NCBI GenBank assembly: GCA_026994195.1
Contig: JALWRH010000029.1
Coordinates: 1 to 64,000 of the forward strand
Origin: Sedimenticola sp.
GTDB taxonomy: Bacteria > Pseudomonadota > Gammaproteobacteria > Chromatiales > Chromatiaceae
DNA length: 64,000 nt
Direction of reading: 5' to 3'
Every line of letters starts with the position of its first letter. Position 1 is the stretch's first letter. Below the pieces are notes generated by a model, which saw only the letters and a list, made by a program, of their open reading frames with translations, did not search any database and was not told the DNA's origin. Shown in pieces: positions 1 through 64,000 of the stretch. A program made the position numbers and the translations under genes.

Positions 1-327
1 AAGCAGGTAGTCAGGTTGGAAATCATCAATCAGTTTGCGGCACTGCCATTGCAATGAGGCCCACATGCTCCAGCCATAGGAACCCCGGAAGCATCCGGGG
101 GTATACCAATAAACAGGATAGCTGACGTTGTTTTGCAGAGGATGCTCCGCCAGTTCTTTGCGCAGGCTGTTGCGGTGTTTGAAACGGTCTTTCCAGCTGA
201 CTGGAACGATAATCCGGATGTCCAGGTGTTCCGCCAGGTGATTGAACTGCTGGAAATTGAACGTGCCCCGCAGGTTTTCCCAAGGGGTGGGATAGAGATT
301 GGTAATGATGAGCAGGCGCGGTCGCAT
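1..327 (-). CDS. glycosyltransferase (GT4-like), N-terminal part, truncated by window edge
   Basis: My translation of the complement from ATG at 327: MRPRLLIITNLYPTPWENLRGTFNFQQFNHLAEHLDIRIIVPVSWKDRF...; typical GT-B N-terminus; TGA(335-333) of the upstream gene lies just before this ATG; absent from ORF track because it has no stop in window. Confidence 0.75.
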   Translation of the reverse strand, partial: MRPRLLIITNLYPTPWENLRGTFNFQQFNHLAEHLDIRIIVPVSWKDRFKHRNSLRKELAEHPLQNNVSYPVYWYTPGCFRGSYGWSMWASLQWQCRKLIDDFQPDYLL

Positions 328-332
328 AGGGG

Positions 333-1763
333 TCAGGAAAAACTCAACAAGGCAGAAACAACAAAGTAAAGCACAACAATGGAAATACAGCAGAGCACGC
401 CCCAGAAAAGAAAATGATCCAGGAAACGGTATTCGGCGACTCCTGGATTGCGCAGGCGGGTTCCCTGGTAATGGGCTACCGCCATTCCACACAGCAGAAA
501 CAGCTGCATGGAGTAACTTCTGCTGAGGAAGAAAGACGAGACTGCAAACCCCACCAGGGAAAGAAACAGCACCCGGGCGATGGCCTGGTCTTCGGGTGCG
601 AGGGTTTCCTCCTCCTGTTGTTTTTCCAGGGACTCGGGAGGAAGGAATCCCCCGCCTTGGGGTCTTTCCAGCCCCAGTGATTGCCAGGCGGCAAAGGGTT
701 CTTCAGGTTCTTTCCGGAATTTCTGCAGGCGGTACATGAGCACGAAACAGATGCCCACAAAGCTGAACCATAAAAAATATCCGGGGATCCCCTGTTCGGC
801 CAACACCAGGACATAGGAATTGTGGGCGGTTCTGAAGTGGTGATCGGTAAAAAGATCGAAACCGACGCCGAACACCGGGTTTTCCTTGAGCATCTGGATG
901 CCTTCATACCAGGCTTCCACCCTGCCATGGGCCGATTCCTCTCCGGGGCTGATAGTATCGAGCCGGCTGCTGAGCATGAACATGAGCGGTAGGGCCAGGG
1001 CACCGATCATCAAGGTCTTGAATACGCCGTATCTACGCCAGGAAAAGACGCCCAGTATGGCTCCCAGAGCAAGTATGGTGCCCCTTGAATTGGTCAGGCT
1101 GATGCCCCAGAGGATCAATCCAGCCGCGATCAGCAATAACAGTTTGAATGCAGTGTTTTTACTGGTACGCATCAGATACAGCGCCATGGGCAGGGCGGTG
1201 ACCAGGGACAGCCCTACGTCATTGGGATCATTGAATATTCCAATGTAGCGTATGCGTCCGAGTATGGGGACCTCTCCGGTCCAGCCCACACCCGTATATT
1301 TCTGCTGGATGCCATGTACGCTGAAAAGGACGGCCCCGCCAACCATCAGCCACATCATTATGCGGATGCGCCTGCGGGAAAGGGCCGTGGTGCTGATGAG
1401 CAGGAATGTCAGATAGAGGGGAATCAGTTTGGCCACGGTTTCCAGGGCATTGGCAGCGCCTTCGCCGGCCACCAGTACCGTCAGCGGTGAATACAGGAAC
1501 AGGGCGGTCAAAAGATAGAACGGGGGGGCGTTCAATTGCAGCTTTCCGGCTGCCAGCCAGGCGAGGAAGGCGGTCATGATCAATATGGGCATGAGCGGCC
1601 AGCCTTCAAAGGCTGGTACGAATTCCTGGGGGCGTACAAAGAGTACAATGATGTACAGGGACAGGAAAAAGAAGGCCAAGCCGGCGCGTGCCTGAGGAGA
1701 TGCCTCTTGTGTATCACCAGCAGTAGATGGGCCGCCCTTGAATACAGAATTGTTTTCAGTCAT
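333..1763 (-). CDS. O-antigen ligase / polymerase-like membrane protein (Wzy_C type)
   Basis: Multi-TM protein with FNDPNDVGLSLVTALPMALYL and NSRGTILALGAILG motifs typical of the O-antigen ligase family; sits in EPS cluster. Confidence 0.8.
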   Translation of the reverse strand: MTENNSVFKGGPSTAGDTQEASPQARAGLAFFFLSLYIIVLFVRPQEFVPAFEGWPLMPILIMTAFLAWLAAGKLQLNAPPFYLLTALFLYSPLTVLVAGEGAANALETVAKLIPLYLTFLLISTTALSRRRIRIMMWLMVGGAVLFSVHGIQQKYTGVGWTGEVPILGRIRYIGIFNDPNDVGLSLVTALPMALYLMRTSKNTAFKLLLLIAAGLILWGISLTNSRGTILALGAILGVFSWRRYGVFKTLMIGALALPLMFMLSSRLDTISPGEESAHGRVEAWYEGIQMLKENPVFGVGFDLFTDHHFRTAHNSYVLVLAEQGIPGYFLWFSFVGICFVLMYRLQKFRKEPEEPFAAWQSLGLERPQGGGFLPPESLEKQQEEETLAPEDQAIARVLFLSLVGFAVSSFFLSRSYSMQLFLLCGMAVAHYQGTRLRNPGVAEYRFLDHFLFWGVLCCISIVVLYFVVSALLSFS

Positions 1764-2072
1764 TGTTTCAGGGGCATGCTGTCGTCAGTTCCGGCGACAA
1801 GGCGAACAGGGACGCCGCCAATGAGGGGCCACCACTGATGCAGACCAGAACCTGGCCAGACAGCGCTGTGACCGGTGGGGTTTGGGGGATCATATGAAAC
1901 GGTACAACTCCATTGCCTGATTCTATGGTCATTCTTGTGGTTCTGCGCCTACAGCCGATTCAGGGTAGCGCCTGTTTTCCTGGTAACAGAAACAGGATAT
2001 CCTACATTGACGGGTATGGTAACATCTGATTTGTGAAGTAGTTCAAAAAAATGACTTAAAGGGGTTGATGAA

Positions 2073-2705
2073 ATGGATTTGATGAGATATGGAATTTTCC
2101 GGTTTATTGCGTCGGTAGTAGTATTGCTTGCGGCTGGCTGTGCAACTCAGCCTGGCGAGGTTGTCGAAGGCCCTCCTCCAGGAGGATCTGAGGTGGTGGA
2201 CAAATATCTGGTGGGCGTGGATGACACCCTGTCGGTATCTGTATGGAGAAACCCTGAGTTGTCGGTCACCGCCGTGGTTCGTCCGGATGGCATGATAACG
2301 GTGCCCGTAATCGGCGATGTGGTGGCGGTTGGCAAGACCCCCGAGGAAGTGGCTTCTGATATCAAAGAGCGCCTTTCCACCTATATACGGAATCCCCAGG
2401 TGGCGGTCAGTGTCACCCAGCTGGTGAGCAATGCCTTTCTAACCCGGGTCCGGGTAACAGGTGCCGTGGTCAGTCCCATATCTTCGCCCCACCGGCCTGG
2501 CATGACTGTGCTGGATGCTGTTCTCGAGGCGGGAGGCATGACCGATTTTGCGGCGCCAGATCAGGCGCGCTTGTATAGAAAGGTGAATGGAAAGATCAAG
2601 GCATATGCCGTGCATCTCAAGCAGATACTGCAAAAAGGTGACCTGAGCACCAACTACGAGCTGCTGCCTGGCGATATCATCTCCATTCCCGAGAGAAGTT
2701 TCTGA
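2073..2705 (+). CDS. polysaccharide export lipoprotein (Wza-like, PEP-CTERM/XrtA-type export protein)
   Basis: Lipobox LLAAGC; YLVGVDDTLSVSVWRNPELS..VRPDGMITVPVIGDV poly-export domain and SLBB-like region. Confidence 0.88.
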   Translation: MDLMRYGIFRFIASVVVLLAAGCATQPGEVVEGPPPGGSEVVDKYLVGVDDTLSVSVWRNPELSVTAVVRPDGMITVPVIGDVVAVGKTPEEVASDIKERLSTYIRNPQVAVSVTQLVSNAFLTRVRVTGAVVSPISSPHRPGMTVLDAVLEAGGMTDFAAPDQARLYRKVNGKIKAYAVHLKQILQKGDLSTNYELLPGDIISIPERSF

Positions 2706-2757
2706 TTCAAATGAATCGTTACAGATTCATGAGACTCGGGAAGGGAGGAATCAATCC

Positions 2758-4314
2758 GTGCAATTGACACTGGAACAATGGGTACATGGCCTGCTGGCGG
2801 AATTTCGCCGACAGAAAGTCAAGGTCGTCATTATGTTTGCCGTGGTCTCTCTGGCCATGTTGGCGGTGGGTGTCTATGTTCCCAAACGCTTCGAGTCCTC
2901 TTCTGTCATACAGATCGGGGAGAAGAATATAATCGAGCCTTTGATGGAAGGCAGGGCCGTGCAGACGGATGTACGCAGCTTCGGCCGCAATGCCCACGAG
3001 ATTCTCAGCCGCCGCCGGGTTTTGACGGAAGTTCTCGAAACGGGAGGTTGGGATCTCAGCAAGTTGTCGCCGGTTCAGGTTGAAGTCCTGATGGAGAACA
3101 TCGTAGAGCGAATCCGGGTGCAGAACGTGGGTGCCAACCTGCTGAGAATTTCCTACGCTGACAGTGATCCGCAAAGAGCCTTCAAGGTGGCGCGCCGTTT
3201 GTCAGAACTGTTCATTAGTGAGAGTACAGAGGCTAAACGCAAAGAAAGCCGGGAGGCTTTTGAATTTATTCAGGGCCAGGTTCAACAGTATCATCAGAAG
3301 TTGCTGGAAGCTGAAAAGAAACTCAAGGAATTCAGAAGTGGCAGTTCGGATGCATTGCCCGGGTCTCAGACAGATGTGGACAACAGGATCAGTCAGTTGC
3401 GGCAGCAGATCAGTGAAACACGTCTGCGTCTCAGTGAAGAGCAGGAGCGGGAAAAATCCATACTGAAACAGTTGTCCGGGGAGGCGGTTTTCAGCCTGCA
3501 GCTGAGCAAGGAGGAACAGATCCGCGACCGTATTGCTGAATTGCGCAATCAAAAAGACAACCTTCTTCTCAATTATTATGAGAGCCATCCCGATGTGGTC
3601 AGCCTGACTCACCAGATCGAGGAGCTGGAACAATCACTGCAACAGGAGATAGAAGCGCGAAAGAATCTGGCTGGTGACTCGGAAAAAAAGAAAGCAGTAC
3701 AGCGCAGTCCTCTCTATCAGGAATTGCGCCGGCAGCTGGCGGCAACCCGTACCCAGATTGCCACTTTGCGCACACGTTTGAAACTTACCCAGGACAGTCT
3801 TTCGAGTGAACTGGATCGCAGTTCCAGGGTAGCCAATTCTGAAGCTCAGTTGGCTGAATTGACCCGGGATTACGAAGTGAACCGCAATATCTATCAGGAT
3901 CTGTTGCGGCGGCGGGAAAATGCCCGTGTATCCATGGAACTGGACATGAAAGGCCAGAGTATCGCCTTCAATGTCCGGGAACCCGCCAGCCTGCCGTTGA
4001 AACCCAAAGGGCTGGGGCTGTTGCATTTTGCTTTGGCGGGATTGGTGCTGGGCATCGCCATTCCCATGGGTTATCTTGCTTTCTTGATGCAAATAAACCC
4101 GAAAGTAAGGTTGCCCGCGACTATCCGGCAGGAGCTGGGGTTGCGTGTACTCGCATCCATACCACCTTTGTATACGCCTTCTGAACGTGTGTTCAATCGG
4201 ATAGTCACCCTGGTTCTCGTGGCTGTGGTACTGGCAGTTTTCGCTACATACGGATATGTGGGATATATGCGCTATACGCACAAACTGCTGATCCTGCCCT
4301 TGGAAATCAGCTGA
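2758..4314 (+). CDS. polysaccharide chain-length determinant (Wzz/GumC-like, XrtA-associated type)
   Basis: GTG start; N- and C-terminal TM segments flanking long coiled coil; follows export gene. Confidence 0.85.
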   Translation: MQLTLEQWVHGLLAEFRRQKVKVVIMFAVVSLAMLAVGVYVPKRFESSSVIQIGEKNIIEPLMEGRAVQTDVRSFGRNAHEILSRRRVLTEVLETGGWDLSKLSPVQVEVLMENIVERIRVQNVGANLLRISYADSDPQRAFKVARRLSELFISESTEAKRKESREAFEFIQGQVQQYHQKLLEAEKKLKEFRSGSSDALPGSQTDVDNRISQLRQQISETRLRLSEEQEREKSILKQLSGEAVFSLQLSKEEQIRDRIAELRNQKDNLLLNYYESHPDVVSLTHQIEELEQSLQQEIEARKNLAGDSEKKKAVQRSPLYQELRRQLAATRTQIATLRTRLKLTQDSLSSELDRSSRVANSEAQLAELTRDYEVNRNIYQDLLRRRENARVSMELDMKGQSIAFNVREPASLPLKPKGLGLLHFALAGLVLGIAIPMGYLAFLMQINPKVRLPATIRQELGLRVLASIPPLYTPSERVFNRIVTLVLVAVVLAVFATYGYVGYMRYTHKLLILPLEIS

Positions 4315-4344
4315 AAGATTCACTATGGGGCGCCAGCAGTCTGC

Positions 4345-5205
4345 ATGTGGACAGCTTCATGCCGAAAAGGAATGTTGATGGATTCAAAGACAGAGAATAC
4401 TGAAGAAGAGAGCGTCGAAGAGCAGGAGGCGGTGGCGAAAACCGGTCTGATGCACGGGCGTAGCGCCAATCTGGAAAAGCGCCTGATGTCTGCGCGGCAG
4501 ATTGCCATGATGAAGGAACCCCTGCCCCAGAGTGTCGGCCAGCTCAAGGCGCGCAAGATCATTTACCCGGGAATGAAGGATCGGCAGGTGCTGGATACCT
4601 TCCGCCGCCTGCGTACCAAACTATTGCAGATCAGCAATGGAGAGAACTTTGTCGCATTGCTCACTTCGGTGGCGCCTGGCAGTGGTGCCAGCTTCAACGC
4701 AACCAATCTGGCAGCCGCATTTGCTCTGGACGATACCAAGACGGCCTTGGTGGTGGATTGCAACCTGCGCAACCCGGTGCAGCACAAGCGGTTTGGGGTG
4801 GGAGGAAACCGGGAGCTGATCGGACTAACGGACTATATCGAAAATCCCGAAAGCATGGATCCTGACGGCTGGTCCGTGGATGACATCATCTATCCTACTG
4901 GCATAAAGCGGGTATCCCTGGTACCGGTGGGGAAACGCCGGGAGGCATCCCTGGAGTACGTTTCGTCCGCACACATGGAGGCTTTTTTTTCAGAAGTCAG
5001 GGGACGGTATCCGGATCGCTTTATTTTTGTGGATGCGCCCTCACTGTCTGAATCGCCGGATGCCCTGGTGTTGTCGGATCTGGTGGATATGGTTGTGTTG
5101 TGCGTGGCCCATGGAAAATCCATGCGCAGTGAAATTGCCCAGGTGGCAGCGGAATTCGGCAATGATAAATTGGTGGGCGTTATCTTTACGGAGGGGAACC
5201 CTTGA
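4345..5205 (+). CDS. tyrosine autokinase-like / ParA-type P-loop protein of EPS cluster (degenerate Walker A)
   Basis: VDCNLRNPVQHKRFG and FIFVDAPSLSESPDALVLSDLVDMVVLCV match BY-kinase Walker A'/B regions; P-loop reads SVAPGSGASFNATNLA; probable start is the internal ATG at MDSKTENTEE. Confidence 0.8.
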   Translation: MWTASCRKGMLMDSKTENTEEESVEEQEAVAKTGLMHGRSANLEKRLMSARQIAMMKEPLPQSVGQLKARKIIYPGMKDRQVLDTFRRLRTKLLQISNGENFVALLTSVAPGSGASFNATNLAAAFALDDTKTALVVDCNLRNPVQHKRFGVGGNRELIGLTDYIENPESMDPDGWSVDDIIYPTGIKRVSLVPVGKRREASLEYVSSAHMEAFFSEVRGRYPDRFIFVDAPSLSESPDALVLSDLVDMVVLCVAHGKSMRSEIAQVAAEFGNDKLVGVIFTEGNP

Positions 5206-6479
5206 AAACCCTATGGATTCAAAACGGACTGCTGTGTTGCATTTGCTGCGCTGCTGTCTCCACGGCCTCAGCTGCAGGAACCTGGGACTATTTTGGTTCC
5301 TATCAGCTGGGGTACTCCGACAACCTGGAACTGGCGCCGGACGGCGGAACTTCAGGCGCGTACCATACCCTGGCGGCAGGTATTGGTTATGAGGAGCATG
5401 GTACCCGCCTGGATGGCAATGTGGATGCCAGTGTGGAGTATGTCAATTATCCCAGTGGCGTTTTTGACGATGAAACCTGGCTGTATATCGACGGTGATTT
5501 GCGCTGGGCTCTGGTGCGAGATCGTCTTTTCTGGGTGTTGACTGATTCCCTGACCAATCAGCCTGTCGATACCCGTGCACCGAATGTGCCTACCAATCTT
5601 CAACAGACCAATGTGTTCACTACAGGCCCCAGCCTTTCCTACCAGTTCAATACCGCAAACACGCTGAAGGCTGATCTTCGTTACATGAACTCCTGGGCGG
5701 AAGAGGACGACAGTTTTGAGGCAGATCGCTGGTTTGCAGGCGCGGGTTGGGTCTACGGCCTGACACCTGCGGATGATATTTCCCTGCATGTGACCTATTA
5801 CGACACTGATTTCCGGCAGAATCAGGGGCAGGAGGACTATCGTCGGCAAAGTGTTTTTGGCGCATGGGAACGGCGTACCGGGGAGACCTCCGTCTTGCGT
5901 GCTGAACTTGGCCTGATCAATGTGGATTTCGAAGAATCCGACAATGAGAGTGGCTGGCGGGCGTTGCTGGAGTGGAATCGCACCATATCCAGCAGTTCTT
6001 CTCTGAGGGTCAGCGGACGCCATGGCCTTACTGATGCGGCGTTGTCCATTGCTACGACAGCTGATCCGGAAACCATAGGCAACAATGTGGTATCTGGTAA
6101 CGTCTATGAGGTCACGGCGCTCGATGTGGGCTACAACTATTCTTGGGCGGCTTCCACGCTGAATGTGTCCGGTAGTTATGAAAAACAGGATTATGTGACC
6201 AGTGGAGAAATAGACCGGGATTTGTACGGGGCCGTGGCAGCCTGGACCACTCATTATGGTGGTGGCTGGAGCAGCCGTTTTACGGGGGATTTCGCCTGGT
6301 CGGACTATGATGATGGCCTGAGCGACAAGACCTATCTGCTCTATGCCGGTGTGGACTATGCCAGTACGCCGAATATAACTTATACCTTGGGCGTGAACTG
6401 GGAGCGGCGCTTCAGCGACGCTCCTGATGACGACTATGAAGACTGGGGCGTGGTTTTCAGAGTGAGATATGACCGCTAG
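5202..6479 (+). CDS. outer-membrane beta-barrel protein of EPS cluster
   Basis: Signal peptide; repeated alternating amphipathic strands ending in aromatic residues; C-terminal VVFRVRYDR; overlaps upstream stop by 4 bp. Confidence 0.78.
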   Translation: MKTLWIQNGLLCCICCAAVSTASAAGTWDYFGSYQLGYSDNLELAPDGGTSGAYHTLAAGIGYEEHGTRLDGNVDASVEYVNYPSGVFDDETWLYIDGDLRWALVRDRLFWVLTDSLTNQPVDTRAPNVPTNLQQTNVFTTGPSLSYQFNTANTLKADLRYMNSWAEEDDSFEADRWFAGAGWVYGLTPADDISLHVTYYDTDFRQNQGQEDYRRQSVFGAWERRTGETSVLRAELGLINVDFEESDNESGWRALLEWNRTISSSSSLRVSGRHGLTDAALSIATTADPETIGNNVVSGNVYEVTALDVGYNYSWAASTLNVSGSYEKQDYVTSGEIDRDLYGAVAAWTTHYGGGWSSRFTGDFAWSDYDDGLSDKTYLLYAGVDYASTPNITYTLGVNWERRFSDAPDDDYEDWGVVFRVRYDR

Positions 6480-6523
6480 GAAGCAGATGCTTCCGTGCTG
6501 AAAATCAACTTGGGTATGCTGCC

Positions 6524-7414
6524 GTGAGTGTAGACTACCATCGCTGCTATGAGGCGCTGCAACTGGACCCGGGGGCAAGCTGGGAAGCGTTGCGGAAACA
6601 GTACAAGCACCTGGTCCAGCATTGTCACCCGGATCGGTTTCATGGAGATGCCGAGGCGCTTGGAGAGGTGGAGGCGAATCTCAGGAAGCTCAATGCCGCC
6701 TACAAAGTGCTGTCGGACTACTACAAACGCCACAAGCGGCTGCCGCTGGATGCTGCGTCAAATCATGCCGGCTGGAAGTTTCAGGATACATCTGAGCTCA
6801 GGCAAAAAAGCGAACAGTTTCAGCCGGCACGCCAGTGGCCGGTACTCAAGCTGCCTGTTTCGAAATGGTTGGTATTAGCCGTCCCTGCCCTGTTGGTGAT
6901 ACTGGTAATCAGCTTTCTTGTATTCCATTCTGCGGATGAAGAGGAGGCTCCTCCTACTGTCGGGACTGCGGAGGCCATGGCTGTTCATGCGGGGCAAGAA
7001 CCCACACCGGAAACCAAGTCGCAAGCGCTTTTTGGCTATGGTGACGCCTGGATGACAGTGCTCAAGGTTCAGGGGGAACCGGCCTCAAGAACAGGGGATT
7101 CCTGGTTTTATGGTAAGTCCCGGGTGGATTTCAGAGATGGTCATGTGGTGGGGTGGGTGCAGAAGAAAGGGGATCCCCTGCATGTCCGGGGAAAGTTACC
7201 CGGGGAATCACAGTCAGGTAAGACCCACCTGATCCGGCTAGGTGACAACAAGAAGCGTGTTCTGCTGATCCAGGGGCCGCCAGTGATGAAATCAGAGCGC
7301 CGTTGGGGGTATGGCCCCTCGTTCATTGAATTTCACAATGGCAAGGTGGTTCGCTGGCACAGTTCTGTGCTGCGGCCCCTTGCAGTGGACAAACCCGATG
7401 CTCGAAAAGACTGA
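6524..7414 (+). CDS. J-domain (DnaJ-like) membrane-anchored protein
   Basis: YEALQLDPGASWEALRKQYKHLVQHCHPDRF contains HPD motif; single TM (WLVLAVPALLVILVISFLVF); two related C-terminal repeats (SRVDFRDGHVVGW / SFIEFHNGKVVRW). Confidence 0.8.
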   Translation: MSVDYHRCYEALQLDPGASWEALRKQYKHLVQHCHPDRFHGDAEALGEVEANLRKLNAAYKVLSDYYKRHKRLPLDAASNHAGWKFQDTSELRQKSEQFQPARQWPVLKLPVSKWLVLAVPALLVILVISFLVFHSADEEEAPPTVGTAEAMAVHAGQEPTPETKSQALFGYGDAWMTVLKVQGEPASRTGDSWFYGKSRVDFRDGHVVGWVQKKGDPLHVRGKLPGESQSGKTHLIRLGDNKKRVLLIQGPPVMKSERRWGYGPSFIEFHNGKVVRWHSSVLRPLAVDKPDARKD

Positions 7415-7425
7415 CTCTGCCTGGT

Positions 7426-8826
7426 TCAGCGGGCGCCTTTGCCGAAAAGTACCACTTCTACCGTACTCAGAAGAATGATCATGTCGAAGCGCAGGGATTG
7501 GTGTTTGACGTAATACAGGTCGAATTTCAGCTTTTCGGCGGCGTCCTTTTCGTTGGCGCCATAGGGATAGCAAAGCTGCGCCCATCCCGTCAGGCCGGGT
7601 TTGACCACGTGCCTTACGTCATAATAGGGAATGCTTTTCTTGAGTTTTTCCACGAATTCGGGACGTTCCGGACGTGGCCCCACAAAACTCATTTCCCCTT
7701 TCAGGACGTTCCAGCATTGTGGCAGTTCATCGATGCGAACTTTGCGGATGAAGCGTCCCACGCGGGTGACACGGTCATCATTCTCTGTGGCCCAGCGGGC
7801 TTTGCCATCTGCTTCTGCATCGGTTTGCATGCTGCGGAACTTGAGTACCGGAAAAGTCTTGCCATTTTCTCCAACGCGTTCCTGGCGGAATAGAATGGGT
7901 CCTTTGAAACCGCTTTCAATCCAGATGGCCAGGGCCGTGATCAACATTATGGGTAAAGTAAGAAGGCAGATGATCACGGCCATGAGGATATCGAAAGTTC
8001 GCTTTAACAACTGGGACAGGGGATCGAGGCGGAAGCGCTTGGAAAAAATCAGCCAGCTTGGTGTCAGAAGTTTCAGGTTTACCTGCCCGGTCTGGCGTTC
8101 GAACAGTGTGGGAAGATCGATGATGTCAACACCTGCCAACTTGCACTCCAGCAATTCCTCCATATTCAGATTGGCGCGCATCTCATCCTGGGCGATGACG
8201 ATTTCATCGATATCCTTCTCTTTCACCAGATCTACCAGGTGTCCGCTGTAGGTAAGCAGCAGGGATTCATCGATGTGGATTTCTTCCCTGGCAGCAGGCA
8301 GGAAACCTACTATTTGAATCCCACGTCTGTCTGTCCGCCGGCGCATGCGGGTGGGAATGCTGTGCGCCTTCTCTCCAGCGCCGAGGATGAGCAGCCGCAT
8401 GCCGGGAGAGCGTTCGTCCAGGAACTGAAAGAACAGGGGGCGTATGGTGCCTATGGCGAGCAGGGAGAACAGCAGGGTGAGGGCAAATACACCACGTCCC
8501 AGATACAGTTGCGGAAAGATGTAAAAAAGCACGATGGACAGAATACTGCCCAGGGCAAATGCCGCCAGTACGCGGGCGAACATGCCGATGGGTTCCTCCC
8601 GGGAATGTGTCTGGTATAAGCCCATAGCCGCCATGGAGGGCAGCATGATGGATGCAAAAGCCAGTGCTTCCGGGAGAATCAACCCCACGCTGGAGGCGAT
8701 TTCCTGGTCGGTGGCGCCCATGAAACGTACCGCAACGGCGATATACACTGAACCGCCAAAAATGATGGCTTCGATAATGATCAAAGGGAGCATGATGCCG
8801 GTTGTTGAGGAGCTGCTCAGACGCAT
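7426..8826 (-). CDS. exopolysaccharide biosynthesis polyprenyl glycosylphosphotransferase (undecaprenyl-phosphate sugar transferase)
   Basis: C-terminal bacterial sugar transferase domain KRTFDILMA..FRQERVGENGKTFPVLKFRSM..DELPQCWNVLKGEMSFVGPRPERPEFV. Confidence 0.92.
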   Translation of the reverse strand: MRLSSSSTTGIMLPLIIIEAIIFGGSVYIAVAVRFMGATDQEIASSVGLILPEALAFASIMLPSMAAMGLYQTHSREEPIGMFARVLAAFALGSILSIVLFYIFPQLYLGRGVFALTLLFSLLAIGTIRPLFFQFLDERSPGMRLLILGAGEKAHSIPTRMRRRTDRRGIQIVGFLPAAREEIHIDESLLLTYSGHLVDLVKEKDIDEIVIAQDEMRANLNMEELLECKLAGVDIIDLPTLFERQTGQVNLKLLTPSWLIFSKRFRLDPLSQLLKRTFDILMAVIICLLTLPIMLITALAIWIESGFKGPILFRQERVGENGKTFPVLKFRSMQTDAEADGKARWATENDDRVTRVGRFIRKVRIDELPQCWNVLKGEMSFVGPRPERPEFVEKLKKSIPYYDVRHVVKPGLTGWAQLCYPYGANEKDAAEKLKFDLYYVKHQSLRFDMIILLSTVEVVLFGKGAR

Positions 8827-8841
8827 GGTTCTCTCCGTGAA

Positions 8842-9948
8842 CTAAAAAATGTCTTCAATGACGCAGGGGGGCATGTGCAGATAGGCCGTGGTTTTTCGTT
8901 TGGTTTCGATGTCGTGGTAAACCGCCTGGGCCTGTTCCTCGGATATCTCCAGATATTCTGCCAGTTCCTGTGCCGGAATCTGATGATTGTAGCTCCAAAG
9001 GGCTGCATCCATCTGTTGATAGGGCAGCGCAAAATAGAACTCGTCCTGCCCCTGTTCCAGGCTGTAAGTATCCGTGGTGGGTGTGGTGCTGCAGATGTTG
9101 TCTGGAAGCCCCAGGTATCTGGCCATGGCATACACCTGGGTCTTGTACAGATGTGCAATAGGTTTGATGTCCGCTGCTCCGTCGCCATTCTTGACGAAAA
9201 ACCCCTGATCGTATTCCAAACGGTTGGGGGTGCCGATGACAGCATAGTTCAGTCGGTCAGCGTGAAAATATTCCAGGTTCTTGCGTATGCGCTGTTTAAA
9301 ATTTGTGGCGGCGACGATCTGCAGATACTGCTTGAGAGCCAGCCGCTCACGCCGCTGTTCTCCATCCGGGGTTTGCACTACCAGGTGGAAGTGATTGATG
9401 GCGCCTGCTGCGCCCCCGGAGATGACGATCTTGTTCTTCCAGCTGCCATCGTAGTCAGGAAAGACTTCCCGGATGGCCGCATCACGCTGTTCATAGCAAC
9501 CGATGGCTTCCAGGGTGGATGCGATATTCTTGACTTCATGGGATACACCCATGAAATCCACCATCTGTTGCCCAAGGCTGACGCTTTCCGAAGAGGAGTC
9601 TGCTTCCGGCATCAGCAAACCGAACACCTTACCGGCTCCCAGGGTTTTGACGGCCAGAGCCAGGCAGACAGAGCTGTCGATACCTCCAGACACTGCGACC
9701 ACCAGTCCACGTCGATGCAGCCGGGTGCGCAGCAGAGTGCGGATAAAGTCGGATATCCGGGCTGCTTCCTGTTCCAGATCCAATGTCAGTCCGGTCTTGA
9801 TCTGCTCTTCGATAGTGCGCTTGCCCATTGCTGCGATCCTCTGTTGTCCATGTTGCCCCACCACTAGGTAGTTTGCCAGATTCCGCGAGGCAGAACCATT
9901 CAGGAAGCGCTGATTTATTGGTAGGCGCTTGATGAATGAACTTTTCAT
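8842..9948 (-). CDS. nadE: NAD(+) synthase-like protein (ammonia-dependent type, no glutaminase domain)
   Basis: SGGIDSS pyrophosphate-binding loop, GTPNRLEYDQGFFVKNGDGAADIKPIAHLYKTQVYALAR-like NadE signature; true start may be internal Met at 9825. Confidence 0.82.
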   Translation of the reverse strand: MKSSFIKRLPINQRFLNGSASRNLANYLVVGQHGQQRIAAMGKRTIEEQIKTGLTLDLEQEAARISDFIRTLLRTRLHRRGLVVAVSGGIDSSVCLALAVKTLGAGKVFGLLMPEADSSSESVSLGQQMVDFMGVSHEVKNIASTLEAIGCYEQRDAAIREVFPDYDGSWKNKIVISGGAAGAINHFHLVVQTPDGEQRRERLALKQYLQIVAATNFKQRIRKNLEYFHADRLNYAVIGTPNRLEYDQGFFVKNGDGAADIKPIAHLYKTQVYAMARYLGLPDNICSTTPTTDTYSLEQGQDEFYFALPYQQMDAALWSYNHQIPAQELAEYLEISEEQAQAVYHDIETKRKTTAYLHMPPCVIEDIF

Positions 9949-10154
9949 TTGACTTTTTCAGTGTCCGGTCAAGGACTGGCGCAGATCAGCGAAACTCGCG
10001 TCCAGGTTACGAGTGTAGGCTCCCCGGCAGGAAAAGGTCCTTTTCATGTTATATTTAGTGGGGCATCCCCCGGCAAAGCCAGGGGGTGCTCCACCATTCA
10101 CCAGGAGCGTGTCTTGTCAGCGTTCCCACACCACGGAACAGGTTCCTTGAGTCC

Positions 10155-12101
10155 ATGTGCGGAATATCAGGAATATTGAATCTCGGACAGGCTCCGGCGC
10201 CTTCCAGGAGTGAACTGGAGCAGATGATCCATGCGCTTCAGCACCGGGGGCCGGACGGTTATGGTTTTTTCCTCGACGGCCCGGTAGGGCTGGCGCATGC
10301 ACGGCTCAGCATTATCGATCTCGAAGGCGGTGATCAGCCCATTCACAATGAAGACTGTACCGTGCAGGTGGTGTTCAACGGAGAGATTTTCAATTTTCTC
10401 GAACTGCGCGAGGAGCTGCAAGGGCGGGGGCACCGCTTCTACACCCGTTCGGATACCGAAGTCATCGTACATCTCTACGAGGAGTATGGCGACGATTTTG
10501 TTCTTCACCTGATCGGTCAGTTTGCCATTGCTCTGTGGGATGCGCGCCGCCAAAGGCTGCTCCTGGTAAGAGACCGAGCAGGCATACGGCCTTTGTACTA
10601 CAGCATAGTTCAGGGTCGCCTGTACTTTGCTTCGGAGTTGAAGTCCCTGTTCACCCAGCCGGCTGTACGACGGGAGCTGGATCCCGTGGCGCTGGGTGAA
10701 GTGTTTACCTTTTGGTGCCCTTTGGAGCCCCACAGCCTATTTCGTGATGTACGGGCTTTGCCGCCAGGACAGCGCATGGTGGTTGAGGGTGGAAATCTGA
10801 GTATAGATCGATACTGGGACTGGACGTTTCCTCCCGGGGAAATCGACGACAGCCGGTCTGTGGAAGATTGGGCTGAAGAGCTGCGGGAGCTGATGATCGA
10901 TGCCGTGCGCCTGCGCCTGCGTTCGGATGTGCCGGTAGGTGCCTACCTCAGTGGCGGTCTGGACTCGTCGGTCATCACTTCCCTGATTCACAACTTCACG
11001 GATACTGCCTTGCGCACGTTCTCTATTGGTTTTGAGGACGATGAATTCGATGAGAGCGGTTTTCAGCAGGAACTGGTCCGGTATCTGGATACGGATCACA
11101 CTCATGTGACCTGTACCCGTGAAGATATTGGCCGGATTTTCCCCAAAGTGATCTGGCACGCCGAGTCCACCATTCTGCGCACGGCGCCTGCGCCCCTGAT
11201 GCTGTTGTCCCGGCATGTGCGGGAGAGTGGCTACAAGGTGGTTCTGACCGGTGAAGGCGCAGATGAGGTATTTGGCGGCTACGATATCTTCAAGGAAGCC
11301 AAGATCCGGCGCTTCTGCCACAGGGATCCGGATTCTGAGCTGCGGCCACAGATACTCAGGCGCCTCTATCCCTATCTGAAGTATTCTCCGGCTTCTTCCG
11401 GCGGGGCTTTTGGTCAGCAGTTTTTCCAGCAGGGCATGGAGTACATCGATGAACCCTTTTTTGCCCATGTGCCCCGCTGGACGACTACCCGGCGAAGCTG
11501 GAAGTTCTTCTCCCCGGAGTTGAAAGCAGCCGTATCAGGCAAGGTGGATTTTGAATCCATCCGCGCTCTGCTGCCACCGGATATCAATAGCTGGCAGCCT
11601 CTGAACCGCGATCAGTATGTGGAAAACCACACGCTTTTGTCCGGTTACCTGCTGAATTCCCAGGGGGACAGGATGGCCATGGCCAATTCCATTGAAGGAC
11701 GTTTTCCGTTTCTGGATCACCGGGTCATGGAATTTGCCGCCCGCATACCGCCACGCTACAAGATTCGTGTTTTAAATGAAAAGTATCTGCTCAAGCAATC
11801 CATGGCTGGCCTGATACCAGAGAGCATACGCCAACGTAACAAACAGCCTTACCGCGCACCGGACAGTCAGTCTTTTTTCCAGAATGGGAAAGCAGCTGAA
11901 TGGGTTATGGATCTGCTCAGTGAATCCGAACTGCGTAAGGCAGGGCATTTCAATCCCGTGGCGGTGGACAAGCTGCTGAAGAAATGTGCTACCGGAAGGG
12001 TTATCGGTTTTTCCGACAATATGGCTTTTGTGGGCATCCTGTCCACCATGCTGCTTGATAAGATGTTTGTTCAGGGATATTCTTCCGGGACCTTCACATA
12101 A
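10155..12101 (+). CDS. asnB: asparagine synthetase (glutamine-hydrolysing)-like amidotransferase, EPS/PEP-CTERM-cluster type
   Basis: MCGISGILN N-terminal nucleophile Cys after re-starting ORF 10086 at codon 24; GAYLSGGLDSSVITSL PPi loop. Confidence 0.9.
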   Translation: MCGISGILNLGQAPAPSRSELEQMIHALQHRGPDGYGFFLDGPVGLAHARLSIIDLEGGDQPIHNEDCTVQVVFNGEIFNFLELREELQGRGHRFYTRSDTEVIVHLYEEYGDDFVLHLIGQFAIALWDARRQRLLLVRDRAGIRPLYYSIVQGRLYFASELKSLFTQPAVRRELDPVALGEVFTFWCPLEPHSLFRDVRALPPGQRMVVEGGNLSIDRYWDWTFPPGEIDDSRSVEDWAEELRELMIDAVRLRLRSDVPVGAYLSGGLDSSVITSLIHNFTDTALRTFSIGFEDDEFDESGFQQELVRYLDTDHTHVTCTREDIGRIFPKVIWHAESTILRTAPAPLMLLSRHVRESGYKVVLTGEGADEVFGGYDIFKEAKIRRFCHRDPDSELRPQILRRLYPYLKYSPASSGGAFGQQFFQQGMEYIDEPFFAHVPRWTTTRRSWKFFSPELKAAVSGKVDFESIRALLPPDINSWQPLNRDQYVENHTLLSGYLLNSQGDRMAMANSIEGRFPFLDHRVMEFAARIPPRYKIRVLNEKYLLKQSMAGLIPESIRQRNKQPYRAPDSQSFFQNGKAAEWVMDLLSESELRKAGHFNPVAVDKLLKKCATGRVIGFSDNMAFVGILSTMLLDKMFVQGYSSGTFT

Positions 12102-12299
12102 GTTGTGAAGAGGCCTGGGGGGCTCCCATTGAAAATGAGCGGAATGATGACCGGGACGATATCTTCGGTTTCATAACACTGAAGGCGCAGGTTTCAGCCC
12201 ATCGACGACCGTTCATGGATTGACCACGATCTTTCCTTGATGCACCTGGCGCTTGGTCAAGGGAGCGGTACATTATGCGCGCTTATTCTGGAAGGGAAA

Positions 12300-12548
12300 A
12301 TGTCTAGCGAAGAAAAAATAAGAGAATTCATCCTGGAAAACTACCTGTTCACCGATGATCAGTCGGAGTTGAACAATGACGATTCCTTTTTGGATCAGGG
12401 GATACTGGATTCCACAGGCATATTGGAGATCATATTCTTCATCGAGGACGAATTCGGTATCAAGATCAAGGATGACGAGATGGTGCCCGACAATCTGGAT
12501 TCCGTAAACAGGATTGTCGCTTTCATTAAAAGAAAGCAGCAGGAGTAA
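12300..12548 (+). CDS. acyl carrier protein
   Basis: MSSEEKIREFILENYLF..DDSFLDQGILDSTGILEIIFFIEDEFGIKI, DS attachment motif; start re-placed to internal ATG. Confidence 0.88.
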   Translation: MSSEEKIREFILENYLFTDDQSELNNDDSFLDQGILDSTGILEIIFFIEDEFGIKIKDDEMVPDNLDSVNRIVAFIKRKQQE

Positions 12549-12602
12549 GCACAACAACCCCGAACTGTTCTCGATGGCGGGCCACTGTAGGGAAACTGCA
12601 GC

Positions 12603-14150
12603 ATGGAAATACAACGACCACTGCGATTGATGCATGAAAGCCTGTTTCGTGCGGCGCGGCAACATCCCCAAAAGACCGCCTTGGTGGCTGAAGGAGAAGA
12701 AACCACATACGAGCAACTGGCTGAAAACGTAAACCGCCTGTCCGCATTTTTACAGCAGCATGGGTTGGAGCGAGGCGAGCGCTGTGTCATATTCATGGAC
12801 AATACTCTTGCCTGTGCCATATCCATCTATGCCGTGCTGGCTGCAGGAGGTGTCTTCGTCATCGTCAACCCCCAGACCAAACAGGACAAGCTGGCCTACA
12901 TTCTGCAAGATAGTGAAGCAAAGGTGCTGATCACGGACAGCCATCTTCACCGGGTTTTTCTCCCGGCCATCGAGGAGAATCCACACCTGTGCAGTGTGAT
13001 TGCTTCAGGCGACCTTGAAAAACTGGCGCAAGAGCGGCTGACAGGTTTTGCCGATGCCCTGGAACGGGGGGGAGGGCTGACGGATTCGGGGGTCATTCAG
13101 AAAGACTTGGCGGCTCTTATTTATACCTCTGGCAGTACCGGTGATCCGAAAGGCGTGATGCATACGCATCTTTCCATGACCTTCGTTCTTGGCAGTCTGA
13201 TCGAATATCTGCGTCTGTCCAGGGAAGATCGTCTGTTGCTCATGCTGCCTCTGGCCTTCGACTATGGACTGTATCAGCTGTTCATGAGCATACAGTTGGG
13301 GGCCACCCTGATAATGGAACGTTCCTTTACCTATCCGGCAGTGATCTTCGACCGCATAAGGGAGTATGCGGTTACGGTGTTTCCTGCTGTGCCAACCATT
13401 TACGCCATGCTGATTTCCATGCACCATCGGGAGCCGCTCTGCTTTCCCTCTGTCACGCGGGTGACCAATACGGCGGCGGCGTTGCCTGCCGGACAGGTTC
13501 CGGCCCTCAAGGAGATTTTTCCCAATGCGCTCATCTACAAGATGTATGGACTCACCGAGTGCAAGCGCGTAAGTTATCTTGAACCCGAACTGATCGATAC
13601 CAAGCCGGGTTCTGTGGGCAAAGCCATCCCGGGTACACAAGTCTGTATTCTGGATGAGGATGGCAATCCTGTCGGTCCGGGAGAAACCGGCATTCTTCAT
13701 GTGAGGGGAACGCACCTGATGCTGGGTTACTGGCGCTCCCCGGAACTTTCGGACAGAGTGCTGATAGATGCCTCCCTGCCCGGAGAGAAACTGCTGCGCA
13801 CCGGTGACTGGTTCAGCATGGATGAGGATGGTGATCTGTATTTCAAAGGGCGCAGTGACGATATCATCAAGACGAGAGGGGAAAAAGTCAGCCCCCTGGA
13901 AGTCGAAAACGTGGTTACCATGGTGGTTGGCGTGAAGGAGGTGGCCGTTATCGGCGTACCGGATGAAACTCTGGGGCAGGCCCTGAAGTGTTTTGTGGTG
14001 CCGGAACCGGACAGTGCTCTGAGTATGCGAGACATACGCAAGGTCTGTGTCGAGAAACTGGAAAATTTCATGGTGCCAAAGTACATAGAAATCGTTGCAG
14101 ACCTTCCCCGAACCAGCACGGGAAAAATCAGCAAGAAGGATCTTTCATGA
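12603..14150 (+). CDS. acyl-CoA/acyl-ACP synthetase, AMP-forming (EPS-cluster-associated type)
   Basis: LIYTSGSTGDPKGVMHTH AMP-binding motif; LLRTGDWFSMDEDGDLYFKGRSDDIIKTRGEKVSPLEVE; PRTSTGKISKKDLS. Confidence 0.92.
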   Translation: MEIQRPLRLMHESLFRAARQHPQKTALVAEGEETTYEQLAENVNRLSAFLQQHGLERGERCVIFMDNTLACAISIYAVLAAGGVFVIVNPQTKQDKLAYILQDSEAKVLITDSHLHRVFLPAIEENPHLCSVIASGDLEKLAQERLTGFADALERGGGLTDSGVIQKDLAALIYTSGSTGDPKGVMHTHLSMTFVLGSLIEYLRLSREDRLLLMLPLAFDYGLYQLFMSIQLGATLIMERSFTYPAVIFDRIREYAVTVFPAVPTIYAMLISMHHREPLCFPSVTRVTNTAAALPAGQVPALKEIFPNALIYKMYGLTECKRVSYLEPELIDTKPGSVGKAIPGTQVCILDEDGNPVGPGETGILHVRGTHLMLGYWRSPELSDRVLIDASLPGEKLLRTGDWFSMDEDGDLYFKGRSDDIIKTRGEKVSPLEVENVVTMVVGVKEVAVIGVPDETLGQALKCFVVPEPDSALSMRDIRKVCVEKLENFMVPKYIEIVADLPRTSTGKISKKDLS

Positions 14151-15040
14151 ATCAGAATGCCCTGTATGAAACACTGTTGGCAGAGCTTTCACGGAATCTG
14201 GCTCTGTTGCCGGACAAACCGGAGGAAACGCCGCATAGCACCTTGAGAGCGCTTTGGATGCTTGCTGCGGGAAAGCCTCTTTCCGTGGAATCCGCTATGG
14301 CTGCAGAACTGCCGGAGCTCGATGGGAAGCAGGTCGAAAAACTTCGGCAGACTATTCAGCAGCGTCTGGATGGTACGCCTCTGGCGCATATATCGGGACG
14401 GCAGTCCTTTATGGGCCTGGAACTTCTGGCCGGCCCTGAAGCGCTCATCCCCCGCAAGGAAACAGAACTGTTGGCGGGCAGCGCCATAGAGCTCCTTCGC
14501 CAACAGGAGAAAGATGCGCTCAATGTGATTGACGTATGCACGGGCGCTGGTAATGTGGCTTTGGCCATTGCAAACGCAGTTCAACAGGCCCGGGTTTATG
14601 CCAGCGACCTTTCCCAGGAAGCCGTCCAGTTGGCAAAGAAAAATACCGAGCTGCATGATCTGACCGGGCGGGTGGCGTTGTACACAGGGGATCTTCTCGA
14701 TCCTTTCCGGCCGTTGGGGATGGAAGGGAAGGTGGATATGATCACCTGCAATCCACCCTATATATCCTCGGCCAAGGTGCCGGCTATGGCGAGTGAAATA
14801 TCCGAGCATGAACCAGAGATGGCTTTCAATGGCGGCGTGTTTGGTATCAATCTCATGCGCAAGCTTATTGCGGAAGCGACTGATTTCATTCGGGAAAAAG
14901 GTCACCTGGTATTCGAGGTGGGTTTGGGGCAGGGGCCAGCTATGGAAAAGCAGATCAGCAAATTACCGGCATATCAGTCGGTGAAAACTGTGGCGGATGC
15001 CCAGGGCAATGCGCGAGTGGTCATTGCGCAAGTGCGCTGA
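14147..15040 (+). CDS. PrmC/HemK-like N5-glutamine methyltransferase family protein
   Basis: ATGA overlap with upstream ligase; IPRKETELL, DVCTGAGNVALAIA, CNPPYIS motifs. Confidence 0.85.
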   Translation: MNQNALYETLLAELSRNLALLPDKPEETPHSTLRALWMLAAGKPLSVESAMAAELPELDGKQVEKLRQTIQQRLDGTPLAHISGRQSFMGLELLAGPEALIPRKETELLAGSAIELLRQQEKDALNVIDVCTGAGNVALAIANAVQQARVYASDLSQEAVQLAKKNTELHDLTGRVALYTGDLLDPFRPLGMEGKVDMITCNPPYISSAKVPAMASEISEHEPEMAFNGGVFGINLMRKLIAEATDFIREKGHLVFEVGLGQGPAMEKQISKLPAYQSVKTVADAQGNARVVIAQVR

Positions 15041-15047
15041 CAGGGGA

Positions 15048-16127
15048 TCAACCCTGCTCCAGTATGGGCTGGCGAAACAGCAAAGAGGCCAACTTGGAAG
15101 CATCCAGATCGCCCTGCTTATTGAGTAGATACGGTTGATCGATGTTGATCCGTCCCAGATTGATGATTCCATCATGCCTGCATATGGCATTTATCCCGGT
15201 CCGGTTGGTGCAGGCGCACTGATAGCCCAGCGAGTGAGCAGCATCAAGAGTCTGCTGGTCATATTGTCCCTGGGGGGGGGAGAAACACAGAACGGGCTGA
15301 TCCTGTCCCACTAACTCTTCCAATATCTGGCGGGAAACCCGCAATTCATGGTGAACGTCATCGACTTTGACCAGGGATTCGTGGCTGATTCCGTGGGATC
15401 CGATATGGAGACCGTGATCTCGCAGTTGAACGACTTCCTCATGTTCCAGCATGAATGGAACGTCCGGAAGATCTCCTGCCCATTCCAACAAGGCAGGATC
15501 CAGCAAACGGCGTTTTTCCGGATGCAGTCCCCGCAGGATGCCCAATAGCCGGTTGTATTGAGCCCGGCTGGTGATTTCTTTGGGAAGCTCCATGCCCAGG
15601 GTTTGGGACATGGTCGAAACTTTGGCGTCATCCAATTTTCCGCTTTTCCACAGGGCAAACAGTGCTTCCTGCCAGGAGAGGATGGGTTTTCCCAGTGCGC
15701 CGCTGGTTACGAAAACAATAGCCGGAAAGCCAAATTCAGAGAGCAGGGGGGCGGCATACTTGAGGTTGCATTTCCAGCCGTCATCGAAGGTGATCAACAG
15801 CGGATGGCCGGGAAGGGGAGCGCCATGCTGATAGTGATCCAAAACCTGGGGGAAACTGACCACGGAATAGTGCTGCTGGAAAAACTGCAGGCACTCCCGG
15901 AAGAACTCCAGGGTTACCGACCACTCCGGATCTGCGGTATCCCACTCGGGATTGTCTTTGGGCAGCACGCGGTGAAATAAAACCACCGTAAGCGCATCGT
16001 GATTCTTTTTCCTATGGTACCGGTGCAAGAAGCCGCTGCTGTAGGCGAGTTTTCTTAAAGATTGTTTCAGACCCACAGTGACCTCCTGTCGTTGCCTTTG
16101 CGTGGGGAAGGCGCAATAGTTAATCAA
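15048..16127 (-). CDS. polysaccharide deacetylase family protein
   Basis: LITFDDGWKCNLKYAAPLLSEFGFPAIVFVTSG and HIGSHGISHESL NodB-homology motifs. Confidence 0.88.
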   Translation of the reverse strand: MINYCAFPTQRQRQEVTVGLKQSLRKLAYSSGFLHRYHRKKNHDALTVVLFHRVLPKDNPEWDTADPEWSVTLEFFRECLQFFQQHYSVVSFPQVLDHYQHGAPLPGHPLLITFDDGWKCNLKYAAPLLSEFGFPAIVFVTSGALGKPILSWQEALFALWKSGKLDDAKVSTMSQTLGMELPKEITSRAQYNRLLGILRGLHPEKRRLLDPALLEWAGDLPDVPFMLEHEEVVQLRDHGLHIGSHGISHESLVKVDDVHHELRVSRQILEELVGQDQPVLCFSPPQGQYDQQTLDAAHSLGYQCACTNRTGINAICRHDGIINLGRINIDQPYLLNKQGDLDASKLASLLFRQPILEQG

Positions 16128-16242
16128 GTATATAGTGTCCGGATTTTTTTACAAATGCTCTGGATTTGTCTTTCTGAAGAATCATGGGTGTCGGGGAGCT
16201 CCAGATTACTATGCCGGGCTCGGCCCAGTGCCGATGCCCTTG

Positions 16243-16271
16243 GTGTAAATCCCCTGTAACAGACTGGTAAC
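16243..16271 (+). promoter_or_regulatory. Pho-box-like PhoB binding site upstream of pstS
   Basis: Three 7-mers at exact 11-bp spacing: GTGTAAA(16243), CTGTAAC(16254), TGGTAAC(16265), about 50 bp before pstS ATG. Confidence 0.7.
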
Positions 16272-16322
16272 AAAGCAAGGCTATAGTTCCTGCCAGATTC
16301 ACCAACAACGACAGGCAGGAAC

Positions 16323-17414
16323 ATGAAAAAGTTGAGAGCAGTAATTGGTACCAGCGTACTGGTGGCTTCGATTGGCGCTGGGGCGGCTTCCCGTGACACC
16401 ATATCCATTGTGGGTTCTTCCACGGTCTATCCTTTTGCCACGGTGGTTGCTGAGCGTTTTGGGAAAACCACCAAATTCAATACTCCCAAGATCGAATCCA
16501 CCGGCTCCGGTGGCGGCATGAAGCTCTTTTGTGAAGGGGTGGGTATCAGCCACCCGGATATCACCAATGCTTCACGCCGTATCAAGAAATCCGAGTACGA
16601 GAAATGCCAGAAAAATGGTGTCAAGGACATCGTGGAAGTGAAAATCGGTTATGACGGTATTGTTGTCGCCAATTCCAGAAAGGCGCCGAAGTTCAATATC
16701 AGCCGCCGGGATATCTTCCTGGCCCTGGCAAAGCAGATACCCGATCCCAAGGCGCCCGACAGCGGCGAACTGATCCCCAATCCCTATCAGACCTGGAAGG
16801 AAGTGAATCCTAGTCTGCCCGCCTATCGTATCGAGGTGCTGGGACCACCGCCTACGTCAGGTACCCGGGATGCTTTTGCCGAGTTGGCGATGGAAGGCGG
16901 ATGCAAGACCTTCGGCTGGATCAAAAAGATCAAGAGTGATTCTAAAAAAGCGAAAAAAGCCGGCAATAAGGCATTGGCCAAAGAACTCAAGAATCATTAC
17001 AAGGCCATCTGTCATGGGGTGCGTGAAGACGGCAGCTATATCGAAGCCGGTGAAAATGACAATCTTATCGTGCAAAAACTGGAGGCCAATGCCAAGGCGC
17101 TGGGTATCTTTGGTTACAGTTTCCTGGAACAGAATGAAGATCGTATCCAAGGTTCCCTCATTGATGGCGTTGCCCCTGAGTTCGAGTTGATCGCCAGTGG
17201 CAAATATCCTGTATCCCGGCCTTTGTTTTTCTATATCAAGAAAGCCCATGTAGGCAAGATTCCCGGAATTCCCGAGTATGTGACTGAGTTTACCAGCGAA
17301 AAAGCCTGGGGTGACGAAGGTTACCTGGTGGACAAGGGTCTTATTCCCATGCCCAGGGAGGAGCGTGAAAAATATGCCAGGGACGCAAAAGAGCTGATCC
17401 CAATGAACTTCTGA
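16323..17414 (+). CDS. pstS: phosphate ABC transporter substrate-binding protein
   Basis: SIVGSSTVYPFATVVAERF..ESTGSGGGMKLFCEGVG; followed by pstCAB. Confidence 0.92.
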   Translation: MKKLRAVIGTSVLVASIGAGAASRDTISIVGSSTVYPFATVVAERFGKTTKFNTPKIESTGSGGGMKLFCEGVGISHPDITNASRRIKKSEYEKCQKNGVKDIVEVKIGYDGIVVANSRKAPKFNISRRDIFLALAKQIPDPKAPDSGELIPNPYQTWKEVNPSLPAYRIEVLGPPPTSGTRDAFAELAMEGGCKTFGWIKKIKSDSKKAKKAGNKALAKELKNHYKAICHGVREDGSYIEAGENDNLIVQKLEANAKALGIFGYSFLEQNEDRIQGSLIDGVAPEFELIASGKYPVSRPLFFYIKKAHVGKIPGIPEYVTEFTSEKAWGDEGYLVDKGLIPMPREEREKYARDAKELIPMNF

Positions 17415-17435
17415 TTGGAGCCAGTTACCCTCTTT

Positions 17436-17469
17436 GCGCCACCCCCTGTATGGGGGAGGTGCATTTTTT
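17436..17469 (+). terminator. intrinsic terminator/attenuator between pstS and pstC
   Basis: GCGCCACCCCC-TGTAT-GGGGGAGGTGC followed by ATTTTTTC. Confidence 0.75.
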
Positions 17470-17486
17470 CGTCGTGGAATGATGCC

Positions 17487-18869
17487 GTGAATCTGTTTGT
17501 ATATTTTATCGTATTTGTGCTGCTATCCATTGGCGCCTACTGGTATGGCAGGCGTTATAGTCTGGGCCTGGTATCACGGGATCGTCGCCGGCTACATTCC
17601 CTGCCCCAATACTATGGTTACTATGTAGCGCTGTGGTCAGTGGTGCCAGCGTTCCTGATGCTGCTGTTGTGGTTGTTCCTGGATCAGGATCTGATCGTGC
17701 ATCTGGTCAGCGCTGGTTTGCCGGAAAGCATCAAGTCATTGTCCCCTGACGAATTGGGCCTGTATCTGAACGATGTGGTCAATCTGGCCAAGGGCAATAT
17801 CACCTCCAGTGAAGGAGATGCGATCATGCAGCAGGCCGCCGCGCACTATCGGCATCTGCTGCAGATTTCCCATATGGCCTTGGGGATTGCGGTTACGGGC
17901 AGTGTGGTAGCCGGTGCCGCTTTTTCCTTGCACCGTATTCGTCCCGATTTCCGTTCCCGGCCAAGAGTAGAGCGGATGGTCAAATGGCTGCTGGTCCTCA
18001 GCTCGTCCATTGCCATTTTGACCACGGTGGGAATCGTTCTTTCGGTACTGTTCGAAGCTATTCGTTTCTTCAAGATCATTCCCTTAACGGATTTCCTTTT
18101 CGGGTTGCAATGGAGTCCGCAGATGGCCATCCGTGAAGACCAGGTTGGCGCCAGTGGCGCATTTGGCGTAGTGCCCCTGTTTGCAGGAACCCTTTTGATT
18201 GCGCTCATCGCCATGCTGGTCGCCGTTCCTGTAGGTCTCATGTCAGCCATCTATCTGGTGGAGTTTTCCGGCAGCCGGATGCGGGCCTGGGCAAAACCCC
18301 TGCTGGAGATTCTTGCTGGCATTCCCACAGTCGTTTATGGATTTTTTGCTGCTCTGGTGGTTGCACCGGTGCTACGGAGCGCGGGAGAAAGTGTTGGCTT
18401 GCAGGTATCCTCCGAAAGCGCTCTGGCGGCGGGTCTGGTCATGGGAATAATGATCATTCCTTTTGTCTCTTCTCTTTCCGATGATGTGATCAATGCTGTG
18501 CCTCAGGCCATGCGTGACGGATCCTATGCTCTGGGGGCCACAAGGGCTGAAACCATCTACCGGGTCATTGTGCCAGCGGCATTGCCCGGCATCGTTGGTG
18601 GTGTACTGCTGGCGGTATCCAGGGCTATCGGCGAGACCATGATCGTGGTCATGGCTGCTGGACTCACCGCTAACCTGACAGTCAATCCATTGGATTCAGT
18701 CACGACCATCACAGTACAGATCGTCACTCTGCTGGTGGGAGACCAGGAATTTGACAGCCCCAAAACCCTGGCGGCCTTTGCCCTGGGCTTGGTGCTGTTC
18801 ATTGCCACCCTGCTGCTCAATGTGCTGGCTTTGCACGTGGTCAGAAAGTACCGGGAAGAATATGAGTAA
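17487..18869 (+). CDS. pstC: phosphate ABC transporter permease PstC
   Basis: ORF 17415..18869; start re-placed to GTG 17487 because upstream part encodes the terminator hairpin; EILAGIPTVVYGFFA..ALGATRAETIYRVIVPAALPGI permease signature. Confidence 0.88.
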   Translation: MNLFVYFIVFVLLSIGAYWYGRRYSLGLVSRDRRRLHSLPQYYGYYVALWSVVPAFLMLLLWLFLDQDLIVHLVSAGLPESIKSLSPDELGLYLNDVVNLAKGNITSSEGDAIMQQAAAHYRHLLQISHMALGIAVTGSVVAGAAFSLHRIRPDFRSRPRVERMVKWLLVLSSSIAILTTVGIVLSVLFEAIRFFKIIPLTDFLFGLQWSPQMAIREDQVGASGAFGVVPLFAGTLLIALIAMLVAVPVGLMSAIYLVEFSGSRMRAWAKPLLEILAGIPTVVYGFFAALVVAPVLRSAGESVGLQVSSESALAAGLVMGIMIIPFVSSLSDDVINAVPQAMRDGSYALGATRAETIYRVIVPAALPGIVGGVLLAVSRAIGETMIVVMAAGLTANLTVNPLDSVTTITVQIVTLLVGDQEFDSPKTLAAFALGLVLFIATLLLNVLALHVVRKYREEYE

Positions 18870-20151
18870 ATTACAGAAAGCCGCCATCAAGCGGCGGGAC
18901 ATACGGGAAGCCGTGGAACAAAGTCTGCGGGCACGCAAACGCCGCAGTTGGCGTTTCCGCCTGGTGGGGCTGGTGGCGGTGCTCACAGGATTGCTGTTGC
19001 TGGCCATCATGTTTACCAGCATCGCCAGCAAAGGCTATAGCGCTTTTGAGCGCACAGAAGTTCTGCTCGACATCGATCTTGAAGAGGCGGTTATCGATCC
19101 GGAGAAAACACGCTCAGAAGAAGTGCTCATGCGGGCGGACTATACGGGATTGATCAAAACTTCTTTGCGCAAACTGTTTCCCCAGGTAAAGAAACGCAAG
19201 CAGAAACGTGCGCTTTACCGGCTGGTAAGCACCGGGGCAGGGGATCAGCTGCGTGACAGGGTCTTGCAGGATCCTTCCATCATAGGAAGCAGGGTTTCCG
19301 TCTGGCTGATTGCCGATGATGATCTGGATCAGTACTACAAGCATGGAGACAGCCAAAGCCGTCTCAAGGACTACCAGCTGCAATGGGTGGCCCAGCTGAA
19401 CGCGGATCAGCGTTTGCGTACAGCATTCAACAGCACTTTCTTCACAGCAGGTGATTCCCGCGAGCCGGAACTGGCGGGTATACGTGGTGCGCTTACCGGA
19501 TCTTTCTTCGTCATTCTTATCACCCTGGGGCTGTCCCTGCCTCTGGGTGTGTCCGCGGCCATCTATCTGGAAGAATTTGCTCCGCGAAACCGATGGACGG
19601 ATCTTATCGAAGTCAATATCAATAACCTGGCGGCGGTGCCATCCATTGTGTTTGGCCTTCTGGGCCTGGCGGTGTTCATCAATTTCATGGGACTGCCCCG
19701 TTCTGCACCCCTGGTGGGGGGTCTGGTGCTGACGCTGATGACTTTACCAACAATTATTATCGCAAGCCGTGCTGCGTTGAAATCCGTGCCGCCTTCCATT
19801 CGGGAAGCGGCCCTGGGCATGGGCGCATCCAAGACGCAGATGGTATTTCAGCATGTGCTGCCCCTGGCCATGCCTGGGATGCTCACGGGCACCATCATCG
19901 GCATGGCCCAGGCGCTGGGTGAAACGGCACCATTGCTGATGATCGGTATGGTGGCTTTCATTGCTGATGTTCCCACGGGCCCCTTGGATTCCGCCACCGT
20001 GCTGCCCGTGCAGATCTACCTCTGGGCCGATAGCCCGGAGCGTGCCTTCATGGAACGCACCTCTGCCGCCATTCTGGTGCTGCTGGCCTTTCTTGTACTG
20101 ATGAACCTGCTGGCCATCTGGTTGCGTCGTAAGTTCGAGCGACGCTGGTGA
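18862..20151 (+). CDS. pstA: phosphate ABC transporter permease PstA
   Basis: ATG at 18862 overlaps pstC stop; [44 protein letters not shown]. Confidence 0.9.
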
Positions 20152-21041
20152 GCAAAAAAACAATGTTGAACATGGATCACAGAGAAAGTTTCATATCCGT
20201 AGTGGAGACCCGAATGACCGAAGCAACCATACCTGATGCCAGTGAGCGTGATGAGCAAACCGTTGGCAAACCTCAGCTGGAAAAGAAGGTATCCATGAGC
20301 TGCCGCAATGTGGATGTCTTCTATGGGGAAAAGCAGGCTATCTTCGATGTGTCCCTGGATATAGGAAAACATGAAGTGCTGGCCATGATCGGTCCTTCAG
20401 GGTGTGGTAAATCCACGTTCTTGCGGTGCCTGAATCGTATGAATGACACCATAGACATCTGCCGTGTTCTTGGCAGCCTGCGCCTGGATGATGAGGATAT
20501 CTACGATCCCAAGATGGATGTGGAACTGTTGCGGGCAAGAGTGGGTATGGTGTTCCAAAAGCCGAATCCTTTTCCAAAGAGCATCTACGAGAATGTGGCC
20601 TACGGAGCGCGTATTCATGGTTTGACGCGGGACAAGACAGAACTGGATGAGATTGTGGAAAACTCTCTGGCCCGGGCTGGCCTGTGGGAAGAGGTGAAAG
20701 ATCGCCTGGATGACGTGGGCACCGGGCTTTCCGGTGGACAACAGCAGCGTTTGTGCATTGCCCGGGCCATTGCCATCAACCCGGAAGTCATCCTCATGGA
20801 TGAACCCTGTTCGGCCCTGGACCCCATAGCAACCGCCACAGTGGAGGAACTCATCGATGAATTGCGCCAGCGTTATACCATTGTCATTGTCACGCACTCC
20901 ATGCAGCAGGCAGCCCGGGTGTCTCAGCGCACCGCCTATTTTCATATGGGAAAACTCATAGAAGTGGACAAGACCGACCGGATATTCACCAATCCGGGCC
21001 ATGAACTGACCGAAGCCTACATCACCGGCCGCTTTGGGTGA
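20148..21041 (+). CDS. pstB: phosphate ABC transporter ATP-binding protein
   Basis: GPSGCGKST Walker [15 protein letters not shown] signature, VILMDEP Walker B. Confidence 0.95.
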
Positions 21042-21053
21042 GCCCAGACCGTT

Positions 21054-21323
21054 ATGCCCAAAGGCATAACGCAGCTGGGCGAACGCCCGGACAGGAAGCC
21101 CGGGCTGGGGTCAGAAAAGAAGCCCAACACTGCGCCAGGGATGGCAGGCAATGAATCCTCTTAGTGGCAAGGAATGCCCAAAGGCATAACGCAGCTGGGC
21201 GAACGCCCGGGCAGGAAGCCCGGGCTGGGGTCAGAAAAGAAGCCCAACACTGCGCCAGGGATGGCAGGCAATGAATCAGCTTAGTGGCAGAGGATGCCCA
21301 AAGGCATAACGCAGCTGGGCGAA
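21054..21323. repeat. 120-bp tandem repeat, about 2.25 copies, hairpin-rich
   Basis: ATGCCCAAAGGCATAACGCAGCTGGGCGAA... begins at 21054, 21174 and 21294; third copy diverges after about 30 bp. Confidence 0.95.
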
Positions 21324-21365
21324 GACCGCCATGGAAGGCGGAAATGCTGGAAATGCAGGAGCATA

Positions 21366-21437
21366 CCGTAGGTCGGGCTTAAGCCCGACAACGGTGGTTA
21401 CTACGGAGCAATGTCGGAATGAAGTACGACCTACGGA
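21366..21437. repeat. REP-like palindromic element (GTCGGGCTTAAGCCCGAC core)
   Basis: CCGTAGGTCGGGCTTAAGCCCGAC ... GTACGACCTACGG; related copies at 34740 and 57430. Confidence 0.8.
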
Positions 21438-21514
21438 TAAAGTTTTCCTTGACCAGGTAGGCGGGCTGCGGACTCAGGAAAGCTGGATAGCAACAGATAG
21501 TAAAACTACAGGTA

Positions 21515-22219
21515 ATGACGATGAAACATGATTCTTCCCTCCATCAGGGACATGTCCTCAAACGCTTTGATGAGGATATGCGCAAGTTGCAGAAACGGGT
21601 ACTGAAAATGGGCCGGCTGGTACAGGAACAGATGGATGGGCTCCGTGATGTGCTGGATCAGAATGATGAGGAGCGCGCAGAACAGATCATAGAAGGTGAT
21701 CGGCCCATCGATCTCCTGGAAGTCAAGGTGGACAAGTTCATCGTACGCCTATTGGCGCGCCGCTCTCCTGTTGGGGGTGATTTGCGCTTTATCGTTACTG
21801 CTTCACGTATCGTCACCGATCTGGAACGCCTGGGTGACGAAACCGCCCAGATGGCCAAGGTCCTGGTCAGTGAATATGATAATCTGGGTATGTGCAATGA
21901 GCGGTCTTCCCTGGAAGAGACCCGCGAGATGATACAACTGCTACGGCAGCTTCTTGAGCGGATCATGGACGCTTTCCGGTGTCAGGACAACCGGTTTGCC
22001 AGGGATCTCGCCGAGGGCAATGCTGCAGCGTCAGTGGAACTGGAAAAACGCCTGCAAGGCATGATGTCCTGCATTACTCAGGAAGGGGCGGATGTTTCTC
22101 ATGCAGTGAATCTGGTGCTGATCCTGCGTTCCCTGGATCGGGGATTGCGGTACGTACAGAATATTGGTGAGCATGTGGTGTACCTGGTTACCGGCAAGGA
22201 TGTACGCCACAGGAAATGA
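21515..22219 (+). CDS. phoU: phosphate signalling complex protein PhoU
   Basis: PhoU helical repeats; VDKFIVRLLARRSPVGGDLRFIVTASRIVTDLERLGDETAQMAK. Confidence 0.92.
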   Translation: MTMKHDSSLHQGHVLKRFDEDMRKLQKRVLKMGRLVQEQMDGLRDVLDQNDEERAEQIIEGDRPIDLLEVKVDKFIVRLLARRSPVGGDLRFIVTASRIVTDLERLGDETAQMAKVLVSEYDNLGMCNERSSLEETREMIQLLRQLLERIMDAFRCQDNRFARDLAEGNAAASVELEKRLQGMMSCITQEGADVSHAVNLVLILRSLDRGLRYVQNIGEHVVYLVTGKDVRHRK

Positions 22220-22248
22220 AGCTTCCCGGTCTTATGAGGAACCGTTGA

Positions 22249-22936
22249 ATGCCTGTGATATTGCTTGTCGAAGACGAAGCCCCCATAAGGGACATGGTGC
22301 GCTTTGCCTTGTCCCGGTCCGGCATGGAGATGCTGGATGCAGAAGACGTATCCCATGCGGAAAGGATTCTCGACAGCCGCCGTCCCGACCTCATACTGCT
22401 GGACTGGATGTTGCCGGAAGAAAACGGCATTGAACTGTTGCGGCGCCTGCGCAAGCATCCTGACAGAAAGGATATCCCGGTGATCATGCTGACGGCCATG
22501 GCTGACGAAGATCAGAAGATCAGAGGACTGGAAGTAGGGGCGGATGACTATATCACCAAACCCTTTTCACCCCCGGAACTGGTGGCGCGCATCAAGGCAG
22601 TGCTGCGCCGGGCCGTTGGCGCCGATTCCAGTGGCTGCATAAGCATTGGGAGTCTGTCTCTGAATACAGTCACTCATGAAGTACGTTGCCGGGACAATCC
22701 GGTTGAACTTGGTCCCACGGAGTATCGTCTGCTGGAATTTCTGTTGTCTCATCCCAACAGAGTCTACAGCCGCACTCAATTGTTGGATTATGTGTGGGCA
22801 GATAACAGCGCTCCTGTAGAACGTACAGTGGATGTGAGTATCCGGCGTTTGCGAAAAGCCTTGGAACCGATGGGCTGCGACAGCCTCATCAAAACCGTGC
22901 GTGGCGCAGGATATAGCCTGTCCAGGAAAAACCACG

Positions 22937-22944
<8 letters not shown>
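22249..22944 (+). CDS. phoB: phosphate regulon response regulator PhoB
   Basis: REC domain LILLDWMLPEENG plus winged helix; adjacent to phoR. Confidence 0.9.
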
Positions 22945-25275
<2,331 letters not shown>

Positions 25276-25567
25276 AAAACCCTGCCCCCAAAATGGCGTG
25301 TACCAACATAAGTAATTGATAATAAACTTTTAATAAGAATTTCCTGGTGCTGCTGTGCCGCCCATGGCCAGGGCGGTATTCAATGAGTACATAAGAATAT
25401 TCTGGCCAGCGGATAGACGCCCCTTATTTCACCCCTCAATGGTTTTGATTTCCCTTGAGGGGTACCAATTCATTAGCATCTCTGTCAACCTCCCGCAATG
25501 CGTTCTCGCAGTCTTGGCGTGTTGCGGGTCTTTTGTCAACCAACTTAAATATTAATAGAGGAATGCT

Positions 25568-27604
25568 ATGACGACCGGCCTGATATTTGCGCTGATCTGC
25601 GCACTGATAGCCATTGGTTACGGCGTAGTGTCCATGAAATGGATACTGGCCAAGCCCACTGGTAACGAACGAATGAACGAGATTGCAGCTGCTGTGCAGG
25701 CGGGGGCTTCCGCCTACCTCAACCGCCAGTACACCACCATTGGTGCTGTGGGCGTGGTGCTGTTCATTCTTATCGGCATCTTTTTGAGCTGGGCCACGGC
25801 GGCCGGCTTTGCCATCGGTGCCATATTTTCCGGTTTGGCAGGTTATATCGGCATGAATATCTCCGTGCGCGCCAACGTACGTACCGCTGAAGCCGCCAAT
25901 GATGGCTTGAATGCCGCCATGCAGATCGCCTTCCGCGGCGGCGCCATCACCGGCATGCTGGTAGTGGGCCTGGGACTGCTGGGGGTGGCAGGTTTCTACG
26001 GCATCCTCCTTATGATGGGTGTGAGCGATCCGGTTCATCCTTTGGTGGGGCTTGCCTTTGGTGGCTCTCTGATTTCCATCTTCGCCCGTCTGGGTGGCGG
26101 CATCTTCACCAAAGGTGCTGATGTGGGCGCAGATATCGTGGGCAAGGTCGAAGCCGGTATTCCTGAGGATGACCCTCGCAACCCGGCCGTTATCGCCGAC
26201 AACGTGGGCGACAACGTGGGCGACTGCGCCGGTATGGCGGCAGACCTGTTCGAGACTTACGCCGTTACCGTGGTGGCGACCATGCTCCTGGGTGGACTCA
26301 TGGTCACTGGTGCGGGTTACAACGCAGTTCTTTATCCGCTGATTCTTGGCGGCATTTCCATCATTGCTTCCGTTGTCGGAACCTTCTTTGTCAAGGCGCG
26401 CGACGGCGGTAAGATCATGAATGCCCTGTACCGTGGTCTGGGCGTGGCTGGCGCCATCTCTGCCATCGCGTTCTATCCTGTTACCACCATGATGTTTCCG
26501 GATGGCGCCACTGTAGGCGGCCTGCAGGTTTCTGCAATGAACTTGTATCTGGCAGCACTTATCGGCCTGGTGCTTACCGCTTTGATGGTCATCATTACCG
26601 AATATTATACGGCGACGGAATTTTCCCCGGTTCGCCATATTGCCGAAGCATCCACCACCGGTGATGGCACAAACGTCATTGCAGGTTTGGGTGTGTCGAT
26701 GAAGTCAACGGCTGCGCCGGTACTTTCCATTTGTGCTGCTATCTGGGGTGCTTATGAATTGGGTGGGTTGTACGGTATTGCCATCGCGGCGACCTCCATG
26801 CTGTCCATGACCGGGATCATCGTGGCCCTGGATGCCTATGGACCTATCACCGACAATGCCGGTGGTATCGCTGAAATGGCCGAACTGGACGAGAAGATCC
26901 GCAACATCACCGATCCCCTGGATGCCGTAGGCAATACCACCAAGGCGGTTACCAAAGGTTATGCCATAGGCTCTGCGGGCCTGGCTGCTCTGGTGCTGTT
27001 TGCCGATTACACGCATACCCTGGAATCAGCGGGAATGAAAGGGCTGACCTTCGACCTGTCCGACCACATGGTTATCATCGGCCTGTTCATCGGCGGCTTG
27101 GTGCCTTACCTGTTCGGCTCCATGGCCATGGAAGCCGTCGGTCGTGCTGCTGGCGGTATCGTCAACGAGGTGCGCCGCCAGTTCAAGGAAATGCCCGGCA
27201 TCATGGACCATTCCCAGAAGCCGGACTATTCACGTGCTGTTGACATGCTGACCAAGGCGGCCATCAAGGAGATGATTATCCCTTCTCTGCTGCCTATTCT
27301 GGTTCCCGTACTGGTAGGTCTGTTGTTGGGTCCCAAGGCCTTGGGTGGCGTGCTGCTGGGAACCATCGTTACCGGTCTGTTCGTAGCCATTTCCATGACC
27401 ACTGGTGGTGGCGCATGGGATAATGCGAAGAAGTACATCGAGGACGGCAACTTTGGCGGCAAGGGTTCTGATGCCCACAAGGCGGCCGTTACCGGCGATA
27501 CAGTCGGCGACCCGTACAAGGACACCGCCGGTCCCGCCATCAACCCCCTGATCAAGATCATCAACATCGTGGCTTTGATGTTGGTGCCTCTGATGGTTGG
27601 TTGA
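25568..27604 (+). CDS. hppA: membrane-bound proton-pumping pyrophosphatase, K+-independent type
   Basis: [56 protein letters not shown] signature. Confidence 0.95.
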
Positions 27605-27628
27605 TTCGAACCGGTCTTTGTAACTGAA

Positions 27629-27655
27629 GAGCCCCGCTACGGCGGGGCTTTTTTA
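27629..27655 (+). terminator. intrinsic terminator of hppA
   Basis: AGCCCCGC-TACG-GCGGGGCT followed by TTTTT. Confidence 0.92.
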
Positions 27656-27674
27656 TGGGTCAATGGCAATCCCT

Positions 27675-29639
27675 CTATTTTGACTTCTCACTTTCAGGGT
27701 TTCCCGCCGCTTTCCAGGCATTCAGCCCATGCTTGTAGATATAGCTGGCGCCCTGGTAATAGGAAATGTTTCTCTTGCTGAATTGATCAGGAGTGTCCAG
27801 TACAGTCACTTTCGGGTTATCGGATTCAGGATGCTCCTGCAGGATGATTTCTTTCTTGGGTGCCAGTATGGACAGGCGTCCAGGCTCGTAGAGCCCGAGT
27901 TTCTGATAGTTGCCAATGAGGGCTCTTTCTTTTGCTTTGGGCGTGGTGAGAATGTTTCTACCGAAGAATGCGGATTCATAATCCATGTTCAACAGCCCCA
28001 GGATGGTGGGAGCCAGGTCTATCTGGCTGGAAAGCTTGTCGATCTTTACCGGCCTGATATGTTCGGGAGCGTAGATGAACAGGGGGATATGGTATTTCTT
28101 CACCGGCAAATCCACCTTGCCTGCGCTGCTGGCGCAGTGGTCGGCAACAATGACGAACAGGGTATCCTTGAACCAGGGTTTCTTCCTGGCCCGGGTCAGA
28201 AAATTACCAATGGCCCAGTCCGTGTATTTGACGGCGCCACCGCGACCGCTACCGGAGGGGATATCCACACGATTGTCCGGATAGGTGTAGGGCCGGTGGT
28301 TTGAGGTGGTCATGATCTGTTGCAGGAAAGGTTTGCCTGCCGCCCAAGAGGCGTCGGCGGATTTTATTGCCTGGCGGTAGAGATCCTCGTCAGACATACC
28401 CCAGGCATTGGTGAAGGTCATTTCCTCGTCCAAAATGCTGGACTGGTCGATGACCTGGTAGCCATTGCCGGAGAAAAAGGCGCTCATGTTGTCGAAATAC
28501 CCTCTGCCGCCATAGAGGAAGCGTACGTCGTAACCTTTTTCCTTGAGTACATTGCCCAGGGACCACATGTTCGATTCATGCCCCAGGCGCTTGACAATGG
28601 ATCGTCCCGGGGTAGGAGGAATGGACAGGGTGATGGCCTCCAGACCCCGGGTGGTGCGGGTGCCCGTGGCGTAGAAATTGGTAAAGAACATGGACTCCCG
28701 TGACAGCTTGTCCAGGTTGGGCGTGTAGTGCTTTCTGTGGCCGAAAACCCCCAGGTAGCGGGCGCTGAGGCTTTCTACCGTAATCAGTATGATATTCAGT
28801 CGTTGTTCCTGGCCGGGGTTGTCGATATGGCGCCGGATCTGAAACAGCCCCTGTCGGCTGAAATGGCTGTTTCCTTCCTTCACTTCCTGTTTCAGCAGTT
28901 TTGAGGCCTGCTCATTGTCAATGGTGGCGTAGAACTGCTGGTAGTCCAGTTCATTGTTCCGGAAAGCGGCAAAAAACTGGTAAGGGCCATTACCCGCCAG
29001 CTCGTTATGGTAGCTGTTGCCAGAGAACTGACGCAGATCCTGATCAAGGAACAGGAATCCGCTGGCTGCAATCAAAGCCCAGATAGAAAACATAACAGCC
29101 CGGCGTGGCAGAGGCTCACGAGCCTGCAGGGCTTTTCTGACAAATGGGCGCAGGAAGGCATACACCAGAATGCTTATCAGCAGGATGCCACCCAAGAGCA
29201 AGGGCAGGGGATAGGACTCGCTGATATTGTCCGTGACCTCCCGGCGGTACACCAGATAGTCCACGGCAATGAAGTTGAAACGCACGGAAAACTCTTCCCA
29301 GAACAGCGCCTCGGCGACAGCAATGAATCCCAGGCCATAAATACTGAGGAACACCATGACATGCACGAAGAGGGCGTTCCAGCGGCTGCGCCACCATTTT
29401 TCGGGTGCGAACAGCAGATAGAAAGCGGGCAGCAGGCTCAGGTAAGCATAGAAAACCATGTCGTAGGTCCAGCCCCGCAGCATGATCTGCAGATAGTCAT
29501 CCAGACCGGCGCCGGTATCTTTACTGGACCAGGCGGCAAGAAAAACGCGTGTCAGGCTGAAGTACAGAAGCGCCGTCAGAAACAGGTAAACCACCAGGCG
29601 AAAGCGGCTGGCGGGGGGGGATGATGCAGCTGGTTTCAT
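27675..29639 (-). CDS. LTA synthase-like sulfatase-family phosphoglycerol transferase
   Basis: Five N-terminal TM segments then LNIILITVESLSARYLGVFGHRKHYTPNLDKLSRESMFFTNFYATGTRTTRGLEA. Confidence 0.85.
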   Translation of the reverse strand: MKPAASSPPASRFRLVVYLFLTALLYFSLTRVFLAAWSSKDTGAGLDDYLQIMLRGWTYDMVFYAYLSLLPAFYLLFAPEKWWRSRWNALFVHVMVFLSIYGLGFIAVAEALFWEEFSVRFNFIAVDYLVYRREVTDNISESYPLPLLLGGILLISILVYAFLRPFVRKALQAREPLPRRAVMFSIWALIAASGFLFLDQDLRQFSGNSYHNELAGNGPYQFFAAFRNNELDYQQFYATIDNEQASKLLKQEVKEGNSHFSRQGLFQIRRHIDNPGQEQRLNIILITVESLSARYLGVFGHRKHYTPNLDKLSRESMFFTNFYATGTRTTRGLEAITLSIPPTPGRSIVKRLGHESNMWSLGNVLKEKGYDVRFLYGGRGYFDNMSAFFSGNGYQVIDQSSILDEEMTFTNAWGMSDEDLYRQAIKSADASWAAGKPFLQQIMTTSNHRPYTYPDNRVDIPSGSGRGGAVKYTDWAIGNFLTRARKKPWFKDTLFVIVADHCASSAGKVDLPVKKYHIPLFIYAPEHIRPVKIDKLSSQIDLAPTILGLLNMDYESAFFGRNILTTPKAKERALIGNYQKLGLYEPGRLSILAPKKEIILQEHPESDNPKVTVLDTPDQFSKRNISYYQGASYIYKHGLNAWKAAGNPESEKSK

Positions 29640-29810
29640 ATTAGTATCAAGCGTGCAGGCGTGGCAAAGCGGCCATTCTACACGCTGATTCTTAAGCGCG
29701 CTTTGGACAGTGATATGTTTGGTTGCCGGGTGAATACCAGCAGAGCCGTTGTGCTGCTATGGAGGGCCGGACTGAAGCTTCGACAGGCGCATCCCTGCGC
29801 CCCGCTGCAA

Positions 29811-31376
29811 TCAAAGCATCATGCCTCGGATGGTGTAGAACAGCATGGCGGCCATTAGGCCCGATGCAGGAACTGTGATGACCCAGGCAGCCGCGATCTT
29901 CATCAGGGCAGAGCGCTTGACCAGCTCCTTGTGATAGATTTTCTTCAAGCCCTTACGTTCCTTCTTGGTCAGTTCGGCTTCAGTCTTGTGCTTCTTCAAT
30001 TCTGCCAGCATGAGTCCCTTTTCATATACAGAGGCCCGGCGGAAATCGTTGAGGAAAGCTTCGATGACCTCGTGATCTTTCCCGGCATGATGTTCCTTGA
30101 TTTCTTCGATCATGCGTGCATAGGAGGCTTTGATGAATTCCCGGAGAAAGCCCACTCCGAATACAGCGCCAACGGCAATATGCGTGGAGCTGACGGGCAG
30201 ACCCAGCTGGGTTGCAAGGATGACCGTAATGGAGGCTGCCATGGCGATGGAGAAAGCGCGCATCTGGTCGAGTTCGGTGATCTCTGAGCCTACCGTGCGT
30301 ATCAACTTGGGGCCATACAGTGCCAGTCCGATGGCGATGCCGATAGCGCCGACCGTCATGACCCACAGGGGAATAGAGGCTTTTGTGGCAATCCCTCCAT
30401 GGACGATGGCATCATTGATAGCGGCCAGGGGGCCGACAGCATTGGCCACATCATTGGCGCCATGAGCAAAACTCAGCAGGGCCGCGGCAAAGATCAGAGG
30501 CAGGGTGAACAGTTTGTTGACACTGCTTTTTTCGTTGGCCAGCCGATTGGCCTTACGGGCAATCATGGGTTTTACAATGATAAAGACGGCAATAGCTATG
30601 ATCAGGCCTATGCCCAGGGCGGTCAGGAAGTCAGTTTTCCAGATTTTTTTCAGGCCCTTGATCACCAGGTAGGTGCTGAAGGCCCAGGCCATAACGCCGA
30701 TAAGAATGGGTACCATGCGTTTGGACGCCGCAATCATGTCGCTGCGGTAGGTAATGGTGCGTTTGATGAGATAGAGGAAAGCTGCTGCAATAATCCCGCC
30801 CAAGACCGGTGAAATCACCCAGCTGGCGGCAATGGTGCCCATCTTGGCCCAGTTGGCAATGCCGATGCCGCCGGCAGCGATCCCCGCACCCAATACGCCA
30901 CCCACGATGGAGTGGGTGGTGGAAACAGGAGCACCCAGGGCGGTGGCGATATTCAGCCAGATGGCGCCAGCCAGCAGAGCCGCCATCATGATCCAGATAA
31001 ATGTGTCGGTATCATTGATCAATGCCGGGTCGATGATGCCCTTCTTGATGGTGCTCACCACGTCACCACCGGCAATGAGGGCGCCGGCGGCTTCGAAGAT
31101 GGCGGCAATCAGAATGGCGCCGGTCATGGTGACGGCCCGGGACCCTACTGCCGGTCCCACATTGTTGGCCACATCGTTGGCGCCTATGTTCAAGGCCATG
31201 TAACCGCCAATCATGGCAGCCGCGATCAGCATCAGCCCGTTGTGGATCTCGGTGAACTCAAAACCTGTGTACATCATGATCAGAATGATGAACATCAGGC
31301 CTATGCCCAGGCGGAACAGTTCCGGTCGCCCGGACTGGGCTGCCGACTCGATCTGGTTGATGTTTTTTAGCTCCAT
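29811..31376 (-). CDS. pitA: inorganic phosphate transporter (PiT family)
   Basis: GANDVANNVGPAVGSRAVT and HGANDVANAVGPLAAI PiT duplicated signatures. Confidence 0.9.
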   Translation of the reverse strand: MELKNINQIESAAQSGRPELFRLGIGLMFIILIMMYTGFEFTEIHNGLMLIAAAMIGGYMALNIGANDVANNVGPAVGSRAVTMTGAILIAAIFEAAGALIAGGDVVSTIKKGIIDPALINDTDTFIWIMMAALLAGAIWLNIATALGAPVSTTHSIVGGVLGAGIAAGGIGIANWAKMGTIAASWVISPVLGGIIAAAFLYLIKRTITYRSDMIAASKRMVPILIGVMAWAFSTYLVIKGLKKIWKTDFLTALGIGLIIAIAVFIIVKPMIARKANRLANEKSSVNKLFTLPLIFAAALLSFAHGANDVANAVGPLAAINDAIVHGGIATKASIPLWVMTVGAIGIAIGLALYGPKLIRTVGSEITELDQMRAFSIAMAASITVILATQLGLPVSSTHIAVGAVFGVGFLREFIKASYARMIEEIKEHHAGKDHEVIEAFLNDFRRASVYEKGLMLAELKKHKTEAELTKKERKGLKKIYHKELVKRSALMKIAAAWVITVPASGLMAAMLFYTIRGMML

Positions 31377-31685
31377 GATGATATCCCCTAAATTCCGGTA
31401 TGACGGCTATGTGGCCAGATGCCCGGGGTTCGAGCAGGCAGCCGTGGTATGCCGGATGCTACTGATAAAATCCCGCATCCCCCCGGATGCGGAAAGCCTG
31501 CTTCAGGTGAGAAATTCTACCCTAGATGCCCAGGCCGGGCCGAAGTAGTTTGCTCCTGTATGGATATTGAATTGTCATAGGGCATGCAACAAAATAATTT
31601 ATGAATATGCAGGCCGTTTCACAATGCTTTTATGCAGCCCCATATTTGCGTATAGTCGCAGGTTTCCGGCAATGGGCAGGAAGAC

Positions 31686-32501
31686 ATGACTGACAGATAC
31701 GCCGTTATCGGCAATCCTATCGAACACAGCAAATCTCCCTATATTCACCGCCGTTTTGCAGACCTGACGCATCAGGATCTGGAGTATGACAAGATCCTCG
31801 GGGATCTGGAGTATTTTGCAGACGATGTGCGTGATTTTTTTGCCGCCGGCGGCCGGGGTATGAATGTCACCGTGCCCTTCAAGGAACAGGCTTGGCGCCT
31901 GGCGGATGTGTTGGGAGCCGAGGCGCATACTGCTGGCGCCGTCAATACCCTGACTGTTCTGGATGATGACCGTATTCGTGGTGACAATACGGATGGCCTG
32001 GGTCTGGTGAGGGATCTGCAGCAGAATCAGGGGCTGGATATTGGTGGCAAGCGGGTGCTGTTGCTTGGGGCTGGTGGCGCATCCAAAGGCGTGGCCAGGC
32101 CCCTGTTGGAGCAGAATCCCAGTGTACTGGTGATTGCCAACAGGACTGCCGGGCGTGCCCGGCAACTGGCGGATCAACTGCTGAGTTTTGGCCCGGTGAC
32201 CGGTTGTGGACTTGATGATCTGCATGACGAGCAGTTCGACTTGGTTGTCAACGGTACGGCTGCGGGGCTGTCGGGTGAAGTTCCGCACATTCCGGGAACC
32301 TGTTTCGCCAGGGGTGCCTGGGCTTACGATATGATGTATGCTGCGGAACCGACGGCTTTTGTGAAGTGGGCACAGGTACATGGTGCGGCTCATGCCGTGG
32401 ACGGCTTGGGAATGCTGGTTGAGCAGGCTGCCGAATCTTTTTTTCTGTGGCGGGGGGTTCGCCCGGACACGGATATTGTTATTAAGGAACTGAGGAGTTG
32501 A
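31686..32501 (+). CDS. aroE: shikimate dehydrogenase
   Basis: YAVIGNPIEHSKSPYIHRRFA; GMNVTVPFKEQAW; LLGAGGASKGVARPLL. Confidence 0.95.
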   Translation: MTDRYAVIGNPIEHSKSPYIHRRFADLTHQDLEYDKILGDLEYFADDVRDFFAAGGRGMNVTVPFKEQAWRLADVLGAEAHTAGAVNTLTVLDDDRIRGDNTDGLGLVRDLQQNQGLDIGGKRVLLLGAGGASKGVARPLLEQNPSVLVIANRTAGRARQLADQLLSFGPVTGCGLDDLHDEQFDLVVNGTAAGLSGEVPHIPGTCFARGAWAYDMMYAAEPTAFVKWAQVHGAAHAVDGLGMLVEQAAESFFLWRGVRPDTDIVIKELRS

Positions 32502-32508
32502 ATACAGC

Positions 32509-34236
32509 ATGAAATTGAACAAAGGAAAACTGAATCGCAGCTTGTTGGCCGGTTTGTTGGTCGTGGGTCTGGCGGCATGCAGCGATAGTGATAACAAGCA
32601 GGAGCAGAAAGCAGCAGTGGAGGCCGTGCAGAAGTTTTCTTTGCTGGAGCTGGTTCCGTCCGACGCCCCCTATGTCATGGTGGGCAGCCGGCGCATGCCT
32701 GAAGGCCTCAGTGAAAAAATGATCAAAGCTGCTGCTGCGGATATCGACAACGGCAATGTGCGCAAAATGCTTGCAGCCAGCCTTGAGGAGGATGGCGCCG
32801 ATGAAGAAGTACAAAAACTGCTGGATGCCGTACTTTCAGAATTCGAAGGCAAGATGAACGCTGAGGGATTCAAGTCCATGGGGATCCCCATCAATGGCCG
32901 CAGTCTGGTCTACGGCCTGGGTGTGCTTCCTGTGGTATGGGAAGAGATCGAAGATCCGGCGAAGGTGGAAGCCATGCTTTCCCGCATCGAGGAAAAGAGC
33001 GGCAGCAAGGCGGAAAAGCTCACCAGTGGCGACGTGAGTTATCGCCGCTTTGCCATGAAAGACCTGGTCGTGGTGCTGGGCATGAACAAAGAATGGCTGA
33101 TTTTTGCCATGTTGCCGGCCAAGTCTGAAAAAGAGTTTCTGCCCCTGGCTTTTGGTCAGACCCATCCGGAGAAGTCCTTGCAGGACACGGGCAGCTTCCG
33201 CAAATTTGTCGAGAAGCGCCATTTCCTGGGATACGGGGATGGCTATATCGATCTGGTGCGTCTTGCTGAAATGTCCCTGGGGGAGTCTGAAGGCATCAAT
33301 GCCCAGGTTCTGCAGGCAATTGGTACCAGCCCCAAGGATATTTCCCCGGCTTGCCGTACTTTCGTCAAGACTACGGTGCAGTCCGTTCCTCTTATCAGTT
33401 TTGGCTTCACCGAGGCTACCAACAACAAATACACCATCAAGGGCACAGTTGAAACTTCTCCCGCCGTTGCAGCCTGGCTGAAGAAAATGGCTGCGCCGGT
33501 GCCCGGCGTCGGTATGGATAGTAATTCCATGTTCAGCTTTGGTGTAGGCCTGGACCTGCCTCAGGTGCGTGATGGGCTGAAGGCGATGATGCGCAGCTTT
33601 ATTGAGAACGGTAAAGACTGCGAGGTGGTGGACAAGGATGCGCTGACCCAGACCATGCAGGGTATGGACATGATGCTCAATCCAATGTTTGCCGGCATCA
33701 AGGGTATCGATATTGCGGTCAATAATTTTGAGATCGATCCCCAGAGCATGACGCCGAAGACTGTGGATGCGCAGTTGCTGGTGGCTTCTGTCGATCCCAA
33801 AGGCATGTTTGGCATGCTGGGCATGCTGAATCCCCAGTTTGCGCAGATTGATGTGCCTGCGGACGGCAAACCGGTAAAGCTTCCCGTGGAGACCATGGCC
33901 CCCATGGCACCGCCCACCTATGCCGCTATTAAGGGGGAAGTGCTGGCCTTGAAACTGGGTGACAAAGCCCCTGACGGTATCGATAAGCTGCTAGACGCGC
34001 CGGTGGCGGAAATCCCTCCACTCTTGGCTATCAGTTACAATCCCGGCAAGGTATTCAACGCCGTAGCTCCTGGCCTGAAGAATATGATGCAATCCATGCA
34101 GGGTGATGATGCCGAAGAGCTCAAGTCAGCATACCAATCCCTGGAGACAGCAGCAGCTGTCTACAAGTACGGCGAATTCCGTATCATGGGTACTGATGCC
34201 GGAATGACTTTCGAAAGCACGGCTGAATTGAAGTGA
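32509..34236 (+). CDS. hypothetical lipoprotein, 575 aa
   Basis: Lipobox VVGLAAC; good RBS context; long ORF with intrinsic terminator at 3' end. Confidence 0.75.
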   Translation: MKLNKGKLNRSLLAGLLVVGLAACSDSDNKQEQKAAVEAVQKFSLLELVPSDAPYVMVGSRRMPEGLSEKMIKAAAADIDNGNVRKMLAASLEEDGADEEVQKLLDAVLSEFEGKMNAEGFKSMGIPINGRSLVYGLGVLPVVWEEIEDPAKVEAMLSRIEEKSGSKAEKLTSGDVSYRRFAMKDLVVVLGMNKEWLIFAMLPAKSEKEFLPLAFGQTHPEKSLQDTGSFRKFVEKRHFLGYGDGYIDLVRLAEMSLGESEGINAQVLQAIGTSPKDISPACRTFVKTTVQSVPLISFGFTEATNNKYTIKGTVETSPAVAAWLKKMAAPVPGVGMDSNSMFSFGVGLDLPQVRDGLKAMMRSFIENGKDCEVVDKDALTQTMQGMDMMLNPMFAGIKGIDIAVNNFEIDPQSMTPKTVDAQLLVASVDPKGMFGMLGMLNPQFAQIDVPADGKPVKLPVETMAPMAPPTYAAIKGEVLALKLGDKAPDGIDKLLDAPVAEIPPLLAISYNPGKVFNAVAPGLKNMMQSMQGDDAEELKSAYQSLETAAAVYKYGEFRIMGTDAGMTFESTAELK

Positions 34237-34259
34237 TTTGACTCACTTCATGTCTGAAT

Positions 34260-34290
34260 AAGCGCGCCAACTCATCGGCGCGCTTTTTTT
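34260..34290 (+). terminator. intrinsic terminator of 575-aa lipoprotein gene
   Basis: AGCGCGCC-AACTCATC-GGCGCGCT followed by TTTTTTT. Confidence 0.92.
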
Positions 34291-34739
34291 ATGTCCATGG
34301 ATGGACGGTATGCCGCGGGCGCAGGGATGCGCAAGAGCGGCGCATGTCCATGGATGGACGGGCCGGGAATTGCTTCCTGCATTCCCGGCACTTCCACCAT
34401 CCCTGGTGGTCGTATGCCGCGGGCGCAGGGCACTGGCACTGTTCCCTACAGTTCCAGCATTTCCTCCATCCCTGGAGGTCATGCGCAAGAGCGGCGCATG
34501 TCCATGGATGGACGGGCCGAAAAATGCTCCTCGGCTCAGGCTCCTGCTTCGCTCTACCTCCTCCCTCCATGGAGTCGTGCATTTCCGGCACTTCCACCAT
34601 CCCTGGCGGTCGGCAGATAACCGCTCCCTGCGTGATCTGCACTCCCGCCATCCCTGGCGGTCGGCAGATAACCGCTCCCTGCGTGATCTGCACTCCCGCC
34701 ATCCCTGGCGGTCGTATGCTGCGGGCGCAGAGCCGATTT
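34291..34739. repeat. composite hairpin-repeat array (53-bp and 51-bp tandem units)
   Basis: GTCCATGGATGGAC at 34293, 34346 (53-bp spacing) and 34500; CGGCAGATAACCGCTCCCTGCGTGATCTGCACTCCCGCCATCCCTGGCGGT duplicated at 34611 and 34662 (51-bp period); GTATGCCGCGGGCGCAGG module repeated. Confidence 0.95.
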
Positions 34740-34760
34740 GTAGGTCGGGCTTCAGCCCGA
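34740..34760. repeat. REP-like half element GTAGGTCGGGCTTCAGCCCGA
   Basis: Near-identical to 21368 and 57430 elements. Confidence 0.8.
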
Positions 34761-34901
34761 TCCCCACGGCAATACGTTAGGCCGATGTCTGGTCTGCGGT
34801 TGTTCAGCATCTGGAATTGCCGGGTAATTTTCTGCGCTAATGCCGGGAAGGATGGGGTATATTCGGATCTATTCATTCACCGTATGTACTGCAGACAAGA
34901 C

Positions 34902-36938
34902 ATGTCCAACCCGTTACTTGAATTCGACTCCCTGCCACGTTTTTCGCAGATCCGTCCTTCCCATGTGGAACCTGCGGTCGATTTTCTCCTCAAGAAGAAT
35001 CGAAAGCAGGTGAAGACCCTGCTCAGTACCCTGGAACACCCGGACTGGTACAACTTCGTCGAACCTCTTGAAGAAATGGAAGACCGTCTGTCACGGGCAT
35101 GGGCGCCGGTTTCTCATCTCAATGCCGTGCTCAATTCCCCGGAACTGCGGGATGCCCACAACGCCTGCCTGCCCAAACTTTCCGACTACGCCACGGAAAT
35201 GGGTCAGAACCAGGCGCTGTTCGAGGCCTACCAGGCAGTAGAGAAGCAGGCGCTGGATCTGGACCAGGCGCAACGCAAACTGCTGCAGAACACCTTGAGG
35301 GATTTCCGTCTCTCCGGCGTGGACCTGCCTGCCGGCAAGAAGCAGCGGTTTGGAGAGATTGCCAGCCGCCTGTCGGAGATCAGCGCAGGTTTCGAGGAAA
35401 ACCTTCTTGATGCCACCAATGCCTGGAGCAAACTGATCAGCGATGAGAGCCAGCTGGCGGGCCTGCCGGATACGGCTTTGGATCTTGCCCGGCAGACAGC
35501 CCGGAACCGGGACCAGGACGGCTGGCTGCTGACCCTGGAGTACCCTTCCTACATGCCTGTTGTCACCTATGCCGATAACCGCGAGCTGCGCCGGGAAGTT
35601 TATGAAGCCTATGCCACCCGGGCCTCGGATCAGGGACCCCATGCAGGCCGTTTCGACAACAGCGCCATTATGGACGAGATGCTGGCCCTGCGTCATGAAA
35701 TGGCCGGTCTGCTGGGTTACGCCAACTATGCTGAGCTGTCCCTGGCTACCAAGATGGCGCGTTCTACCGATGAAGTCATGGGTTTCCTGCATGATCTGGC
35801 GAAGCGCGCCAGAAAGCAGGGCGAGGAAGAGCTGGCTGAGCTGCGCGCCTACGCGAAGGAACATCATGGCGTGGAAGACCTGGAGGCCTGGGACATGGCC
35901 TATTACAGTGAGAAATTGCGTCAGCAGCGCTACAGCATCAGTCCCGAAGAACTGAAACCCTGGTTTCCCCAGACCCGCGTCATTCCCGGAATGTTCGAAG
36001 TCATTGGCCGGGTGTTTGGTGTGACCATACAGGAAAGCAGCCGGAAGGTGGATACCTGGCATCCGGATGTACGCTTCTACGAAATCCATGATACAGAAGG
36101 CGGTTTGCTGGGAGAATTTTATTTCGATCTGTATGCCCGTCCCAACAAGCGTGGTGGCGCCTGGATGGCAGATGCCATATCACGCATGAAGACCCGCAGC
36201 CGGGAGCAGATCCCGGTAGCCTTCATGACCTGCAATTTCACCCCGCCCGTGGGGGGCAAGCCGGCGCTGCTCACCCATGATGAAGTGCAGACCCTGTTCC
36301 ATGAGTTTGGTCATGGCCTGCACCACATGCTCACCCAGGTGGATTATCCTTCCATATCCGGTATATCCGGCGTGGCTTGGGATGCGGTGGAACTGCCTTC
36401 CCAGTTCATGGAGAACTGGTGCTGGGACAAGCAGGCCCTTTCTCTGATTTCGGGCCATCACGAAACGGGAGAACCTCTGCCGGATGAACTCTATGAACGC
36501 ATGCTGGCAGCGCGAAATTTTCAGTCAGCCATGCAGCTGCTGCGGCAGCTGGAATTTGCCCTGTTCGATTTCCGTATCCATAGGGATTATCAGCCGGAAA
36601 GGGGAGGGCGCATCTATGAGATCCTGCAGGAAGTGCGCGCAGAGGTTTCCGTGGTTACTCCGCCTGAGTGGAATCGTTTTGCCCACGGTTTCTCACATAT
36701 TTTTGGCGGCGGCTACGCGGCAGGATACTATAGCTACAAGTGGGCAGAAGTGCTCTCGGCGGATGCTTTCTCTTTGTTTGAGGAAGAGGGCGTTTTCAAT
36801 GAAGAAATCGGCAAGGCTTTCCGACGCCATATCCTGGAAAAAGGGGGCAGTGCAGATGCCATGGAGCTTTTTGTGGCTTTTCGTGGGCGTGAACCTAGCA
36901 TTCAGGCGCTGTTGCGTCACTCGGGAATAGAACAATGA
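34902..36938 (+). CDS. prlC: oligopeptidase A (M3 family)
   Basis: MSNPLLEFDSLPRFSQIRPSHVEPAV start; zinc motif LFHEFGHGLHHML; the ORF extension to 34344 is through repeat DNA. Confidence 0.93.
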   Translation: MSNPLLEFDSLPRFSQIRPSHVEPAVDFLLKKNRKQVKTLLSTLEHPDWYNFVEPLEEMEDRLSRAWAPVSHLNAVLNSPELRDAHNACLPKLSDYATEMGQNQALFEAYQAVEKQALDLDQAQRKLLQNTLRDFRLSGVDLPAGKKQRFGEIASRLSEISAGFEENLLDATNAWSKLISDESQLAGLPDTALDLARQTARNRDQDGWLLTLEYPSYMPVVTYADNRELRREVYEAYATRASDQGPHAGRFDNSAIMDEMLALRHEMAGLLGYANYAELSLATKMARSTDEVMGFLHDLAKRARKQGEEELAELRAYAKEHHGVEDLEAWDMAYYSEKLRQQRYSISPEELKPWFPQTRVIPGMFEVIGRVFGVTIQESSRKVDTWHPDVRFYEIHDTEGGLLGEFYFDLYARPNKRGGAWMADAISRMKTRSREQIPVAFMTCNFTPPVGGKPALLTHDEVQTLFHEFGHGLHHMLTQVDYPSISGISGVAWDAVELPSQFMENWCWDKQALSLISGHHETGEPLPDELYERMLAARNFQSAMQLLRQLEFALFDFRIHRDYQPERGGRIYEILQEVRAEVSVVTPPEWNRFAHGFSHIFGGGYAAGYYSYKWAEVLSADAFSLFEEEGVFNEEIGKAFRRHILEKGGSADAMELFVAFRGREPSIQALLRHSGIEQ

Positions 36939-37513
36939 ATCAGATGATGAATGAAGAACAACTGGATCAGCTGGAGAATTTTCTCCTGGCGCACATGGAA
37001 GAGGGCTGTATGCCTCTGGATGTAGCCCATGGGTTTCTCAGCGCCATCCTTTCTGGTCCCCACATGATTATGCCCGGCCAGTGGTTGCCCAGGGTGCTGG
37101 GCGAAGCGGATTTCGCCTCGGACGATGAAGCCCAGAATATCATGGCGTTGATCATGTCCTTGTACAATACGACCCTTGCGGAACTGGAAAATCAGGAATA
37201 CGCCCCCATGATACTCAGCATGGAAGAAGGTCATGAAGACAATCCTTTGCCATTGCCTTATGGTTGGTGTGAGGGCTATATCATGGGCTGGAATATGCAG
37301 GGGGAATCTTCCCTGGAGGATATGGCCGGTGATGAGGCAGTAGCTTTGCATCTGGGTCCGGTGGCGGCTTTCCTCATGTATGAGGAGGATCAGTTACTCA
37401 ACCCCCCGGATGAAGCGGAGCACCGGGAGACCGTGGATCAGTTGGCCAATAGTGCCATGGCTATCTATGAATGGTGGAAGCCCAGAAGGGATGTTCCTGT
37501 GGGCAACGCCTGA
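36935..37513 (+). CDS. UPF0149/YecA-family protein
   Basis: LDVAHGFLSAILSGPHMIMPGQWLPRVLGE ; PYGWCEGYIMGW; ATGA overlap with prlC. Confidence 0.85.
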   Translation: MNQMMNEEQLDQLENFLLAHMEEGCMPLDVAHGFLSAILSGPHMIMPGQWLPRVLGEADFASDDEAQNIMALIMSLYNTTLAELENQEYAPMILSMEEGHEDNPLPLPYGWCEGYIMGWNMQGESSLEDMAGDEAVALHLGPVAAFLMYEEDQLLNPPDEAEHRETVDQLANSAMAIYEWWKPRRDVPVGNA

Positions 37514-37589
37514 AATCAGCCCGGTTTCATCCGCCGGGTGACAATGGCCATCAAGAGCCGTTTTGCAGAAAGAATGAGGAGGAGAAACT

Positions 37590-38057
37590 ATGTTGCAAGC
37601 GCAAGATCAGGCGCCGGATTTTGAGTTGCCTACTGCAGACATGAGTATGGTGCGGCTTTCGGACTATGCCGGGAAAAAGAACCTGGTGCTGTATTTCTAT
37701 CCCAAGGATGATACGCCAGGTTGCACGATCGAAGCCATGGACTTCAGCGAACTTGCAGACGAGTTTGCCGCCTTAGATACGTTCATCCTGGGCATCAGCC
37801 GTGATACCTGTATCAGCCATGCGGCATTTCGGGACAAGTATGGCCTTACCATCGAACTGGTGGCCGATGTGGATGGAGAGGCCTGCAAAGCTTATGACGT
37901 GATGCAGAAAAAGGTCGTCAATGGCCAGGAACGTATGGGCATACAGCGCTCCACTTTCATCGTGGACAAGTCGGGCAAGGTGCAACATGCCTTATACGGG
38001 GTCAGCCCCAAGGGGCATGCGCTGGAAGTGCTGGAGCTTGTGCGCCAGCTATATTGA
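37590..38057 (+). CDS. bcp: thiol peroxidase / peroxiredoxin (BCP/PrxQ-type)
   Basis: LYFYPKDDTPGCTIEAMDF, RSTFIVDKSGKV. Confidence 0.9.
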   Translation: MLQAQDQAPDFELPTADMSMVRLSDYAGKKNLVLYFYPKDDTPGCTIEAMDFSELADEFAALDTFILGISRDTCISHAAFRDKYGLTIELVADVDGEACKAYDVMQKKVVNGQERMGIQRSTFIVDKSGKVQHALYGVSPKGHALEVLELVRQLY

Positions 38058-38061
38058 CCCA

Positions 38062-38090
38062 GCGACATATTTGGTCGCCGGGTTATTAAC
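38062..38090. repeat. 29-bp direct repeat copy 1, forms hairpin with downstream sequence to 38105
   Basis: GCGACATATTTGGTCGCCGGGTTATTAAC; near-identical copy at 38427-38455. Confidence 0.9.
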
Positions 38091-38115
38091 CCGGCAACCA
38101 AATATATCGTCCTCA

Positions 38116-38214
38116 GCCGCCCTGTCTGCGCGGGTGGCAAGGCATCAACGCGCCGCTGTAGCCCACCCTACAGCAAGTGTTGATAACGCAGTCCACCCGC
38201 GCAGACAGGGCGGC
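38116..38214. repeat. 99-bp branched palindrome with perfect 22-bp stem
   Basis: GCCGCCCTGTCTGCGCGGGTGG (38116-38137) / CCACCCGCGCAGACAGGGCGGC (38193-38214), inner ATCAAC/GTTGAT and GCTGTAG-CCCACC-CTACAGC. Confidence 0.93.
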
Positions 38215-38240
38215 CTTCCTTTTTATTTTCAATCTGTTAG

Positions 38241-38421
38241 GTGCTTCAAACAGGGCGCCTCTCTGCGTGGCCTACATGGATGTAGGTCAGGGGCGTGAGC
38301 AGGAGCGGAAGCTTTGCGGCTTTTGACAAGGGCTTGCCACAAGGTGAGTCGCATAGCGAGAGAAGGCCCCCTGGGGGGGTGCCTGCAAGCCGCGCCTTGA
38401 TATGCGCCCTGTTTGAAGCAC
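38241..38421. mobile_element. MITE-like 181-bp element with 18-bp terminal inverted repeats
   Basis: GTGCTTCAAACAGGGCGC (38241-38258) and GCGCCCTGTTTGAAGCAC (38404-38421); no coding capacity recognised. Confidence 0.6.
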
Positions 38422-38426
38422 TGAGG

Positions 38427-38455
38427 GCGACATATTTGGTCGCCGGGTTAATAAC
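38427..38455. repeat. 29-bp direct repeat copy 2
   Basis: GCGACATATTTGGTCGCCGGGTTAATAAC. Confidence 0.9.
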
Positions 38456-38481
38456 AATAGCTCCGATACCCGCAGCGGATT

Positions 38482-39870
38482 TCAGGCCATGAACCCCAGG
38501 GTTCTTTCTGGAAATGCTGACAGGTTTGGAAATACGCTGCCCAGTTCGGCATCGGACAGGCCAAACCATTTTGCCGCAGTGGCCAGATAGGTTTCCACGG
38601 CAGTAGTGGGAATCATTCTGTCCGACCAGGCATCCGGTGAGTCATTGCGCATTTGAGGCATGCGTCCGTAGATGTCACCGCCATTGACGGCGCCCCCCAT
38701 GACAAAGGCATGAGAACCCCAGCCATGATCAGTGCCGGCGCTGTTGGAGGTCAGGGAACGGCCGAAATCCGACAGGGTCAAGGTGGTCACCTGATTCTCG
38801 ATACCCATGTCCGCCAGGGCGTGCTGGAAAGCGCCCAGGGAATCACTGAGATATCCAACCTGGTGAGCGTTGTCGCTATCGTGAGTATCCCAGCCATGCT
38901 GGTTGACAAAGAAGATTTGCCGGTTGGTCTGGAACCTGTTCTGGAATTCCTGCCTTACTGAAAGAATCTGGGCCACCAGCTCCAGCTGCCTGCCCAGAGG
39001 CTTGCCGGTTTCATGCACGCCATCGTTAAAGCCATCAAAGTTGAGGACATTGTCGAACAGCCCCTCCAGTCGGTTAGGGCGCAGCAGTTCATCCATCCTC
39101 TTGCGGGCAAAAGCGGCCATCAACAGGTTGCGGCTTTCCAGTTGTTGCTTGTAAAGGGTTTGGTAGACCTGCCCCAGTTCGCTGCCCCCGGATTCCGGGC
39201 CAAAGCCGTAGGCGGTCATGGTATCGGGGGATACATAAGCATCATCAAAATGAATGGCTTCAAAAGCGCCACCGGTCTGCAGCAGGTTGTTACTGTCTGA
39301 GACATTGACGTTGAACCAGGGATTGCCTTCGGTGTAAAAGTGGTTGCCGATTCTGGCTCCCCAGCCCTGGTGTTCTGCGCCTGTGGCGCTGCCCAGCATC
39401 CACTGGCTGCGCTGGGTGTTGTGGGCGAAGAGTTCGAAGGGAACAGGAGCGCCGTTTTCAACATCAGAGCGGGTAACCGGTTGCAGCAGGGTTCCGGTAT
39501 TGGCAATGATGGCCAGTTTCCCCTCCTCGAACAGGCTGTGCATGGCCCCCATGTTGTCCCGCATGCCGTAGCTGTCAGGATTGAGGCCGTTGCCGTTGAG
39601 GTGGCTGAAAGGCAGCAGGCTGTTCCGGGGCAGGGCGATGTTCTCCCGTGTGGCCCGGTAATCCGCGTAGCGATCTGCTTCAGTGGGTGCGATCATGTTG
39701 AATACATCCGCCCCTCCTTCCAGCAGCACGACCACCAGGGCCTTGTAGGGTGTGCCGGGCGCACTGTCCTTTGTCTGCAGCTGCCGGGCCAGTCCGGTCA
39801 GGGGGCTGAGAGTCGCTGCTGCCAGGGAAATGCCGAGAAATTGCCTTCTGCTGTAGTTTGTGTTGCTCAT
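38482..39870 (-). CDS. DUF1501 domain-containing protein (Tat-type leader)
   Basis: N-terminal RRQFLGISLAAATLSPL; VVVLLEGGADVFNMIAP; TLSDFGRSLTSNSAGTDHGWGSHAFVMGGAV. Confidence 0.88.
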   Translation of the reverse strand: MSNTNYSRRQFLGISLAAATLSPLTGLARQLQTKDSAPGTPYKALVVVLLEGGADVFNMIAPTEADRYADYRATRENIALPRNSLLPFSHLNGNGLNPDSYGMRDNMGAMHSLFEEGKLAIIANTGTLLQPVTRSDVENGAPVPFELFAHNTQRSQWMLGSATGAEHQGWGARIGNHFYTEGNPWFNVNVSDSNNLLQTGGAFEAIHFDDAYVSPDTMTAYGFGPESGGSELGQVYQTLYKQQLESRNLLMAAFARKRMDELLRPNRLEGLFDNVLNFDGFNDGVHETGKPLGRQLELVAQILSVRQEFQNRFQTNRQIFFVNQHGWDTHDSDNAHQVGYLSDSLGAFQHALADMGIENQVTTLTLSDFGRSLTSNSAGTDHGWGSHAFVMGGAVNGGDIYGRMPQMRNDSPDAWSDRMIPTTAVETYLATAAKWFGLSDAELGSVFPNLSAFPERTLGFMA

Positions 39871-39881
39871 GGTAGTACGCC

Positions 39882-41756
39882 TTATCGTTGCAGTGCGTAG
39901 TCAGGAGAGGTCATTATCAGGCCAATGACATACCTGGCGAGCTGTTCGTTGCTGATGCCCTTGTCTGTTTTGCTTTCCTGCTGCACCAGGTAGGCCTTGA
40001 TTGCCTGTCGGGATCTTGCAGAGAGCTGTCCGGCGGTGAGCAACAGGTCCAGCTCATCCAGTAATCTGTCGTATTCCCTGCGGGCTATCCAGGCGGTTTC
40101 CCGCTGTAACTGCAGCTCGGCGGCCAGCTCATAGGTCTGGTAGACAAAACTGTTCTTGGTGATTATCCCCATGAGCAGATCATCGATACCCTGCTTGCCA
40201 TACACCTCCAGTTCAGGAGCGACCAGGCCCTGCTGTTTCAGGCTGTACGGGGCGTCGAAAGGTGTGAAGTAATTGAATACTGTGAGGGCTTCCAGGGGAG
40301 CTTCCTGGCGGGTGAAGCCAGTGCCATGAAAGTTGTAGGAAGCATAGGTATAGGCTGGCCCATCTTCATAGATGTTGAGTACTGTAACGGCGTCCTGGGC
40401 ATGGAATGCGCGGAAAAGATGAGTGATGAACAACAGGGGCTCCCTGAATTTGCCAAAGCGCCGTGGATACAGTTCCGCGCCGTGCAGGGCTTCTTCATCC
40501 AGCAATATAGCGCTGATGACAGCCTGCATGTCGCCTCGTACGCCTTTCCCGTTGTTGTTGAACACCTGGCTCACGCGGGCCACATATCCGGGGGAGGGAT
40601 TGCTGGTCACCAGTCGTTGAATCAACTGCTTGCAAATGAAGGGGCCGGTATTGGGGTGTTCGAAGAGAATATGCAGTGCCGCAGTGATATCCGTGCCTGT
40701 GTCACCGCCGGGAATGTCTTGCCCCAGGATATGCTTGGGGCCACGGTCATGGTATTCCTCCATGGCGATCATGGGCTGGGTGCGCGCGAAATGCGTGGTG
40801 TCCCCATCGCCGGGAAAGAAAAAGCCATTCTGGTCCGTAAGTCCCGTGAAAACCCTGGCCATCTCCCTGACATCTTCCTGGCTGTATGTGGCCACGGGGT
40901 TTCCCTGGGCATCCAGAGCGAGGCTGCCATCAGGGTTCAACTCATACAGCCCGATAGTGAACAGCTGCATGACTTCCCGGGCATAGTTTTCATCCGGGTG
41001 GCTGCCGGGCGTTGTGCCGGCCTTGGCATTTCCCAGGTAGCTGAGATATTTGCCCATGGTCGGGTGATAAGTGACGTCGTGCAGCAGTTGCTCGAAGTTG
41101 CCAAAGGCGTCCCTCACCAACAGGTCGTAGTAGGAGATTCTTGCATCAGGCTGAGTGAGCAATACGCCATTGTTGACCGAAGTCACCAGTATCTCGCTCC
41201 AGGCCAGGGCGACGCGCTGGCGTAACTGATCTTTTGCCTGGGTTGCCAGATGCCACCATATGTCCCTTTGGGCATAGGACAGGGTGTCCGAATAACGTTT
41301 CCAGTCTTCGGGATGGTCTACTATGTCGCCAGTGCCGTTGATACCCCGTATGTTGTCTTCTGCCCACTGCATGTGCAGACTCGGGGGCAGTGAAAACTGT
41401 TCCTGCAGCCAGGATTCATAGCTGCCCTTCCTGAACAGTTCGTTGATGGATTCGCGACTGGGGCCAAAGGTGGCCCTGTTCAGAAATGCCGAGGCATCTG
41501 CGTAGTCGGATACTTTGTGGCTGTCTCTGGAATAGCTGAAGTGGTCCTGAGATGCGCCACCGCCTCCTGGCTTCAAGGCTGTTGCGGTGTGCTGGGCTGC
41601 GGTGCTCGAGGGAATTTCAATGCTGTTGGCCGTGGTAATGCCAAGCAGGACAATGGCTATCAGACCAATGAAGCGCTTATTCCCCGGCTTGTTTGTAGTG
41701 TTGAAGAGGCTGTGGTGAACAGGCTTTTTCAGTTTATTCCTGAAAGGAAAATGCAT
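39882..41756 (-). CDS. DUF1800 domain-containing protein
   Basis: ASAFLNRATFGPSRESINEL; WWHLATQAKDQLRQRVALAWSEILV; NYAREVMQLFTIGLYELNPDG. Confidence 0.9.
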   Translation of the reverse strand: MHFPFRNKLKKPVHHSLFNTTNKPGNKRFIGLIAIVLLGITTANSIEIPSSTAAQHTATALKPGGGGASQDHFSYSRDSHKVSDYADASAFLNRATFGPSRESINELFRKGSYESWLQEQFSLPPSLHMQWAEDNIRGINGTGDIVDHPEDWKRYSDTLSYAQRDIWWHLATQAKDQLRQRVALAWSEILVTSVNNGVLLTQPDARISYYDLLVRDAFGNFEQLLHDVTYHPTMGKYLSYLGNAKAGTTPGSHPDENYAREVMQLFTIGLYELNPDGSLALDAQGNPVATYSQEDVREMARVFTGLTDQNGFFFPGDGDTTHFARTQPMIAMEEYHDRGPKHILGQDIPGGDTGTDITAALHILFEHPNTGPFICKQLIQRLVTSNPSPGYVARVSQVFNNNGKGVRGDMQAVISAILLDEEALHGAELYPRRFGKFREPLLFITHLFRAFHAQDAVTVLNIYEDGPAYTYASYNFHGTGFTRQEAPLEALTVFNYFTPFDAPYSLKQQGLVAPELEVYGKQGIDDLLMGIITKNSFVYQTYELAAELQLQRETAWIARREYDRLLDELDLLLTAGQLSARSRQAIKAYLVQQESKTDKGISNEQLARYVIGLIMTSPDYALQR

Positions 41757-42101
41757 CTGTTGGTTGCTCCATGGCCATACTGCTTACAACTCCGTGCCAC
41801 TTTCGGCGGTGCGGCTGATCGTTGGAATCTCTGATCAGTTCAGAAGGGGCTGCTGATCGGCTCACCACTTCATCCTGGATGGATCAGAGCATTTCCGCAC
41901 TGAAGTGATTTGTATCTCACTCTAGCGGTTGTTGTTGCCATGGAAAATTGACTGAAATCACGTTTTGTATCCTGAGGTCCACGGGCAGGGAGGAAAAAAT
42001 GGGTAGATGGGTGGGGAGTTGGAAGATCCGGGAATGGTTTTGAGACGTTTCCCAGAGCCTGATATGAAACGAGGCCCTGAGGAGAACTGCAGGAGCTTTC
42101 C

Positions 42102-43865
42102 TTACTTCTTTTTTGTTTTGCGATGATGCTTGCGTCCGCGCTTGTGATTCTTGTCTTTCCTGGTGGCTTTTTGCCCCACAGGGCGCAAGCCCAGTTTTTT
42201 CCCGGCCACTCTGGCCTTCTTGAGAATTTCCATCACTTCACGGGGCATGCCTTCCGGCAGATCCACGGTGGTAAACTCATCGTGAATTTCTATACAACCT
42301 ATGTAGCAGCTGTCAATATCGGCTTCATTGGCGATGGCACCGACGATATTGCCGGGTTTCACGTCGTGGTTATAACCCACATCCACGATGAAGCGTTCCA
42401 TTTCCAGGTCAGGAAATTCCTTGAGAGGCAGAGGTTCGGTGGAAAACGCCCTTTTGGACGGTTTTTTCATGGGCTTTTCGCCGCTTTCACCACGCGCTTT
42501 GTGCAGCTTCTTCTCTTTGATGGGCCGGTCGGTAAGCAACAGAGGATCATTGCCCTGGGCCAGAAGCGCCAGTGCGGAGGCCAGGGCCATGGGGTCGATG
42601 TCCTGTTCCTGGCGCAAACCCGCGAGAATCTCTTCGTAGAGCCCCAGGTCGGCTGTTGCCAGGGTCTCCATGATGCGTTCCTTGAAACGCTGGACGCGGC
42701 GGTTGTTGATGTCTGCGGTACTGGGCATGTGCATCTGTTCGATGGGCTGGCTGGTGGCTTTTTCGATAGCGCGCAGCAAACGCCTTTCCCGAGGCGCCAC
42801 GAACAAAATGGCTTCGCCCTTGCGCCCGGCACGTCCGGTACGGCCAATCCGGTGTACATAGGACTCGGTATCGTGGGGAATGTCATAGTTCAGCACATGG
42901 CTGATGCGTTCCACGTCAAGGCCCCGGGCGGCCACGTCCGTGGCCACCAGGATATCCAGCCGGCCCTTTTTCAGACGATCCACGGTTTTTTCCCGCTGGT
43001 TCTGCGGGATATCGCCGTTCAATGCTTCTGCAGCATAACCCCGCGCGGACAGCTTGTCGGCCAGCTCGACGGTCGATGTCCGGGTGCGGGCGAAGATCAG
43101 CATGGCGTCAAAATCTTCGGTTTCAAGGAGCCGGGTAAGCGCATCCAGTTTGTGCAGGCCGCTGACCAGCCAATAGCGCTGGTGAATGGTGGTTGCCGTA
43201 CTGGTGCTGGATTTTATGCGCACTTCCACTGGGTCGTTCAAGTGCTTCTGCGCCACCTTGCGGATCACGTTGGGCATGGTGGCGGAGAATAAGGCGGTCT
43301 GCCTCGTCTTGGGGGTTTGTTCCAGGATCCATTCCACGTCGTCGATAAAGCCCATGCGTAACATTTCATCGGCTTCATCCAGGACCAGGCTGCGCAGCCC
43401 GCCAAGGTCCAGGGTCTTGCGCCGCAGGTGATCCATGACCCTTCCCGGGGTGCCCACCACGACATGCACGCCCCGTTTGAGCAGGCGCAGCTGCTGGCTG
43501 AAGGCCTGCCCACCGTATATGGGCAACACATGGAAGTCCTTCATGTGATGCGCGTAGGTCTGGAAGGCTTCGGCAACCTGCAAGGCCAGTTCCCGGGTGG
43601 GAGTAAGCACCAGCAACTGGGGTGTTTTTTGCCGGATATCGATGTTGGCCAGCAGGGGGAGGGCAAAAGCCCCGGTCTTGCCTGTGCCGGTCTGGGCCTG
43701 ACCGAGAAGATCACGGCCTTCCAGCAGCAGGGGGGTGCAGCGGGCCTGAATGGGAGAAGGGGTTTCGTAGCCGATTTCGCTCAGTGCCTTGAGCAAAACG
43801 GAAGGTAGCCCCAATTCCTCGAAGGAAGGGGTTTTGGAAGTTGTCGTCATGGATAACCTGCGCAA
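42102..43865 (-). CDS. deaD: DEAD-box ATP-dependent RNA helicase (DeaD/CsdA-like)
   Basis: AQTGTGKTGAFALPLL, LDEADEMLRMGF, SATMP, HRIGRTGRAGRKGEA; C-terminal DbpA-like RNA-binding domain and basic tail. Confidence 0.93.
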   Translation of the reverse strand: MRRLSMTTTSKTPSFEELGLPSVLLKALSEIGYETPSPIQARCTPLLLEGRDLLGQAQTGTGKTGAFALPLLANIDIRQKTPQLLVLTPTRELALQVAEAFQTYAHHMKDFHVLPIYGGQAFSQQLRLLKRGVHVVVGTPGRVMDHLRRKTLDLGGLRSLVLDEADEMLRMGFIDDVEWILEQTPKTRQTALFSATMPNVIRKVAQKHLNDPVEVRIKSSTSTATTIHQRYWLVSGLHKLDALTRLLETEDFDAMLIFARTRTSTVELADKLSARGYAAEALNGDIPQNQREKTVDRLKKGRLDILVATDVAARGLDVERISHVLNYDIPHDTESYVHRIGRTGRAGRKGEAILFVAPRERRLLRAIEKATSQPIEQMHMPSTADINNRRVQRFKERIMETLATADLGLYEEILAGLRQEQDIDPMALASALALLAQGNDPLLLTDRPIKEKKLHKARGESGEKPMKKPSKRAFSTEPLPLKEFPDLEMERFIVDVGYNHDVKPGNIVGAIANEADIDSCYIGCIEIHDEFTTVDLPEGMPREVMEILKKARVAGKKLGLRPVGQKATRKDKNHKRGRKHHRKTKKK

Positions 43866-43994
43866 AAAACAAGAAAAGGGTTGATGCCTAACCCTCTAGC
43901 AGGTCCAGCAACTGAACATTATAACATATTCAAAGGGCGCGGGTTTTCAAGAGGACTTGAACCTGTTCCGAATCCGGCATTCCTGGTCGCTGGG

Positions 43995-44576
43995 TCAATC
44001 GTTCTTATTGTGTATTTTCACTGGAACCGCGCCCAGCTTCATTGGGTCTTTCTCTACTTTCAGCCACCGTATTTTCCTGTCAGGATGGTTCCTGATGATT
44101 TGTTTAACCTGCTCCATTTGTTGCAGGCAGGCGGAGCACCATTCTGCCCAGTATTCGATGAATACATAGTCAGCACCGGAAAATGCAGTATTCGGTGATG
44201 GGGAACCATCAGCAGTAACCAGAATGGATTGCCTGTCCTTCAGGTAGATATCCTCCTGTACCCCATTGTCCAGAGCAGCCAGCACTGATTCCTGAAAATC
44301 CGGAGGCAGGCCGATGCTGTGATATATCCTGAGCCCTGAGGCATCGTACACTTCGAAATCCGGTAGAAGCATGGTTTCTCCCGACGCCATTTCCTTCTTC
44401 AGCACAGATTCTTTGATCTTGAGGGAAAGGTAGCTGTCAGTGGCGGCACTGCCCGCAAATGCATTGCTTATGGTCAGGGTCAGCAATATGAGAGAAGACA
44501 GAACAGCTAAGAACATAAGTGGCCGGACAGTTGGATAGTGATCGCTGGCGAGCTTTTGTGCAAAAGGGGTGGTCAT
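43995..44576 (-). CDS. thioredoxin-like protein with WCSAC motif
   Basis: Signal/TM N-terminus; YVFIEYWAEWCSACLQQMEQVKQIIRNHPDRKIRWLKVEKD. Confidence 0.7.
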   Translation of the reverse strand: MTTPFAQKLASDHYPTVRPLMFLAVLSSLILLTLTISNAFAGSAATDSYLSLKIKESVLKKEMASGETMLLPDFEVYDASGLRIYHSIGLPPDFQESVLAALDNGVQEDIYLKDRQSILVTADGSPSPNTAFSGADYVFIEYWAEWCSACLQQMEQVKQIIRNHPDRKIRWLKVEKDPMKLGAVPVKIHNKND

Positions 44577-44724
44577 AAGATCCTCCCTGAATGAAATGAA
44601 TCCAAACAGCTGTGCATCTTGGATTCTGAGTGGCTGTGGAAGTTCCCCAATGCCTTGCGCCTGTATTGCTCATCCTGTTGTTTGCTGGGATACTCCAGGC
44701 TATTCGGAATCACTTATCTGACGC

Positions 44725-47001
44725 ATGTCGCTTCGTACCCGCATACTGCTGTTCCTGTTTGGTTTTGCCCTGCTGCCTCTTGTTGCAGCAGTGGCTATCA
44801 ACCTGCCACTGGTGCTGGATCGGGTGGAGCTTTTTTATCGCCAGGCTTTTTTACAGAATCTGCGCGCGGATTTTGCAGATCTGGATACTCACTTGGCCAG
44901 CCGGGATGAAATGATCCGCCTGTTGGCCAAGCTGCCAGAGCCGGGCATGGTCCTGGGAGCCGGTGGAAAAGCCGATCCTGCCCAGGTGGACCGGGCCCGG
45001 GTCAAGTATGTGGAGTGGATCAACCGCATTCTGCGCGAGCAACTGGATATTGTTGATATCATGTTCCTGGACAAAGATGGTCTGGCGCGTTTCTGGTTGT
45101 CAAGGAATGCCGAGAGCCATCTCTGGGAGCCTACTACCAAGCCGCCTTACATGCCTCAGAGAAAATCCCTGCAGGCGGTCTTGCAGGCTGCCACTCCAGC
45201 TGTTTTTCTCACTCCCGTGGTGGTGGACGAAAAGACGTCTGACCTGACACGGGCCATTACTTTGCAACTGTTGACGCCACTGGGTCCCGAGGAAGGCAAA
45301 CCTACCTACGGAGTGGTGGTAATGACCGTGGACATTGGTGGTTTGGTGCGACGCGATCCTGACACTTTGTGGGTGCATGATGATGGGCGTTTTCTTTCTG
45401 CGCCTGGTGTACCACAACGCAGTGGCAGTGCTTTTGAAGAGTTCGACGGTCTCAGTAAGATGTTTGCCCGGCGCAAGCTCTTCATGTGGGAAGGGAAAGA
45501 TGGCAAGACGGTGATCTGGGTGCCCTTGTTGCGCACGGATGATGACAAGCCCCTCTGGGTGGGGCGTTATGTGCAGGACAAGCCCCTGCGTGAGCTTCGG
45601 AATGCCATCATTCTGCGGGTGCTGGTGATCATTTTCGTGCTGGTGGTGGTGATAGGCATCATAGCCCGGCTGGTGGCTACACGCCTGGAACGTCATGGCG
45701 CGGAGCTGTTCAAAGGGATACAGCGTATCGTAGGCAAGGCGGAAGCCGTGCAGTTCAACTGGCATGGCAGTCCTGAGCTGGTTCAGTTGGGACGCAATCT
45801 GTCAGTACTTTCAGAGACCCATGCCCGCAACCTGCAGGAGTTGCAGGGGCATGCCCGTGCTTTGGAAGAATCCAATCGCTACAAGTCTGAGTTCCTTTCA
45901 AATGTCAGTCATGAGCTGCGTACGCCGCTCAACTCCATACTGTTGCTGTCCAAACTGCTGGTGAAGGAAAAGGGTGGCCTCTCTGAGGAGCAGCAGCAAC
46001 AACTGAAAGTCATTTATGAGGCCAGTGCCGATCTGCGGGGTCTCATCGACAATATTCTCGATCTGTCGCGTATCGAGGCGGGCCGCTTGTTACCCAATCT
46101 GGAAGAGGTGGATTTGCGCCTGCTGCTGCATGAACTGGTTGAGCTAATGGCGCCCCAGTTCCAGGAAAAAGGCCTGCGACTGGAACTGCATATCGATCCC
46201 CAGGCGCCCGGGCAGATATCCTCAGATCCTGACAAACTCAAGCAGATTCTGAAAAACTTCCTTTCCAATTCCCTTAAGTTCACCATGGAGGGAAAGGTGA
46301 TACTGGGCCTGGAACCGGCAGAGACACCCCATGCAGTGCGTCTCTGGGTGCGCGATACGGGGATCGGAATACCGGAAGACAAGCAGAAACTGATATTCGA
46401 GGCTTTCAAGCAGGCTGATGGATCCACCCGGCGGCGATATGGAGGTACGGGTCTTGGGTTGAGCATCAGCCGTGAGCTGGCGCAGATTCTTTGTGGAGAA
46501 ATTCATGTGGAAAGCCGTACCGGGCGAGGATCGGAGTTCGCCCTGCTGCTGCCTTTTGAGTGCGGTGAGGTGCCTCAACCCAAGAACCTGCTCTATGAAG
46601 AACAGGACAGTGAGCCGGGAGCAGAGGCTGCCACTGTGGCGGATGCGGATTTTTCCGGCCGCCGGGCGCTCTTGGTGGAACGGGATATTGATGTATTGCT
46701 CAAGTTCAGCAAAATGCTGGAAGCCTGGAATATCGAGGTGTTTGCCGCCGGAGATGAGGACGAAGTGCGGGAGACCCTGGAAGATGAACCGGATATTGAT
46801 ATAGTACTGGCAGGAGAGGATATCGTAGCGTGGCGGGATCTCGCCGGGATGGTTGGTGGCAGCGTCGTAAGTTCGATATTGTTCATTGGCCTGTCCGACA
46901 ATCCCCAGGTGGGCGGCGCGGAAGTGGTGGTATCGCCGGAGGTCAACGCGAATACGCTGATGAGTATCCTGCAACAACGTTTTCCAACGGAAATGAAATG
47001 A
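44725..47001 (+). CDS. membrane sensor histidine kinase with C-terminal degenerate receiver domain
   Basis: FLSNVSHELRTPLNSILLLSKLL; GTGLGLSISRELAQILCGEIHVES; C-terminus RRALLVERDIDVLLKFSKMLEAW.. Confidence 0.9.
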   Translation: MSLRTRILLFLFGFALLPLVAAVAINLPLVLDRVELFYRQAFLQNLRADFADLDTHLASRDEMIRLLAKLPEPGMVLGAGGKADPAQVDRARVKYVEWINRILREQLDIVDIMFLDKDGLARFWLSRNAESHLWEPTTKPPYMPQRKSLQAVLQAATPAVFLTPVVVDEKTSDLTRAITLQLLTPLGPEEGKPTYGVVVMTVDIGGLVRRDPDTLWVHDDGRFLSAPGVPQRSGSAFEEFDGLSKMFARRKLFMWEGKDGKTVIWVPLLRTDDDKPLWVGRYVQDKPLRELRNAIILRVLVIIFVLVVVIGIIARLVATRLERHGAELFKGIQRIVGKAEAVQFNWHGSPELVQLGRNLSVLSETHARNLQELQGHARALEESNRYKSEFLSNVSHELRTPLNSILLLSKLLVKEKGGLSEEQQQQLKVIYEASADLRGLIDNILDLSRIEAGRLLPNLEEVDLRLLLHELVELMAPQFQEKGLRLELHIDPQAPGQISSDPDKLKQILKNFLSNSLKFTMEGKVILGLEPAETPHAVRLWVRDTGIGIPEDKQKLIFEAFKQADGSTRRRYGGTGLGLSISRELAQILCGEIHVESRTGRGSEFALLLPFECGEVPQPKNLLYEEQDSEPGAEAATVADADFSGRRALLVERDIDVLLKFSKMLEAWNIEVFAAGDEDEVRETLEDEPDIDIVLAGEDIVAWRDLAGMVGGSVVSSILFIGLSDNPQVGGAEVVVSPEVNANTLMSILQQRFPTEMK

Positions 47002-47870
47002 ACATGAAACGCTATTCCGGCTTCAAGCTGCTGGCTGTAGACGACAACGAACACAATCTGTTCACCTTGCGTTCACTGGTGAGCAAGCATATGGACGTGG
47101 AGATACTGGAAGCCACCAGTGGCAGAAAAGCCCTGGAGCTGGCGCGCGCCAACCCCGATATCGATCTCATTATTCTCGATGTACAGATGCCGGAGATGGA
47201 TGGATTCGAAACGGCGCGCATGCTCAAGATCCATAAGAAAACCCGGGGAATCCCGGTGATCTTTCTGACAGCAGCGTTCAAGACCGAAGAATTCCAGCAG
47301 AAAGGCTATGATGTGGGGGGAGTGGATTACCTGCTCAAGCCCATTGATGACAACCAGTTGCTGAATAAGATCAGCACTTATTTCCGCCTTATCGAAAAGG
47401 AACGGGACCTCAACCGCATCCTGGAACAAAAGGTTGCGGAACGCACTGCTGAACTTCACCAGGCCAACCAGCACCTGGAGAATATTCTGCGCTATATGGG
47501 AGAGGCATTGCTGATCCTGGATCCAAGAGGACGCATTCTGCAGGTCAATCCTGCCGCCTGCGCCATGCTGGGCTACGAACAACAAGAACTGACGGGTATG
47601 AGCATCGGTGATGTTTTCGAGGAGGAGGGACAGGAGCAGGCCAATGCCTTCATGGGGCTTTGGCTGGAGGCGCTGATTCGTGCTGGCGCCCTGCGGGATA
47701 TCGAGGCGGCTTTCATTGCCAAGGATGGAACCCGTGTTCCAATCCTGTTTTCCCGCACCGCAATAGTCGATCAACAGGGGGAGATTGACGAGATTATCTG
47801 TATCGCCAAGAATATGTCAGGCTACTGTCGGGTGGACGAGGAATCGCCTGCTCACGCAACCGGAGATTGA
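46998..47870 (+). CDS. response regulator with PAS output domain
   Basis: LLAVDDNEHNLFTLRSLV..LIILDVQMPEMDGFETARML; coiled coil then PAS (ILRYMGEALLILDPRGRILQVNPAACAMLGY); ATGA overlap. Confidence 0.9.
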   Translation: MNMKRYSGFKLLAVDDNEHNLFTLRSLVSKHMDVEILEATSGRKALELARANPDIDLIILDVQMPEMDGFETARMLKIHKKTRGIPVIFLTAAFKTEEFQQKGYDVGGVDYLLKPIDDNQLLNKISTYFRLIEKERDLNRILEQKVAERTAELHQANQHLENILRYMGEALLILDPRGRILQVNPAACAMLGYEQQELTGMSIGDVFEEEGQEQANAFMGLWLEALIRAGALRDIEAAFIAKDGTRVPILFSRTAIVDQQGEIDEIICIAKNMSGYCRVDEESPAHATGD

Positions 47871-48211
47871 ACCCTATGAACGAACCCACAGAACCGCAGA
47901 TCCCTTCGGATGAAGATCCGACGATGACGGCCAATGCCCTGAAAGCCATGGCGCACCCCTTGCGCTGGAAGATTCTCTGCACCCTGGGGGAGACAGAGCT
48001 GTCGGTGGGAGAAATCGTGTCGCGCACGGGTACTTCCCAGAGCAATATATCCCAGCACCTTGAACAGCTGCGCAACAAGAACATCGTGACTTCCCGCAAG
48101 GAGGCCAACCGGATCTATTACCGTATCCGCAATGGCAAGTTGCTGGAGCTTATCGGCACTATGCGTGAAGTGCTCTGTCCGGTAAATTTGGATGATCGTT
48201 ATGACAAATAG
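47867..48211 (+). CDS. ArsR-family winged-helix transcriptional regulator
   Basis: ALKAMAHPLRWKILCTLGETELSVGEIVSRTGTSQSNISQHLEQLRNKNIVTSRKEANRIYYRI; overlaps upstream CDS by 4 bp. Confidence 0.9.
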   Translation: MNPMNEPTEPQIPSDEDPTMTANALKAMAHPLRWKILCTLGETELSVGEIVSRTGTSQSNISQHLEQLRNKNIVTSRKEANRIYYRIRNGKLLELIGTMREVLCPVNLDDRYDK

Positions 48212-48231
48212 CGACATAGAGTCGCATTCGC

Positions 48232-49437
48232 CTATCCCCCGCCACTCAGTTGCCCGACGATGCGGAAACCTGCCACATAGGTGCCAATAGCCGATCCCAG
48301 AGTGCTGAACAGGAATACCAGCAAAGTCCGTGATACCCGGTTTTTCCACCAGCCTGTCCAGTGGGTGGTGTCATGGCGCAGCTTGCTGAAGTCTTCTACA
48401 GTCGGCTTTCTCAGCCAGAGTTCCGCAGCTGCGGTCACCATGCCTGCACCGATAGTGGGATTCAGGGAAGTAATGGGCGCGGCTACAAAGGCGGTCACCA
48501 CCGTCAGGGGGTGGGCTCCCGCCAAAGCAGCGCCAACAGCGGACAGACTGCCATTGATCAGCACCCAACTCCACACCAGTTGCCAACCCAGTTCCGGGCT
48601 GCGGTAGAAACCTATGCCGAAGCCGATGAATACCAGGGCCACAATAAGCCAGGGCAGCAGTTTCGGCCAGCGTGACGGTTGGGGCAGGCTGTCCAGTTCC
48701 GCAATGATCCGGGTCGGATCATCGATGCGGTGGCTCAGTTTCTTACGTATGCCTTTCAAATGTCCGGCACCGACAATGGCAAGGATATCCTCGTGGCCAT
48801 TTTCTTCGATTTCCTGGGCCAGGCGGGCGGCCATGTATTCGTCCCTTTCTTCGATGAGAGGTCGGTAGAGGTCCTGGCGGTCGTGGGAGAACTCGGCGAA
48901 GGTGGTTTCCAGCATATCGCCTTCCTTGAGTTTTTCGATCTCCTCTTCTTCCACTTCCTCCCTTGATACCAGGGATACCAGCAGCCCGGTAAACAAGGTC
49001 CAGCGTTTCCACCAGGACAGGTTCGCCGCAGTACGTTTGAGGGTGGTGCCGATTTCGCGGTCGATGAGAAGCACCGGAAGATGATTTTCCCGGGCTTTGT
49101 CTATGGCCATGCGTTGTTCCGCACCGGGCTCGATGCCAAACTGTTCGGCAATACGCTGCTGGTAGGCGCCCATGGCAAGGTTGGCAATGACCATGGAGGC
49201 CTTGCCACTGCGTATGACTTCCATGAGGTTCATCTTGGCCAGGGAGTCCGGAGACAGCATGGCATTGTAGCGGCTGGGGCACAGCTCAACGGCCACAGCG
49301 TCATAACCGCCTGTTTCAATGAGCTTTTCCACCATGTCGGCGCTGGCCCGGGAGACATGGGCCGTGCCCAGCAGGGTGATTCTGCTGTCCTTGATGGACA
49401 ACTCTTCTATGGGTTCCTGGAATGGGGTTTCTGGCAT
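48232..49437 (-). CDS. TraB/PrgY-family protein (pheromone-shutdown-like) with C-terminal TM region
   Basis: ITLLGTAHVSRASADMV..VAVELCPSRYNAM; start re-placed from 49755 to ATG 49437 (MPETPFQEPIEE). Confidence 0.88.
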   Translation of the reverse strand: MPETPFQEPIEELSIKDSRITLLGTAHVSRASADMVEKLIETGGYDAVAVELCPSRYNAMLSPDSLAKMNLMEVIRSGKASMVIANLAMGAYQQRIAEQFGIEPGAEQRMAIDKARENHLPVLLIDREIGTTLKRTAANLSWWKRWTLFTGLLVSLVSREEVEEEEIEKLKEGDMLETTFAEFSHDRQDLYRPLIEERDEYMAARLAQEIEENGHEDILAIVGAGHLKGIRKKLSHRIDDPTRIIAELDSLPQPSRWPKLLPWLIVALVFIGFGIGFYRSPELGWQLVWSWVLINGSLSAVGAALAGAHPLTVVTAFVAAPITSLNPTIGAGMVTAAAELWLRKPTVEDFSKLRHDTTHWTGWWKNRVSRTLLVFLFSTLGSAIGTYVAGFRIVGQLSGGG

Positions 49438-49515
49438 GATAGGGAAGGTTGCTTTACGGCATTGGGCTGGGATAATACCAGCATCATCAACCTGTATGGA
49501 GTACTTGCGGTGAAA

Positions 49516-49917
49516 ATGTTCATTTTGGGCCTGTTGCTCTCCCTGTCCCTGACCGGTTGTGAAACCATGGAAAACATGACCAGGGAGAAGCAGTTGGACC
49601 TGGATGTCAAGCTCTACGGTCATGAAGTACGTTGGGGGGAAATCGAGGCGCTGCCATCTTACCTGAAGCCGGACATGATTGAAGAGCAACCGCCGGTGGC
49701 GAAAGAGCCGGGAAATATACGGGTTACTGAATATGAAGTCCTGGTCTCGCCCCATTTGCTCGGGGATGATAAAAGCAGGGCAGCCCAGACAGTTCGTATA
49801 GATTATGTCTTTCGTGATCGCCAGGTATTACGCTCGTTGATGGACAAGCAGCTGTGGGAATACGATGCTGACGCCAAGAAGTGGCATCGCGCCAACCCCA
49901 TTCCGGTATTCAAATAA
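49516..49917 (+). CDS. small lipoprotein, hypothetical
   Basis: MFILGLLLSLSLTGCETMENM lipobox; start re-placed within ORF 49081..49917. Confidence 0.7.
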   Translation: MFILGLLLSLSLTGCETMENMTREKQLDLDVKLYGHEVRWGEIEALPSYLKPDMIEEQPPVAKEPGNIRVTEYEVLVSPHLLGDDKSRAAQTVRIDYVFRDRQVLRSLMDKQLWEYDADAKKWHRANPIPVFK

Positions 49918-50570
49918 TGCCTGTTGTTCCTTTCAGCGAGCGCCCAGGCAGGCACGAACGGCATTTCAGACGCAAGCTGGACAACAGTCTGTTTCCCCGG
50001 CCTCTGGTGAACTGGACTGAGGATGATCTCCTCGAAGTGCAACGCCTGGACCATGAGGAGTTGATGGTTTTCCTCCAGTCCCTGCGCCAATTGGTGCGCC
50101 GTGCCGTGGAGCTGAAACCGAACGAAGAGACCCAGGTGATTCTGGACTTGAAGGCCGAGCTGGAGCAGTTCTACGAACAGGCCTGTGGTCTGGCGGATCA
50201 GCAGGAAGGTAACAAACAGGCCATACGCCAGTTGGTGGATGTGATCATGAACACTATTCGCCGCAATGCCGCTGGGGATGCCCTGGCGGAACAGGAACTG
50301 GCAGAAGAAGCACTGGCCCGAAGCACGCATTTCGAATTGCTGGAGCATGCCCTGGTGGCGGATCTGCTCCATCCTGACAGCCTTATCCAGGCCGATGAGC
50401 TGGCAGCAGTACTCTTGACGGATGAAGAGAATCAGGTGCTGGCAGCTTGGGAGTTGTTCGACGGGGAACAACGGCGGTTGTTACTGTTGGAAATGAAAGA
50501 CCTTGTAGAACAGCAGGCCGAGGCAGGTAATGTGTTGAAACAACGGTTGGCGTTGTTGCATGGCCGTTAA
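49917..50570 (+). CDS. hypothetical helical protein
   Basis: ATG overlaps upstream stop (TAATG); long charged helices. Confidence 0.7.
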   Translation: MPVVPFSERPGRHERHFRRKLDNSLFPRPLVNWTEDDLLEVQRLDHEELMVFLQSLRQLVRRAVELKPNEETQVILDLKAELEQFYEQACGLADQQEGNKQAIRQLVDVIMNTIRRNAAGDALAEQELAEEALARSTHFELLEHALVADLLHPDSLIQADELAAVLLTDEENQVLAAWELFDGEQRRLLLLEMKDLVEQQAEAGNVLKQRLALLHGR

Positions 50571-50735
50571 CAGGCTGTTGAAAAACACCGTTATTCAACA
50601 GCTTGTGTGCGGCACAGGGATGTGCCGCCATTTTCGATGGCTGCAAGCCATTGAAAATGAAGGAAGCGGGAAACCGCGTTTTCCGCTTCCGTGGTTGAAA
50701 GAGTCCATGGAGGGACTATTTCAACGTCCTGTTAA
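50567..50735. repeat. five-hairpin element bounded by 8-bp inverted repeat
   Basis: TTAACAGG...CCTGTTAA enclosing hairpins at 50574-50602, 50609-50628, 50630-50658, 50662-50690, 50694-50725. Confidence 0.85.
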
Positions 50736-50778
50736 AGAACCCTTCCCCGAAGGAGTACGGGGAAGGGGGTGGCGGGAT

Positions 50779-51087
50779 CTATACTTCCAGATCCGGGTTG
50801 CTTTCAATCAACATGTCATAGGCTGTGTAGATGTGTTCGTGCTTCTGCATACCCAGGCTGTTCTCCTCGACGGGGCCGACTTGAACGTCCGGGTTTCCGC
50901 GATAGGCGTCCTGCAACGATGCCGTCACTGGCGTTGAAGATGGCATGGGGTTGCTGATGCCTTCTGACAGACTGGGAATATTGGGATCCAGGTCTTCACT
51001 GGCCAGTTGGCGTTCATAAGCAAAGGTTTCAGCAAAGGCCATATTGCTCGCCAAGAAAAGGGCGGAAATGGTGATCAGTGTTTTCAT
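50779..51087 (-). CDS. small secreted/periplasmic hypothetical protein, 102 aa
   Basis: MKTLITISALFLASNMAFAETFAYERQLASEDLDPN signal peptide; start re-placed within ORF 50779..51681. Confidence 0.72.
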   Translation of the reverse strand: MKTLITISALFLASNMAFAETFAYERQLASEDLDPNIPSLSEGISNPMPSSTPVTASLQDAYRGNPDVQVGPVEENSLGMQKHEHIYTAYDMLIESNPDLEV

Positions 51088-51180
51088 GATAATGTCCTCA
51101 CGATTGTCATTTGTTGTGTATAAAGAGACCTTGCCCTGGGTATATTCATTTCCAGGGACTTCACGAAAATTTGGTGATTC

Positions 51181-52653
51181 ATGAAATATCAGGATTTGCG
51201 GGATTTTATTCTTGGACTCGAAAAACAGGGGGAACTCAAACGGATCACGGCAGAAGTCGATCCCTGTCTGGAAATGACCGAGATCAGTGATCGTGTTCTG
51301 CGTGCTGCGGGTCCCGCGCTTCTGTTCGAAAACCCCAAGGGACATGATGTGCCGGTGCTTACCAACCTTTTTGGCACCCCCCACCGCGTCGCCTTGGGCA
51401 TGGGGGAAGACTCCGTGGAGGCGTTGCGTGAGGTGGGCAGGTTGCTGGCCATGCTCAAGGAACCCGATCCGCCCCGGGGCATGAAGGATGCCTGGGACAA
51501 GATTCCTATGTACCGCAAAGTGCTGGATATGGCGCCAAAGGAGCGCCGTTCCGCTCCCTGTCAGGAAGTGGTGTTGGAAGGGCAGGACGTGGATCTGGGG
51601 AGCCTGCCTGTGCAAACCTGTTGGCCCGGAGATGCCGGACCACTTATCACCTGGGGCCTGGTAGTGACCCGGGGGCCGCACAAGCAGCGTCAGAACCTTG
51701 GGATCTACCGTATGCAGGTGATCGGCCGCAACCGGTTAATCATGCGCTGGCTGGCGCATCGTGGCGGCGCTCTGGACTTTCGTGAGTGGCAGGAAAGCCA
51801 TCCGGGTGAGGCTTTTCCTGTCTCCGTCGCCTTGGGGGCCGATCCTGCCACCATACTGGCAGCAGTCACACCGGTGCCCGACACGCTTTCAGAATACGCC
51901 TTTGCCGGTCTGTTGCGCGGTTCCCGCACGGAGGTTACCCGCTGCCTGGGGAATGAACTGCAGGTGCCGGCTTCTGCCGAATATGTGTTGGAAGGCGTTA
52001 TTCATCCCGATGATATGGCACCGGAAGGGCCTTTTGGAGATCACACGGGCTATTACAACGAAGTGGACAGTTTTCCCGTTTTCACCGTTGAGCGCATTAC
52101 CTGCCGGAAGAGTCCCATCTATCACAGCACCTATACCGGGCGTCCGCCGGATGAGCCTGCCATCCTGGGTGTGGCCCTCAATGAAGTCTTCGTGCCTATT
52201 CTGCAGAAGCAGTTTCCCGAGATCACGGATTTCTACCTGCCCCCCGAAGGCTGTTCCTACCGCATGGCAGTGGTGAGCATGAAAAAACAGTACCCGGGGC
52301 ATGCCAAGCGGGTGATGTTTGGCATATGGTCTTTCTTGCGCCAGTTCATGTACACCAAGTTTGTGATTGTGACAGATGATGATGTCAACGTGCGGGACTG
52401 GAATGATGTGATCTGGGCCATGACCACCAGGATGGACCCGGCGCGGGATGTCACCCTGGTGGAAAATACGCCCATCGACTATCTGGATTTTGCCTCGCCG
52501 GTGTCTGGCCTGGGCTCGAAGATGGGGCTCGATGCCACCAACAAGTGGCCCGGGGAAACCTGCCGGGAATGGGGCAGACCCATCGTTATGGACGAGGATG
52601 TAAAGAAACGTATTGATGACTTGTGGAGTGATTTGGAACTGAGTCCGCAATGA
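51181..52653 (+). CDS. ubiD: UbiD-family 4-hydroxy-3-polyprenylbenzoate decarboxylase
   Basis: [76 protein letters not shown]. Confidence 0.95.
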
Positions 52654-53927
52654 ACAGCTTTCCTTCTGACAAACTGCGCCAGTACATGCGTCGAAGGATG
52701 AGTGATGACTGCCATTCGTTGCGTTGTGCCCAGGAAAAAATACTATATGGAATGCTGGGACTGTCTTCAGTGGTTCTTGCTTTTCCCTATGTGCTGGGTG
52801 TGGTGCTGGCAGTCAGGGAAGGACTATGGGCTATAGTGTTCATAGATACCCTGACGTTCCTTTCATTGCTGTTTCTGGTTTTTTCCTTGTCACTCTCCTA
52901 CAAAGCCCGGGTGTATGGGCTGTTGATCCTGATCGAATTCCTGGCGGTTTCGCTGCTGGTTATTACCGGCAGTCAGGGGGCAGGCTGGTTGTGGCTGTTA
53001 TTCCCGCCGGTATTGGCGACCTTGCTGCTGGACTGCCGGATCGGTTATGCCACTGTGTTTTTCAGCATGCTGCTGTTGTTCCTGCTTGGGATGTCGGATG
53101 TCCTGTTCTTTCATGGAAGGGTGGCCTTTGCCAATGACCGTCCGGTGGTTCTGGCTGTCATGGTTGGTAATTATCTGGCGCTTTCTGTCATTCTGATATT
53201 CATGATAGGGCGTCTTCTGAACAGCCTTGAGGGCACGATCAAGGCCGTACGCCAGGGCGCCGGTCAGCTGCAACTGACTCAGGAAGTCACCGTGGACACC
53301 ATCTCCTCCCTGGCGGAGTATCGGGATATGGAAACCGGGAACCATATTTTACGTACCCGGAACTATGTAAGAATCCTGGCAAGGCAACTGCGAAAACAGT
53401 CTTCTGTCTACGCTGAAATACTGAATGAAGACTTTATCGATCTGTTGTCCCAGTCCGCACCCTTGCATGATATCGGAAAGATCGGCGTGCCCGATGAGAT
53501 TCTTTTAAAGCCCGCAAAACTGACTTCTGAGGAATTCGAGGAGATGAAGAAACACACGGTCTATGGCAAAGAGGCTTTGACTCAGGCAGAGGACAAACTG
53601 GGGAGCAACCACTTTTTGCAACTGGCCGCTGAGATCGCCTGGACACACCATGAAAAATGGGATGGCAGCGGCTATCCGCGTGGCCTCTCCGGTGCGGAGA
53701 TACCCCTCTCGGGCCGAATTATGGCTGTGGCTGATGTGTATGATGCATTGATTTCCAAGCGTGTGTACAAGGCGGCCTCTAGCCATGAAGAAGCCCTGGC
53801 GTATATCGAAGAACATTCCGGCTCCATGTTCGACCCGGAGGTGGTAGCTGCCTTGCTCGCTGTTTCGGATGATTTCCTGTCCGTAGCAGAGAAATTTTCC
53901 GATTCAGTGTTGCGGACACATGACTGA
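52650..53927 (+). CDS. membrane HD-GYP domain putative c-di-GMP phosphodiesterase
   Basis: [35 protein letters not shown] and [13 protein letters not shown]-terminal TM domain. Confidence 0.92.
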
Positions 53928-56031
53928 GATCTTGCTGATGGCCAGTGAGATTGGCAGCATTCTGGATGCGGTTCTGGAGGTGGAATTTTCCTTTCTGCAA
54001 ACAGAAAATATCGCCAGGGAGCTTGCCCGTCTCCCTGCCGGGCAGCAGCAGCTCGTATTGCAGTGGACGCGGCGCGTGTCCAGCACCAATGTGCAGCTGG
54101 CCTACGAGTTTTCCTCCCGGGCTGTGCGAGCTCTGGCGTGCATGGATGAAGAAATGCTGTCCGCCTGGTGCCTGCATGCCATGGATACCTACGACCGGGC
54201 GGGGCTTCATCCCGCCATGGAAGTCATCAAGGATCTGGAGGGCTTTCTGGCATTTGGCCACCTGCGTGCATCTGCGGCGCTGCTGGAGGATGTGCGCCCG
54301 GTGCTCAACTCTTTCATTCACGGCCTGTCCGGACGCAGGCTGGAGTTGCAGGAGGATACCCGCTCATGGACAGATGGAGAGGTGCTCTACCTGCCGGAAA
54401 TGATGGCCCGTCTTGAGGATGAAGAAGACAATTTTCATCTCTACAAGGCCATGGCCACCCATCTGTGGGGCCAGACCCGGTACGGTACTCTGAATGTCGA
54501 TCCCCAGGCGTTGCTGGCCCCTTACGCCGATGAGCAACATGCCCTGCACTGGTTCCAGCTTCTGGAAACCCTGCGCCTGGACAACTATCTCAAGCGTGAC
54601 CTGCCGGGCTTGTACCGGCAGATACAGCAGTTGCATGCCCGCCTGGCGGATCCAGGCCAGGAAAGCGCCCTGCAGGCCTTGCGCAGTGAGTTGGACGCGT
54701 CTGCCTCGGTGAATGACAGTGTGGCTGCCCTGGCCCGGCTCTATGAACGTCAGGCTCCGTCCCTGCCCTGCTATGCGGGTGGTATGGATCTTCCTCTGGC
54801 CTGGCAGGCCAGGGAACTGCGCCTGCAAAGAGAAGAAGCCCGCTTTCGGGATGCCCTGCGTGTGCTTGCCGAGGATTTGCAGGGAGAAGCGGCCGAAGCT
54901 GCCAGTCCCTTTGAGCTCCGGGAGCGTAATCCCGACCGGGATAGCAGTGAACTTGCCGACCTGGAGCTGGTGCTGGCCGACCAGGTCATGCCAGTGCCGG
55001 AACATTTGAAATCGATCATGACTTCCATACAGCTTGATCTGACCGGAATACCAGAGGAATACCTGGTTCCTGCCGGAGAAGGGGAATATGACCCGGCTTT
55101 GCTGGAAGACGAGACACTAGATCCGAATGACGTCTGGGGCGGCGTGTACCACGAAGAAGGCGCCTTCTTCTACGATGAATGGGATTTTGGCCGCCTGCAC
55201 TACAGAAAGAACTGGTGCGTACTGCGCGAGCTGGACCAGGAAGGCGGGGATGATGGCTTTTACAACCGCACTCTGGACAGGTACAGAGGTCTTGTGCGCT
55301 CACTGCACCGCAGTTTCGAGGTCTTGCGCGGGGAAGACAAAGTACTGCGCCGCCAGCCTCATGGCGAAGATATCGATATCGATGCCTTTGTCGAAGCACT
55401 GGCGGATATGCAATCCGGAATGGAAATGTCCGAGCGCCTATTTTCCCGTATGCACAAGGATGAACGCAATATTGCGGTGCTGTTCATGGTCGATATGTCC
55501 GGCTCCACCAAGGGCTGGATCAATGAGGCAGAACGTGAAGCCCTGGTGCTTCTGGTGGAATCCTTACAGGTATTGGGAGATCGCTACGCCATATACGGTT
55601 TTTCCGGATGGGCAAGGAAGCGCTGTGAGGTGTATCGTATCAAGAGTTTCGATGAACCCCTGAGTAACAAGGTCAAGGGCGCTATCGGTAGTATCGAGCC
55701 AAAGGACTATACCCGTATGGGAGCGCCCATTCGCCATTTCACGCGTATGCTGGAAGAAGTCGAAGCCAGAACCAAGCTGCTTATCACTCTGTCTGACGGC
55801 AAACCAGACGATTATGATCACTATTACCGGGGGGAATACGGCATTGAGGATACACGGCAGGCATTGTTCGAGGCCAGGGTGGCGGGGATACATCCGTTCT
55901 GCATCACTATTGACAAGGAAGGCGCGGATTATCTTCCCCACATGTACGGCAAGGCCAATTACGTGGTGCTGGATGATGTGGCAAAACTGCCCTTAAAGGT
56001 TTCCGATATCTATCGTAAGATTACCAGCTGA
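53920..56031 (+). CDS. VWA-domain protein, NorD/CbbO-like
   Basis: MIDAS FMVDMSGSTKGWINEAEREALVLL; ITLSDGKPDDYDHYYRGEYGIEDTRQAL; overlaps HD-GYP gene. Confidence 0.85.
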   Translation: MTEILLMASEIGSILDAVLEVEFSFLQTENIARELARLPAGQQQLVLQWTRRVSSTNVQLAYEFSSRAVRALACMDEEMLSAWCLHAMDTYDRAGLHPAMEVIKDLEGFLAFGHLRASAALLEDVRPVLNSFIHGLSGRRLELQEDTRSWTDGEVLYLPEMMARLEDEEDNFHLYKAMATHLWGQTRYGTLNVDPQALLAPYADEQHALHWFQLLETLRLDNYLKRDLPGLYRQIQQLHARLADPGQESALQALRSELDASASVNDSVAALARLYERQAPSLPCYAGGMDLPLAWQARELRLQREEARFRDALRVLAEDLQGEAAEAASPFELRERNPDRDSSELADLELVLADQVMPVPEHLKSIMTSIQLDLTGIPEEYLVPAGEGEYDPALLEDETLDPNDVWGGVYHEEGAFFYDEWDFGRLHYRKNWCVLRELDQEGGDDGFYNRTLDRYRGLVRSLHRSFEVLRGEDKVLRRQPHGEDIDIDAFVEALADMQSGMEMSERLFSRMHKDERNIAVLFMVDMSGSTKGWINEAEREALVLLVESLQVLGDRYAIYGFSGWARKRCEVYRIKSFDEPLSNKVKGAIGSIEPKDYTRMGAPIRHFTRMLEEVEARTKLLITLSDGKPDDYDHYYRGEYGIEDTRQALFEARVAGIHPFCITIDKEGADYLPHMYGKANYVVLDDVAKLPLKVSDIYRKITS

Positions 56032-56063
56032 AGCATATTATTAATTGAATTTGTCGCCTTCAA

Positions 56064-56078
56064 TGCTTCAAACAGGGC
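56064..56078. repeat. solo copy of MITE terminal sequence TGCTTCAAACAGGGC
   Basis: 15 bp identical to part of the TIR at 38242-38256. Confidence 0.7.
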
Positions 56079-56169
56079 AGCTGAGGGCACGATATACTAG
56101 CAACAAAAAACACTGCCTGGAATCTGTCTGGCAGAGTGAGAAAAGTTCATAGGAGAGGAGGAAGAAGTA

Positions 56170-56856
56170 ATGAAAAAAACAGCAGTAGCCATTGCAGCCG
56201 TCATGAGCGGGGGAATTGTCCTGGCACAACCGGGAACAGGAATGCCGCCCTATGGTTATACGCCGCCCATGCCGGGAGCCATGCCCATGCGCCGTCCGGC
56301 GCCTGCTCCCCGTGAATACCCGGTAGACAGCCCGGCAGCCCTGGTGCAGAAAGGCATGCACGATCTCCTGGATCGCCTGCAGAGCGAGGACCTCGATACC
56401 CGTTCTCTCGAGAAGTACCTGGAGGAGCAGGTGGCTCCCTACTTCGATTTTGAATACATGGCCAAATCTGCGGCAGGCAATATGTATCGCTATATGAGTG
56501 ATGAGCAGAAAGCGCGTATGGCGCAGCGTATTGAACGGCAGTTCTTGTCCACCATGGTGCAGCGCCTGGTCAGCTACAACAATCAGGGTGTGCGGGTGAT
56601 GAGCCAGCGCATGAACCCGGATGGCCGTACCGGCATGGTGACTACCGCCATTACTGGCCCACGAGGTTATCCCACACGCCTGGATTTTCGTTTCTATAAG
56701 GCCAAGAGCGGCTGGAAAGTGTTTGATGTCATGGCCAATGGCCAAAGCGCCGTTATCCATTACCGCCGCCAGTTTCGTCAGACTATGTACATGCCATCAG
56801 GACGCAACCAGCGGCTCATGCGGCGTCCTTATCATCAACCTGCATCGGGCAGTTAA
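56170..56856 (+). CDS. MlaC/Ttg2-family (ABC-transporter-associated phospholipid-binding) periplasmic protein
   Basis: LEKYLEEQVAPYFDFEYMAKSAAGNMYRYMSDEQKARM..; signal peptide. Confidence 0.82.
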   Translation: MKKTAVAIAAVMSGGIVLAQPGTGMPPYGYTPPMPGAMPMRRPAPAPREYPVDSPAALVQKGMHDLLDRLQSEDLDTRSLEKYLEEQVAPYFDFEYMAKSAAGNMYRYMSDEQKARMAQRIERQFLSTMVQRLVSYNNQGVRVMSQRMNPDGRTGMVTTAITGPRGYPTRLDFRFYKAKSGWKVFDVMANGQSAVIHYRRQFRQTMYMPSGRNQRLMRRPYHQPASGS

Positions 56857-56883
56857 CCGTCGCCAGCCGCATAGGGATTCCGG

Positions 56884-57405
56884 ATGAATGCTCAACCGGG
56901 GCAGGGCCTGGGAAAAGGCATGATCATTGGCGCCTGGGTGCTGCTGGTGGCGTTGCTCACCCTGTTCTTTTCCCGGGTTCTGGATGAACGTGAGAATCCC
57001 AACCAGCAACCCCTGAGCCAGGTATCCGCCCGGGGTGTCCGGGAAGTTGAGCTCAAACGCAATCCCCAGGGGCATTATGTGGCCACCGGTGCTATCAATG
57101 GCCAGGCGGTGGTGTTCCTGGTGGATACTGGAGCGACAGATGTCGCCCTGTCAGAAAAGCTTGCCCGGAAAATGGGCTTGGAAAAGCGGGCGGGGGCTTT
57201 CAGTCATACGGCAAACGGGGTGGTGGCTGTATGGCAGACCCGTCTCGACCGGGTATCACTGGGGAACATCGAGTTGCGCAATATACGCGCAAGCATTCTT
57301 CCTGATCTCAAACCGGATGATCAGGTGTTGCTGGGTATGAGTTTTCTCAAGAAACTGGAAATCCTTCAGAAAGGAGATACCCTGACTCTGCGCCAGCTCC
57401 CATGA
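56884..57405 (+). CDS. retropepsin-like clan AA aspartic protease, TIGR02281-type
   Basis: GQAVVFLVDTGATDVALSEKLARKMGL; N-terminal TM. Confidence 0.88.
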   Translation: MNAQPGQGLGKGMIIGAWVLLVALLTLFFSRVLDERENPNQQPLSQVSARGVREVELKRNPQGHYVATGAINGQAVVFLVDTGATDVALSEKLARKMGLEKRAGAFSHTANGVVAVWQTRLDRVSLGNIELRNIRASILPDLKPDDQVLLGMSFLKKLEILQKGDTLTLRQLP

Positions 57406-57429
57406 GTTGCTGGAAAAACTCTGATCCCT

Positions 57430-57498
57430 GTAGGTCGGGCTTCAGCCCGACATTTCTCCGTTGAGGCAGCTGTTGTCAGACTGAAGCCCGACCTACGG
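57430..57498. repeat. paired REP-like inverted repeat (BIME-like)
   Basis: GTAGGTCGGGCTTCAGCCCGAC ... CTGAAGCCCGACCTACGGA. Confidence 0.85.
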
Positions 57499-57537
57499 AT
57501 GGCAGAAGTGCCGGTAATGCAGAGAGCACACCGGCCC

Positions 57538-57657
57538 GTCCATCCCTGGACATGCGCCGCTCCTGCGCATTCTTGCGCCCGCGGCATACCGTCCATCCCT
57601 GGACATGCGCCGCTCCTGCGCATCCCTGCGCCCGCGGCATACCGTCCATCCCTGGAC
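57538..57657. repeat. 53-bp tandem hairpin repeat array (second locus)
   Basis: GTCCATCCCTGGAC at 57538, 57591, 57644, exact 53-bp spacing; reverse complement matches the 34293-34359 unit. Confidence 0.95.
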
Positions 57658-57659
57658 AT

Positions 57660-57690
57660 AAAAAAACCAGCGCGGGGCGCTGGTTTTATT
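57660..57690 (-). terminator. intrinsic terminator of HU gene (possibly bidirectional)
   Basis: AAAACCAGCGC-GGG-GCGCTGGTTTT, T-run on both strands. Confidence 0.9.
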
Positions 57691-57712
57691 CCTGGCAATA
57701 TCACCTCGGGTC

Positions 57713-58087
57713 TTACATGGAGACCACGTCCTTCAGTGCTTTCAAGGCAGTAACCTTTACGGTAGTGCTTGCAGGTTTTGCGGCGATCTTCATGGGTTCG
57801 CCGGTAGCCGGGTTACGTCCCATACGCGCCTTGCGTGCCGGCTTCTTTACGCGGCGGATCTTGACGCCGGTATCGGGAATGGCAAATTCACCGGAACCAC
57901 GTTTCTTGATATGGCGGGTGATAAGATCACTCAGGGAAGAGAATACGGCTTGTACTTCTTTCTTGGTCAGGCCGGTATCGTCTGCGATAGCAGTGATGAT
58001 CTGACTCTTTGTCTGCTTCTTGCTGATGGCAGGCAGTTTCTTGGGAGCTGCCTTGGCAGCGACTTTCTTGGTGGTCTTTTTAACCAT
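57713..58087 (-). CDS. HU-family DNA-binding protein with Lys/Ala-rich N-terminal tail
   Basis: MVKKTTKKVAAKAAPKKLPAISKKQTKSQIITAIADDTGLTKKEVQAVFSSL..ARMGRNPATGEPMKI. Confidence 0.92.
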   Translation of the reverse strand: MVKKTTKKVAAKAAPKKLPAISKKQTKSQIITAIADDTGLTKKEVQAVFSSLSDLITRHIKKRGSGEFAIPDTGVKIRRVKKPARKARMGRNPATGEPMKIAAKPASTTVKVTALKALKDVVSM

Positions 58088-58366
58088 CTGATTACTCTCC
58101 TTAGGTTATCGGGTAATTCCGTACCGGAACTTACCATAATATTTTTTGTTGACATAGTGAAAATGTGGTTTCAGTTGATATATACGGCATATTTTCACTT
58201 TTCAAGGGGCAGAATTTGAGAAATGCACTGCTCTTTCAGGCAGGTTTACAAGAATTGCCAGGGATTGTATGCATTGCTAGCCCCATGCTATGAGTGCGTG
58301 CCTGTACATGGAATGCGATGGTTTGGGGGGTCGGATTTCGATGGGAACAAGAAGAACAGAGTGACT

Positions 58367-59833
58367 CTATTTTTTCTTTTTCAAGTCGGCAATTTCTTCT
58401 TGTACTTTTTTTAGCTGTGATTCCAGGCGTGCTGTTTCGTAGAAGTTCAGATTGGGAACACGCAGGGCAATCTTCAGCTGCAGGGCGGAGGCTTCCAGGT
58501 TGCCTTTCAGGTAATAGTGCATGGCCATGTGTTGGTGGCTTTCCGCCTGGCGTCCCATGTCTGCCGCGGCATTGGCCAGCAACTTGTAAACATGAGTGTT
58601 CTCCGGCCGAAGTGAAGCCAGAAACGAAAGCTTGCGATAGGCGGTTTTTGCCTTGCCTGCGCGTAAGTAGAATTCTGCCAGAGTGATCTGTAAGGGATAG
58701 CTCAGGGGCTGTTTCTCAACCGCGTCTTCCAGGCGGGAGATGGCGCGGCGCTTGTTTCCGGCTTCCATGTCGATGCGGGAAGCGGTAATGATGAACTCCA
58801 GGGTGTCAGGATACTCCTGCAACAGCGTATTCAGCTGCGAAGACGCTTTTGCATACTGGTCGTTGCGCAACAGAGCCAGGGCCAATCCATAAGTGGCCGC
58901 AGCTTTGTTGCGGTAGCGGCCTTCCCGAAGTGAGGCGGTGAAATAGGTAATGGCGTCACGCGCCTCATGGAAGGCGCGTTCCCTCAAAGTGCTCCTGGTA
59001 AGCAGATAACGGAAGCTGTCTGTGTATTGCTTATAAGAATAGACTTCTGCCCGTCCCAGGGAATCTGCGATTCTGGAATTGGTCACCGGATGGGTACGCA
59101 GAAACTCGGGAAGTTCAGTGCCATAGCTGTGATTGGCCCTGCCCATGCGGGTGAAGAAGCTGGGCATGGCGCGAGGGTCATAGTCGGCTGCGTACAGGAT
59201 GCCGATGCCCAGACGGTCGGCTTCCTTTTCGTTCTGGCGCGTGAAATTGATCTGTCGTTGTTGCATGGCGGCCTGTGCGCCAGTGGCGGCGGCAACGGCC
59301 GCATCCCCGCCCACGGTGGCGCCCAGAATGACTGCTGCTACCAGGGCGGCGCCCTGTACCAGACTCATGTTGCTGGCAGCGTACCAGGCGCGTTGCAGGT
59401 GCTTCTGGGTGACGTGGGTGATCTCATGAGCCAGTACGGCGGCCAGTTCACTTTCTGACTGGGTGGTGAGTACCAGACCCGTGTAGACGCCGATATAGCC
59501 GCCAGGGCCGGCATAGGCGTTGATGACCGGGCTGTCCACCAGGAAGAAGGTGAACTTGGAGCCCATGCCTTCACTGTGTTCAACCAGGGAGTTGCCCAGC
59601 TTGTTAATGTAGTCGTCCAGCAGCGGATCATCGATGACCGGCTGGGTGGCACGGACATAGCGCATAAAAGTCTTGCCCAGTTGCTGTTCCTGCAGGGGTG
59701 TGAACAGGTTGCCCGAAGCTGCGCCAATCTCGGGAAGGTCATCACTCCCTTCGCTCCATGCCTGGAGGGGTGTTGTACACAGACTGATGCCCAGAATGAG
59801 AATCAACCAGCGGTAAGAACGGGGATGGGCCAT
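58367..59833 (-). CDS. bepA: BepA/YfgC-like M48 metalloprotease with TPR region
   Basis: AAVLAHEITHVTQKH zinc motif; QKHLQRAWYAASNMSLVQGAAL; start re-placed to ATG 59833 (MAHPRSYRWLILIL). Confidence 0.9.
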   Translation of the reverse strand: MAHPRSYRWLILILGISLCTTPLQAWSEGSDDLPEIGAASGNLFTPLQEQQLGKTFMRYVRATQPVIDDPLLDDYINKLGNSLVEHSEGMGSKFTFFLVDSPVINAYAGPGGYIGVYTGLVLTTQSESELAAVLAHEITHVTQKHLQRAWYAASNMSLVQGAALVAAVILGATVGGDAAVAAATGAQAAMQQRQINFTRQNEKEADRLGIGILYAADYDPRAMPSFFTRMGRANHSYGTELPEFLRTHPVTNSRIADSLGRAEVYSYKQYTDSFRYLLTRSTLRERAFHEARDAITYFTASLREGRYRNKAAATYGLALALLRNDQYAKASSQLNTLLQEYPDTLEFIITASRIDMEAGNKRRAISRLEDAVEKQPLSYPLQITLAEFYLRAGKAKTAYRKLSFLASLRPENTHVYKLLANAAADMGRQAESHQHMAMHYYLKGNLEASALQLKIALRVPNLNFYETARLESQLKKVQEEIADLKKKK

Positions 59834-61134
59834 CAGTTTAATTGTATGCGTTGCCCCCAGGGGGGCTTTTCCTTTCCTTTGACTAACCACAAGACAGGAT
59901 AGGAGGGCGCAAGTTCCGGGAACTGCCCTGCCAGGTCCGAAAAATACACCAGGATTTCCGGTTTCATGCCCTGTTTGTCCACCCATTGAAACACGGGCCG
60001 GAAATCCGTGCCACCACCGCCGCTGATTTCTGTCTGCAGCTTCAGTTCCTCCCAGGGTTCAAAAATCCAGGGGGCGCCATCAGCAATTTGGGCATCACAG
60101 GGAATCAGGGTGACCCGGGCGCGCATCTGTCCTTTGAGAGCGGAAATTTCCGAGAGAAATTCCTGAATATCCCTGTCTTTTATGGAGCCGCTGGTATCCA
60201 GGGCAACCACGATGTCCACCTGGCTGGAGTGCAGGGAGGGCAGGATGGCGTCGCCTTGGCTGCGGCGGGACGGACGCATATAGCTGTAGTCGTCTCGCGC
60301 TACGGAGGTCATATAGCGTGCCAGCAGCATGCGCCAGGGGAGGCGTGGCTGCAGCAGGTGATCGATCATGCGCGCCATGGCGCCATCCATTTTGCCTGCC
60401 TGGATGGCCTGCTGGGCGGCGCCGGCCATGCGCTGCTGCCATTGCACTTCCAGGGTATCTCTTTCTTCGGGTGTAAGGGGAGGAGGCTGGGAGGATTCGC
60501 CGGGCCGGGTCTGGTCGTTGCTTTCACCGCCGGGCTGGTTCTGTCCCCCTGTTCCGTTGCTACCGTCGTTGTCTTTGGGTTGCTGCTGCTGTTCCTTCTC
60601 CTGCCGTGGTTCGGGGGGCGGGTTGTCTGGAGGGGGCTCTCCATCTTCTCCACCATCGCCACTGCCGTCACTGTCCTGATCATAGAGGTGTTGGTCGATG
60701 GTTTCCTGGTTGTCATCCTCCTGTAGCAGGGGATAGATCTCCTCGGCAGTCATGCCCTTGTATTCATCCATGATGAGGCTGTCGTAGGGTGGTATGAGGC
60801 CTTCATCCACCAGCAGTGGGTTGATGGCATAGTCGCAGGCCAGATTCCAGCGGTGCAGCACCCGGTGGGCTCTGCGGGAAAAATGCGACAGGGCGCAATG
60901 CAGCGCTTCGTGAGCGAGCATGAACTGGGTCTGGGCCAGGGTCAGAGAAGCGATGTACTCAGGGTTGTAGTAGAAATGGCGGGCGTCTGTCCCGGTAGTG
61001 GGGCACCACTCGGGACTGGCCGCCTGCATGGGCAGGCGCAGCACCAGGGCGCCGAGAAAGGGCTTGTCCAGGATCAGGCGGGTGCGCGCTGCCGCCAGCT
61101 TGGTCTGAATCTCGTCGTGATCCAGCTCAGCCAT
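59833..61134 (-). CDS. VWA-like / DUF2201-type putative metallopeptidase
   Basis: LAHEALHCALSHFSRRAHR; DIVVALDTSGSIKDRDIQEFLSEI; Gln/Pro-rich linker. Confidence 0.87.
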   Translation of the reverse strand: MAELDHDEIQTKLAAARTRLILDKPFLGALVLRLPMQAASPEWCPTTGTDARHFYYNPEYIASLTLAQTQFMLAHEALHCALSHFSRRAHRVLHRWNLACDYAINPLLVDEGLIPPYDSLIMDEYKGMTAEEIYPLLQEDDNQETIDQHLYDQDSDGSGDGGEDGEPPPDNPPPEPRQEKEQQQQPKDNDGSNGTGGQNQPGGESNDQTRPGESSQPPPLTPEERDTLEVQWQQRMAGAAQQAIQAGKMDGAMARMIDHLLQPRLPWRMLLARYMTSVARDDYSYMRPSRRSQGDAILPSLHSSQVDIVVALDTSGSIKDRDIQEFLSEISALKGQMRARVTLIPCDAQIADGAPWIFEPWEELKLQTEISGGGGTDFRPVFQWVDKQGMKPEILVYFSDLAGQFPELAPSYPVLWLVKGKEKPPWGQRIQLN

Positions 61135-62170
61135 AGAGCATTACTTCGCCAATGGCAGTGGCCCAGTCGGCAAATTCCGGTACCTGGAACAAGGAATCAC
61201 CGATGGCCCGGTGCAGATCGGAAACCAGCATGACGCCCATTTCCTTCTGCGGGAAGCGGTTGGCGTACCGGAGAATATGACCGGTGATATCGATGGCGTT
61301 GCTGTCATCCCGGGCGCGGATGGCACGTCCCACCAGAGCAGCGGCCACGGCGTACTGGAGATCGATTTCGTCCGGTACCGGCACATCCTTGCCACTGACG
61401 ATATCGTCCAGATCCGGCATTTTGTCCAAGCTGCCGATAAAGGCATGCAATTCGATACCCGCTGCCGGTCCCACGCAGGCCTGCAGGGTGCCCAGCAGCA
61501 GATTGGGCTGGGTTCCGAACTTCTGCAAACTGCGGTGGGCGAACTCCCAGGACCGGGGAGAGGGGAAGGCTACGGGGTTGTGCGCCGGGTCGAAATCGAA
61601 CAACAGTTCCGGGCGGAAGCGCAGGAAGGCGATCACTCTTTCGTCAATACCATTGGCCCAGGCCCAGGCCACCCAGTCATCCAGGTTGGTTTCCACCTCG
61701 AAATGGGACAGGCGGTTGGCCAGGGGGGCGGGCATGGTATAGGTTACGCCCCGGTCCCCCTGACGGTTTCCGGCGGCAAAGATGGCCCAGCCTTCGGGCA
61801 CTTCGTATTCACCCAGCTTGCGATCCAGGATGAGCTGGTAAGCAGCCGCGGAGACGCTGGGGGGCGCTGAGGTGATCTCGTCAAGGAAGAGAATGCCTTT
61901 TGGCCCATGGCGTAGGGTGCTGGGCAGAATGCCGGGGACGGCCCATTCCACGGTCTCTTCTTTGCGAAAGGGGATGCCGCGCAAATCACTCGGTTCCATC
62001 TGGGACAGGCGGATGTCGATGACTGGAACGCTATGCTTGGCTGCGATTTCGGCGACCATCTGGGACTTTCCCACTCCGGGTGGACCCCAGAGCATCACGG
62101 GCGTATGGTGGCCTTCCGTGGTGCTGGTGAATTCGCGGTCTAGAATGGTGAGTAACTGTGCTGGGCGCAT
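61127..62170 (-). CDS. MoxR-like AAA+ ATPase
   Basis: MLWGPPGVGKSQMVAEIA; GILFLDEITSAPPSVSAAAYQLILDRKLGEYEVPEGWAIFAAGNRQGD; overlaps downstream VWA gene. Confidence 0.93.
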   Translation of the reverse strand: MRPAQLLTILDREFTSTTEGHHTPVMLWGPPGVGKSQMVAEIAAKHSVPVIDIRLSQMEPSDLRGIPFRKEETVEWAVPGILPSTLRHGPKGILFLDEITSAPPSVSAAAYQLILDRKLGEYEVPEGWAIFAAGNRQGDRGVTYTMPAPLANRLSHFEVETNLDDWVAWAWANGIDERVIAFLRFRPELLFDFDPAHNPVAFPSPRSWEFAHRSLQKFGTQPNLLLGTLQACVGPAAGIELHAFIGSLDKMPDLDDIVSGKDVPVPDEIDLQYAVAAALVGRAIRARDDSNAIDITGHILRYANRFPQKEMGVMLVSDLHRAIGDSLFQVPEFADWATAIGEVMLYG

Positions 62171-62512
62171 GGATTAGTCAGTGAATCAGAGTGACCTCAG
62201 GGAATGTCAGAAAGAATGCGCAGTCGGGGCGAAAAGGTCAACCTTTGTGCTGGGAAGGGATTTTTTCCGCTGTAAGTCGCAATGTTCGCGGCATATTTTC
62301 AGAAAAATGCATCCCTGACTTGCAAAGCATAAGAAAAACAGAGTATTCTAATGACCAGTAATCACCATCATGTTCCGGGTTTCCGGGGTGAGCGGTGATG
62401 CCTGTTCCTAAAGATTGAGTACGACAAAATTTTGAGGCGGCGTTCAAGGCGTGGCAGAATGCGTTCTTGTGCCGCATAAAGTATTAACATCAAAGAATTT
62501 CGGAGACCGGAT

Positions 62513-62710
62513 ATGAACCAGTTTTATTACGATGCCGTAACCAAGATGGAAAGCATGGGTGTCGATGATGAGTATATCCTGGGTTGGCAAGCAGGTTTTT
62601 TGCATCATCCCGAGCGTGAAGAGCAGCGGATTACCGAAGCCTATGAAGCAGGCTACGCTGATGGCGGTGAGAAGAACCTGGACAACCTGGACAAGTGGGT
62701 CAAGAGCTGA
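62513..62710 (+). CDS. small conserved-looking protein, 65 aa
   Basis: Compact ORF MNQFYYDAVTKMESMGVDDEYILGWQAGFLHHPEREEQR.. with terminator-like hairpin just downstream. Confidence 0.65.
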   Translation: MNQFYYDAVTKMESMGVDDEYILGWQAGFLHHPEREEQRITEAYEAGYADGGEKNLDNLDKWVKS

Positions 62711-62730
62711 TTTTTCAGGCCGGTTGACGT

Positions 62731-62758
62731 AATAAAGGCGGGGTTTCCCGCCTTTATT
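62731..62758. terminator. intrinsic (bidirectional-looking) terminator
   Basis: AATAAAGGCGGG-GTTT-CCCGCCTTTATT. Confidence 0.8.
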
Positions 62759-62850
62759 GTGTCTGGAACGCGAACTTTGGTTTGTTTTCCCTGTTCTCGA
62801 TATGCCTGCCGGGGCTGAATGGCCATGCGCCTCAAGCCCCGGTAAGGCGT

Positions 62851-63414
62851 TTATTCGAACAAGTCCCGCATAGCCGGGGTGATCTTGCGGTTGAGTTCCG
62901 GGCCGTCCTTGTCCATGACCTGGTCGATGACCCAGCGGTTCTCCTGGGAGTCTCCCATGATCTGCTGTATTTCATATCCCAGATGTCTCAGAAAAGGGTA
63001 TGAGGGTCCGTCTTCCGTATAGCGGAATTCCGCGTATTCTCCTGCCCGCTGGTTGACCCGCGCAAAAAAAGGCTGCGCATAGTCTCCCGGGCCAAACAGA
63101 TCCAGACTGTTATCCTGGATGATGTCGGCCTGTTTCCTGGCGACAGCGACAATCAGTTTTTCCCGATCCTCATCTGCAAGTTCCAGTTCCTGCCGGGCCA
63201 GGCGGTCCATGATCTGCAGCATGAAGATCAGGTATTCGATGATCACGTCCATGCGTTGCTCATCGTTTTCGTAGATGAAATCCTCACCATGGAGATTGAT
63301 GGCTTTGTCCTGCGCCAGGCGCCAGCTGATGAAGGCCAGGGCGCCGGCGATTTCTTCCAGGGAATGATCGCCATCCTTGTTCCAGCGGCTTTTGATGCGA
63401 AGTGGTAGTGCCAT
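62851..63414 (-). CDS. conserved hypothetical protein, 187 aa
   Basis: Clean ORF MALPLRIKSRWNKDGDHSLEEIAGALAFISWRLAQDKAINLHGEDF..; family not assigned with certainty. Confidence 0.7.
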   Translation of the reverse strand: MALPLRIKSRWNKDGDHSLEEIAGALAFISWRLAQDKAINLHGEDFIYENDEQRMDVIIEYLIFMLQIMDRLARQELELADEDREKLIVAVARKQADIIQDNSLDLFGPGDYAQPFFARVNQRAGEYAEFRYTEDGPSYPFLRHLGYEIQQIMGDSQENRWVIDQVMDKDGPELNRKITPAMRDLFE

Positions 63415-63485
63415 GAAGTTTCTCCTATTGAGTCAGGCATGCTATAAATGAATAGCCTAGCATTTTACTCAAGAATTGCCCGCAC

Positions 63486-64000
63486 ATGAACCATTCCAAG
63501 GAAAATATTCGCCAACAGGTACAACACAATTGTCATATTGCCGATGCCCGGCATGCAGGAGATTTCACCATGTGTACCTATCTTCTGAAAATGCGTGAAT
63601 TCTTTCGCTGGGAACAGAACCTGGGCATACAGGCCGTTCTGCCCAGGGAAAAACTGGGGGATTGGCTGGAAGCGCGTGAGGCGCTTTGGGAATCTTTGCA
63701 CACACAAGATTATGCGCCTCTGAAAATCGATGGCAGGGAATATGATCCTTTTGACGTGCCTGCCATCAACCGCGCTCTGGATGCCCATGGGCTGGTGTAC
63801 AGCGCGGGTTTGGCTACAGGAGCCCGGGCGAATTTCTTTCTTGGAGAACTGCTGGACCGGGAAACCGGCGAGGAGGGCTTCATGCTGCATCTGTCAGGAA
63901 AGGAGTACGCCCGTTGCCTGAGCGCCCCCCCTGCCATGGCAGCGGAAAAAAATGTCTTTCTGCGCCGGGAGGCATTGGCCCGCTATCTGTGGGAAAAATA
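63486..64000 (+). CDS. conserved hypothetical protein, N-terminal part (truncated by window edge)
   Basis: Open frame from ATG 63486 to window end: MNHSKENIRQQVQHNCHIADARHAGDFTMCTYLLKMREFFRWEQNLGIQAVLPREKLGDWLEARE...; absent from ORF track because it lacks a stop. Confidence 0.75.
   Translation, partial: MNHSKENIRQQVQHNCHIADARHAGDFTMCTYLLKMREFFRWEQNLGIQAVLPREKLGDWLEAREALWESLHTQDYAPLKIDGREYDPFDVPAINRALDAHGLVYSAGLATGARANFFLGELLDRETGEEGFMLHLSGKEYARCLSAPPAMAAEKNVFLRREALARYLWEK

Follow-up and report, generated by a model that had tools for sequence, protein, structure and literature searches.

A mobile 161-bp element of Thiolapillus-like genomes whose conserved five-hairpin fold may present CsrA-type loops

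Background

Bacterial MITEs, that is, non-autonomous transposable elements, are usually treated as decaying parasites in which selection acts on little beyond the ends, and both they and REP-like repeats are often palindromic. The insertion sequence (IS) ISAzs10 of Azospirillum ends in CAGGCCGCGGAAAAAGG and CAGGACGCGGAAAAAGG and is flanked by TTAG duplications, the same type of end as in the element described here, and IS5 is known to duplicate YTAR (PMC10359306). In post-transcriptional regulation, CANGGANG is a published Rsm-binding motif (PMC6849547) and paired GGA hairpins are typical of CsrA-binding RNAs (PMC4333381); for the candidate RNA TwoAYGGAY (RF01731), CsrA binding was proposed from motifs only (PMC4333381).

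The window considered here is the whole stretch of DNA that was analysed, 64,000 nucleotides of a Sedimenticola sp. contig (JALWRH010000029.1), in which a sequence-only reading had noticed five consecutive hairpins that could be a structured RNA, a 3' UTR element or a non-autonomous mobile element. The feature proves to be a single copy of a 161-bp non-autonomous transposable element (MITE), and we consider it probable that mobility is combined in this family with a single-strand fold under selection. No earlier description of the element was found in the literature searched, which was partial, so that "new" is provisional: searches on MITEs with CsrA returned an Rfam overview only, those on MITEs with RNA structure returned nothing, and an Alcanivorax CsrA-sRNA paper deals with different RNAs.

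Results

The whole insertion occupies 50567-50735 (plus strand), with limits set by comparison of 108 Thiolapillus copies with their flanks, and consists of a body of 161 bp, CAGG...CCTG, between two copies of a target duplication, TTAA, at 50567-50570 and 50732-50735. The five hairpins and the bounding pair TTAACAGG...CCTGTTAA lie where the sequence-only reading had placed them. Hairpin 1 (50571-50605, plus strand) is made of the left terminal repeat CAGGCTGTTGAAAAA (50571-50585, plus strand) and an inverted copy of it; on the same strand follow hairpin 2 (50609-50628), with the loop CAGGGATG of the CsrA/RsmA type CANGGANG and its GGA at 50618-50620, hairpin 3 (50629-50659), hairpin 4 (50662-50690), with the conserved loop AAA-CCGCG-TTT (AAA-YCRCR-TTT in the family), and hairpin 5 (50694-50725), whose loop CATGGAGG, again of the CANGGANG type, has its GGA at 50709-50711. 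The right terminal repeat (50717-50731, minus strand) reads CAGGACGTTGAAATA on that strand and CAGGATGTTGAAAAA in the family. Hairpins 3 and 4 each contain the one G-U pair expected on the plus strand (element pairs 70-86 and 104-116), and the window copy has an A-A mismatch in hairpin 1 and a G-A mismatch in hairpin 5.

The left duplication includes the stop codon TAA (50568-50570) of an upstream open reading frame (ORF) of about 216 aa (49920-50570, plus strand) that ends at the insertion; the stop codon had been noticed inside the element from the letters. This ORF has no match in Pfam or NCBIfam, and the labels of its relatives are Thiolapillus brandeum, Sedimenticola sp. and Chromatiaceae. 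Beyond the element lies a small convergent ORF (50779-51087, minus strand) with a signal-peptide-like start, kept in the relatives L080-L083. A G/C-rich hairpin, CCCTTCCCC...GGGGAAGGG, stands immediately right of the element at 50740-50768 and is perhaps an older terminator between the two convergent genes.

When folded as RNA, positions 50560-50740 reach a minimum free energy of -91.9 kcal/mol on the plus strand (z -10.3 against shuffles) and -81.5 kcal/mol on the minus strand (z -9.1), with no shuffle folding equally well on either, and so the hairpins are real. The closed multi-branch structure that had been proposed is the minimum-energy fold on the minus strand; on the plus strand an alternative pairing that disrupts hairpin 2 is slightly better.

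Further copies are dispersed through the window's own genome (126 contigs, 3.0 Mb) and through the genus. DNA comparison gave 28 matches in the own genome, about ten of them near full length, and a covariance model built from eight copies gave 45, some copies being counted on both strands; each of the other 14 genomes in the genus (Thiolapillus-like) has matches too, with at least about 70 each in G001, G006 and G008, the second of these being taken as T. brandeum because the plasmid-borne IS of T. brandeum Hiromi 1 is found in it as well. These copy numbers are lower bounds, and E-values from home-made covariance models are rough. Searches of plasmids and phages with the window copy found no copies, and none with other kinds of ends were found on plasmids (two query sequences) or phages (one query sequence).

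An exact 4-bp direct duplication, mostly TTAA, TTAG, CTAA or CTAG (YTAR), flanks 55 of the 108 compared copies. TTAG/TTAG (n=16) and CTAA/CTAA (n=7), 23 together against 3 in the inverted arrangement, are impossible as inverted-repeat pairs; the "8-bp inverted repeat" from which the feature had first been delimited is thus present in the letters but is in fact a duplication, self-complementary at the window copy (TTAA), plus 4 terminal bp, CAGG, that belong to the longer terminal repeat CAGG(C/A)TGTTGAAAAA. The suggestion of a non-autonomous mobile element is borne out by the dispersal of the copies, by their terminal repeats and direct target duplications, and by a full-length IS with matching ends: at 161 bp, in tens of copies per genome and with no transposase of its own, it shares its terminal repeats with the IS and has the same 4-bp YTAR duplication (TTAA and TTAG at the IS copies).

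Several other arrangements were observed among the copies. In T. brandeum (G006), one copy (L110:2416-2584, chromosome 886415-886583) lies in frame within an IS3-type transposase ORF; it adds 165 bp net, or 55 codons, its minus strand is open and the ORF reads through, and relatives of the protein are about 59 residues shorter across the same query range, as expected for such an insertion. The own genome also holds solo palindromes of roughly 35-45 bp with CAGG...CCTG-like bounds (L250, L251, L254, L263), which resemble the remnant at L083 (see below) in that the terminal repeats are joined and the interior is absent. Another dispersed repeat, the short palindrome CGGGCTGAAGCCCGACCTACG, lies directly beside truncated or variant copies at L008 and L011 (G000:C98 and G000:C102).

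A scan of transposase loci in the genus for element-like ends found a 1,303-bp IS on the T. brandeum chromosome (L136:829-2131), with TTAA duplications, and on its plasmid pTBH10 (L138, L308), with TTAG duplications. The ends of this IS, CAGGGTGTTGAAAAA and CAGGCCGTTGAAAAT, agree with those of the element, CAGG(C/A)TGTTGAAAAA, and no likeness between the two was seen outside the ends. Its transposase (WP_041071678.1) belongs to the IS5 family (NF033581, 272 bits). The full-length IS is the likely mover of the element: judging from the shared ends and duplications, an IS5-family transposase would move copies in trans by recognising CAGGNTGTTGAAAAA-type ends. The window copy itself, with its 4-bp YTAR duplication, went in between two convergent genes, precisely where the left one has its stop codon. 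In the window's own genome no relative of the T. brandeum transposase was found, and therefore the copies there may now be immobile.

Two other movers were considered and rejected. A RAYT-like gene lies near T. brandeum copies but beside the IS3 that a copy interrupted (L110), and other PF01797 (RAYT) loci are mostly without element copies; Y1 transposase genes of PF01797 occur in 11 of the 15 genomes of the genus. As for an IS701-type mover (PF13546), the genus has only two loci, the element adjoins one, and matching bounding ends were seen at neither. The own genome carries a PF01797 remnant with an internal stop (G000:C27:35996-36226).

Beyond the genus, a second covariance model, built from 30 diverse copies, matched 70 of the 369 class genomes (53 of 272 genera) at E <= 1e-9, and in a phylum sample 44 of 399 genomes matched, often with several copies, of which 41 belong to other classes and mostly to one family; at most seven copies per genome were scored in these searches, so that counts per genome are lower bounds. 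The more distant matches keep the five-hairpin layout while stems and ends differ, and at least three kinds of ends can be read by eye, CAGG(C)TGTTGAAAAA, GGAANCTCTGA and GAGGNTGTCGCAAAA, the second also with YTAR (L289, L290 and L299, for example, have TTAG at either end). In every kind the terminal repeat lies in the arms of hairpins 1 and 5. Within the own genome, a second subfamily (L011, L012, L013, L015, L016, L018) differs in its outer sequence (GGGTGTCGCAAAAGG...) and shows compensatory changes in hairpins 2 and 4. Five of its copies (all but L011) have GGGTGTCGCAAAA-type ends and lie inside G/C-rich, terminator-like inverted repeats (CCTC...GAGG); this subfamily possibly has another target preference and duplication length.

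The stems covary, and pairing is thereby preserved in the homologues, where its loss had been named as a possible refutation. In an alignment of 45 diverse copies, 61 of 66 pairs show two-sided changes and 94.5% of cells are paired, against 69.9% in shuffles and 39-47% in slid structures, and 14 phylum-sample copies give 94.1% against 68.4%, although these alignments were fitted to the covariance model and lean towards its structure. Two-sided changes also occur outside the terminal repeats (6 of 8 pairs in hairpin 2, 13 of 14 in hairpin 3 and 10 of 12 in hairpin 4).

The information content of the loops is highest in loops 2 and 5, where the positions A, G, G and A hold 1.7-2.0 bits each with free N positions between them, giving CA(N)GGANG. 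The plus strand carries two such motifs in 59 of 76 diverse copies and in 95 of 106 Thiolapillus copies; among the shuffles 0.3% have two, and on the minus strand 4 of the 76 diverse copies do. The element thus has GGA hairpin loops in CANGGANG context at two or more sites, and each of the 15 genomes in the genus has a CsrA gene; as to known Rfam sponges, the RsmV score is 13.7 bits against a gathering score of 100, and no Rfam family reached its gathering score in the window or in the relatives. The likeliest reason for these conserved loops is that a plus-strand RNA may present the GGA hairpins 2 and 5 to host CsrA/RsmA, a reading on which we are nearly evenly divided and lean slightly against. 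CsrA leaves the likewise conserved loop 4 (AAA-YCRCR-TTT) unexplained, and that loop must have a further role.

Non-canonical pairs are biased to one strand. Between lineages, the plus strand has 123 G-U cells against 48 A-C cells (50 against 29 if only distinct ones are counted), and a second set gives 46 to 18, whereas the rare recent changes within Thiolapillus copies show no bias (24 to 28). Since the bias exists between lineages and is lacking among recent changes, selection seems to act on copies that spread (source copies), while resident copies decay neutrally. This bias cannot separate RNA from single-stranded DNA, because G-T is tolerated in the latter as well.

Discussion

The combination that we favour is of a family, widespread in the phylum, in which selection on source copies would have kept the five-hairpin plus-strand fold while stems and terminal repeats changed; the fold and the strand bias are direct observations, and selection is their probable cause. 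The part of the earlier proposal that spoke of structured RNA holds for the single-strand fold (covariation, conserved loops, strand-biased G-U pairs), and the strand may be RNA. If transcribed and bound, the plus-strand RNA's two GGA hairpins would dock CsrA/RsmA as sponges of the CsrB/RsmZ type do, presumably to the benefit of element or host. That the family consists of phylum-wide mobile RNA cassettes with five hairpins, two CsrA loops and varied ends, which would work as CsrA sponges able to transpose or as portable post-transcriptional switches, is conceivable but doubtful.

The position of the window copy, at a stop codon and between convergent genes, could suggest that it serves the upstream gene as a 3' UTR element or terminator, and at about 28 of 216 copy sides a long ORF has its stop codon inside the duplication. 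These ORFs end at the duplication from either side about equally (15 left, 13 right), so that no benefit to particular genes is visible, and copies show no orientation bias. YTAR contains TAA/TAG, which makes stop codons natural targets; special stop-codon targeting was considered and rejected, as open frames of similar length also run into the element in both remaining frames, and the YTAR preference suffices for the coincidence. The element is moreover absent from the orthologous gap of four relatives, which holds an unrelated repeat in L080 and short sequence only in L081 and L082; in or near the gap of L083 stands a 38-bp solo palindrome, TAAG-CAGGCTGTTGAAAAACACCATTTTCAACATCTTG-TTAG, which is two ends joined and a weak covariance-model match. 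The window copy is therefore, by this comparison, a lineage-specific insertion, and with no T-run after hairpin 5 either, we regard the proposed 3' UTR role at this locus as highly improbable. (In L080 and L083 another repeat, GGGGTCGGAGTCAAATC...GATTTGACTCCGACCCC, was seen in the orthologous gap right of the upstream ORF.)

Two further explanations accept the mobile element and differ on the fold. It might act as single-stranded DNA, its plus-strand hairpins being extruded in replication or transposition and recognised by the transposase or a host factor without any RNA; the apparent selection on source rather than resident copies, the presence of the terminal repeats in hairpins 1 and 5 in all kinds of ends and the restriction of loop conservation to one strand would all suit this. 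Yet the interior is kept across at least three kinds of ends, and thus does not depend on a single transposase, the loop motif is a known RNA-protein motif, and IS5-family transposases have, to our knowledge, no need for single strands, so that we think this unlikely. Alternatively, the element might be an ordinary MITE with a functionless fold, the palindrome arms correcting each other by template switching in replication, which alone can yield compensatory changes; palindromic MITEs and REP-like repeats are, after all, frequent in bacteria. Template switching accounts poorly for the near-invariance of loops 2 and 5 between changing stems, for the one-strand excess of G-U over A-C between lineages and for the order and size of five hairpins kept across classes, and we judge an inert fold quite improbable.

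For the mobile element with a selected fold, the departure from the usual picture of bacterial MITEs is that the interior covaries and its loops are conserved across classes while the ends changed, and that the strand bias points to selection on source copies. Should the loops bind CsrA, the sites of a global regulator can be spread or titrated by a mobile element, and on the mobile-cassette reading genomes would be seeded with tens to hundreds of CsrA sites; if they do not, a single-strand step in the element's propagation is implied.

Comparison with known systems

Like REP/BIME and ERIC repeats, the element is intergenic, multicopy and hairpin-forming; unlike them, it has exact target duplications and IS5-type ends, and a RAYT transposase is not linked to it. 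With IS5-family MITEs it shares a short length, no need of an ORF, ends common to a full-length IS, YTAR duplications and many copies, ISAzs10 being the closest named IS that follows these end rules; it differs from them in an interior that is a covarying five-hairpin fold with conserved loops, found across classes and with at least three kinds of ends.

Among structured RNAs, the two-hairpin layout of the gyrA motif (RF01740) can be aligned to hairpins 4-5 in one distant copy only (L068:221-309), at 37.3 bits, below the gathering score of 45, and with a different loop sequence. TwoAYGGAY (RF01731), a candidate CsrA-binding RNA, likewise has two GGA hairpin loops, but the element gives no match to that family, which PMC4333381 does not describe as mobile. 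The sponges CsrB, CsrC, RsmX, RsmY, RsmZ and RsmV (Rfam clan CL00106) resemble the element in having several hairpins with CANGGANG-type GGA loops, and hairpin 2 gives a short sub-threshold match to RsmV (13.7 bits, E 0.07); the element is set apart from them by having two such loops only and no known promoter or transcript, and by being mobile and multicopy.
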